From a virus: a stretch of 27,319 nt of DNA. The notes under the pieces are model-generated. The model searched no databases. It saw only the letters and a list, made by a program, of their open reading frames with translations, and was not told the DNA's origin. Location of the stretch: IMG/VR virus record IMGVR_UViG_3300042936_000502, positions 1 to 27,319 of that record. One strand, written 5' to 3'. Positions 1 through 27,319 of the stretch are shown one piece after another. A program made the position numbers and the translations under genes. Within the stretch, counting starts at the first letter, position 1. The number at the start of each line of letters is the position of its first letter.

Positions 1-768
1 GAGCTTGCCGTAAATAAAACTTTTTCCGTATCTGTTGGTGCTGGTGGCGCTGGTGGTACTGCCCCACCCACTGCTAACTCTATTAGCGGAACTACTGGCT
101 CTGACTCTATATTTGCTACAATCACAAGCCTCGGCGGTGGCGGTGGTGGCGCTTTGGACGGAGCTGGTGGTTCTTCAACACTTCCTGCTGGTAAAACTGG
201 TGGAGCTGGTGGTGGTGGTCAGGGTTCTGGCTATGATGGCGTTGGAAGCAACAAGGGATTGGGAACAACTGTTCAAGGTTTCGATGGTGGTAATGGTTGG
301 GGTAGCACTACAACAGCAGGTCATCAAGCTGGTGGTGGTGGTGGTGGTTCTGGCGCTGTCGGCGTAAATGGTTCTACAACTGTGGGTGGTAATGGTGGAG
401 CTGGAATATCCTCAGCTATCACAGGTACATCTGTAACTAGAGGCGGTGGTGGTGGTGGTTCAAAACGCTCAGCTACACAAGGTGCTGGTGGAGCTGGTGG
501 TGGTGGTGATGCGGTAGTCCCTGCTCTAAGCGGTGCTGGTGGTCCAGGAACAGCTAACACAGGTGGTGGTGGTGGTGCTGGAACAACGGGTGATGTGACT
601 CCTGGTCGCGCTGGTGGTGCTGGTGGTTCTGGTGTTGTTATACTTAGGTATTCTTCTAGTTTTACAATTACTTTAGGGGCTGGGCTAACTGGCTCGACAG
701 CAACTGTCGGTGCAAACAAGGTAACTACAATTACCGCTGGAACTGGAAATGTGAGTTGGGCAGCATAA
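1..768 (+). CDS. Glycine-rich tail/appendage protein, C-terminal part (5' truncated)
   Basis: The frame is open from the first base, so the gene starts upstream of the window; an internal ATG at 154 is not needed. About 255 codons remain. Most of the protein is long runs of glycine with interspersed Ala, Ser and Thr, encoded by GGT trinucleotide runs, followed by a short beta-rich tail (around VVILRYSSSF and the final 40 residues). Phage glycine-rich domains of this kind form polyglycine-helix bundles at the tips of tail fibres or other appendages. Its place at the end of the tail genes and before the lysis genes fits a distal tail protein. The stop overlaps the next start (TAATG). Function is assigned by composition and position, not by a specific family match. 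Confidence 0.75.
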   Translation, partial: ELAVNKTFSVSVGAGGAGGTAPPTANSISGTTGSDSIFATITSLGGGGGGALDGAGGSSTLPAGKTGGAGGGGQGSGYDGVGSNKGLGTTVQGFDGGNGWGSTTTAGHQAGGGGGGSGAVGVNGSTTVGGNGGAGISSAITGTSVTRGGGGGGSKRSATQGAGGAGGGGDAVVPALSGAGGPGTANTGGGGGAGTTGDVTPGRAGGAGGSGVVILRYSSSFTITLGAGLTGSTATVGANKVTTITAGTGNVSWAA

Positions 769-1127
769 TGGCGCATTACGCTTTTTTAGATAGTGACAAC
801 AAAGTCACAGAGGTCATTGTCGGCATAGATGAAACCGAGCTAATCGAAGGATTAGATACCGAAACTTGGTATGGCAACTTTAGAGGTCAAGTCTGCAAAA
901 GAACAAGCTATAACGGAAACATTAGAAAGAACTACGCAGGTATCGGTTACACCTACGATGCTGGGCGTGACGCTTTTATTCCACCTAAGCCTTATGACTC
1001 TTGGTTACTTGACGAGGCAACTTGCCGTTGGGAAGCTCCAGTAGCCTACCCAACTGACGGCTTTACTTACACTTGGAACGAAGCAGAAGTAGATTGGGAG
1101 CTTCAGGACTTCTCTGAAGAAGCATAA
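768..1127 (+). CDS. Small virion-associated/tail protein, hypothetical
   Basis: A 119-residue protein starting at the ATG that overlaps the preceding stop by one base; an upstream in-frame TTG at 756 is less likely because the TAATG junction recurs at the next gene. The C-terminal half has a motif seen in many phage tail-region proteins: GIGYTYD followed by DAFIPPKP, a Trp-rich stretch and a Cys-containing segment before APVAYPTDG. Proteins with this pattern are usually encoded beside tail fibre genes. The residues suggest a small beta-rich structural or appendage protein. No enzymatic motif is visible. It also ends in a TAATG overlap with the next gene, so it is translated with the lysis genes. 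Confidence 0.7.
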   Translation: MAHYAFLDSDNKVTEVIVGIDETELIEGLDTETWYGNFRGQVCKRTSYNGNIRKNYAGIGYTYDAGRDAFIPPKPYDSWLLDEATCRWEAPVAYPTDGFTYTWNEAEVDWELQDFSEEA

Positions 1128-1372
1128 TGGCTGAGGAAACTACCTCAGTTCGCATTACGCAAGCTGACATCTACAAGAAGCAACTTGAGCATGGAGAGAT
1201 TCTGGTCAAGGTATTACAGAAACTAGATCACCTTGACGATGTGCCAGAACGCCTTAGAGAAGTAGAACTGACCCTTGCCAGACTTGCTTGGATTGAGCGC
1301 ATCGCCTACACAGGTTTGACAGGATCAGCAATCGCAATCATTGGCTTGATAGCCGCAACGATAGGAAAATAA
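1127..1372 (+). CDS. XhlA/holin-like membrane protein
   Basis: An 81-residue protein with a charged, probably coiled-coil N-terminal part (residues 10-55, rich in Lys, Glu and Leu) and one hydrophobic C-terminal segment (about residues 60-79, GLTGSAIAIIGLIAATIG). This is the architecture of XhlA/hemolysin-type phage lysis accessory proteins and of some single-span holins. It is locked between the tail gene and the endolysin by TAATG overlaps at both ends, which supports a role in lysis. The family is inferred from architecture and neighbours; no conserved motif makes it certain. Confidence 0.65.
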   Translation: MAEETTSVRITQADIYKKQLEHGEILVKVLQKLDHLDDVPERLREVELTLARLAWIERIAYTGLTGSAIAIIGLIAATIGK

Positions 1373-2040
1373 TGACCACATGGATTAGACCAGTTGACGG
1401 CGGCACTATCTCTGACACCTTTTTAGGACACAAGAACCGAGCAAAGCCAGCCCTAAACCCTGGCATTGACTACGCTGTTGCGACTGGAACACCAGTCAAA
1501 GCAGTCGCTGATGGAACTGTCATAGGCGTTGTCAATACCTTTACTGGCTCTGGTGGTCGAATGATTTTTATGAGCTTCCCATCAGGCCACAACGCAGACT
1601 ACCTACACCTATCACGCATTGATGTTGTCGCTGGTCAGCAGGTCAAGCAAGGTCAGGTAATCGGGCTTTCTGGTGGATCAGGTCTTGGCAAAGAAAACGG
1701 CTACGGCGCTCACCTTCACTTCTCATTTCGCGTTGGTGGCAAGCCAACAATGGGTGCTGGCAACATTGACTACGAAGCCTTTAGAGGCGCACCTACAAGT
1801 GCCATACCTAGCAAACCTGCCTCACCTGCTAAGGCTGGATCAAGAGCCTACCGAGGGACAGAGCTAAAAAAGGGTGAGCCAGCAGGTCCAGATGTTCTTT
1901 ACCTACAAAACAAGCTAGGTGTAAACCCACCTGGTCCATTCGGTCCAATGACTCATACTGCTGTTGTTGCTTTCCAAAAGAAGCATGGCCTATTAGCAGA
2001 CGGAATCGTTGGCCCTCTAACTTGGTCAAAACTGGGATAG
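1372..2040 (+). CDS. Endolysin: M23 peptidase domain plus peptidoglycan-binding domain
   Basis: A 222-residue two-domain lysin. Residues 1-125 are an M23 (LytM/lysostaphin-like) metallopeptidase: PGIDYA with Asp33, [16 protein letters not shown] with His79, [10 protein letters not shown], and AHLHF with His114 and His116. Residues about 130-158 are an Ala/Pro/Ser linker and 159-222 a PG_binding_1 repeat ([33 protein letters not shown]). It would cut peptide cross-bridges of the host wall. There is no signal peptide, so release depends on a holin. One oddity is that the first zinc ligand, His in the usual HxxxD motif, is Asn29 here (codon 1456-1458), so zinc binding may be altered. A strong hairpin terminator follows. 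Confidence 0.9.
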
Positions 2041-2041
2041 C

Positions 2042-2869
2042 TTGCTCAAACAATTACAAACTTCAAAAAGCCTACGGATAATCTCTGTGGGCTTTTTTGT
2101 TTTCTTTATGGTCTGGCAACCTATCCCTGCCTATGCCGCACAAGCCTCAGCAACTGTAATTTGCCAGAACGCAAACGGAAATCAACAGACCTACGGAATT
2201 GGATGGAACAATGAAAACGACTACTTCTTGGATAAAGGCAACATTCCCCAGCACTTCTGCGAGGGTGGCTTTGCTGGTGAGTTCACCACTTTTGTTAGCG
2301 TGGTATCTTTTGACGGCAGTGAGCTGGATTCTACTTTGCTTTACCATCCTGGTTATGTTCCTGATCCCGAGCCTAGCCCTGTACCATCTGCTGGGCCTAG
2401 TCCAGAAGTTACTCAAGAGCCGGAAGTGATTGAGCCTAGCCCAGAGCCAACAATCGAACCTAGCCCAGAGCCAGCGCCTGAGCCTACGATTGAACCCAGC
2501 CCTGAACCTACTGTTGAACCTCAGCCTGAACCTGCCCCTGCCCCAGCAGTTGAACCCACGCCAGAGCCAGAACCTACTGTCATTAGCCCTGTAAGCCCCG
2601 TAGAGCCGATTGAGCCTGAAATAAGCCCATCACCAACCCCAAGCCCTGATAACACGCCTACGCCGATTGTAGAGCCTGAAGCCGAGCAAAGTTTGATAGA
2701 AAACATCGCTGCCTTACCTCAACTAGCGTTAGAACAGGTTGCTAAACTTGTAGAGAACCTACGCTCAATCGGCTCTGATTTAAGTCCAGAGGTGCGAGAG
2801 CAGTCGCAACAAGTGATCGTTGCCTCTGTGATTGTTACCCAAGTTGCATTGGCAGGTAGGAAGTTTTGA
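2042..2869 (+). CDS. Secreted Pro/Glu-rich repeat protein in lysis cassette, unknown function
   Basis: A 275-residue protein. From TTG 2042 the N-terminus is a good signal peptide: basic n-region ([11 protein letters not shown]), hydrophobic core around residues 13-25, and an Ala-rich cleavage region ending PAYAA near residue 33. A small domain with two Cys (residues 35-110) follows, then about 100 residues of PSPEP/EPTIEP repeats, a polar segment, and a mildly hydrophobic C-terminus ([14 protein letters not shown]). Pro/Glu spacers usually reach across or along the cell wall. The TTG start is chosen because later starts (GTG 2087, ATG 2108) lack the basic n-region. The start overlaps a strong terminator hairpin. 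I do not recognise the family; a wall-spanning lysis or superinfection-related role is speculation. Confidence 0.65.
2065..2098 (+). terminator. Rho-independent terminator hairpin after endolysin
   Basis: A 14-base-pair stem (2065-2078 with 2084-2097, two G-T pairs) with a five-base loop is closed by an A5 run on the left and a T6 run on the right. This is a textbook intrinsic terminator 25 bases after the endolysin stop. It lies inside the sequence that would encode the signal peptide of the next gene if that gene starts at TTG 2042, so it may attenuate rather than fully stop transcription. Confidence 0.75.
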
Positions 2870-3024
2870 AGTTTCTCAAAGACCAGCTCGACCAGTCTTG
2901 GACCATTCTCGGCTTAGGTATCGCTTGGGTAGTGCTTGAAGGCTCTGCCAAAGACTTTGTAGGTTGGGCAATAATCGTGACAATACTCATCTGGGCAGCA
3001 ACTTACCCTTTACGAAAGGACTAA
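2866..3024 (+). CDS. Small two-span membrane protein, holin candidate
   Basis: A 52-codon frame starting with TTG that overlaps the previous stop (TTGA). The product has a short charged start (KFLKDQLDQ), a first hydrophobic segment (about residues 11-25), a short loop with Glu, Lys and Asp, a second hydrophobic segment (about residues 31-46) and a basic end (PLRKD). Two short spans with a charged C-terminus match the shape of class II holins. The next gene starts four bases after its stop. It fills an otherwise empty 158-base gap in the lysis cassette. Confidence 0.65.
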
Positions 3025-3027
3025 CTC

Positions 3028-3273
3028 ATGTGGTTAGACATTATTAGACGAACCTTTGCAGTCATCATCTTGAAGGTCACCGGTATCTTTGTTGGTGGAG
3101 CTGTCATCGGTCTTGAGGTTATCCAGGCTGTGGCTATGGCTGCCTTTGCTGGTGTGATTGATGTGGCTCAAGAGCTATCTCGGTCTTACCTTGCAGACGG
3201 CAAGATTGACCCAGACGAGCTAAACAAGAGCTTTGGCAAGATTGCCGATAAAGGCCCTAGCTCGAAGCCCTGA
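3028..3273 (+). CDS. Membrane protein of the lysis cassette, holin-like
   Basis: An 81-residue protein with an amphipathic basic start (WLDIIRRTFAV), a long hydrophobic/Ala-Gly-rich stretch (about residues 12-46) able to form one or two membrane helices, and a polar tail containing DGKIDPDEL, which resembles the second half of an EF-hand loop. Small membrane proteins with a DGK-type tail are common next to actinophage endolysins. It ends 17 bases inside the convergent WhiB gene, so the two messages overlap at their 3' ends. Which of the membrane proteins here is the true holin cannot be decided from sequence. Confidence 0.7.
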   Translation: MWLDIIRRTFAVIILKVTGIFVGGAVIGLEVIQAVAMAAFAGVIDVAQELSRSYLADGKIDPDELNKSFGKIADKGPSSKP

Positions 3274-3532
3274 GCTTTACCCGTTCCTCATAGGTAGTGC
3301 CACCCCAAATGCCGTACATTCCTGCTGACAGGGCATAGTCAAAGCACCTTAGCCTGACTGGGCAGTCGTTACAAATCTGCTTGGCTACATCCACCATGAC
3401 TTGCCTAGATTCAGGGTCAGGCTCATCGTTTGGGAAGAATACGCTTGGCAACTCGGCACATTGGACACCATCGTTGTTTCTTATGGCTTCTTGCAACTCA
3501 ATATATTTGCGTTCAATCTGGCGTAATGTCAT
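3257..3532 (-). CDS. whiB: WhiB-family iron-sulfur transcriptional regulator
   Basis: A 91-residue protein with all four cluster-binding cysteines (Cys25, Cys54, Cys57, Cys63 in the CNDCPVRLRC block) and the GIWGG turn (residues 74-78) followed by a basic C-terminal stretch. WhiB proteins bind a [4Fe-4S] cluster and act with the housekeeping sigma factor; they are confined to Actinobacteria and their phages, which fixes the host phylum. The minus-strand message has a ribosome site (AAGGTG) five bases before ATG. It is the only clear minus-strand gene in the window and is divergent from the recombination/replication block, so it may regulate lytic genes or host genes. Confidence 0.95.
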   Translation of the reverse strand: MTLRQIERKYIELQEAIRNNDGVQCAELPSVFFPNDEPDPESRQVMVDVAKQICNDCPVRLRCFDYALSAGMYGIWGGTTYEERVKLRASS

Positions 3533-3569
3533 AGGTACACCTTAGAGTGATAACACGACAAATAGCAAA

Positions 3570-3594
3570 GCCACGCCGAAAGAGTTAGCGTGGC
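3570..3594. promoter_or_regulatory. Inverted repeat in the WhiB/YqaJ divergent intergenic region
   Basis: GCCACGC (3570-3576) and GCGTGGC (3588-3594) form a perfect seven-base-pair inverted repeat with an 11-base spacer. It sits in the 94-base gap between the divergent WhiB and recombinase genes, where both promoters should lie. No T-run follows, so an operator is more likely than a terminator. No clear -35/-10 pair was assigned. Confidence 0.4.
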
Positions 3595-3626
3595 CTTGCG
3601 ACAAGATGAAAAGAGAGGGAAACACC

Positions 3627-4517
3627 TTGCCAGTAAATAAACTACCAGCAGAAATAGACACGCTTCTTGAGGCAGTGCTACTTGGTGACTTTGCCAACGG
3701 CAGTCAAGAGTGGCACGACCTACGCGATGAGCCTGGCGCAGTAGGCGGATCAGACATCGCTCCGATTGCCGGACTCTCACAATGGGAATCCGCAATCACC
3801 AAGTGGGCAAAAAAGACAAAGCAGATACCTGACGAGATAACACCAAATATGTCAATGCGACTTGGTACAAAGCTCGAAGCACCAATCCTAGAAATCTTTA
3901 CCGAGGAACACCCAGAGCTAACTGTTTACGAAACAGGCACTTGGGCAAACAAAGAAAACCCTTGGGCAAGATCAAACCCTGACGGCCTTTATCAAACCGA
4001 AGATGGTAGCTGGGGAATTGTAGAAGTGAAATTCAGTCGTGATTACTGGACAGGTGTGCCACAGGCTTATCGCGCACAAGTGCTTTGGTACATGAAGGTC
4101 TTTGGAATTAGGCAAGCAAAGCTAGTCGCGCTTGCAGGGTCAAGCTACCAAGAGTATGACATCGAGTGGGATGAGTTTGAGGCACAGATACTTTGGGATG
4201 CTGCTATTCGGTTTAGAGAAGCTTGCCTAGAAATGAAAATGCCTTATTGGGATGGAAGCAACTCCACATTAGAAACCATTAGGGCGCTTTCTCCTGGTAT
4301 CACAGACACCGAAGTTGACCTTGATGATTTAGGTATGCACTACATAAATTCGGTCACAGAATTAGACAAGGCTACTGCCAAGATGACAGAGCTAAAAGCT
4401 AGAGTTATACAAGCAATGGATGGAGCAAAGCGAGGTCTAATCTTTGGCGAGCATTTTCTTAGCCTTAGATCAAGAGCTGGTGGAGCGCCGTTCCTACACC
4501 AAGAGAAAGGGAAATAA
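3627..4517 (+). CDS. YqaJ-family phage recombination exonuclease
   Basis: Belongs to the YqaJ/lambda-exonuclease-like PD-(D/E)xK nucleases, which degrade one strand of duplex ends for phage recombination. Counting from the in-frame ATG at 3606, GGSDIA is at residues 47-52, GTKLEAPI with a catalytic-type Glu91, SNPDGLY with Asp126, and VEVKFS with Glu140 and Lys142. The start is put at TTG 3627 because GAGAGGG lies seven bases upstream, the same site and spacing as before the ATG at 6098; the ATG at 3606 has no ribosome site. The probable annealing protein follows directly, giving the usual exonuclease/annealase pair. Confidence 0.9.
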   Translation: MPVNKLPAEIDTLLEAVLLGDFANGSQEWHDLRDEPGAVGGSDIAPIAGLSQWESAITKWAKKTKQIPDEITPNMSMRLGTKLEAPILEIFTEEHPELTVYETGTWANKENPWARSNPDGLYQTEDGSWGIVEVKFSRDYWTGVPQAYRAQVLWYMKVFGIRQAKLVALAGSSYQEYDIEWDEFEAQILWDAAIRFREACLEMKMPYWDGSNSTLETIRALSPGITDTEVDLDDLGMHYINSVTELDKATAKMTELKARVIQAMDGAKRGLIFGEHFLSLRSRAGGAPFLHQEKGK

Positions 4518-5039
4518 ATGGCACACTTCAACCTCAATGAATATCAAACTGTCCAAGAACGCATTGATTTATTCTGGAAAAAATACCCGACAGGTCGGTT
4601 CAAGCTAGACATAGTTAGCATGACGGACAACCAGGTTGTAATCAAAGCTTCGGTCTGGACAGATAGGAACGACAAGCATCCAACAACTGTTGACTTTGCC
4701 GAAGAAAGAATTGGCACATCACCGGTAAACAAAATTAGCCATGTCGAGAACTGTGCTACAAGCAGTTTGGGCCGCGCAATTTCGGCTCTAGGGAATGAGT
4801 TTAGCCCGAAGGGTAAAAGACCTAGCCGAGAAGAAATGGATAAGGTTTCAAGAAATACAAAAGCAACAGCTAAGGATTGGTCAGCAATGGCAGACGCTTT
4901 AGGCGATGACATTGAGGGTCTACGATTGTTATACAGCGAAGCCAAAACAGGTGGAGCAACAACCGAAACACTCGACAAGATCAAGGCAATCGCTAATGGA
5001 CTCGCAAGCAAAAAGGATACTGATTCAGTCAATCCTTGA
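4518..5039 (+). CDS. Probable single-strand annealing recombinase (ERF/Sak-like)
   Basis: A 173-residue protein directly after the exonuclease stop, with AGAAAGGGAA as ribosome site. Its centre has HVENCATSSLGRAISALG (residues about 75-92), matching the E-x-x-ET-S-x-(I/V)-GRAL-x-x-LG signature shared by phage annealing proteins of the ERF/Rad52-like groups. The N-terminal part is beta-rich (FKLDIVSM, VVIKASVW) and the C-terminal part helical and charged. Position next to a YqaJ nuclease supports the role. The exact superfamily cannot be fixed by eye; a different ssDNA-binding function is possible. Confidence 0.65.
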   Translation: MAHFNLNEYQTVQERIDLFWKKYPTGRFKLDIVSMTDNQVVIKASVWTDRNDKHPTTVDFAEERIGTSPVNKISHVENCATSSLGRAISALGNEFSPKGKRPSREEMDKVSRNTKATAKDWSAMADALGDDIEGLRLLYSEAKTGGATTETLDKIKAIANGLASKKDTDSVNP

Positions 5040-5211
5040 ATTACAGGAGTGCCTACAAGAACAATGGAAACTGGGCGAGCTAGAAATAGTTAGTAACCTA
5101 TGGGACATACAAAGAGAACGAGCAGAGAGGCTCAAGCATGGAAATTATTACACCAGGCCACATAGTCGAGGAACTACAAAGGCTGACAAGGGAGATGGAC
5201 AAGGGAGCTAA
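4996..5211 (+). CDS. Hypothetical small protein, overlapping both neighbours
   Basis: A 71-residue frame from ATG 4996, overlapping the end of the annealing protein by 44 bases and the start of the next gene by 74 bases. The first 45 residues look protein-like (amphipathic helix ILELQECLQEQWKLGELE, then IVSNLWDIQRERAERLKHG). It covers the otherwise unexplained 98-base gap between the flanking genes. The last 25 residues lie in the overlap and are low in hydrophobic residues. The long overlap leaves real doubt about its 3' end. Confidence 0.5.
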   Translation: MDSQAKRILIQSILELQECLQEQWKLGELEIVSNLWDIQRERAERLKHGNYYTRPHSRGTTKADKGDGQGS

Positions 5212-5476
5212 TGCTCTCTACGATGCCGAGTGCAAGCTGGCAGATGCTGAGTCAGCTTATGACAGGGCAATCTCGCTATCCTTTATCAATAACTCAGGGA
5301 CTGTGGCAGACCGGCAAGCTGTCGCTAAGTTACAGGCAGTAGACGAAAAGCTGAAAGCTGATCTGGCAAGGGCTGAATACAACAGGGTCAAGACCAAGAT
5401 GAGAGCCTTGTCAGACCAAGCAACCATGATGGCTGTAATTAGCAAGAATGTCGAACTTCAGTGGAGAAACGCTTAG
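5138..5476 (+). CDS. Hypothetical coiled-coil phage protein
   Basis: A 112-residue, almost wholly helical protein with heptad-like runs (IVEELQRLTREMDKGANALYD; KLADAESAYDRAI; KADLARAEYNRVKTKMRALSD). Proteins of this length and pattern occur beside recombination genes in many actinophages and have no established function. It starts at an ATG six bases after an AGAGAGG-like stretch. A structural or scaffold role in the recombination/replication complex is only a guess. Confidence 0.7.
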   Translation: MEIITPGHIVEELQRLTREMDKGANALYDAECKLADAESAYDRAISLSFINNSGTVADRQAVAKLQAVDEKLKADLARAEYNRVKTKMRALSDQATMMAVISKNVELQWRNA

Positions 5477-5492
5477 CTGGTAGCCTAGGCAG

Positions 5493-5717
5493 GTGATAGC
5501 CGAATCCTGCTCCTGTGGGGCCAAAATAAGAACTGATGACGCTCAGGCAATCAAACTTGTCCGAGAGTGGCGGCGTAGGCATACTTGTTTGACCGACAAC
5601 ACCGACAACACCGACATTGTTGAAGCAGTCAATGGTGGCGTAGCAGACACCACAATTGCTTTAGGATTCCAACCTGGTGAGATGCCAGCCAAGATTTATG
5701 ATCCGTTCGATGACTAA
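5493..5717 (+). CDS. Small Cys/His protein, putative zinc-binding
   Basis: A 74-residue protein from GTG 5493, preceded by AGGCAG. The N-terminus has CSCGAKIRTDD, then a helix ending in EWRRRHTC, so Cys-x-Cys plus His-x-x-Cys could form one zinc site; this CSCGA...WRxxHxC pattern is common in small actinophage proteins. The middle is coded by a short tandem repeat of nine bases (5593-5614) giving TDNTDNTD. Function is unknown, perhaps nucleic-acid binding. Confidence 0.65.
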   Translation: MIAESCSCGAKIRTDDAQAIKLVREWRRRHTCLTDNTDNTDIVEAVNGGVADTTIALGFQPGEMPAKIYDPFDD

Positions 5718-6051
5718 GAAAGAATTTGATAAGTATCTCCAGCGTGACCGAGGCTGTTGGCATTGTGGCAGTAATGGCGATGACCTAATACCTCACCACA
5801 GGCTCAACAGAGGCATGGGAAGCAAGAACTCAAAGGCAAGTGACCCAAGCAACATTATTGTTCTTTGTAGCCAAGCTAACGGCTTGCTAGAGAGCAATGC
5901 TAAGTTTGCCGAGCTAGGTAGAAAATTCGGTTGGAAACTTAGGCAGCACGAATCGCCGACTGAAGTGCCTATCTTCGGTCATGGTGGTTGGTGGCTACTA
6001 AATGATGATTTTACAAAAGATTTGCTAGAAACAGAACCAGAATACTTTTAG
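5710..6051 (+). CDS. HNH-like protein of actinophages (Cys-Cys/His-His type)
   Basis: About 113 residues from ATG 5710, which overlaps the previous stop by eight bases; in-frame ATGs at 5677 and 5698 are further upstream. It has GCWHCGSNGDD, then LIPHHRLNRGMGS, then SNIIVLCSQANGLLESN, and ends with a Trp-rich GGWWLLNDDF. This matches a group of actinophage proteins annotated as HNH endonucleases, with CxxC, His-His and Asn-containing core elements; the third HNH His position appears to be Asn, so nuclease activity may be reduced. It sits between recombination genes and the replication initiator. Confidence 0.65.
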   Translation: MTKKEFDKYLQRDRGCWHCGSNGDDLIPHHRLNRGMGSKNSKASDPSNIIVLCSQANGLLESNAKFAELGRKFGWKLRQHESPTEVPIFGHGGWWLLNDDFTKDLLETEPEYF

Positions 6052-6097
6052 GTGCTAAAGTCCACCTAGGGAATTTACAAAAAGAGAGGGTAGCTAC

Positions 6098-6760
6098 ATG
6101 AGCATCGAAGCTGTGGCATTAGTTCTAAATCAATCAAAAGCAACCGGTAGGGCAAAACTTGTCCTTATTGGAATTGCTAATCATCTTGGAGATCAAGGCG
6201 CTTGGCCCGCGATTAGCACCCTTGCTCGCTACGCCAATGCCTCAGAGCGTTCGGTCAAGCGTGACATCCAAGAACTTGTAGAGCTTGGTGAGCTGAAGGT
6301 AGAGGTTCAAAACGCCCCAACTCAAACCCAATACAAAACCAATCTTTACTGGCTCACAATCGGGTCAGGGGTGACAGATTCGGCATCAGGGGTGACAGAC
6401 TGGGTAAGCAGGGGTGACAGCTCAGGTAAATCAGGGGTGACACCTGTTGGCACGCAAAACATAATATTAACCATCAAAGAACCATCAATGAAACAGGCTG
6501 AAAATGAGTTTGATAATTTCTGGAATCTTTACCCTAAAAAGGTCGCTAAGTCTGAAGCACTAAGAGCCTGGAATAAAGCAACTAAGAAGAAAACCGCTGA
6601 TGAGTTATTGAAGCTGACCAAAGCCTACGCCGAGGGTAAGTTACCAGAAGATAAATACATTCCGTACCCTGCCTCATGGCTAAACAAAGAACTTTATGAG
6701 AGTGTTGAACTCGCTGAAGCAAAACCTTTGCCTAAGCTCTTTGTAGGGAGAATCAAATGA
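6098..6760 (+). CDS. Winged-helix replication initiator protein
   Basis: A 220-residue protein with a strong GAGAGGG site seven bases before ATG. Residues 5-75 form a winged helix-turn-helix (AKLVLIGIANHLGDQG, ISTLARYANASERSVKRDIQ, LVELGELKVE), typical of phage O/DnaD-like initiators. Residues about 85-125 are a linker coded by the iteron region. Residues 130-210 are a helical domain with FDNFWNLYPKKVAKSEALRAW, found at the C-terminus of many phage replication proteins and thought to contact the helicase. The helicase gene follows with an ATGA overlap. A small hairpin (6049-6068) lies just upstream and could be an operator. Confidence 0.8.
   Translation: MSIEAVALVLNQSKATGRAKLVLIGIANHLGDQGAWPAISTLARYANASERSVKRDIQELVELGELKVEVQNAPTQTQYKTNLYWLTIGSGVTDSASGVTDWVSRGDSSGKSGVTPVGTQNIILTIKEPSMKQAENEFDNFWNLYPKKVAKSEALRAWNKATKKKTADELLKLTKAYAEGKLPEDKYIPYPASWLNKELYESVELAEAKPLPKLFVGRIK
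6366..6442. repeat. Four iterons inside the replication initiator gene: candidate origin
   Basis: CAGGGGTGACAG occurs at 6366-6377, 6387-6398 and 6409-6420, and CAGGGGTGACA at 6432-6442. The start-to-start spacings are 21, 22 and 23 bases, about two helical turns, so all face one side of the DNA. The 22-base step shifts the third copy into another reading frame (it reads RGDSS where the others read GVTD or GVTP), so the conservation is of DNA and not of protein. An AT-rich stretch (6454-6500) follows. Iterons inside the initiator gene next to AT-rich DNA are the design of the lambda origin in gene O. Confidence 0.8.
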
Positions 6761-7986
6761 CACAGTTCGAGCAGTCAGTAATTGGATCAATCCTGCTGAC
6801 CAATGGCAAGGCGCTAGAAGAACTAACGCTAAGCCCGTCAGACTTTGATGATTTACAAAACGAAAGAATCTATAAAACCCTGCTAGAGATGAAGGCAGGT
6901 CGCCAGCCGATTGATGTAATGACAGTCGGTGCAGCACTTCCAAGGCTCTCTGTTTATCTTCACGAGATTGTCACAGCTACGCCAACAGCAGCTTCGGTCA
7001 AGTTCTATGCCAGCAAGGTAATCGAAGAAGCCACAAGGCGTAGGTTGGCTCTTGCCGGAACGATGATTCACAGCAAAGCCCAGCATGAGGATTTGGCAAC
7101 AGTCTTTGACACAGCCAAAAAAGAAATTGATGACCTAATTGATCGCAACTTGGCAGTCAAGCCAAGCTATGTTTCCGATGAGCTATTGCCATACCTAGAT
7201 GAGATTGACAAGCCCAAGCACTACCCAGAAAGCCCTTGGCCTTTACTAAATGACATCATCACAGGATTCCGACCAGGTGCGCTTTACATAATCGGTGCAA
7301 GACCAGGTGTGGGTAAAACCATTGTCGGCTTACAAATCGCTTGGGAGCTTTCAAAGAAAGGCCCCGTATCTTTTCACAGCCTTGAGATGGGCAAGAGCGA
7401 ACTCTATAACCGCATAATCAGCATGGAAGCTGAGGTTTACATCGGCAACATCGAGAAGGGTAATTTACAAGAGTGGGAGTGGGACAGGATTGCGAAGGTC
7501 AGACAAGACATTCAGTCGCACCAACTTGCTATCCATGACAAGTCAGGGCAAAACCTTTTGCAGATTAGGGCGCTCGCAAACAGCGTCAAGGGCAACAACA
7601 GACTTGAAGCGATTGTGGTGGACTACTTAGGACTTATTCAAGACACCGAAAGAGGTCGCAAGCGTTACGAAATGATTACCGACATTTCCATTGGACTCAA
7701 AAACTTAGCTAGGGATTTGAATGTGCCAGTAATCGCTCTAGCTCAGCTAAACCGAGGACCAGAGCAGCGCAAGGACTCAGAACCCGACATGGCAGACCTA
7801 AGAGATTCAGGTGGAATCGAGCAGGATGCTGATGCGGTTATCTTGTTACACCGAGTCCAGACAGAAGAAGATCAGTTTGAGTGGCAAAAAAGCCAGATGA
7901 TAATGAAGGTAGCTAAGAACCGACATGGTGGACTTGGAGAAGTCGCACTCAAGTTCGAGGGCCACCTTTCCAGAGTGATTGGGTAG
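6757..7986 (+). CDS. dnaB: DnaB-family replicative helicase
   Basis: A 409-residue replicative helicase. Residues 1-125 are the DnaB N-terminal helical domain (FEQSVIGSILL, LQNERIYKTLLEM). The RecA-like domain has Walker A GARPGVGKT at 180-188, the EM motif FHSLEMGKSEL about 205-215, Walker B AIVVDYLGLI about 284-293, and ALAQLNRGPEQR with the SGGIEQDADAVILLHR motif 4 region near 325-365. It unwinds the fork as a hexamer. The start overlaps the initiator's stop (ATGA), so the two are co-translated, as in many phage initiator-helicase pairs. It lacks an obvious separate primase; priming may use a host protein. Confidence 0.95.
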   Translation: MTQFEQSVIGSILLTNGKALEELTLSPSDFDDLQNERIYKTLLEMKAGRQPIDVMTVGAALPRLSVYLHEIVTATPTAASVKFYASKVIEEATRRRLALAGTMIHSKAQHEDLATVFDTAKKEIDDLIDRNLAVKPSYVSDELLPYLDEIDKPKHYPESPWPLLNDIITGFRPGALYIIGARPGVGKTIVGLQIAWELSKKGPVSFHSLEMGKSELYNRIISMEAEVYIGNIEKGNLQEWEWDRIAKVRQDIQSHQLAIHDKSGQNLLQIRALANSVKGNNRLEAIVVDYLGLIQDTERGRKRYEMITDISIGLKNLARDLNVPVIALAQLNRGPEQRKDSEPDMADLRDSGGIEQDADAVILLHRVQTEEDQFEWQKSQMIMKVAKNRHGGLGEVALKFEGHLSRVIG

Positions 7987-7995
7987 GCTTATGGG

Positions 7996-8271
7996 GTGGA
8001 TGACAATGTGGCTTTATGCTGCCGATGTGGTGCGACTTGGAAAGTCAACACGCATAAGCGCAAAAGAAAAGACCTCAAATGTCAGTCTTGCCGGATGCAC
8101 CGAGCCTTGGTTATCAAGTATGGCTCAGAGAAGTGCATACCTTGGCAGGGTGACTTTGACAAGCAGACGCTTAGCATCCCTATTTTTGACGGCAAGCCAG
8201 TCCTACCTGGCATACGATCTTGTGGACACCTTGACTGCACCAATCCCAACCATGTCATAGGTAGCCACTAG
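7996..8271 (+). CDS. Small zinc-finger protein, HNH-like fold possible
   Basis: A 91-residue protein from GTG 7996 (GTG 8008 also possible), nine bases after the helicase. It has an N-terminal Cys4 cluster (CCRCGATW ... CQSC) in a basic context (THKRKRKDLK), then CIPWQGDFD, then a C-terminal CGHLDCTNPNHV. The last motif resembles the Cys/His zinc-binding core of HNH_3-type nucleases and related actinophage zinc proteins. A DNA-binding or nicking role near the replication proteins is plausible but not shown. The start is weakly supported by ribosome-site sequence. Confidence 0.65.
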   Translation: MDDNVALCCRCGATWKVNTHKRKRKDLKCQSCRMHRALVIKYGSEKCIPWQGDFDKQTLSIPIFDGKPVLPGIRSCGHLDCTNPNHVIGSH

Positions 8272-8301
8272 AGTAAAACAACAAATCGAAAGGAAAAAGA
8301 G

Positions 8302-8655
8302 ATGGCAATCATCAAAGTAAAAGGCACAGTTACCAAGGTATTTTGGGAAGCTAAAGGTCTTATTGTTACAGAGTCATACAAAGCTAAATCAGGCGACACA
8401 GTAGAAAAGCAATTCACAGTTTGGCTAAAGTCACCAACCACACTAGATGTGGGTGACACAGTTCAAGTCGAGGGTCTAATGTCAGTCGAAATTGAGGCTT
8501 GGATGAATCAAGATGGCACACCAAAGCTAAACAGAGAAGGTCAGCCTGGTCAGTCAATCAAGGTCAGCATCAATAACCCGCAAGTAGTTCCAACCGACCC
8601 AATCAGCACTATCAAGGGAATCTTCGAGCCGACACACGAGCCAAGTCCCTTTTGA
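8302..8655 (+). CDS. OB-fold single-stranded-DNA-binding-like protein
   Basis: A 117-residue protein with AAAGGAAAAAGAG before ATG. The sequence alternates beta strands (IIKVKGTVTKVFW, GLIVTESYKA, KQFTVWLKSP, GDTVQVEGLMSVEIEAW, QSIKVSINNPQVV) as in an OB fold, and ends in an acidic/Pro stretch finishing in Phe, which resembles the protein-interaction tail of bacterial SSB. Its place between the helicase and the RusA resolvase supports a single-strand binding role in replication or recombination. It is shorter and more divergent than host SSB, so the call is structural inference. Confidence 0.6.
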   Translation: MAIIKVKGTVTKVFWEAKGLIVTESYKAKSGDTVEKQFTVWLKSPTTLDVGDTVQVEGLMSVEIEAWMNQDGTPKLNREGQPGQSIKVSINNPQVVPTDPISTIKGIFEPTHEPSPF

Positions 8656-8819
8656 AAAATCTCCGTTGGTTATTCCCAGCCCTTACCGCCGGCATACTAA
8701 TAAACCTATCTACGCACTCTACAAGCGGTCTTGATTGGTTGGGAATAACCTTCGGTTTGCTTTACACCTGGGCTGCCATAATGGGAGCATGGGAACTGTA
8801 TGGCAGAGGTAAGCCTTAG
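8652..8819 (+). CDS. Small two-span membrane protein
   Basis: A 55-residue frame from TTG 8652, which overlaps the previous stop (TTGA), the same junction as at 2866. The product has a basic start (KNLRWL), a hydrophobic segment (about residues 6-19), a polar stretch with STHSTSGLD, a second hydrophobic segment (about 30-46) and a short charged end (ELYGRGKP). It overlaps the RusA start by 20 bases. It accounts for the 144-base gap between the OB-fold gene and RusA. An 11-base inverted repeat (8668-8678 and 8740-8750) inside it is probably chance. Confidence 0.6.
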   Translation: MKNLRWLFPALTAGILINLSTHSTSGLDWLGITFGLLYTWAAIMGAWELYGRGKP

Positions 8820-9198
8820 CGTCATCGGCGACCCCGCTAGCCAAGGATCACACTCCATAATCAATGGCAGGATAGTCCAAGTCAATAGCACAAAGCACAA
8901 GGCATGGCGTAAGGCCATTGTCCAAGTGGCAATCGCAACCTTGCCGGATGACTGGCATCCAATAGACGAGCCATGTGAGCTAATCGTCAATTTTTACATG
9001 CCAAAGCCAGCGTCAGTAAAACGCTCATTACCTACTGTCAGCCCTGACCTTGACAAGCTCATACGCGCCGTAGGCGACTCTCTGACGGACTCAGGCGTTG
9101 TTCTAGATGACAGCCGCATAGTTCGTATCTCAGCTCGTAAGCTGTACGCCGAAGGCATTGAACCAGGGGCTACTATTCTGGTCAAAACCCTCGACTAG
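8800..9198 (+). CDS. rusA: RusA-like Holliday junction resolvase
   Basis: A 132-residue RusA-family endonuclease. The signature is complete: SPDLDKLIRAVGDSLTDSGVVLDDSRI, with Asp83, Asp85, Asp93 and the Asp103-Asp104 pair as metal-binding candidates, and Lys114 after it. The N-terminal GDPASQGS and HKAWRKAI also match the family. RusA resolves four-way junctions made in phage recombination, consistent with the exonuclease/annealase genes upstream. It is the last gene before an apparent promoter region, so it ends the replication block. Confidence 0.92.
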   Translation: MAEVSLSVIGDPASQGSHSIINGRIVQVNSTKHKAWRKAIVQVAIATLPDDWHPIDEPCELIVNFYMPKPASVKRSLPTVSPDLDKLIRAVGDSLTDSGVVLDDSRIVRISARKLYAEGIEPGATILVKTLD

Positions 9199-9225
9199 AG
9201 GTTTAGGGCGACACGCCGATAAAGG

Positions 9226-9297
9226 CAAAAAAACCTAGAAATTATCAAAAAAACCCAGAAACTGTGCTACTGTCTTTTTATGACCCAAATTGAGTCA
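9226..9297 (+). promoter_or_regulatory. Candidate promoter with upstream A-tract repeats and a downstream palindrome
   Basis: Two 16-base repeats with one mismatch (9226-9241 and 9246-9261) each start with an A7 tract and are 20 bases apart, about two helical turns. They are followed by an extended -10 element, TGC plus TACTGT (9265-9273). Around the expected start of transcription is a 17-base near-palindrome (9281-9297, seven of eight pairs) that could be an operator. An AGAAGGGAAAG ribosome site and ATG 9310 follow. The parts and order fit a repressed extended -10 promoter; activity is inference. Confidence 0.55.
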
Positions 9298-9309
9298 TAG
9301 AAGGGAAAG

Positions 9310-9480
9310 ATGGTGGGCGTAAAAATCCTGCTTTACTTTGTTGCTTTATTTGCTGTCTTGCTACTTAGCTGGCAAATACAGACAGTTCACCTGGGCTGGG
9401 GATACACACTAGGAATGATTGGTGTGCTAACCGCCTTTTTTGTTGCTATTCACTCGCTAAGCAAAGGATCAAGACAATGA
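9310..9480 (+). CDS. Small two-span membrane protein, first gene of early cluster
   Basis: A 56-residue protein with a strong AGAAGGGAAAG ribosome site just before ATG. Hydrophobic segments at about residues 4-20 (ILLYFVALFAVLLLSW) and 31-47 (YTLGMIGVLTAFFVAI) flank a polar loop, and the C-terminus is basic. It is the first gene behind the candidate promoter at 9265-9273 and ends in an ATGA overlap with the next gene. Function is unknown; small early membrane proteins in phages often modify the host envelope or exclude other phages. Confidence 0.7.
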   Translation: MVGVKILLYFVALFAVLLLSWQIQTVHLGWGYTLGMIGVLTAFFVAIHSLSKGSRQ

Positions 9481-9659
9481 GCGAAAAAGAACTAGCCGAA
9501 CGCATTATTGCCGAGGCTCAGCGTTGGACTGAAAACCAGTTTACGCTACAAGGTCTAACACCAGGCAATGATTCGGTCAGCCGGAACGATGCCAAAGCTC
9601 GCATAGAGCTAGTCGAACACATCAAACAAACCTACAAAGAGATGAGAGAAAATGCCTAA
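9477..9659 (+). CDS. Hypothetical small helical protein
   Basis: A 60-residue, highly charged helical protein (ELAERIIAEAQRWTENQF, NDAKARIELVEHIKQTYKEMRE). It overlaps its neighbours at both ends by a few bases (ATGA at 9477, start of the next gene at 9652), so it is translated as part of the early cluster. No motif or family is recognised. Confidence 0.7.
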   Translation: MSEKELAERIIAEAQRWTENQFTLQGLTPGNDSVSRNDAKARIELVEHIKQTYKEMRENA

Positions 9660-9894
9660 CTATAATCCACAGCCACTTGAGTTCGCAATCAAAGACTTCC
9701 AGCCACACCAGTACAACTTTGGTGTTGCTAAGTCAGACGGAATCTACATGGGCAGGATGCTTATGAAGAACGAGGTGCTAAGTCTTATCAAGGCAGCTTA
9801 CCCAGTTCCAACTAAAGCAATCGCCAGAATCATCGAAGTAGTGGACAACATCGAAATCTATGTTGACCCTCAGTACAGCGATTCGGTCAGATAG
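9652..9894 (+). CDS. Hypothetical small protein
   Basis: An 80-residue protein overlapping the previous gene by eight bases. It has an aromatic N-terminal half (PQPLEFAIKDFQPHQYNFGVA) and a predicted helix (EVLSLIKAAYPVPTKAIARIIEVV). There are no cysteines, no membrane segment and no known motif. GAGAGAAA lies upstream as ribosome site. It belongs to the run of co-oriented, tightly packed early genes. Confidence 0.65.
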   Translation: MPNYNPQPLEFAIKDFQPHQYNFGVAKSDGIYMGRMLMKNEVLSLIKAAYPVPTKAIARIIEVVDNIEIYVDPQYSDSVR

Positions 9895-9896
9895 CC

Positions 9897-10187
9897 ATGA
9901 GCCTTACACCCTACGCAGAAGGCTTCTATGCCGGTATCCGTTACCAGCGCGACAACATCCTTGAGTACATTTCTATTCACGAGGACCAAGGCAGCACAGT
10001 CACATCTCAGGACATTGTTGACGAAATAAACGGACAGTACAAGAGAGATATGAACGCCAAGGTCAATGCCATGATGGATGGCAGCATTGACAAGCTAATC
10101 CAAAACCTAGATGAGCTTTCATACACAATCAGCAACATTGAGAAGCAAGCACAAGAGATTTCTGCTGAGGTGACTAAGAAACTATGA
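9897..10187 (+). CDS. Hypothetical coiled-coil protein
   Basis: A 96-residue protein with a compact N-terminal part (YAEGFYAGIRYQRDNILEYI) and a long helical C-terminal half (IDKLIQNLDELSYTISNIEKQAQEISAEV) with heptad spacing. The AEGFYAGIRYQRD block resembles the GFxxGxxxxR helix found in other small actinophage proteins, including the 10492 gene here. The stop overlaps the next ATG (ATGA). Function is unknown. Confidence 0.65.
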   Translation: MSLTPYAEGFYAGIRYQRDNILEYISIHEDQGSTVTSQDIVDEINGQYKRDMNAKVNAMMDGSIDKLIQNLDELSYTISNIEKQAQEISAEVTKKL

Positions 10188-10495
10188 AGTCACCAATAAA
10201 AGGCGTACACCTAAGTACTAGCTTTGACGCAACAGTCCTTAGATACTTTGACGAGAACGCACAGCTCCTACTGTCCAAGCACAATGACTACGGCCCGACC
10301 AACATCAGCAACGCGCCTGGTGGACCTATCAATGGCCTAAGAGTCAGGATGCACGACAAGCTGGCAAGGATCAATCACCTAACTGATTCCGGCAACGCAC
10401 CTGAGCATGAAGCCTTGAGAGATTCTTTCATTGATCTTGCAAACTACGCAATTATCGGTTTGCTGGTCCTAGACGGAGAGTGGCCTACGAAATGA
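10184..10495 (+). CDS. DUF1599-like (nucleotide modification associated) protein
   Basis: A 103-residue protein with the pattern of the DUF1599 family: LLLSKHNDYG, then a variable part, NGLRVRMHDKLARINHL, and HEALRDSFIDLANYAII. The family has conserved Lys/Asp-Tyr-Gly, Arg-x-x-Asp-Lys-x-x-Arg and Asp-x-x-x-Asp-Leu-Ala positions and is associated with phage DNA base modification or nucleotide metabolism. A methyltransferase lies 2.3 kb downstream. Catalytic activity is unproven for the family, so the role is by association. The gene is linked by ATGA overlaps on both sides. Confidence 0.75.
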   Translation: MKSPIKGVHLSTSFDATVLRYFDENAQLLLSKHNDYGPTNISNAPGGPINGLRVRMHDKLARINHLTDSGNAPEHEALRDSFIDLANYAIIGLLVLDGEWPTK

Positions 10496-10734
10496 TTGGA
10501 TGGCGACCTAACCGAGAAGAACGGCGAGAACGGAAACTGACTGAGGCTTTTGGTAGAGGTTTTGCTAAGGGTTATGTGCAAGGCACAAAAGAAATGAATG
10601 AGTATCTAACTGAGCAGATTATCTACTCAATCAATCAAGATGCAGTCCTAAGAACCACAGTAGATGTTGACACTCTTGAAAGAGTCGTTGAAGTAATAAA
10701 GGCGGTGAGGGACATTGGCAAAGCACAGAGCTGA
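10492..10734 (+). CDS. Hypothetical small basic/helical protein
   Basis: Starting at the ATG that overlaps the preceding stop (ATGA), it encodes 80 residues: a very basic start (GWRPNREERRERKLTEAF), a GFAKGYVQG helix like the block in the 9897 gene, and a helical end (VDVDTLERVVEVIKAVRDI). An in-frame upstream ATG at 10480 would deepen the overlap and is less likely. No known domain. Confidence 0.65.
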   Translation: MIGWRPNREERRERKLTEAFGRGFAKGYVQGTKEMNEYLTEQIIYSINQDAVLRTTVDVDTLERVVEVIKAVRDIGKAQS

Positions 10735-10837
10735 GAGGCAACCTATAAACTGGCGCATCAAGCGAGTCCATTGGGCATACCAAATGCTAAAACTCAAAAG
10801 CCTACTGAAATCGTTCGTGACTAGGGGTACAAGATGA
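10715..10837 (+). CDS. Putative very small basic protein
   Basis: A 40-residue frame from TTG 10715, overlapping both neighbours (20 bases at the start, ATGA at the end). It is strongly basic, with many Lys and Arg and few acids (INWRIKRVHWAYQMLKLKSL). It fills the 99-base gap between the flanking genes with a coupled stop/start junction, which is the main support. Length makes it uncertain. Confidence 0.4.
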   Translation: MAKHRAERQPINWRIKRVHWAYQMLKLKSLLKSFVTRGTR

Positions 10838-11157
10838 CACACTTCACAAATGCTGATGAGAGAGAAATCTTTGACGCTATCCTGCTACTAAAGGATGACG
10901 AGCGTGAATGGTCAAGCGACCTAGAAGCAATACGCCGCAACCTGGCAAGACTGATGGAAAGAATAATGCAAGTGGAATGGCACTACCTTGAGCCGGAAAT
11001 CGGTGACTTGGCTCTAAACTTGATAAGAGAAACAGAAAGGGAAAGCAATGCTAGAAGGACTAACACCACAGGTGAGGAAATCATCCTGCAAAGTAAGAAC
11101 AATCTTGGAATCTCTGGACACGAAGGATCAAGCCATACTTGTAGCTGCCATAGCTAA
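10834..11157 (+). CDS. Hypothetical helical protein; 3' part overlaps next gene
   Basis: A 107-residue frame. Residues 1-72 look like a real acidic helical protein (EREIFDAILLLKDDEREW, LEAIRRNLARLMERIMQVEWHYL, IGDLALNLIRETERE). The last 35 residues, low in hydrophobics and ending HTCSCHS, are coded within the next gene in another frame. An overlap of 110 bases is unusual for this genome, so the true end may be shorter through a strain-specific frameshift or a sequence error near 11040, or the overlap may be genuine. Confidence 0.55.
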   Translation: MTHFTNADEREIFDAILLLKDDEREWSSDLEAIRRNLARLMERIMQVEWHYLEPEIGDLALNLIRETERESNARRTNTTGEEIILQSKNNLGISGHEGSSHTCSCHS

Positions 11158-11269
11158 CGAGCAATTCACTTCAACAGCACTAGCCAGGCAACTAACGGCT
11201 AGGGGCATAACCATTAGCGAGAAGCCCATTGTGGCTCATCGCAGGAAAGCGTGTAGCTGTGCTAGATAA
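11048..11269 (+). CDS. Helix-turn-helix DNA-binding protein of actinophages
   Basis: A 73-residue protein with GAAAGGGAAAGC before ATG. It contains CKVRTILESLDTKDQAILVAAIAN, then TSTALARQLTARGITISEKPI and VAHRRKACSC. The Ala-Arg-x-Leu-x-x-Arg-Gly-Ile-x-Ile-Ser-Glu core is a helix-turn-helix, and the closing RRxxCxC is typical of a widespread small actinophage family. It probably binds DNA, perhaps as a regulator of the metallophosphoesterase or structural genes. It overlaps the preceding and following frames. Confidence 0.75.
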   Translation: MLEGLTPQVRKSSCKVRTILESLDTKDQAILVAAIANEQFTSTALARQLTARGITISEKPIVAHRRKACSCAR

Positions 11270-12404
11270 CTTGGAACCAGCACCAAGAGTAGAAACGCCT
11301 AAAGAGTACCGACCTGCTTTCGAGTTTGATGGCAACGAGGGTTGGGCGCAACTACCAGCAACATCGGGTGTACCTAGCTTTGATGACTTCCTAACCCAGC
11401 AGGGCTTTGACCCTGATGAGTTTGAGGTCACCGGAACTCCACGCACATCGCGCTGGCAACGCTATGACGGCGAATGGCTATCGAGCTACCGCTTCACCTT
11501 TAGGCGCAGGGTAGCAAACCTTGATTTGCCATTGCTTTACTCACAAGCCAAGAAAGCCTACAAGCCTAAGAAAGACTTCAGAACGACTTCTGAAAAGGCT
11601 TTGGTCATTCTTTGGTCTGACTTACAGGTTGGTAAAGTTGACCACCGAGGCGGCATCGAAGCCATGATTGCCAGAGTAGAAGAAACAAAAGAAAAGCTTG
11701 TTGCGCTGCTAAAGAAAGAAAAGCCAGCCAAGGTTATCTTTGTTGACTTAGGTGACACAGTAGAAGGCTTTGACAACACAGGCGGCAACCAACTCCAGAG
11801 CAACGACCTCAGCCCGATGCAACAGGTTGACATCGCAACCACCTTGGCTTGGGATCACTTGAAGCTACTGGCTCAATACAGCGATGACATTACCTACGCT
11901 TCGGTTGGCTCGAACCACTGCCAGTGGCGTGTCAGGGGTAAGCAGCAAGGCACACCAACCGATGACTGGGGTATCCACATCGGGCGCACACTTGCAAGGC
12001 TGGCAAAAGAAACAGAGATGCCCATCAAATTCTATGAACCTCAAAAGCATGACGAGTCATTAGCCATAGACATCTTTGACGACCAGTTCCACATACTCGG
12101 TATCTGGCATGGACACCAAAGCCCTAGACCTGACCAAGTGCCTACATGGTGGCGACAGCAAGCTTTCGGCAAGCAGCCTGTTGGTGACGCAACAATAGGG
12201 GTGTCGGGTCATTTTCACCATCTTCGCGTTCTCGAACTCGGTTCTACTTCAAGAGGATCATCGCGCTTCTGGATTCAGGCAAGCACTATGGACAACGGCT
12301 CAGGCTGGTGGCGACTACGCTCAGGCGAGGACTCAGTGCCAGGGTTAGTGACCTTTGTGCTTGACAAGGGCGTTGACTTCACCGGAACTGTTTACAAGTT
12401 GTGA
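11259..12404 (+). CDS. Calcineurin-like metallophosphoesterase
   Basis: A 381-residue protein from GTG 11259, chosen because AGGAAAG lies about ten bases upstream and it overlaps the previous stop by only 11 bases; a TTG at 11229 is possible. An N-terminal region of about 110 residues precedes the phosphoesterase core: WSDLQVGK (Asp near 121), VDLGDTVEGFD, VGSNHCQW (the GNHD-like motif), WHGHQ and GHFHH. These place it in the metal-dependent phosphoesterase/nuclease superfamily that includes SbcD/Mre11. In actinophages such genes lie between early genes and DNA-modification genes; a DNA-processing function is likely but the substrate is unknown. Confidence 0.85.
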   Translation: MLDNLEPAPRVETPKEYRPAFEFDGNEGWAQLPATSGVPSFDDFLTQQGFDPDEFEVTGTPRTSRWQRYDGEWLSSYRFTFRRRVANLDLPLLYSQAKKAYKPKKDFRTTSEKALVILWSDLQVGKVDHRGGIEAMIARVEETKEKLVALLKKEKPAKVIFVDLGDTVEGFDNTGGNQLQSNDLSPMQQVDIATTLAWDHLKLLAQYSDDITYASVGSNHCQWRVRGKQQGTPTDDWGIHIGRTLARLAKETEMPIKFYEPQKHDESLAIDIFDDQFHILGIWHGHQSPRPDQVPTWWRQQAFGKQPVGDATIGVSGHFHHLRVLELGSTSRGSSRFWIQASTMDNGSGWWRLRSGEDSVPGLVTFVLDKGVDFTGTVYKL

Positions 12405-12475
12405 CCTTAGACCTACACACTCAAGGTTTCTTAGATGCCTTGGGTCGCATAGATGCAAGAAAAAAGAAAGGGAAA

Positions 12476-13915
12476 ATGAAAATAGGAAGCTTGTTTAGCG
12501 GTTACGGCGGTCTTGACTTAGCTGTATCAAAGCTGACAGGTGCTGAGGTTGCTTGGCATTGTGAGTGGGAAGCTGCACCAAGCCAAATACTTGAGGCACA
12601 CTTTCCAGGCGTTCCGAACTACCGAGATGTTAGCAAGGTTGACTTTACACAAGTAGAACCTGTTGACATTCTTACAGGCGGCTTTCCTTGTCAAGATTTA
12701 TCTTTGGCAGGTAAGCGAGCGGGACTTGAAGAAGGAACTCGGTCAGGTCTGTGGTCAGAGTTTTACAGAGCAATACAAGAAATAAAACCAAAGTTAGTCA
12801 TCATCGAAAATGTTAGGGGTTTACTAAGTGCAAAAGCCAACAATGGTATGGAATACACAGATGAAGTATTGGGAACTTTCAACGGAAAGCCAGCTATTCG
12901 CGCACTCGGAGCCGTTCTTGGCGACTTGGCCGACATCGGGTACGATGCAAAATGGGCAGGTGTTCGAGCTAGTGATGCCGGAGCGCCACACCAACGATTC
13001 CGAGTCTTCATCACAGCCTACCCAAGCGGGGGGGGGCAGAGCCTTCCAACGCCAACAGTCAGTGATCAATACACAAGCAATTTATCCAGCACCCAGCAAA
13101 AGCCAGGCTCCATGCACTCAGTAACTTTGGCTCAAGTTTTTCACAAGACTGAATTGTTTGAAGTGCCTGATTCTGCTTTATTGCGAAGCCCAACAGCTAG
13201 TCAGGGTGAAGGCGGAGCGTTAGGTGAAGCAGAAGCGCGTAAGCGTGGGAACACAGTTGGCATTAGAGATCAAGCAATGGACTTAGCTAAATTACAAGGA
13301 TACAAAGTGAGTAGAGAAGCTGACAACTTGTTACCAACCCCAATCGTTAGAGATTACAAAGACGGCTCGGCTGCTCAATCTAGAAATGGCAAAGTCAGCA
13401 CTGACACAGTAGCTAGAGCAATCTTCAACAGCGGTGAGGTTCTACTCGGCACACCAAGAACTAGCTCAGCCAACGGATCAACACCAAAGCAAGTAGCTGC
13501 TGGCGCACCTAAAGCAAGGTTAGAGGACCAAGTATTACTACCGACACCAACAGTTGCACAAGGTCGCAATGAAACATCAGGCAGACAAGAGGGATCAAAG
13601 CATCACTCAGGTACAACTTTGAATGATGTTGTTTATAAAACTGCTTGGGGTAAGTTCGAGCCAGCCATAAGACGCTGGGAATCTGTTATTGATAGACCAG
13701 CACCTGAGCCAACAAAGCCAGATGGCAAAGAAGGAAACCATAGACTGAGTTCAAAGTTTACCGAGTGGATGATGGGGCTACCTGACGGCTGGATAACAGA
13801 CATCGGACTGAAGCGTAACGATGAACTAAAAGCCTGTGGCAATGGAGTAGTGCCTCAACAAGCTGAGCTAGCCCTAAGCTTGCTAGGCATCAAAGAAATA
13901 CTAGAAAGAAGCTAA
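12476..13915 (+). CDS. dcm: C5-cytosine DNA methyltransferase
   Basis: A C5 cytosine methyltransferase of 479 residues from ATG 12476, which has AGAAAGGG just upstream and puts motif I (SLFSGYGGLDLA) at the N-terminus as usual; GTG 12401 would add 25 residues and overlap the previous stop. Motif IV GGFPCQDLS has catalytic Cys72, motif VI is IIENVRG, and motif VIII is GAPHQRFRVF. The following 230 residues, the target-recognition region, contain repeated LPTPT/LLRSPT blocks common in phage Dcm proteins. Motifs IX-X lie at MMGLPDGW and GNGVVPQQAELAL. It would protect phage DNA from host restriction. A G9 tract codes Gly185-187, between the catalytic and recognition parts. Confidence 0.92.
   Translation: MKIGSLFSGYGGLDLAVSKLTGAEVAWHCEWEAAPSQILEAHFPGVPNYRDVSKVDFTQVEPVDILTGGFPCQDLSLAGKRAGLEEGTRSGLWSEFYRAIQEIKPKLVIIENVRGLLSAKANNGMEYTDEVLGTFNGKPAIRALGAVLGDLADIGYDAKWAGVRASDAGAPHQRFRVFITAYPSGGGQSLPTPTVSDQYTSNLSSTQQKPGSMHSVTLAQVFHKTELFEVPDSALLRSPTASQGEGGALGEAEARKRGNTVGIRDQAMDLAKLQGYKVSREADNLLPTPIVRDYKDGSAAQSRNGKVSTDTVARAIFNSGEVLLGTPRTSSANGSTPKQVAAGAPKARLEDQVLLPTPTVAQGRNETSGRQEGSKHHSGTTLNDVVYKTAWGKFEPAIRRWESVIDRPAPEPTKPDGKEGNHRLSSKFTEWMMGLPDGWITDIGLKRNDELKACGNGVVPQQAELALSLLGIKEILERS
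13028..13036 (+). repeat. G9 homopolymer inside the methyltransferase gene
   Basis: Nine consecutive G form three in-frame GGG codons right after motif VIII and before the target-recognition region. Loss or gain of one G would shift the frame. With one G fewer, reading would move into a frame that stops at about 13124, separating the catalytic half from the recognition half. Homopolymers of this length are classical slipped-strand sites; an assembly artefact is also possible. Confidence 0.85.
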
Positions 13916-14097
13916 TGCCAATCTACGACTATAAGTGCAACACCTGTGACCTAAAGATGACACTCATAAGGAAGATAAGCGAACCCACTCCGATTCCATT
14001 GTGCGCTAACTGTGTAAAAGACCTAGTTAGAGTTTATGACTCACCTGGACTCAGTTTCAAAGGCACAGGTTGGGCCGGCAAAGAAAATAAAAAATGA
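13915..14097 (+). CDS. FmdB-like zinc-ribbon protein
   Basis: A 60-residue zinc ribbon: it starts MPIYDYKCNTCD and has a second Cys pair in LCANC, then ends SPGLSFKGTGWAG. This is the FmdB/Zn_ribbon_8 pattern (PIYxYxCxxC ... CxxC ... FKGxG). The family is widespread, small and of unclear function, suggested to be regulatory. It begins at the ATG overlapping the methyltransferase stop (TAATG), and its stop overlaps another ATG (ATGA at 14094) that leads into the second G9 tract. Confidence 0.85.
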   Translation: MPIYDYKCNTCDLKMTLIRKISEPTPIPLCANCVKDLVRVYDSPGLSFKGTGWAGKENKK

Positions 14098-14106
14098 GGG
14101 GGGGGG
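14098..14106 (+). repeat. G9 homopolymer at the 5' side of the HNH gene
   Basis: A run of nine G starts one base after the TGA stop of the FmdB-like gene (14095-14097), itself overlapped by ATG 14094. If translation starts at ATG 14094, tract length decides whether the frame reaches the HNH domain. If it starts at ATG 14157, the tract is leader sequence. A second, G6 run lies just before ATG 14157. Two G9 runs within 1.1 kb and none seen elsewhere in the window is notable. Confidence 0.85.
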
Positions 14107-14156
14107 TATGCTCAAAGCATGTCCTACAAGAACTCAAAAAAAATCGGGGGGCCGTT

Positions 14157-14492
14157 ATGCCTAAGATGCCCTGCCTAGTTTGCAAAAAACTAACAGACGG
14201 AAACTCAAGATGTGAAGCCCACCAGAAAATGTGGGATGACCAAGCCGAAGCTAAACGGCGAGCGCGTAAGCTAGCCACCGGTCAATATTCAGGTGACTAC
14301 AAGGCAAGGGCAAGGATGGTCAGAGAGAACGCCTATGTCTGCCACCTGTGCAACGAAGGCCCTAAGCTCAATGACCCTTGGCAAGCTGACCACATCAACC
14401 CTGGTGACCCTTACAGCCCACTAGCTGCTGCCCATCGATCTTGTAATGCCAGACGAGGCAACAAACCAATCAAAGATTCGGTTGAAGACTGA
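14157..14492 (+). CDS. HNH endonuclease near terminase genes
   Basis: From ATG 14157, 111 residues: a zinc-type start (PCLVCKKLTDGNSRCEAHQ), a basic helix (QAEAKRRARKLA), and the HNH core YVCHLCNEGPKLNDPWQADHINPGDPYS ... AAHRSCNARRGN, with ADHI and the HRSCN His/Asn residues in place. HNH proteins of this type sit just before terminase genes in many siphophages and assist DNA cleavage in packaging. Here 3.7 kb separates it from the small terminase. The frame is open upstream to ATG 14094 through the G9 tract, giving a possible 132-residue form. Confidence 0.8.
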   Translation: MPKMPCLVCKKLTDGNSRCEAHQKMWDDQAEAKRRARKLATGQYSGDYKARARMVRENAYVCHLCNEGPKLNDPWQADHINPGDPYSPLAAAHRSCNARRGNKPIKDSVED

Positions 14493-14567
14493 GAAAGATT
14501 CCGATTCGGTTCGGTTCGGTTCAAAATTTCAAAGATTCGGTTCGAAAAAATTCGGTCAGATTCGGTT
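14475..14567. repeat. Array of GATTCGGTT repeats with a tandem TTCGG run
   Basis: GATTCGGTT occurs at 14475-14483 (inside the end of the HNH gene), 14503-14511, 14534-14542 and 14559-14567, spaced 28, 31 and 25 bases. The second copy continues into a tandem TTCGG run up to 14521, and TTCGGTCA is at 14551-14558. Four nine-base copies within 93 bases cannot be chance. The array runs straight into the SOS-like boxes, so it is likely a protein-binding region for regulation, packaging or replication. Confidence 0.7.
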
Positions 14568-14599
14568 GGAAATTCTGACAGACTGACCCAAAAACACTG

Positions 14600-14654
14600 T
14601 CGAACACTTGTTTCGAACATCTGTTCGAAGGACCCTAATCGAACGCTTGTTCGA
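14600..14654. promoter_or_regulatory. Three clustered LexA (SOS) box-like sites
   Basis: Two perfect palindromes match the actinobacterial SOS box form TCGAAC-N4-GTTCGA: 14612-14629 (extended arms TTCGAAC and GTTCGAA) and 14639-14654. A third, imperfect copy overlaps on the left (14600-14615, TCGAAC-N4-GTTTCG). The two perfect sites are 26 bases apart. LexA binds such sites in mycobacteria and relatives and is removed upon DNA damage. No -35/-10 pair close by was convincing; the next gene starts at 15032, so the regulated promoter may lie here or further downstream. Confidence 0.75.
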
Positions 14655-14656
14655 AG

Positions 14657-14946
14657 ATCTTCAAGCGACACCCGCGCCCCGCTACTAGCAGGCCCCTAGG
14701 GAAACCCGCCCCCGAAACTTAGCCCCCGCCCGTGCCGTGTCATCGAATGAAGGGCCTAAACCCCCAAAAATTACGCCTAACTAAATGTGCGGCAGACACC
14801 TAGGGAACGCCAAAACCGCTATACCCCGCTTGAATGACCGAATTACCGCCCAAAGATCTTTACACCGCGCCCCTGGTTTAAGGGCCAAAACCCCGCCCCT
14901 GCCCCCGCCCCGTGAAGGCGCAACCGCCCTAAACACGCCAATAACC
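14657..14946. other. C-rich, G-poor noncoding stretch left of the small-gene operon
   Basis: About 290 bases hold no credible frame on either strand. The plus strand has many C-runs (CCCCCGCCC, CCGCCCCTGCCCCCGCCCCG) with few G, unlike the coding regions. It contains CCCCTAGGGA at 14693-14702, which recurs at 18052-18061 in the right-hand flank, and a copy of the AACCGCTA motif at 14814-14821, also repeated in the right flank. It may be structural RNA, a binding region or the edge of an acquired segment. Confidence 0.5.
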
Positions 14947-15010
14947 AAATTTGCCTAAAATTTGCCAAAATTACCCAAAATTTGCTAAATTCTAGATATG
15001 GCAAATTGCC
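14947..15010 (+). promoter_or_regulatory. Phased A-tract repeats with candidate promoter and palindrome
   Basis: AAATTTGCC (14947) is followed by ten-base units at 14957, 14967 and 14977 (AAAATTTGCC, AAAATTACCC, AAAATTTGCT) with exactly ten-base period, which predicts intrinsic bending. A -35-like TTGCCA (14962-14967) and -10-like TAAATT (14986-14991), spaced 18 bases, lie within them. GGCAAATTGCC (15000-15010) is a perfect palindrome that repeats the unit in inverse orientation. AAAGAAGGGG and the TTG start at 15032 follow. This is the likely promoter/operator of the small-gene operon. Confidence 0.5.
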
Positions 15011-15031
15011 AAATAAAGAAGGGGTAATAAA

Positions 15032-15286
15032 TTGAATAATCTACACGAAACTACCGAACTAACCGAAGAACTAAACAAGCTACCTATTGTTAGGGCGGTT
15101 AGTTATGAATTTCCGGGTATGTGGGTAATCATCCTAAAAGATAACCGCATATTTGATATGGGCGATGTTAACGGCCCTTTTGGATGGAATGACATCGAAT
15201 GTCAATTCTTAGGTGAAACCGAAGCAACCGAAGCTAAAGATATTGCCCGCGATTTTGCGGAATGGGTAAAGGGGTTACAAGCATGA
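15032..15286 (+). CDS. Hypothetical small protein, first gene of small-gene operon
   Basis: An 84-residue acidic protein from TTG 15032 with AAGAAGGGG as ribosome site. It has a Thr/Glu-rich start, a beta-like middle (AVSYEFPGMWVIILKDNRIFDMG) and a helical end (EATEAKDIARDFAEWVKGL). All ten Glu codons are GAA and both Gln codons CAA, the bias of the whole operon. No family is recognised. Its stop overlaps the next ATG. Confidence 0.65.
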   Translation: MNNLHETTELTEELNKLPIVRAVSYEFPGMWVIILKDNRIFDMGDVNGPFGWNDIECQFLGETEATEAKDIARDFAEWVKGLQA

Positions 15287-15405
15287 ACCCCTTTATTGGC
15301 AGACTAAACAAATTGCTTCTAAGGCTAACTATTATCTTGGGCTTTTATTTTGCCCTAATCATTACGCCAATAATTTTTGAAGGCGTGAATCTTCTAACCA
15401 AATAA
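15283..15405 (+). CDS. Very small single-span membrane protein
   Basis: A 40-residue frame whose ATG overlaps the preceding stop (ATGA). A basic start (NPFIGRLNKLLLRL) leads into one hydrophobic span of about 18 residues (TIILGFYFALIITPIIF) and a short polar end. The coupled junction and the clear membrane segment support it, as does the absence of any other gene in this 140-base gap. Function unknown. Confidence 0.6.
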   Translation: MNPFIGRLNKLLLRLTIILGFYFALIITPIIFEGVNLLTK

Positions 15406-15425
15406 ACAAGAAGGGAACTAAAGAT

Positions 15426-15626
15426 ATGTATTACGCGGAATTAGATATTCGCAATTACACATTCCGAACTATTAGCAAAACCGAAGAAGAAGCCTTACAA
15501 GCTCTCAAAAAATTTTGGCTAAGTAAGCGTAAGCCTTGGGGCTTGACGCTTGAATGGCAACAAGTAGCGAATGACGGATACATAAGAATCTATGAACTTG
15601 AACTAAACAAAATAACCGAAGAATAA
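15426..15626 (+). CDS. Hypothetical small protein
   Basis: A 66-residue protein with AAGAAGGGAACT before ATG. It has the order beta strand, helix, beta: YYAELDIRNYTFRTI, then EEEALQALKKFWLSK, then YIRIYELELN. This short alpha/beta arrangement resembles small phage host-modifier proteins, but no family is recognised. All Glu codons are GAA and all Gln codons CAA. Confidence 0.65.
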   Translation: MYYAELDIRNYTFRTISKTEEEALQALKKFWLSKRKPWGLTLEWQQVANDGYIRIYELELNKITEE

Positions 15627-15641
15627 GAAGGGAACCAATAA

Positions 15642-15857
15642 ATGAAGAAGCAAGTAAGAAGAAGCTATCTAGAAGAAGCTGGTTTAGATTTTGCCCGCGT
15701 CTATCCTGATGAACTAAACATAACCAAAGATCATTCTGGCGCTTATCTAGTGTCTGCCGTATTTGAAGGATACAGACACGCCTTGACCTATATGGGCTAT
15801 ACAAAAAAACAAGCGATACAAAAATACCTAGACACCTATAACAAGAAGGGAATATAA
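15642..15857 (+). CDS. Hypothetical small basic protein
   Basis: A 71-residue protein with AAGAAGGGAACC before ATG. It has a basic start (KKQVRRSYLEEAG), a beta-like middle (GAYLVSAVFEGYRHALTYMG) and a C-terminal helix (TKKQAIQKYLDTYNKKG). The last codons AAG AAG GGA ATA double as the ribosome site of the next gene, so its C-terminus KKGI is partly dictated by that signal. Confidence 0.65.
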   Translation: MKKQVRRSYLEEAGLDFARVYPDELNITKDHSGAYLVSAVFEGYRHALTYMGYTKKQAIQKYLDTYNKKGI

Positions 15858-15860
15858 AGA

Positions 15861-16118
15861 ATGAATGAAGCAACCTATAACCAAGAAGCAATGTATGACA
15901 CCGACGCGTTAGCCAAATTATTTATTGGGCTACTGAAGAATGGATATCTAGCTATAAATATGAAGCTGGTTATCGATCTTATTGAACGCGATGTGCCAGA
16001 CACTAGGCCGTGCGACACCTGCCAGGCCGTGCTACTTGACGCAGACACCTATAAAGAAGAATTAGGGTTTTGCGTTGAATGCCAACATGCTTACTTTGAA
16101 GAAGGGAACGGCAACTAA
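15861..16118 (+). CDS. Small zinc-ribbon-like protein
   Basis: An 85-residue protein. The N-terminal half is helical (TDALAKLFIGLLKNGYLAINMKLVIDLI). The C-terminal half has two Cys pairs, CDTC and CVEC, about 20 residues apart with a hydrophilic loop, typical of a zinc ribbon, then HAYFEEGNGN. The end encodes the GAAGAAGGGAA ribosome site for the next gene, and TAATG links them. Zinc binding is inferred from the two CxxC pairs. Confidence 0.65.
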   Translation: MNEATYNQEAMYDTDALAKLFIGLLKNGYLAINMKLVIDLIERDVPDTRPCDTCQAVLLDADTYKEELGFCVECQHAYFEEGNGN

Positions 16119-16429
16119 TGACTAGCAATAAATTCTTTGAATTGTGCGACACCGCGCCAGACTATGCGGCAGATACCGCGAACTTGTTTAGCTGGTGTGA
16201 AGGGAACTACGCGTTTCCCGCCCCGTCGAGTCTGTATCTTGACTTAGTTGGTTGGAGTCAAGAAGAGCATGGTGAAAACCTAACTAGTCAAGCAATGCCA
16301 GATTTGGGCTATTTAGAGATTGATCTGTTAGCTAAGGCGCTAACGGAATATGCAACCCGCCCAAATGACGTTAGGCAATTTATAAATACCCTAATGAATA
16401 GCTATACCGAAGAAGAAGGGAACGATTAA
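16118..16429 (+). CDS. Hypothetical acidic protein
   Basis: A 103-residue protein starting at the ATG that overlaps the preceding stop. It is acidic and helical, with two Cys (residues 10 and 27) that do not form a CxxC pair, an aromatic middle (SLYLDLVGWSQEEHG) and a helical end (VRQFINTLMNSYTEEEG). The C-terminal EEEGN is coded by the ribosome site of the next gene. In layout it resembles small antirestriction-like phage proteins in being short and acidic, but I see no diagnostic motif. Confidence 0.65.
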   Translation: MTSNKFFELCDTAPDYAADTANLFSWCEGNYAFPAPSSLYLDLVGWSQEEHGENLTSQAMPDLGYLEIDLLAKALTEYATRPNDVRQFINTLMNSYTEEEGND

Positions 16430-16431
16430 GA

Positions 16432-16611
16432 ATGTATGACCGAATAACAATTACCCCGCTAGTTGCTATTGGCGGGCAATGTAACTATTGCCATATAGAT
16501 ATAGATGAAACCGCAACAATTTACCAAGGCCGCAAATTCTTCTTTATTTGCGATGGATGCGGTCACGAATATGATCTAACGCTAGATGAATGGATGCAAG
16601 TAAATGTATAA
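16432..16611 (+). CDS. Small zinc-ribbon-like protein
   Basis: A 59-residue frame from ATG 16432, three bases after the preceding stop, with GAAGAAGGGAAC upstream. It has two Cys pairs: CNYCH near residue 17 and CDGCGHEYD near residue 40, with a beta-type spacer (ETATIYQGRKFFFI). This is a compact zinc ribbon. It overlaps the next gene by eight bases. Function unknown; a nucleic-acid or protein contact role is typical for such folds. Confidence 0.65.
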   Translation: MYDRITITPLVAIGGQCNYCHIDIDETATIYQGRKFFFICDGCGHEYDLTLDEWMQVNV

Positions 16612-16846
16612 AGAAGAACGCCTAACCATTAGGCAATTACAAGAGATACTGAAGCAATATGAACCGGATGCGCCAGTATTTTGGCAAATCTATACACACA
16701 CTGAAGCCGCATTACCCGAAGAAGATTTTGGGGCGGTTGCTAGTTCGCTAATGAATGACCAAGAATTCTTGGAAGATCTACACGAACTAATAACCGAACG
16801 CGCTTACGACATACACACACAACTAAAAGAAGGGAACCAAAACTAA
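16604..16846 (+). CDS. Hypothetical acidic helical protein
   Basis: An 80-residue protein overlapping the previous gene by eight bases. LTIRQLQEILKQYEPDAPVFW opens it, a pattern also seen in short phage proteins that pair a helix with a beta strand; the rest is acidic helix (EFLEDLHELITERAYDIHTQL). The end KEGNQN is coded over the GAAGGGAA ribosome site of the next gene and the stop overlaps that gene's ATG. All seven Gln codons are CAA. Confidence 0.65.
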   Translation: MYKEERLTIRQLQEILKQYEPDAPVFWQIYTHTEAALPEEDFGAVASSLMNDQEFLEDLHELITERAYDIHTQLKEGNQN

Positions 16847-17082
16847 TGGGGTATTACCTAGAAGGCAACGGCTACCAAGTAGACGGATCGCAATTCAAAA
16901 TCTATTATCCAGGGCCAGAACTTGAAACCCTAGGCGGTTGCGCTAGTTGCAAAACTATGCAATCGCGCCTTGAGTCAAAAGCGCTTTGGGTTGATTTTGA
17001 TAACACTGGTTATCTGATTGAAGTCTGCAAATTTTGCGCAGAAGATTATTACCCCGAAGCGGTGAAGATCAATGAACGCTAA
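16846..17082 (+). CDS. Small zinc-ribbon-like protein
   Basis: A 78-residue protein. Its N-terminal part is Gly/Tyr-rich (YYLEGNGYQVDGSQFKIYYPG). Two Cys pairs follow, CASC near residue 32 and CKFC near residue 61, separated by a beta-type segment (ALWVDFDNTGYLIEV). It is the third protein in this operon with two CxxC pairs, so zinc- or metal-binding proteins are a theme here. It overlaps the next start by 11 bases. Confidence 0.65.
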   Translation: MGYYLEGNGYQVDGSQFKIYYPGPELETLGGCASCKTMQSRLESKALWVDFDNTGYLIEVCKFCAEDYYPEAVKINER

Positions 17083-17359
17083 CCGGACACGCGCCATACT
17101 GGCGCAACAGAAGGCACGGGAACTAGCAACCCCTAAGCCGTTGCCCGAAGGCTTCACGCTGCCCGCGCTAACCCGCGATGAACGGAAGGCGATCTATGCC
17201 CCGCGCCCATCGAGTAGCGCCCCGCAACAATTACAAGGCCCGCAATGGGTAAGAGCGTGGCGAACTACTACACGCGCAACTTACGGCCTAACCGCATTAC
17301 TAGCCGTATTATTTGGCGGGGTAATCGCTAAAGAGAGCAAGAAGGGAATAAAGCAATGA
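17072..17359 (+). CDS. Basic protein with C-terminal membrane segment
   Basis: A 95-residue protein. Residues 1-65 are basic and Pro/Ala-rich (RTRAILAQQKARELATPKP, DERKAIYAPRPSSSAPQQ). Residues about 69-87 are hydrophobic (YGLTALLAVLFGGVIA), and the end is ESKKGIKQ, again shaped by the AAGAAGGGAA ribosome site for the next gene. It may be a tail-anchored protein facing the cytoplasm. No family is recognised. Confidence 0.6.
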   Translation: MNANRTRAILAQQKARELATPKPLPEGFTLPALTRDERKAIYAPRPSSSAPQQLQGPQWVRAWRTTTRATYGLTALLAVLFGGVIAKESKKGIKQ

Positions 17360-17616
17360 GTGACTACACGCTAACAACTAGCGCTAATGGTTTAGGTGTA
17401 TGGCAATGTCAAATAACTTACCCATATCCAGGCTTAGGCAATAGTTATGAAGCGCTAAAGATTATCGAGCGTAGTCACATAAGCGCTAGAAGATCAATAA
17501 GAAGGGCAATACAAGAACGAAGCGCAACTAAAGTTAGGCGCTTACGCTACCGCGTGAAGGCTAACGATTATGACGCAATGAACCGGATACACGGCCTAAC
17601 TATTGAAGAAGCATAA
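17356..17616 (+). CDS. Hypothetical basic protein, last gene of small-gene operon
   Basis: An 86-residue protein starting at an ATG overlapping the previous stop (ATGA) with AAGAAGGGAA upstream. The N-terminal half is beta-like (YTLTTSANGLGVWQCQITYPYPG) and the C-terminal half basic and helical (SARRSIRRAIQERSATKVRRLRYRVKA), suggesting nucleic-acid contact. It is followed by a strong hairpin, which closes the operon. Confidence 0.65.
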   Translation: MSDYTLTTSANGLGVWQCQITYPYPGLGNSYEALKIIERSHISARRSIRRAIQERSATKVRRLRYRVKANDYDAMNRIHGLTIEEA

Positions 17617-17635
17617 CTAAACACCCAACACCGCT

Positions 17636-17663
17636 AACCCCTAGGCCTAACAGCTTAGGGGTT
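17636..17663 (+). terminator. Hairpin closing the small-gene operon
   Basis: AACCCCTAGGC (17636-17646) pairs with GCTTAGGGGTT (17653-17663) in an 11-base-pair stem with one G-T pair and a six-base loop. It lies 20 bases after the last gene's stop. The following T-rich part (TTTAGCTTTA) is weaker than at the other terminators here, but stem strength and position support termination. Confidence 0.65.
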
Positions 17664-18186
17664 TAGCTTTACCCGAAGCGCCCCCGCCCCCCGTGCGGCA
17701 CGGCTAGCCCGAAGCAATAACAACTAACTAAGTAAGCAACGGAATGCCCTAACCGCTACCCCCTAGCCCGTGCCAGCTTGACCGCTAAAGATCAACCCAA
17801 GAAGAAGAAGCTCGAAGCCCCTGCCCTAATGACTAAGGGCGTAAGGGATACCCCCCGCCTAACACGCCCCCGCCCCCCGCCTAGGCCCTAAGCCTTGACC
17901 TAATAAACCAATAGGCCTAAGCCCTTAGCCCTAGAAGGCCATAGAACGCTTATACAAGGCATTACCTAATAAACACGCAAAACACTAGGCCCCTATTCTG
18001 GCACGCCCTGCACGCGCCACACACAGCGCAACCGCAACCCAAAACCGCTACCCCCTAGGGACAGCCCCCAGGGTAGGGCAAATCCTCGACACGCCGAACG
18101 CACCGACACCCCGCCCCGCCACTTCTGTAAAGCTCCTAGGTTCAAAAGTTTTCTGATAGCCTTGAAAACAAAGGAAGGGATGCCCT
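17664..18186. other. C-rich noncoding region with repeats upstream of terminase
   Basis: About 520 bases have no credible gene; frames on both strands are short and lack ribosome sites. The plus strand is rich in C-runs and CTAG. AACCGCTACCCCCTAG occurs exactly at 17751-17766 and 18043-18058, with a variant at 17630-17644 and part of it at 14814-14821 in the left flank. CCTAATAAAC is repeated near 17901 and 17969. A short hairpin (17691-17703) is present. Its place just before the small terminase makes it a candidate packaging (cos/pac) or regulatory region. AAGGAAGGGA at the end is the ribosome site of the terminase gene. Confidence 0.55.
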
Positions 18187-18636
18187 ATGCCAAACCCAGC
18201 CAAGCCGATTGAGCAAAAACGCTTACTAGGCAACCCTGGTCATCAGATTTTGCCGAAAGAAGGCGAATTGGCCTCAATCGCGCCTGGACAGCGCCAACCA
18301 GTCCGAGAACTCGGTCAAGACGGCTTACAGCTCTGGGATGATGTCTACAAATACGCCTTGCCTTGGATTGGTGCGATAGATGTCCACCTGCTCCAGATGA
18401 CTTGCGAGCAATACGACAGACGGCGCGAGATTATGGAACGCTTGCAGCACGACTACGACTGGCACTTATACAAACAACTCAATGACTTAGAAAGCATCAT
18501 CTCGTCAAACATCAATAAGCTCGGCTTTTCACCAGAGGCTAGATCAAGACTCGGTTTAGCCGAAGTCAAGCGAGAGTCAAAGCTAGAAGAACTATTTGCC
18601 AGAAGGACAAAGCGTGAGCTTGAAAAGCGTCAGTAA
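18187..18636 (+). CDS. terS: Terminase small subunit, P27 family
   Basis: A 149-residue protein with the family's opening KPIEQKRLLGNPGHQ, a helical middle (DVYKYALPWIGAIDVHLLQMTCEQYDRRREIMERL) and the conserved end GFSPEARSRLGLAEVKRESKLEEL. P27-type small terminases bind the packaging site on phage DNA and load the large subunit. It overlaps the large terminase by 23 bases, and a repeat-bearing noncoding region lies directly upstream. Its codon use is mixed (by my count CAA 5, CAG 6), unlike the neighbouring small-gene operon. Confidence 0.9.
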   Translation: MPNPAKPIEQKRLLGNPGHQILPKEGELASIAPGQRQPVRELGQDGLQLWDDVYKYALPWIGAIDVHLLQMTCEQYDRRREIMERLQHDYDWHLYKQLNDLESIISSNINKLGFSPEARSRLGLAEVKRESKLEELFARRTKRELEKRQ

Positions 18637-20149
18637 CTGGCCCCCACTTTGGCTAACACCCATGACTCAGGCTGAATTAGACAACGGCGAGGGAGAAGAT
18701 GTCATTGACTTTGCCGAAGCCTTTGGAATTATTACAAAAGACTCGGTTGCGGGCAAAGCAGGTACGCCTATGGAACTTAGACCTTGGCAGACAGAGCTTT
18801 TGCGCCATTTATTCGCTCACGATGACAAAGGGCTAAAAAACAGAGTTTCTTATGTCGGGGTTCCAAGGAAAAATGGCAAAAGCTCACTTATGTCGGTTGT
18901 TGCCGCCTATGGGCTTGTTGGCTCAGGAATTAGAGGTGCAGAAGTCTATTCTTGTGCTGCTGACAAGGATCAGGCTCGCCTAGTATTCGGTGATACCAAG
19001 AAATTGATAGAAGCAAGCGAATTATCAGAAATCTGTAAAATTTACCGAGATGCGATTGAGGTTCCAAGTACCGGTTCGGTTTACCGAGTGCTGTCAGCCG
19101 AGGCTTTTTCCAAAGAGGGCTTATCGCCAACTCTCACTGTTTTTGATGAGGCTCACGCCCAGCCCAATAGGGCGCTCTGGGATGTTATGCAACTTGCCCA
19201 AGGTGCGCGAGGCAACCTTGCCACGATGATTGCCATTACAACCGCTGGCGTAAAGTCGGACAGCACAGGCGGGGACTCAATCGCTTATGAGATGTATCAG
19301 TATGGTCAAAAAGTTACAAGAGGTGAAATAAAAGACCCAACTTTCTTTATGGCTTGGTGGGAAGCACCTCAAGACATGCCTTATGACGATCCTGCAACTT
19401 GGCAACTGTCTAACCCTGGCTTTGACGACATTTGCGCTCGGTCAGACTTTGAATCAGCAGTTTTGCGTACTCCAGAGTCAGAATTTAGGCGTAAAAGGGT
19501 AAATCAGTGGGTTTCATCAAAAGATAGCTGGTTACCCTCTGGCGCGTGGGAAAAACTGCAAGTTGACTCCGATTACAACGAAGATGACGAATTTATCATT
19601 GGTTTTGATGGTTCTTGGTCAAATGACTCGACAGCAGTGATTGGTGTTCGGTTACCAAGAGATGAGAACGATAAACCACACATCTTTACAATCGCTGTTT
19701 GGGAAAAGACTTCAGAAGATGACGCTAGCTGGCGTGTTCCGACACTAGAGGTCGAAGATGTCATCATTCAGTTCTGCACCAAATACAGAAATGTCCGAGA
19801 ACTTGTGTTTGACCCCCCACGCTGGCAAAAGACGATGGTAATGCTTGAGGACATGGGTTTTCCAGTTGTAGCCTTTCCAACTTACTCAGCCGCTCGAATT
19901 GTTCCTGCTTGTCAAATCTTCTATGACGCTGTGACCGAGCAAACAATCACACATGACGGCAATCCGGTGCTAACAAGGCATTTAGACAACACAGTCGTCA
20001 AATCGGACAGACAGGGCAGAAGGATCACAAAAGAGTCTGCCAGCAGCCCAAGAAAGATTGACGCTGCTATTGCTGCTGTAATCGCTTTAGACAGGTGTAT
20101 AAATAGCAGTAAACTAGAGGATGAACTAACACCGCAATTTTTCAATTAG
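18614..20149 (+). CDS. terL: Terminase large subunit
   Basis: A 511-residue packaging ATPase/nuclease from GTG 18614, which has AGAAGGA seven bases upstream; TTG 18596 is an alternative. Walker A-type VGVPRKNGKSS lies at residues 81-91 and Walker B LTVFDEAH at 174-181, followed by the coupling region ATMIAITTAG. The RNase H-like nuclease domain starts near residue 325 with IIGFDGSWSND and ends with RKIDAAIAAVIALDR. It cuts and pumps DNA into the prohead with the small subunit and portal. Confidence 0.95.
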   Translation: MSLKSVSNWPPLWLTPMTQAELDNGEGEDVIDFAEAFGIITKDSVAGKAGTPMELRPWQTELLRHLFAHDDKGLKNRVSYVGVPRKNGKSSLMSVVAAYGLVGSGIRGAEVYSCAADKDQARLVFGDTKKLIEASELSEICKIYRDAIEVPSTGSVYRVLSAEAFSKEGLSPTLTVFDEAHAQPNRALWDVMQLAQGARGNLATMIAITTAGVKSDSTGGDSIAYEMYQYGQKVTRGEIKDPTFFMAWWEAPQDMPYDDPATWQLSNPGFDDICARSDFESAVLRTPESEFRRKRVNQWVSSKDSWLPSGAWEKLQVDSDYNEDDEFIIGFDGSWSNDSTAVIGVRLPRDENDKPHIFTIAVWEKTSEDDASWRVPTLEVEDVIIQFCTKYRNVRELVFDPPRWQKTMVMLEDMGFPVVAFPTYSAARIVPACQIFYDAVTEQTITHDGNPVLTRHLDNTVVKSDRQGRRITKESASSPRKIDAAIAAVIALDRCINSSKLEDELTPQFFN

Positions 20150-20156
20150 GTTGGTA

Positions 20157-20294
20157 ATGACAGCGACTATTCTCCAGGCGACAGGCATCCTGACAATCTC
20201 ACTCGGTGCGGCCTTTATTTATCCACCAGCCGGCTTAGTTCTACTAGGAGCTGGACTTTTAGTATTCGGTATAGCCATTGAAAGAAGTAAGTAA
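20157..20294 (+). CDS. Small membrane protein between terminase and portal
   Basis: A 45-residue frame from ATG 20157 with two hydrophobic segments (about residues 8-21 and 25-40) separated by a Pro-Pro turn, and a charged end (ERSK). The stop overlaps the portal ATG (TAATG), and it fills the only gap between two core packaging genes. Function unknown. Confidence 0.65.
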   Translation: MTATILQATGILTISLGAAFIYPPAGLVLLGAGLLVFGIAIERSK

Positions 20295-21631
20295 TGCTAG
20301 GTAACCTTTTCGAGCAACGTGCCGTCAGTTTTCAAACTATTTGGGGTGCAGGTGAGCCATTCGGTTTACAAAGCGAAGCTGGCGTAAATGTCACTACCAA
20401 AAAGTCTTTTGAGATTGTTGCTTTCTTTTCAGCAGTAAGTCTTATCTCTGACACCATTTCAACTTTGCCATGTGGGGCTTACCTAAGAGTCGGGCCAATC
20501 CGCCGACCCTTGAACCCCAGACCTGTTTGGTTAGATCAGCCTGACATTGACCTAAGCACAAGAGCAGCGTTCTTTCAGCAGGTCTTTTCAAGCTTGCTCG
20601 TACATGGCAATTCTTACACTCGCGTATTCCGCGATGCACAAGGACAAGTTGTAAACCTAGTAAACCTAAACCCTGAAAAGGTTGAAGTAGAACGCTCTAA
20701 GATTGGTCGAAAGGTTTACATCTATCAAGAGGAAAATAAACCACTTTCGGGTGACGAGATTATTCACATCGTTGACCTCATCCTGCCAGGCGACCTAAAA
20801 GGACTAAGCAGAGTAGAAACTCTAAAGCAGTCACTTGGTCTAAACATTGCACTAAGCGATTACGCAGCTAGGTTCTTCGGTACTGGTGCTTCTGCTGCTG
20901 GGGTTATTGAGTTTCCTGGCAACCTAACTTCAGAACAAGCCAAACAGCTTGCTGATGGTTTTGACGCTCGACACCGCAACGGAACTAGACGCGCACACAA
21001 GACAGGTGTTCTATCGGGGGGAGCTAAGTTTGTTTCTACACAACTTGACCCTGAATCATCACAGGCTTTGGAGTCACGCAAGTTTGCAGTAGAAGAAATT
21101 GCAAGAGCTTTCAATGTTCCACTACACCTTTTAGGCGTTCCTGGCACAGCTAGCTACGCATCAGTTGAACAAAACAACTTGCAGTTTGTTTCTATGACCC
21201 TTCGACCAATGGCCGAAAAGGTAGAAGCAGCTTTCTCACGCTTACTACCAGGCGATGCCTTTATCAAGTTTCAGTTCAACGATCTTCTCCGCGCTGACTT
21301 AGAAGCTCGTATTCGGTCATACTCGGTTGGAGCGCAAGCAGGTTTCTACTCGACTAACGACATTCGCAGACTAGAGGACATGCCACCGGTAGATCAAGGT
21401 GACCAGTACCGAGTGCCACTAGCCAACATTGCTTTGGCTGACACTGAAACCATTACTAACGAAAAGAAGATTTACATGGTTTCTCAGTTGGTCCAGTCAG
21501 GATTCTTGCCAAGCGAAGTTCTAGCCGCTCTTGGTCTTCCAGAGATTGCACACACTGGCTTGCCTTCGGTACAGCTACAAGGTGTCGCTCAAGTCAACCC
21601 TGACGACCCGCAAGCTGTTTACGAGGTCTAG
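20294..21631 (+). CDS. Portal protein, HK97/SPP1-like
   Basis: A 445-residue portal, the ring at the capsid vertex through which DNA passes. It shows the usual blocks: FEIVAFFSAVSLISDTIS near residue 40, FFQQVFSSLLVHGNSYTRV near 90, DEIIHIVDL, LGLNIALSDYAARFFGTGA, FNVPLHLLGVPG with the following YASVEQNNLQF, and LRPMAEKVEAAFSRLL, ending with the Asn-Asp-Ile-Arg segment (STNDIRRLEDMPPVDQGD). Length and motif order match HK97-type portals. It follows terminase and precedes the protease. Confidence 0.93.
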   Translation: MLGNLFEQRAVSFQTIWGAGEPFGLQSEAGVNVTTKKSFEIVAFFSAVSLISDTISTLPCGAYLRVGPIRRPLNPRPVWLDQPDIDLSTRAAFFQQVFSSLLVHGNSYTRVFRDAQGQVVNLVNLNPEKVEVERSKIGRKVYIYQEENKPLSGDEIIHIVDLILPGDLKGLSRVETLKQSLGLNIALSDYAARFFGTGASAAGVIEFPGNLTSEQAKQLADGFDARHRNGTRRAHKTGVLSGGAKFVSTQLDPESSQALESRKFAVEEIARAFNVPLHLLGVPGTASYASVEQNNLQFVSMTLRPMAEKVEAAFSRLLPGDAFIKFQFNDLLRADLEARIRSYSVGAQAGFYSTNDIRRLEDMPPVDQGDQYRVPLANIALADTETITNEKKIYMVSQLVQSGFLPSEVLAALGLPEIAHTGLPSVQLQGVAQVNPDDPQAVYEV

Positions 21632-21633
21632 GC

Positions 21634-21906
21634 ATGGTTCTTACTAGCCTTATAGCAATCGGAACAACTAGACAGCAGATAGTTGGCCCAGCTATTCAAC
21701 GACAGGTTGTTCACTTGCACAATCAAATGAAGTCAGGAGCGCACTACATTCACATTGGCAATGAAACTGTAACCACTACAAATAGTATTCACCTAGACCC
21801 AGCAGAATCAAAGGTCATAACCTTAGAGCCTTTAGATGGTCTTTGGGCGATTGCCACTGCTGCTAACCAAGATTTAGGAATTTTCATAGTTAGGCAAAGC
21901 CAATAA
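21634..21906 (+). CDS. Small head-region protein, hypothetical
   Basis: A 90-residue beta-rich protein starting two bases after the portal stop. Segments such as HYIHIGNETVTTTNSIHL, SKVITLEPLDGLWAIAT and LGIFIVRQS read as beta strands, like small phage proteins predicted to be adaptors or decoration proteins. It overlaps the protease start (TAATG). No clear family; structural by position. Confidence 0.65.
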   Translation: MVLTSLIAIGTTRQQIVGPAIQRQVVHLHNQMKSGAHYIHIGNETVTTTNSIHLDPAESKVITLEPLDGLWAIATAANQDLGIFIVRQSQ

Positions 21907-23621
21907 TGCCTTACTACATCACAGACAAAAACGCAGAGTGTTCCAACTGGGCTGTTGAAAAGCAAGATGGCGAACTTATTGCTTGTCACGATACAAAAGA
22001 ATCAGCCATTGACCAAGCAGTAGCTATAAGCATTGCTGAAGAAACTGAGTTTGTCGGCGAAAGAGCAGCAATCGGTTCACTAGCTATTGGTGACTTTGTT
22101 TCTTGGTCGCCACTCGACCCAAGAGTTGCTTCACAGATTGAAATGGTTGAAGGTCAGTTTGCTATCGTTCGACTGTTTGAATACGAGGATGGCATTTTTG
22201 AGCCAACCGACAAGATGATGGTCATAAATGTTTTCCAGTTGGAAAAGATACCTACCCCAAAGATGATTGCTGTCGAGATGGAGCAGGTCGAGGAGATGCA
22301 CGAGCCTCATGACCCTAACCTGCCAGACAATTACAGACCAGCTTTATCTGACGATGTTCCAGAGGGCAGGGCTTGTGGCAACTGTTTCTTCTATGACGAG
22401 TCAAGAGTAAACGCTGAAGGTAACCAAGCTTGGTGTGAGCGTTGGGATGCTTTTGTTGAAGGTAGTTATTACTGCAACGCTTGGCAAGCAGACCAAGAGG
22501 GAAGGGACATTGACCAAAACGCCCCCGCCTACATGAGAGCAGCAGCTCGCAGAGGCCTTGAGTATTACGAAGAAGGTCTTGCTGGTGATGGCGTAACACC
22601 TGGCACTATCCGCGAGGCTAGAGAAATGGCTGAGGGTCAAGTATCTGATGACAAGTGGGTTCGTTTAGCTGCTTGGATTGCTCGTCACCTAGTTGATCTT
22701 GACTCACCAGACGCAAATCCAGACTCTGACAACTATCCATCTGCCGGTGTGGTCGCACATTTGCTTTGGGGATCAGGGCCAAGCAAGCGAGCAGCGCAAC
22801 GGACTAAAGACTACGCTGATTCGGTTGTTGCTAGAATCAGAGCAGAGGAAACTAACAGTATGGACAAGAAAAACAAGTGGCTTGATGTAGCTAGAGCAAT
22901 CCAGCTAAAGATTGACGGCCCACAGGCTCAGTCAAAAGAGCCAGAGGTAAGAACCAACAGCGTTGACTTTGAAGTCAGAGCTGAGGGTGACGGCATGACC
23001 TTTACAGGTTACGCTTCTGTGTTCAATAGTCCATCAGAAGATTTAGGTGGTTTTGTCGAGTATGTCGCTCCAGGTGCTTTCAAGCGTTCTTTACAATCTC
23101 GCAATGAGGTCAAACTTCTTTGGAACCATGACTCAGGTGAGCCTCTGGCTTCCCTGAGAGGTGGCACAATGCAACTCATTGAAGATGAAGTCGGACTAAG
23201 AGTTACAGCTAAGCTTCCAAACACAACAAGAGGCCGCGACATTGCCGAGCTACTTCGCACCAAGGTAATTGACTCAATGAGCTTCGGTTTCAATGTGATC
23301 AAGGATTCTTGGTCAAGAGATGGTCAGACAAGAACCTTGGAGTCAGTCCGTTTATTCGAGGCAAGCATCGTAAGTTTTCCAGCATATGCCGCTACAACAG
23401 CCACAGTTCGGTCAGCCCCAAGCATCAATGCTGACGAGCTAGCAGATGCTTTACTCAGGCTAGAGTCCGGTGAAGAACTTGACAGCAAGAGTGCAGAGCT
23501 AATCACTGATGTAGTAAACAAGCTCAAGGCACAACCAGAAATAGAAGAAGTAATTGACAACGGCCTTGACCTGCTAGACCTAAAGAAAAAGCAGTTCGAC
23601 CTTCTACTGAAAAGGATATAA
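21906..23621 (+). CDS. Multi-domain HK97-type prohead protease
   Basis: A 571-residue fusion, far longer than the usual 150-250 residues of the S78 family. Residues 1-48 are a small module (YITDKNAECSNWAV, ACHDTKESA); 58-112 a beta module with GDFVSW; 157-190 a four-Cys group (Cys157, Cys160, Cys177, Cys190) like high-potential iron-sulfur motifs; 208-312 a helical module found in other phage head proteins. Residues 352-498 are the protease, with His408 in LLWNHD and Ser459 in SMSFGF. It trims scaffold and capsid during maturation. An internal ATG at 22860 with AGAGGAA nine bases upstream could also give a 253-residue protease-only product. Confidence 0.9.
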   Translation: MPYYITDKNAECSNWAVEKQDGELIACHDTKESAIDQAVAISIAEETEFVGERAAIGSLAIGDFVSWSPLDPRVASQIEMVEGQFAIVRLFEYEDGIFEPTDKMMVINVFQLEKIPTPKMIAVEMEQVEEMHEPHDPNLPDNYRPALSDDVPEGRACGNCFFYDESRVNAEGNQAWCERWDAFVEGSYYCNAWQADQEGRDIDQNAPAYMRAAARRGLEYYEEGLAGDGVTPGTIREAREMAEGQVSDDKWVRLAAWIARHLVDLDSPDANPDSDNYPSAGVVAHLLWGSGPSKRAAQRTKDYADSVVARIRAEETNSMDKKNKWLDVARAIQLKIDGPQAQSKEPEVRTNSVDFEVRAEGDGMTFTGYASVFNSPSEDLGGFVEYVAPGAFKRSLQSRNEVKLLWNHDSGEPLASLRGGTMQLIEDEVGLRVTAKLPNTTRGRDIAELLRTKVIDSMSFGFNVIKDSWSRDGQTRTLESVRLFEASIVSFPAYAATTATVRSAPSINADELADALLRLESGEELDSKSAELITDVVNKLKAQPEIEEVIDNGLDLLDLKKKQFDLLLKRI

Positions 23622-23623
23622 AC

Positions 23624-23800
23624 ATGGCAAGCAAAGATGAAATCAAAAAAGCAATCCTAAAGACCGCCGGTAACCCTTCGGTTGGCATAATTGCTGACAT
23701 GGCAGATGATCTAGCTAACGCAGTATGGGAGCTAGACAACACAAACTCATACAACCCAGCCAAAGAAGCAAGGGTTGTAGACAGCAAAGAAACCCGATAG
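23624..23800 (+). CDS. Small head-region protein, hypothetical
   Basis: A 58-residue helical protein starting two bases after the protease stop, with AAAAGGATATAA upstream. It reads EIKKAILKTAGNPSVGIIADMADDLANAVWEL and ends PAKEARVVDSKETR. Small proteins of this composition are found between protease and capsid genes in many actinophages; their function is not established. A strong terminator follows. Confidence 0.7.
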   Translation: MASKDEIKKAILKTAGNPSVGIIADMADDLANAVWELDNTNSYNPAKEARVVDSKETR

Positions 23801-23809
23801 AGTTTCTTT

Positions 23810-23850
23810 AACCCCAGCTCAGCCCCCTTTCTGAGCTGGGGTTTTCTTTT
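23810..23850 (+). terminator. Strong Rho-independent terminator before the capsid gene
   Basis: AACCCCAGCTCAG (23810-23822) and CTGAGCTGGGGTT (23831-23843) form a perfect 13-base-pair stem with an eight-base loop, followed by TTCTTTT. Transcription from the packaging genes should end or drop here, so the capsid gene is likely to have its own promoter or depend on read-through. Confidence 0.9.
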
Positions 23851-23872
23851 GCTTGTAAACTTGTTGGTAACA

Positions 23873-23913
23873 GTTGAGTGTAAGCACCGCTGTCTGTTGA
23901 GTGTCAGCACCGC
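23873..23913 (+). promoter_or_regulatory. Direct repeat in the capsid leader region
   Basis: GTTGAGTGTAAGCACCGC (23873-23890) recurs with one change at 23896-23913, a 23-base period. The pair lies between the terminator and the capsid gene. Each begins with a TTGAGT that resembles a -35, but no good -10 is found at the proper distance. A binding site pair, an unusual late promoter or a leader-RNA element are all possible. Confidence 0.5.
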
Positions 23914-23948
23914 AGAAAACCCAAAATCAATCTATTTAGGAGATATAC

Positions 23949-25100
23949 ATGTCTGACTTTATCAAGTCACAGATGGATGCTCGCAACAACCTGATCGCAC
24001 AGGCAAGAGAAGTTCTTGACTTTGCACAGGGTGAGAAGCGTGGACTATCCGCTGAAGAAAACACCAAGATTGCTCGTATCGAAGCTGACATTGACTCAGC
24101 CGATGCAACAATCGAAACCGCTCGTAAACTAGCAGATCGTGAAGCTCGTGCTTCTGAGGCTGCTGCTTCATTCACACCATCCATGCCAGCACAGTCAAAC
24201 TCTGACGCTGACATCCTTCGCTCAATCGCTACTGGCGAAATGCGCGGATACGACTTCGCCCGCGAGGTTCGTACTCTAGTTCCATCCGCTAACACTGTTG
24301 GTCAGTCTTTCTATGACCAGGTATTTGAGATTGCACAGCTAGTTGGCCCAATGCTAACTGTTTCTGAAATCTTCAACACCACTTCAGGTGAGAACCTAGT
24401 AATCCCAACTGTTACCGCAACTTCAACCTCTGGTTCTGTTGCAGCAGCAGGAACCATCTCAGAGTCCAACCCAACATTCTCATCCATCACTCTTGGAGCT
24501 GAGAAATATGGTGCGCTCGTTCAAGTGGCTCAAGAACTAGTGTCCGATGCCGGATTTAACATCACTAGCTACATCGCACAGCAACTAGGTACTTCTCTAG
24601 GTTTGCAGGCAAACTCCGTTCTAACCACAAAGCTATCCGCAGCCGCAGGCTCAGTAGTAACTGGTGGAACTGGTGTTTCCGGTGCTGCTTCATACGAGAA
24701 CCTAATTGACCTTGTATACGGAATCGCCGATGGCGCTCGCGTACTTCCAGGTCTAGGTTTCCAGATGAGCAAGACTGGAATCGCAGCCGCTCGCAAGCTG
24801 AAGGATGGTGCAGGAAACTACATCTGGACTAACTCAGCAGTTCCTGGTCAGCCAGCAACATTGCTTGGCTACCCAGTGTACGAGAACCCAAATGTTGCAG
24901 CAGTAGGAACTGGAACCAAGTCGGTTCTATTCGGTCACCTACCAAGCTTCAAGGTTCGCGTTGCAGGTGGAATCCGCGTTGACCAGTCAACCGATTTCGC
25001 GTTCAACACAGACACTGTGACATATCGCGGCCTGATTAGGCTTGACGGTGGATTAACCCATGCAACCCATATCGGGTACTTCAAGGGTGGAGCTAGCTAA
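23949..25100 (+). CDS. Major capsid protein, HK97 fold
   Basis: A 383-residue HK97-type capsid protein. Residues 1-75 form a charged coiled-coil delta (scaffold) domain (MDARNNLIAQAREVLDFAQ, ARIEADIDSADATIETARKL) that the prohead protease should remove. The fold follows: LVPSANTVGQSFYDQV, GENLVIPTVTATSTS, LGAEKYGALVQVAQEL, and the end VDQSTDFAFNTDTVTYRGLIRLDG. AGGAGATATACATG before it is close to the T7 gene 10 leader, a very strong ribosome site, as expected for the most abundant virion protein. Codon use appears optimised (many CTA, ATC, GCA). Confidence 0.95.
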   Translation: MSDFIKSQMDARNNLIAQAREVLDFAQGEKRGLSAEENTKIARIEADIDSADATIETARKLADREARASEAAASFTPSMPAQSNSDADILRSIATGEMRGYDFAREVRTLVPSANTVGQSFYDQVFEIAQLVGPMLTVSEIFNTTSGENLVIPTVTATSTSGSVAAAGTISESNPTFSSITLGAEKYGALVQVAQELVSDAGFNITSYIAQQLGTSLGLQANSVLTTKLSAAAGSVVTGGTGVSGAASYENLIDLVYGIADGARVLPGLGFQMSKTGIAAARKLKDGAGNYIWTNSAVPGQPATLLGYPVYENPNVAAVGTGTKSVLFGHLPSFKVRVAGGIRVDQSTDFAFNTDTVTYRGLIRLDGGLTHATHIGYFKGGAS

Positions 25101-25125
25101 CCCTAGCCCCCAGTCAAAAAGCTGG

Positions 25126-25169
25126 CAGTGGGTCACAGAGCGTAGGACTGTGGCCCACTGTCTTTTTTT
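25126..25169 (+). terminator. Strong Rho-independent terminator after the capsid gene
   Basis: CAGTGGGTCACAG (25126-25138) pairs with CTGTGGCCCACTG (25148-25160), 13 base pairs with one G-T pair and a nine-base loop, followed by TCT7. It isolates the capsid message from the glycosyltransferase genes. Confidence 0.92.
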
Positions 25170-25184
25170 GCTATGGTTTATCTA
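25169..25184 (+). promoter_or_regulatory. Extended -10 promoter giving a possible leaderless transcript
   Basis: TGC plus TATGGT (25169-25177) is an extended -10 element placed at the end of the terminator T-run. The glycosyltransferase ATG follows at 25184, six bases after the hexamer, where transcription itself would start, and no ribosome site precedes it. A leaderless message, common in Actinobacteria, is the simplest reading. Confidence 0.4.
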
Positions 25185-26374
25185 TGCCTACAAATAAAGA
25201 GAAACTAAATGGCGCAGTAAGCGTCTGGTCTAACAGCTACAACGCACCAACCGGATACGGCCAACAGGTCACAATGCTGATTGACCGACTCAAGCGAGCA
25301 AACCTTGATGTCGCAATGCTTTCCAACTATGGACTTGAGGGAATCCCAAGCTCAATACAAACGCCTTATGGCAAAATTCCACATTACCCAAGAGGTTTAG
25401 ATCAATACTCAAACGATTCGGGACCACAGGATCACAAGACCTTTATAGCTGACAAAGATAAGCCGAACCTTCTTATCAGCCTTTACGATGTTTGGGTAAT
25501 GAAGTCAAAACAGTATGACGACTTTCCAATCGCTGCTTGGACACCACTCGACCATGTGACTCTGCCACCAGGTGTCGAGAGTTTCTTACGCAAAGAGAAT
25601 GTTACGCCAGTTGCGATGTCACCTCATGGCGTTAGACAGCTAACAGCTAAAGGCATTGAGTGTGAGTACGCACCTCACGCGATTGACACAAAGGTTTACA
25701 AGCCAAGCTACAAGATTGGCAATCACGACATAAACGAATACATGGGTCTAAGCCCAGATAACTTTGTAGTCGGAGTAGTGGCAGCTAACAAGGCATCAGG
25801 TCTAGTTCACCGCAAAGCCTATGGTGAGGTAATCCTTGCCTTTAGTGTCTTTGCTAAAGACAAACCTGATGCTGTGATGTATCTTCACACCGATTCATTC
25901 GGTTTGTCAGGTGGCTGGAACTTGCTCAACATCCTTGCCTCGCTGGGAGTAAAGAAAGAACAAGTAATCTTTCCAAACCCACAAGACTACCGATTCGGTT
26001 TAGCTCAGTCTGATCTTGCTGCTCTTTATACAAGGATGGATGTCTTGCTAGCACCTAGCTTGGGTGAAGGCTTTGGAGTTCCATCAGTCGAGGCTCAAGC
26101 TTGTGGCACCAGGGTTATCGGTTCTAACTGGGCGGCAACACCTGACCTAGTAAGTTCTGACTCTTGGTTGACTGAGGGACAACTAACCTGGGATGCCGGT
26201 CAAGACGCTTGGTGGATGACCCCAAATGTATCTAGCCTGGTCAATGCGCTAGAGGAATCTTACAAAGCAGATCGTGGAACATCGCAGGTTGCAATTGACT
26301 TTGCCAGCCAGTTTGATGTCGAGAAGGTCTGGGATAATAATTGGATGCCGATTCTAAAGAAGTTGCTCAAGTGA
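25184..26374 (+). CDS. GT4-family glycosyltransferase
   Basis: A 396-residue GT-B glycosyltransferase. The N-terminal domain starts SVWSNSYNAPTGYGQQV, the usual opening of GT4 enzymes (sugar-acceptor side, Gly-rich loop). The C-terminal domain has VVGVVAANKASGLVHRKAYGEVILAF near residues 195-220 and the donor-binding E-x7-E in EGFGVPSVE near 295. It transfers a sugar from a nucleotide-sugar donor. It stands between capsid and head-tail connector genes with its own terminator-bounded unit, so glycosylation of capsid or tail protein is a reasonable inference. The next gene starts at an overlapping GTGA. Confidence 0.88.
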   Translation: MPTNKEKLNGAVSVWSNSYNAPTGYGQQVTMLIDRLKRANLDVAMLSNYGLEGIPSSIQTPYGKIPHYPRGLDQYSNDSGPQDHKTFIADKDKPNLLISLYDVWVMKSKQYDDFPIAAWTPLDHVTLPPGVESFLRKENVTPVAMSPHGVRQLTAKGIECEYAPHAIDTKVYKPSYKIGNHDINEYMGLSPDNFVVGVVAANKASGLVHRKAYGEVILAFSVFAKDKPDAVMYLHTDSFGLSGGWNLLNILASLGVKKEQVIFPNPQDYRFGLAQSDLAALYTRMDVLLAPSLGEGFGVPSVEAQACGTRVIGSNWAATPDLVSSDSWLTEGQLTWDAGQDAWWMTPNVSSLVNALEESYKADRGTSQVAIDFASQFDVEKVWDNNWMPILKKLLK

Positions 26375-27018
26375 TTCCTGTATTAGCTTTCCCAACTTAC
26401 GCTAGACACGATCTGGCGCAAAGAATGATTGACTCGATTGATTACCCAGTCGAGCATCTGGTAATTGTAGATAATTCTGGCAAGAGAGTATTTGAGCCAG
26501 TCAAGCCTGACATTGTAAAGAACATGTGGCTTATACAAGTTCCTTTTGGTTTAGGGCCAACCGCAGCTATGAACCTTGTCGTCAAGTCAACACCACACGC
26601 TAAGTATTGGATTATGGCTAGCGAGGATACTTATTGTGCGCCTGGAAGCTTAGAGAAGATACATAATGAGGTAGATACTGAAGCCCTAAACTTTGTGGAT
26701 GCTGTCCCTGACTGGTGCTTTATTGCACTTGGTGAAGGTGTAGTCCTAAAGGCTGGCCTAGCGAGTGAGTTGTTTCACCCTCTTTACTTTGAGGACAATG
26801 ACTATGAGAGGCAGATTGACGCTCTCGGTATTCCAAAAAAGCGTATTCATGCGACTATTCACCATGACAACAGCTCTACGATTGGCGCTGGATTCGGTCC
26901 CAAAAACGCTTACACTTTCTCTATAAATCAAAGGCTTTACGAAAAAAGAATAGCTGAGAACAACATGAATAGCGGTGAGTGGTCCCTAAAGATAAGGCGA
27001 GAGAACTCTTGGGACTAA
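26371..27018 (+). CDS. GT2-like glycosyltransferase
   Basis: A 215-residue protein from GTG 26371, overlapping the preceding stop (GTGA). It has the Rossmann-type GT-A start VIPVLAFPTYARHDLAQRMIDSI, LVIVDNSG, LGPTAAMNL and a DxD-like acidic site in IMASEDTYCAPG near residue 90, then FEDNDYERQI. This is the core of GT2-type transferases acting on proteins or polysaccharides. It works next to the GT4 gene, so the two may add successive sugars to one acceptor. An in-frame ATG at 26341 would give a longer form overlapping the GT4 end. Confidence 0.8.
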   Translation: MIPVLAFPTYARHDLAQRMIDSIDYPVEHLVIVDNSGKRVFEPVKPDIVKNMWLIQVPFGLGPTAAMNLVVKSTPHAKYWIMASEDTYCAPGSLEKIHNEVDTEALNFVDAVPDWCFIALGEGVVLKAGLASELFHPLYFEDNDYERQIDALGIPKKRIHATIHHDNSSTIGAGFGPKNAYTFSINQRLYEKRIAENNMNSGEWSLKIRRENSWD

Positions 27019-27058
27019 CCTTATTAGTATCCTTTTGATTCAGTAGAATAGGAACATT

Positions 27059-27319
27059 ATGGCAATTACTAACGGCTACGCCACATTACAAGAGGTGAAA
27101 AATTCACTTCGCATAACTGACAATCTCGATGATACTTTGCTAGAAACAGCTATCGAGTCTGCCTCTCGGATGATTGACGGCTACACCGCTCGCACCTTCT
27201 ACAACGCCGGAACAGCCACTAGAAACTTTGCTGCTACCGATGCCCTAAACCTTATTATTGACGATGCTATTTCGGTTTCGGTAGTATCTTCTACCGATGA
27301 AGTTGGAGATACTTATGTA
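27059..27319 (+). CDS. Head-tail connector protein, gp6-like (3' truncated)
   Basis: The first 87 codons of a gene that runs off the window, from ATG 27059 with AGGAAC upstream; a -10-like TAGAAT (27044-27049) lies close by. The product reads YATLQEVKNSLRITDNLDDTLLETAIESASRMIDGYTARTFY, the opening of HK97 gp6/SPP1 gp15-type connectors, where a short helical bundle packs against the portal. Its order after portal, protease and capsid fits a siphophage head-tail region. Confidence 0.85.
   Translation, partial: MAITNGYATLQEVKNSLRITDNLDDTLLETAIESASRMIDGYTARTFYNAGTATRNFAATDALNLIIDDAISVSVVSSTDEVGDTYV

Follow-up and report, generated by a model that had tools for sequence, protein, structure and literature searches.

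The DNA analysed here, called the window below, is the virus record IMGVR_UViG_3300042936_000502 from position 1 to 27,319 (27,319 nt, linear record). It carries a gene for a putative replication initiator, whose end is overlapped by 4 nt by the start of a gene for a DnaB-like replicative helicase. Inside the initiator gene lie four copies of an 11-bp core, direct repeats without dyad symmetry, which are designated here as iterons.

6098–6760, plus strand: initiator gene, 220 aa (HTH_36; phrog_270 and O-like PHROGs; AlphaFold2 model m57adfc6e5e74)
6366–6376, plus strand: iteron 1, CAGGGGTGACA (exact; synonymously invariant in 31 relatives)
6387–6397, plus strand: iteron 2, CAGGGGTGACA (exact; synonymously invariant in 31 relatives)
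6409–6419, plus strand: iteron 3, CAGGGGTGACA, in another reading frame (exact; synonymously invariant in 31 relatives)
6432–6442, plus strand: iteron 4, CAGGGGTGACA (exact; synonymously invariant in 31 relatives)
6757–7986, plus strand: gene for a DnaB-like replicative helicase (Pfam DnaB_C, E=3.1e-73; phrog_19)

The initiator and its iterons

Comparison of the initiator with Pfam at E 0.01 or better revealed HTH_36 at the N-terminus as the sole match (E=1.3e-8; 34.9 bits at a cut-off of 25); neither RepA_N nor the lambda O family model was matched at this threshold. The latter is named Phage_rep_O, which we take to be the lambda O family proper. Among the PHROGs, it matched phrog_270, replication initiation (E=1.5e-32), and 'O-like' families as well, while four initiators tested against NCBIfam gave no match. 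The AlphaFold2 model, run on 55 sequences (mean pLDDT 72.3, pTM 0.41), comprises a winged helix (residues 3–86) and a helical C-terminal domain (residues 132–202). The winged-helix initiator proposed in a first-pass annotation of this DNA is thus supported by both family matches and the modelled fold. The linker (residues 91–129) has pLDDT values below 50 and is predicted to be disordered, so that the iteron-bearing DNA would encode a disordered linker. Structure comparison found generic winged helices only (best Foldseek E 0.03; VIA Z ≤8.3, mostly about 7), with no outstanding match among them; they include the N-domain of DnaD (2v79) and two further chains, 4pt7 ('structure of initiator') and 4pql. 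A sequence search of solved structures gave no convincing relative.

The iterons follow each other at steps of 21, 22 and 23 nt and start in frames 1, 1, 2 and 1 relative to the ATG at 6098; iteron 3 encodes S-R-G-D and the other three encode S-G-V-T. Number, spacing and the deviating frame of the third copy agree exactly with the earlier description. The window holds no further exact copy of CAGGGGTGACA, and with up to two mismatches 12 matches were found versus 6.4 expected. When the codons of the ORF were reshuffled 20,000 times with the protein preserved, no 11-mer ever reached four copies in a 100-bp span (0/20,000), whereas three copies occurred in 4 trials and two copies in 1,654. Other repeat chains of the window, near 2.4–2.6 kb and 14.9–15.1 kb, were rejected as iterons: the former belongs to a Pro/Glu-rich coding repeat (2369–2575, unit about 12 nt, in the ORF 2042–2869), and the latter are low-complexity or non-coding repeats, such as the apparently non-coding AATTTGCC/CCAAA repeats at 14945–15013 ahead of a cluster of small genes.

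The terminase is nearest to that of Pontimonas phage phiPsal1 (52%) among isolated phages, the DnaB to those of Microbacterium phages (about 39%), and the initiator finds its best matches in Arthrobacter and Curtobacterium phages. The window thus probably derives from an actinophage, as had been stated before; the nearest terminase and initiators make this likely.

Selection on the DNA of the iteron block

Scanning viral contigs with the initiator protein yielded 80 loci that were kept, and at least three iteron copies (≤2 mismatches) in an open frame were found in 78 of them. At locus L057 the frame is broken and the iteron copies are still present. Two loci have repeat sets of their own, CAGGGGTGTCA four times in L060 and CAGGGGGTTCA three times in L071, which indicates that the iteron copies of one genome can change together. 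All or most iterons of a gene share a changed letter in L060, L071, L058, L224 and L242–L246 (GTGTCA, GGTTCA, AGAGG, TGAGG, ACGATG), as if the iteron copies and their reader evolved together.

Synonymous variation was determined in 31 representatives (<97% identity) drawn from 44 relatives in the same register. In these relatives, which were picked for repeats with at most three mismatches each, a choice that favours conserved copies, all 16 codons with their third base in a repeat showed zero synonymous variation, compared with a mean of 0.33 for the other 130 codons; in 100,000 degeneracy-matched codon permutations this invariance was never reached. Outside the repeats, 29 of the 130 codons are invariant as well, many of them beside the repeats, and the conserved block extends to about 6487:

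6404–6487, plus strand: block with almost no variation, spacers included, which starts at the codon preceding iteron 3 and ends with the final copy of the AACC repeat described below (31 relatives compared by codon table and nucleotide consensus)

Within this block, some codons at 6461–6472 vary among the 31 relatives. An overlapping gene was rejected as the source of the invariance, since no other ORF of at least 60 aa crosses 6366–6490 on either strand.

Zero synonymous variation at the repeat codons, together with copies in differing frames, substantiates the selection on DNA claimed in the first-pass annotation. The comparison with relatives suggested there also gave the expected picture: the repeats persist at the DNA level while the codons and residues that separate them vary, and the iterons of L060 and L071 changed in concert. 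One may ask whether the repeats merely reflect the linker peptide, with its SGVT repeats and EPS and TI motifs, or common descent, the DNA having no function. Such an explanation would suit L058, L076 and many of the relatives L167–L246, in which the iterons stand in one frame at 21-nt steps. As the third codon positions are frozen, the copies occupy different frames and the linker is predicted to be disordered, we regard it as extremely improbable; peptide selection in place of selection on DNA is ruled out by the frames and the synonymous invariance.

A second repeat class next to the iterons

The AT-rich stretch which the first-pass annotation had placed next to the iterons is indeed present at 6456–6492. 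There, in the invariant tail directly 3′ of the iterons, we identified a second class of repeats, absent from the earlier account, with the consensus AACC[AG]T[CT]A, steps of about 11 nt and copies in all three frames:

6457–6464, plus strand: degenerate first AACC copy, AAACATAA (sequence; AACCATCA stands here in L067, L075, L077 and others)
6469–6476, plus strand: AACC copy AACCATCA, read as T-I (sequence; relatives)
6480–6487, plus strand: AACC copy AACCATCA, read as E-P-S in another frame, 11 nt after the copy at 6469 (sequence; relatives)

Two of the three copies in the window are exact, and the conserved tail reads AACCATCAAAG AACCATCAATG with the 11-nt step. The literature searched, with most subscription papers outside its reach, held no description of this AACC element.

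The element was quantified in a widened set of 185 ORFs, none contained in another, of which 175 have at least three direct repeats found de novo and enough DNA after them; 90 of these are non-redundant (8-mer Jaccard <0.25). Within 80 nt after the last iteron, AGAACC occurs in 68 of the 90 and AACCAT in 59, whereas 1.8 and 3.4, respectively, would be predicted from elsewhere in these genes. At least two AACC at steps of 9–14 nt within 90 nt were found in 79 of the 90 homologs versus 20 of 1,727 null windows; the copies lie in more than one frame in 71 of these 79, and the most frequent step is 11. Weighted base frequencies around AACC favour [GA]AACC[A]T[TC]A. In every GC class, the GC content of the AACC stretch is 8–17 points below that of its own gene. 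The element is constant while the iterons change completely (e.g. L257, L258, L261, L263, L270, L271, L274).

Viral contigs were also searched blindly, by DNA pattern only (AACCRTCN{3,6}AACCRTCN{3,6}AACCRTC), which returned at least 120 stretches; the counts of this search refer to 80 loci among the matches listed. At 70 of the 80 loci an ORF of ≥100 aa carries the motif in its sense strand, and 55 of these 70 sense ORFs matched phrog_270 (replication initiation) and 51 matched HTH_36. A seed-iterated HMM classified 53 of the 70 as initiators and 0 of 69 ORFs with a scrambled motif; this HMM was rebuilt from the blind matches, so that its 53 depends on the set while the PHROG and Pfam counts are independent of it, and the ORFs were chosen differently, on the motif's sense strand for AACC and as the longest ORF, up to 4,900 aa, irrespective of strand for the control. 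At three loci beyond the 53, L330, L335 and L362, an initiator frame overlaps the motif in a frame other than the longest. Simple tandem AACC repeats without an initiator were seen at L324, L347, L352 and L360.

Among the matches listed, 42 of 46 non-redundant initiators have at least three upstream iterons at steps of 20–24 nt, most frequently 22 (21 nt, 17 cases; 22 nt, 67; 23 nt, 22), and in 41 of these 42 the iteron copies occupy two or more frames. The AACC steps in the 46 are 10 nt (17 cases), 11 nt (52), 12 nt (29) and 13 nt (5), and in 40 of them the copies occupy two or more frames. Measured from where the last iteron starts, the first AACC lies at a distance of 22–24 nt in 21 of the 42 (range 8–42). 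A related chain test was positive in 46 of 53 initiators of this listed set but in none of 636 windows taken from the flanks of these loci. Over all matches listed, steps of 10, 11, 12 and 13 nt numbered 23, 76, 55 and 6, with the peak at 11, while 134 of 160 steps of the scrambled control CCAATRC were 12, as coding repeats give. Over-representation by match count was discarded, because the totals for AACC and CCAATRC are both lower bounds; the number of matches is therefore no evidence, and gene identity and spacing remain. At L343 (1252–1280) and L295 (2592–2619), iteron-like GGGTGACA repeats and an AACC triple lie outside any sense ORF, which fits a function of the DNA and speaks further against selection on the peptide. 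The L343 repeats are palindromic (GGGGTGACAGGTTGTCACCCC).

The same pattern scan of genome contigs gave 19 initiators at 80 loci among the matches listed, 18 of the 19 with iteron chains; 13 of the other 61 listed loci also have a repeat chain. The AACC-bearing initiators listed come from records titled Mycetocola, Desertimonas, Bifidobacterium, Campylobacter, Alcaligenes, Stenotrophomonas, Acidovorax and others. A genome contig scan for relatives of the window's initiator (A1) found none. The E. coli plasmid record NZ_CP148393 carries an AACC variant (AACCAGTCA), and a gene of Vibrio phage Va_PF430-3_p42 has a single AACCATCA after its repeats. In the related initiators of the Decurrovirus phages Swenson and Arielagos (L084, L085), the in-gene repeats are palindromic (ATACCCCCGGGGGGGTA type) and not simple iterons, and they are followed by AACCATC/AACCGTC.

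The C-terminal domains of the 185 proteins sharing the window's N-domain vary: 113 are of the FWxxYP type, 25 are DnaT-like according to a crude pattern, 39 are other and 8 are cut. A DnaB-like gene comes next in 54 of 107 cases with FWxxYP, 3 of 24 with DnaT-like and 9 of 38 with other C-domains, and AACC is constant throughout. At L061–L073, initiators with DnaT-like C-domains are followed by a protein of 121–127 aa in place of DnaB, which is perhaps a helicase loader; C-domain and partner gene seem to be exchanged jointly. Judged by these sequences, the presence of AACC seems to track the N-domain and not the C-domain. RepO of phiPsal1, for instance, combines an FWxxYP C-domain with a different N-domain and a TTCCACTGTGG repeat, and has no AACC repeats. 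None were seen in the five hand-picked systems inspected (lambda, P22, TP901-1, pPR9 and phiPsal1), so HTH_36 as such is insufficient for AACC; Microbacterium phage Bush, which has the nearest DnaB, also has another initiator and no AACC repeats.

Residue 51 of the recognition helix is Arg in 137 cases with TGACA and in five with TGTCA; where it is Ser, TGTCA occurs at two loci, GTTCA at one and TGGCA at one. Since the five Arg cases also have TGTCA, this is suggestive only and we do not claim a code from recognition helix to iteron.

Proposed origin and known systems

Several direct repeats, conservation of the DNA irrespective of the frame and an adjoining AT-rich stretch, as found here, characterise origins with iterons inside the initiator gene. 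This kind of origin is known from lambda O, P22 and pSK41/pPR9 Rep and is common among phage initiators. According to the accessible portions of the sources, the lambda origin lies in the middle of gene O and comprises four iterons, described as 18 bp long (PMC3349717) or as 19-bp inverted repeats (PMC7466680, PMC5043065), and an AT-rich stretch of 38–40 bp (PMC3349717, PMC7466680, PMC5043065). Lambda O and P22 gene 18 resemble the window in their four mid-gene iterons, the AT-rich stretch on the 3′ side, a winged-helix-type initiator and a helicase function that follows in the operon, supplied in P22 by the DnaB-like gene 12. The iterons of lambda, however, are 18–19-bp inverted repeats whereas those of the window are 11-bp direct repeats, and the opening regions of lambda and P22 contain ACAAAAGA-type repeats but no AACC repeats. 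The lambda O arrangement with a different initiator, as the first-pass annotation had put it, therefore holds for the position of the iterons inside the gene and fails for their type. The ACAAAAGA copies in the opening regions of lambda (L528) and P22 (L529) are about 15 nt apart and may be what corresponds to the AACC element in origins of the lambda type.

For pSK41 Rep, the excerpted text of PMC5703833 reports four boxes inside rep and a dispensable linker encoded by the origin; the N-domain of pPR9 Rep belongs to HTH_36 (pfam13730), as does that of the window, differs from pSK41 together with the origin, as a swapped module, and supports replication. Going by this excerpt, an HTH_36 member of the in-gene kind of origin is experimentally viable. 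Both share with the window the initiator boxes in the rep gene and a linker encoded by the origin, but they are plasmids of Firmicutes with C-domains unlike that of the window, and the pPR9 linker has different repeats and no AACC. In this linker (L653), a pair of long repeats precedes AATA(C)TAATA-type repeats spaced by about 12 nt, which may represent another kind of opening element. The arrangement of the window is not a special case: the Arthrobacter phages Galaxy and Renna12, EBPR podovirus 2 and many others have in-gene iterons followed by AACCGTC or AACCATC repeats. The iterons of these three differ from those of the window (GGGGTGAAC; AACCCGGA), and in Galaxy and Renna12 the initiator gene is followed by a methyltransferase gene, in the window by DnaB.

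From these sequence comparisons, the region from 6366 to about 6487 is likely the replication origin of the phage, located inside its initiator gene. The N-terminal winged helix would bind the four CAGGGGTGACA iterons, which lie roughly on one face of the DNA as they are about two helical turns apart, and the complex would open the adjoining AT-rich stretch. The strand marked by AACC[AG]T[CT]A, with repeats about one turn apart, would be kept single-stranded, and the C-terminal domain would help to load the phage DnaB encoded by the next gene. The low constraint on the linker protein allows the origin to sit there and to move with its own reader. Against the origin we count the flat GC skew at 6.4 kb, the reliance on analogy for strand capture, the lack of AACC in pPR9 and the inexact first AACC copy. 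The GC-skew peak expected in the first-pass annotation did not appear (no extremum, cumulative 0.97 to 1.03), which in a linear record of 27 kb is uninformative either way.

Alternatively, the repeats could be operators of a winged-helix regulator in its own gene and the origin could lie elsewhere. Many winged-helix proteins are repressors, the nearest folds being of that kind, and a promoter-like match (10/12; GTGACA, 17 nt, CATAAT) at 6437–6465 extends over parts of both iteron 4 and the AACC stretch, which makes a regulatory role possible. The promoter scan gave 4 matches versus 1.9 expected, however, and the sites lie at least 268 nt inside the gene and not at its start. Moreover, the proteins find their matches among replication initiation families, the genes that follow encode helicases, loaders or methylases, and the precedents in lambda, P22 and pSK41 are origins. 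We consider operators in place of an origin improbable.

With regard to the AACC repeats, a role as the opening and strand-capture part of the origin is plausible by analogy. The available text of PMC10316083, PMC10797057 and PMC4081077 describes capture of single strands by RctB at the ATCA repeats of V. cholerae ori2 and by TrfA at the 13-mers of RK2 (GGTT). As in these elements and the DnaA-trios, short phased repeats lie on one strand of the window beside the initiator sites, and the two strands of AACCATCA contain ATCA and GGTT, respectively. Their repeats are bound as single strands, as far as those texts go; for the phage, whose initiator differs from RctB, TrfA and DnaA and whose step is about 11 nt, such binding is predicted by analogy. 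The evenly spaced motif may thus mark the site of strand separation. Extending this, one can speculate that AACC[AG]T[CT]A at steps of about 11 nt is a shared origin-opening code. Each family would have its own iterons and recognition helices, and one single-stranded motif would be captured by a conserved part of the winged helix, two AACC steps (11 nt) corresponding to one iteron step (22 nt) as if one copy served each protomer of an iteron-bound dimer. We put this forward tentatively, as a proposal with less than an even chance.

The main rival to strand capture by the initiator is the binding of a host factor, i.e. a primosome, helicase-loading or DNA-bending protein, to AACC; an RNA element in the initiator mRNA would be a further choice, the iterons in both cases still forming the origin. 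A shared partner would account for AACC remaining constant while iterons and C-domains change, and an RNA role would likewise disregard the reading frame. However, AACC follows one type of N-domain, being absent from phiPsal1 with the same C-domain and another N-domain, from TP901-1 and from pPR9, though these are few and hand-picked. The hosts of AACC-bearing initiators span several phyla, which argues against a host-factor site, and a step of about 11 nt suits DNA better than RNA. Such roles of AACC appear possible to us, though somewhat doubtful.

Annotation of origins is rare in phages. Should in-gene iterons at about 22 nt and AACC at about 11 nt together mark the origin, replication starts of many phages and prophages become readable from their genomes, and the pairs of initiator and iteron offer ready material for deriving a DNA-recognition code. 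How an initiator of this type holds one strand open would become testable in phages. A common oddity of phage initiator linkers would also be explained, their EPS, NHQ/NRQ and TI/TV motifs being one DNA element read in three frames. A shared AACC code, if true, would be the phage equivalent of the DnaA-trios and would help to locate phage origins by their DNA sequence alone.

Elsewhere in the window, a perfect 10-bp inverted repeat (TAAAGGGGTT / AACCCCTTTA, 9 nt apart) was found at 15267–15295, and a glycosyltransferase-like gene (phrog_2170; 25184–26374) adjoins the gene of the major head protein.

What the first reader, a model, noticed from the sequence alone, without database searches (positions are those of the whole stretch)
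15032..17616. Eleven-gene small-protein operon with its own codon usage
Eleven tightly coupled small genes (40-103 residues, none recognised) form one block. By hand count over the block, Gln is CAA 35 to CAG 2 and Glu GAA 68 to GAG 6, while the small terminase gene right after it has CAA 5 to CAG 6 and GAA 9 to GAG 6. Three proteins carry paired CxxC motifs and two have membrane segments. Ribosome sites are nearly all AAGAAGGGAA. This points to separate ancestry or separate translational control, and is the best candidate for an undescribed host-takeover or defence/counter-defence module.
Basis: partly seen in the sequence, partly recalled or inferred. Interest (0 to 1): 0.65.

Follow-up and report, generated by a model that had tools for sequence, protein, structure and literature searches.

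The report
Swappable counter-defence operon at phage end
Eleven small phage genes next to the cut end of the genome form a swappable set whose unusual DNA spelling is shared by unrelated genes in the same slot of sister phages, and in several sisters that slot holds relatives of known proteins that disarm bacterial anti-virus enzymes.

Summary
In detail: CAA:CAG 35:2 and GAA:GAG 68:6 in the block, against 161:129 and 260:221 in the rest of the window. But it is not a codon or translation effect. It follows from a strand-specific avoidance of short words (TC, CTC, GAG, CAG, GTC) in all three frames and in the non-coding flanks. The avoidance starts at two actinobacterial LexA/SOS boxes (14613, 14639) and ends at cos (18110-18119), the right end of the packaged genome. 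A model trained only on other phages finds the same limits (14666-18120; 408 bits, next best 14).

In 29 related viral contigs the slot is fixed but the genes are not: 317 proteins, 88 families, one near-universal gene. All 29 are TC-poor. Two relatives lack the whole unit. In relatives the slot carries an Ocr-fold family (8 of 29; Z 8.0-9.8 to T7 Ocr) and an ArdA-like family (3 of 29), both DNA-mimic anti-restriction types. No window protein is recognised.

Best reading: an optional, exchangeable, LexA-box-controlled counter-defence operon at the probably first-injected end; a new variant of a known kind. The TC avoidance is unexplained: C-to-T mutation and avoidance of RNA structure do not account for it.

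The parts
14094..14492 (+). HNH endonuclease, left neighbour of the unit; in relatives that lack the unit it sits directly beside cos
   Evidence: phrog_144, 5.8e-8; HNH directly before the right end in G007 and phiPsal1 and in phiC31
14475..14569 (+). array of ATTCGGTY repeats, often about 11 bp apart in relatives; probable protein-binding or control array
   Evidence: sequence; present in all relatives with this stretch sequenced; absent from G007 and phiPsal1 right ends
14613..14628 (.). LexA/SOS box TCGAACATCTGTTCGA, perfect match to TCGAAC-N4-GTTCGA; an imperfect further copy overlaps at about 14597
   Evidence: conserved in relatives; Streptomyces LexA consensus tCGAAC-N4-GNNCGa in PMC9380542; similar boxes upstream of Microbacteriaceae lexA
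14639..14654 (.). second LexA/SOS box TCGAACGCTTGTTCGA, perfect
14666..18120 (+). TC-poor sequence domain: strand-specific avoidance of TC, CTC, GAG, CAG and GTC
   Evidence: leave-one-out Markov segment, 408 bits, next best elsewhere 14 bits; frame and non-coding analysis
14655..15031 (+). non-coding leader
   Evidence: no supported ORF; leaders pooled over 27 loci have TC obs/exp 0.40
15032..15286 (+). g1, 84 aa, acidic (pI 4.3), family in 5 slots
15286..15405 (+). g2, 39 aa from ATG 15286 (47 aa from ATG 15262), one hydrophobic segment
15426..15626 (+). g3, 66 aa, orphan
15642..15857 (+). g4, 71 aa, basic
15861..16118 (+). g5, 85 aa, acidic, paired CxxC; N-terminal part related to parts of larger slot proteins in relatives
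16118..16429 (+). g6, 103 aa, pI 4.05, net charge -14; family related to phrog_33275 (unknown function)
   Evidence: 0.0044; relative L117, 7.9e-7
16432..16611 (+). g7, 59 aa, paired CxxC zinc-binding candidate
   Evidence: YHS 0.0044, below cut-off; phrog_21896, 1.4e-4, unknown function
16604..16846 (+). g8, 80 aa, acidic (net charge -11)
16846..17082 (+). g9, 78 aa, paired CxxC
17072..17359 (+). g10, 95 aa, basic N-terminus and one hydrophobic segment; the near-universal gene of the slot (26 of 29)
   Evidence: alignment A1
17356..17616 (+). g11, 86 aa, basic; related genes in several relatives
17633..17663 (+). hairpin after the last gene (terminator-like), a similar hairpin in most relatives inspected
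17617..18109 (+). C-rich, TC-poor non-coding tail up to cos
   Evidence: TC obs/exp 0.24 at 17670-18109
18110..18119 (.). cos, inferred 10-nt overhang CCCGCCCCGC
   Evidence: relatives' contigs start exactly at 18120 and contig L084 ends exactly at ..CACCGACAC
18187..18636 (+). small terminase subunit, first gene at the left end of the packaged genome
   Evidence: phrog_83, 9.3e-18

Best explanation
The block is an optional, exchangeable accessory operon at the right end of a cos-type phage genome (an uncultivated phage whose closest cultured relative by terminase infects a Microbacteriaceae host). Shown: it lies between an HNH gene and cos, starts at a conserved array plus LexA-type boxes, is TC-poor on the coding strand from the boxes to cos, and has fast gene turnover in a fixed slot. 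Inferred: the right end enters the cell first (as in lambda, where the terminase end is packaged first), so these genes can be made early; they are switched by the host LexA repressor; and they are a changing set of small proteins that blunt host defences. The last point rests on relatives, whose slots hold an Ocr-fold family and an ArdA-like family. For the eleven window proteins themselves the function is inferred from the slot.
For: Fixed slot, changing content: phages with TerL 93-98% identical keep HNH, Fmd and TerS but share mainly g10; 29 slots give 88 families, 43 of them singletons. Unit present or absent as a whole: G007 and phiPsal1 have HNH then cos, with no array and no boxes; phiC31 also has HNH beside the end. 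Limits: model segment 14666-18120, against boxes ending at 14654 and cos at 18110-18119; most of the ten other phages give limits within about 100 nt of boxes and end. Boxes: two perfect, conserved, matching the Streptomyces LexA consensus (PMC9380542) and boxes upstream of Microbacteriaceae lexA. No phage S24 repressor found. Counter-defence: an Ocr-like family in 8 of 29 slots with phrog_2568 at 9e-4, Ocr as the top PDB sequence hit although E=0.5, AlphaFold pLDDT 94, the top three Foldseek chains all Ocr although E 0.7-1.0, and VIA Z 8.0-9.8 over 97-98 of 102 residues against 4.3 for the next row. ArdA-like family: phrog_36653 at 7.2e-9 and Pfam ArdA at 0.0029. Half of 165 slot proteins have pI below 5, against 24% of the rest of the window.
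Against: None of the eleven window proteins matches a known anti-defence family above noise. Pfam ArdA is below its curated cut-off, and a shared fold shows no function. If LexA represses the operon, it would be off in an undamaged cell, which fits badly with protection at the moment of entry. No promoter was identified; promoter-like sites are at the chance level. Injection polarity is by analogy with lambda. g10, the only near-universal gene, is unexplained.
Confidence: 0.62

Rival explanations
1. A right-end accessory operon that serves SOS or DNA-damage conditions (for example lysis timing or adjusting host physiology in damaged cells) rather than counter-defence. LexA boxes make it a damage-response module, and the anti-restriction genes are occasional passengers.
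For: LexA boxes conserved in nearly every slot; Ocr-like and ArdA-like families together are in 11 of 29 slots; small zinc-ribbon and membrane proteins are common.
Against: Gene turnover in a fixed slot is typical of arms-race genes, whereas a damage programme should keep its effectors. The only functionally recognisable families are anti-restriction types.
Confidence: 0.2
2. A closed gene pool: right-end modules recombine only with each other (at the array and box region and at cos), so the odd composition is an old inherited signature rather than a current constraint. This concerns the signature and can be true together with the counter-defence reading.
For: Conserved sequence at both edges could serve for module swapping; no slot family was found outside the slot.
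Against: The block replicates with the rest of the genome in the same host, so it should drift to the same composition. Yet the signature persists in G006 (TerL 59% identical, none of its slot genes grouped with any other slot's at the clustering threshold; TC 0.56), and homologues of F20 and F33 elsewhere have normal TC, 0.94-1.23.
Confidence: 0.3
3. The bias is translational: codon choice tuned to tRNA supply in early or stressed infection.
For: Codon counts alone look like it.
Against: The same words are missing in frames 2 and 3 and in non-coding flanks; AAG, TTG and GCG are not avoided.
Confidence: 0.03
4. TC loss is mutational, for example C-to-T deamination of the non-template strand.
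For: Strand-specific and TC-centred, like some deaminases.
Against: At aligned sites TC is replaced by TT no more often in the slot (23% of changes) than elsewhere (27%); TA, TG, CC and GC all take part. GT is also depleted.
Confidence: 0.05

Closest known systems
T7 early region with gene 0.3 (Ocr)
   Same: Small acidic anti-restriction proteins in the region that enters first; relatives of this phage carry an Ocr-fold family (Z 8.0-9.8).
   Different: Here LexA boxes, a cos-ended unit, many swappable genes and a strand-specific TC-poor signature; no Ocr-like protein recognised in the window itself.
Anti-defence genes in the leading region of conjugative plasmids (PMC11541004, found)
   Same: A region thought to enter first, holding a variable collection of anti-restriction and other anti-defence genes.
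   Different: dsDNA phage end instead of plasmid ssDNA transfer; LexA-type boxes at the start of the unit; different gene families except ArdA-like.
P2/P4 hotspots of antiviral systems (PMC9122126, found)
   Same: Fixed position with non-homologous accessory genes in related phages.
   Different: Those hold anti-phage defence systems; here the recognisable genes are counter-defence, and the sequence of the slot itself is constrained.
Pontimonas phage phiPsal1 and Streptomyces phage phiC31
   Same: Similar order of terminase, portal and capsid genes, and an HNH gene at the right end.
   Different: They lack the block; phiPsal1 also lacks the array and the boxes at its right end. HNH is directly beside the right end. 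No TC-poor domain: lowest 2-kb value 0.72 and 0.86.

Membership tests
Ocr family (DNA-mimic anti-restriction), for slot family F10 in relatives | Ocr fold | tested here: met
   VIA Z 8.0-9.8 to six Ocr structures over 97-98 of 102 residues, next row 4.3; Ocr ranked first by Foldseek and by PDB profile search, E 0.5
Ocr family (DNA-mimic anti-restriction), for slot family F10 in relatives | Strong negative charge mimicking DNA | tested here: met
   pI 4.05-4.33, net charge -18 to -24 in three members
Ocr family (DNA-mimic anti-restriction), for slot family F10 in relatives | Inhibits type I restriction or BREX | not testable with these tools
   needs an assay
Ocr family (DNA-mimic anti-restriction), applied to the window's own proteins | Sequence or fold relationship of a window protein to Ocr | tested here: inconclusive
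   no window protein matched an Ocr family; acidic g6 gave a poor model, pLDDT 48
ArdA anti-restriction, for slot family F33 in relatives | ArdA sequence family | tested here: inconclusive
   phrog_36653 anti-restriction 7.2e-9, Pfam ArdA 0.0029 below cut-off; no relevant PDB match
LexA/SOS regulon | Operator matching the host clade's LexA box at the unit's start | tested here: met
   two perfect TCGAAC-N4-GTTCGA, conserved, matching boxes near Microbacteriaceae lexA
LexA/SOS regulon | LexA binding and induction by DNA damage | not testable with these tools
   needs binding and induction assays; the host is not known
Temperate phage control region | Integrase and S24-type repressor in the genome | tested here: inconclusive
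   no PF00589, PF00239 or PF00717 in ten records, some incomplete

The most novel reading that the evidence does not exclude
The TC-poor domain is a present-day, strand-specific constraint on the first-expressed RNA (or on the matching single DNA strand) from the LexA-box region to the genome end. Something in the host or phage, such as an infection- or SOS-triggered ribonuclease or a strand-reading defence, recognises UC-containing sequence, and every gene resident in this slot must lose it.
Probability: 0.3. Interest if true: 0.88.

Novelty: new variant of a known kind. Interest (0 to 1): 0.63.

Why it matters
It defines a repeatable slot (array, LexA boxes, small-gene operon, cos) from which about 88 families of small, mostly unrecognised proteins can be read in one phage group, enriched for counter-defence candidates by position and by two recognised DNA-mimic families. 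It also presents a clear puzzle: a 2-5 kb stretch with nucleotide words avoided on one strand, in all frames and outside genes, ending at regulatory and physical landmarks. If it is a current constraint, it marks an unknown factor that reads that strand.

Tried and rejected
Translational codon adaptation: rejected, bias in all frames and non-coding. Restriction-site avoidance on double-stranded DNA: does not fit the main effect, since GA is not depleted in the genes while its complement TC is; palindromes ACGT, TTAA and CCGG are avoided inside and outside alike. C-to-T deamination: rejected as sole cause. Selection for an unstructured transcript: not supported, slot sequences are slightly more folded than base-shuffled copies, z -0.75 against -0.49 elsewhere. 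Simple RNA-transcript model: weakened, as TC avoidance continues past the hairpin after the last gene to cos. RNA families: none in the window. Close phage DNA relatives: none in the phage collection. Structure of g6: model too poor (pLDDT 48), not searched. PADLOC and NCBIfam on 147 slot proteins: only weak hits. Slot families in known phages: F20 near the right end of Gordonia phages and in an Erythrobacter phage, F13 in Pseudomonas and other phages, none with a known function. Papers on dinucleotide avoidance in phage early genes: nothing relevant found. The first Pfam scan of the window block covered ten of the eleven proteins; g11 was scanned later against all four libraries as part of A2.
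Full report
What the window is. G000 is a 27,319-bp IMG/VR virus record with no close DNA match in the phage collection. It carries RecE, RepO-like, DnaB, RusA, exonuclease, cytosine methyltransferase, HNH and small-terminase genes. The closest cultured terminase is that of Pontimonas phage phiPsal1, at 52%. The contig is assembled across cos: many relatives' contigs begin exactly at the base corresponding to 18120, and contig L084 ends at the base before an inferred 10-nt overhang CCCGCCCCGC. So the block is the far right end of the packaged genome, and the small terminase gene is the first gene at the left end.

The observation. The codon counts are exactly as reported and highly unlikely by chance. 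However, trinucleotides in all three frames, and in the non-coding flanks, show the same depletion. CTC falls from 10.3 to 0.8 per thousand in the genes, and GAG is absent from 864 nt of flank. Over twelve genomes the TC dinucleotide on the coding strand has obs/exp 0.37 in flanks and 0.53 in block genes, against 0.96 elsewhere, while its complement GA is about normal in the genes and only mildly low in the flanks. The codon bias is therefore mostly a by-product of a strand-specific word avoidance.

Its limits. Sliding windows show the fall starting near 14650 and ending near 18110. A third-order Markov model trained on the other phages finds the segment 14666-18120 in the window (408 bits, next best 14). 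In most of ten other phages it finds limits within about 100 nt of the LexA-type boxes on the left and of cos or the contig end on the right; in G001 the segment is split in two, and in G003 and L136 it runs 90-180 nt past cos. The left limit coincides with two perfect TCGAAC-N4-GTTCGA boxes at 14613 and 14639. Nearly all relatives with that stretch sequenced have such boxes, preceded by an ATTCGGTY array. The boxes fit the Streptomyces LexA consensus (PMC9380542) and sites upstream of lexA in Microbacteriaceae. No integrase, resolvase or S24 repressor was found in ten records, so host LexA is the likely reader; this is inferred.

Fixed slot, changing genes. Phages whose large terminase is 93-98% identical keep the flanking genes but carry mostly different genes in the slot. 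With 29 slots gathered, gene calling by a simple script gives 317 proteins in 88 families, 43 of them singletons; only the g10 family is near-universal, 26 of 29. Gene calls and single-linkage families are approximate. All 29 slots are TC-poor (0.33-0.74). G006, with terminase 59% identical and no slot gene clustering with the others at that threshold, is at 0.56. Two relatives, G007 and phiPsal1, lack array, boxes and genes together: HNH is followed within about 60-230 nt by the right end. phiC31 also has HNH next to its right end. No slot family occurs outside the slot in 12 genomes, and homologues of F20 and F33 in unrelated phages have normal TC (0.94-1.23, against 0.45-0.61 in the slot); one short F13 homologue in a Pseudomonas phage is TC-poor as well.

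Function. No window protein is recognised. In relatives the slot holds two recognisable families. F10 (8 slots) is Ocr-like: phrog_2568 at 9e-4, Ocr the best PDB sequence match at a non-significant E of 0.5, a confident model (pLDDT 94), the top three Foldseek chains all Ocr at weak E-values, and VIA Z 8.0-9.8 over almost the whole chain with the next row at 4.3. The tool warns that helical proteins can reach middling Z by chance; agreement of sequence, charge and fold is what carries the call. F33 (3 slots) is ArdA-like: phrog_36653 at 7.2e-9, and Pfam ArdA at 0.0029 below its cut-off. Slot proteins are often acidic: half have pI below 5, against 24% in the rest of the window. By analogy with lambda (own knowledge), the terminase end is packaged first and the opposite end injected first, which would make this the first DNA to enter, as with T7 gene 0.3 and the leading region of plasmids (PMC11541004).

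Why TC is avoided. Substitutions at TC sites are not biased to TT, which argues against deamination. Slot RNA is not less folded than shuffled copies. The avoidance continues past a hairpin after the last gene, so it is either read-through RNA, single-strand DNA, or an old signature kept by recombination among right ends only. Because the slot shares replication and host with the rest of the genome, some present constraint seems more likely than pure history, but this is inference.

Verdict. The operon is a new variant of a known kind (accessory counter-defence genes at an entering end); the strand-specific, landmark-bounded word avoidance is the surprising part and remains open.

Noticed in passing
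window 12401-13915; G008 and L021 whole: The window has a cytosine DNA methyltransferase and about 2 GATC per kb; G008 (28.6 kb) has no GATC at all and L021 has one, in its slot, and full-length methyltransferase matches are missing there. GATC avoidance may track the methyltransferase.
   Followed up: partly
window and relatives, outside the slot: ACGT is almost absent (6 in 205 kb, expected 319 by a Markov model); ATAT is strongly avoided outside the slot (0.26) but not inside (1.10).
   Followed up: partly
window 14475-14569: ATTCGGTY repeat array, often about 11 bp apart in relatives, just left of the LexA boxes; could be a replication, partition or regulator site.
   Followed up: partly
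window 25184-26374 and 26341-27018: Two glycosyltransferase-like genes after the capsid gene (by eye), at the same place as annotated glycosyltransferases in phiPsal1.
   Followed up: no
L095 (phiPsal1) 8039-8259: Two perfect and one near-perfect LexA-type boxes near a reverse-strand SAM methyltransferase gene between two glycosyltransferase genes.
   Followed up: no
L088:2447-2800 and L044:2800-3168: Slot proteins that look like fusions of the window's g5 N-terminal part with g8.
   Followed up: no
L145 (Gordonia phage ClubL) 2982-3803: A homologue of slot family F20 lies about 3 kb from the right end of Gordonia phage genomes, also among small unknown genes.
   Followed up: no
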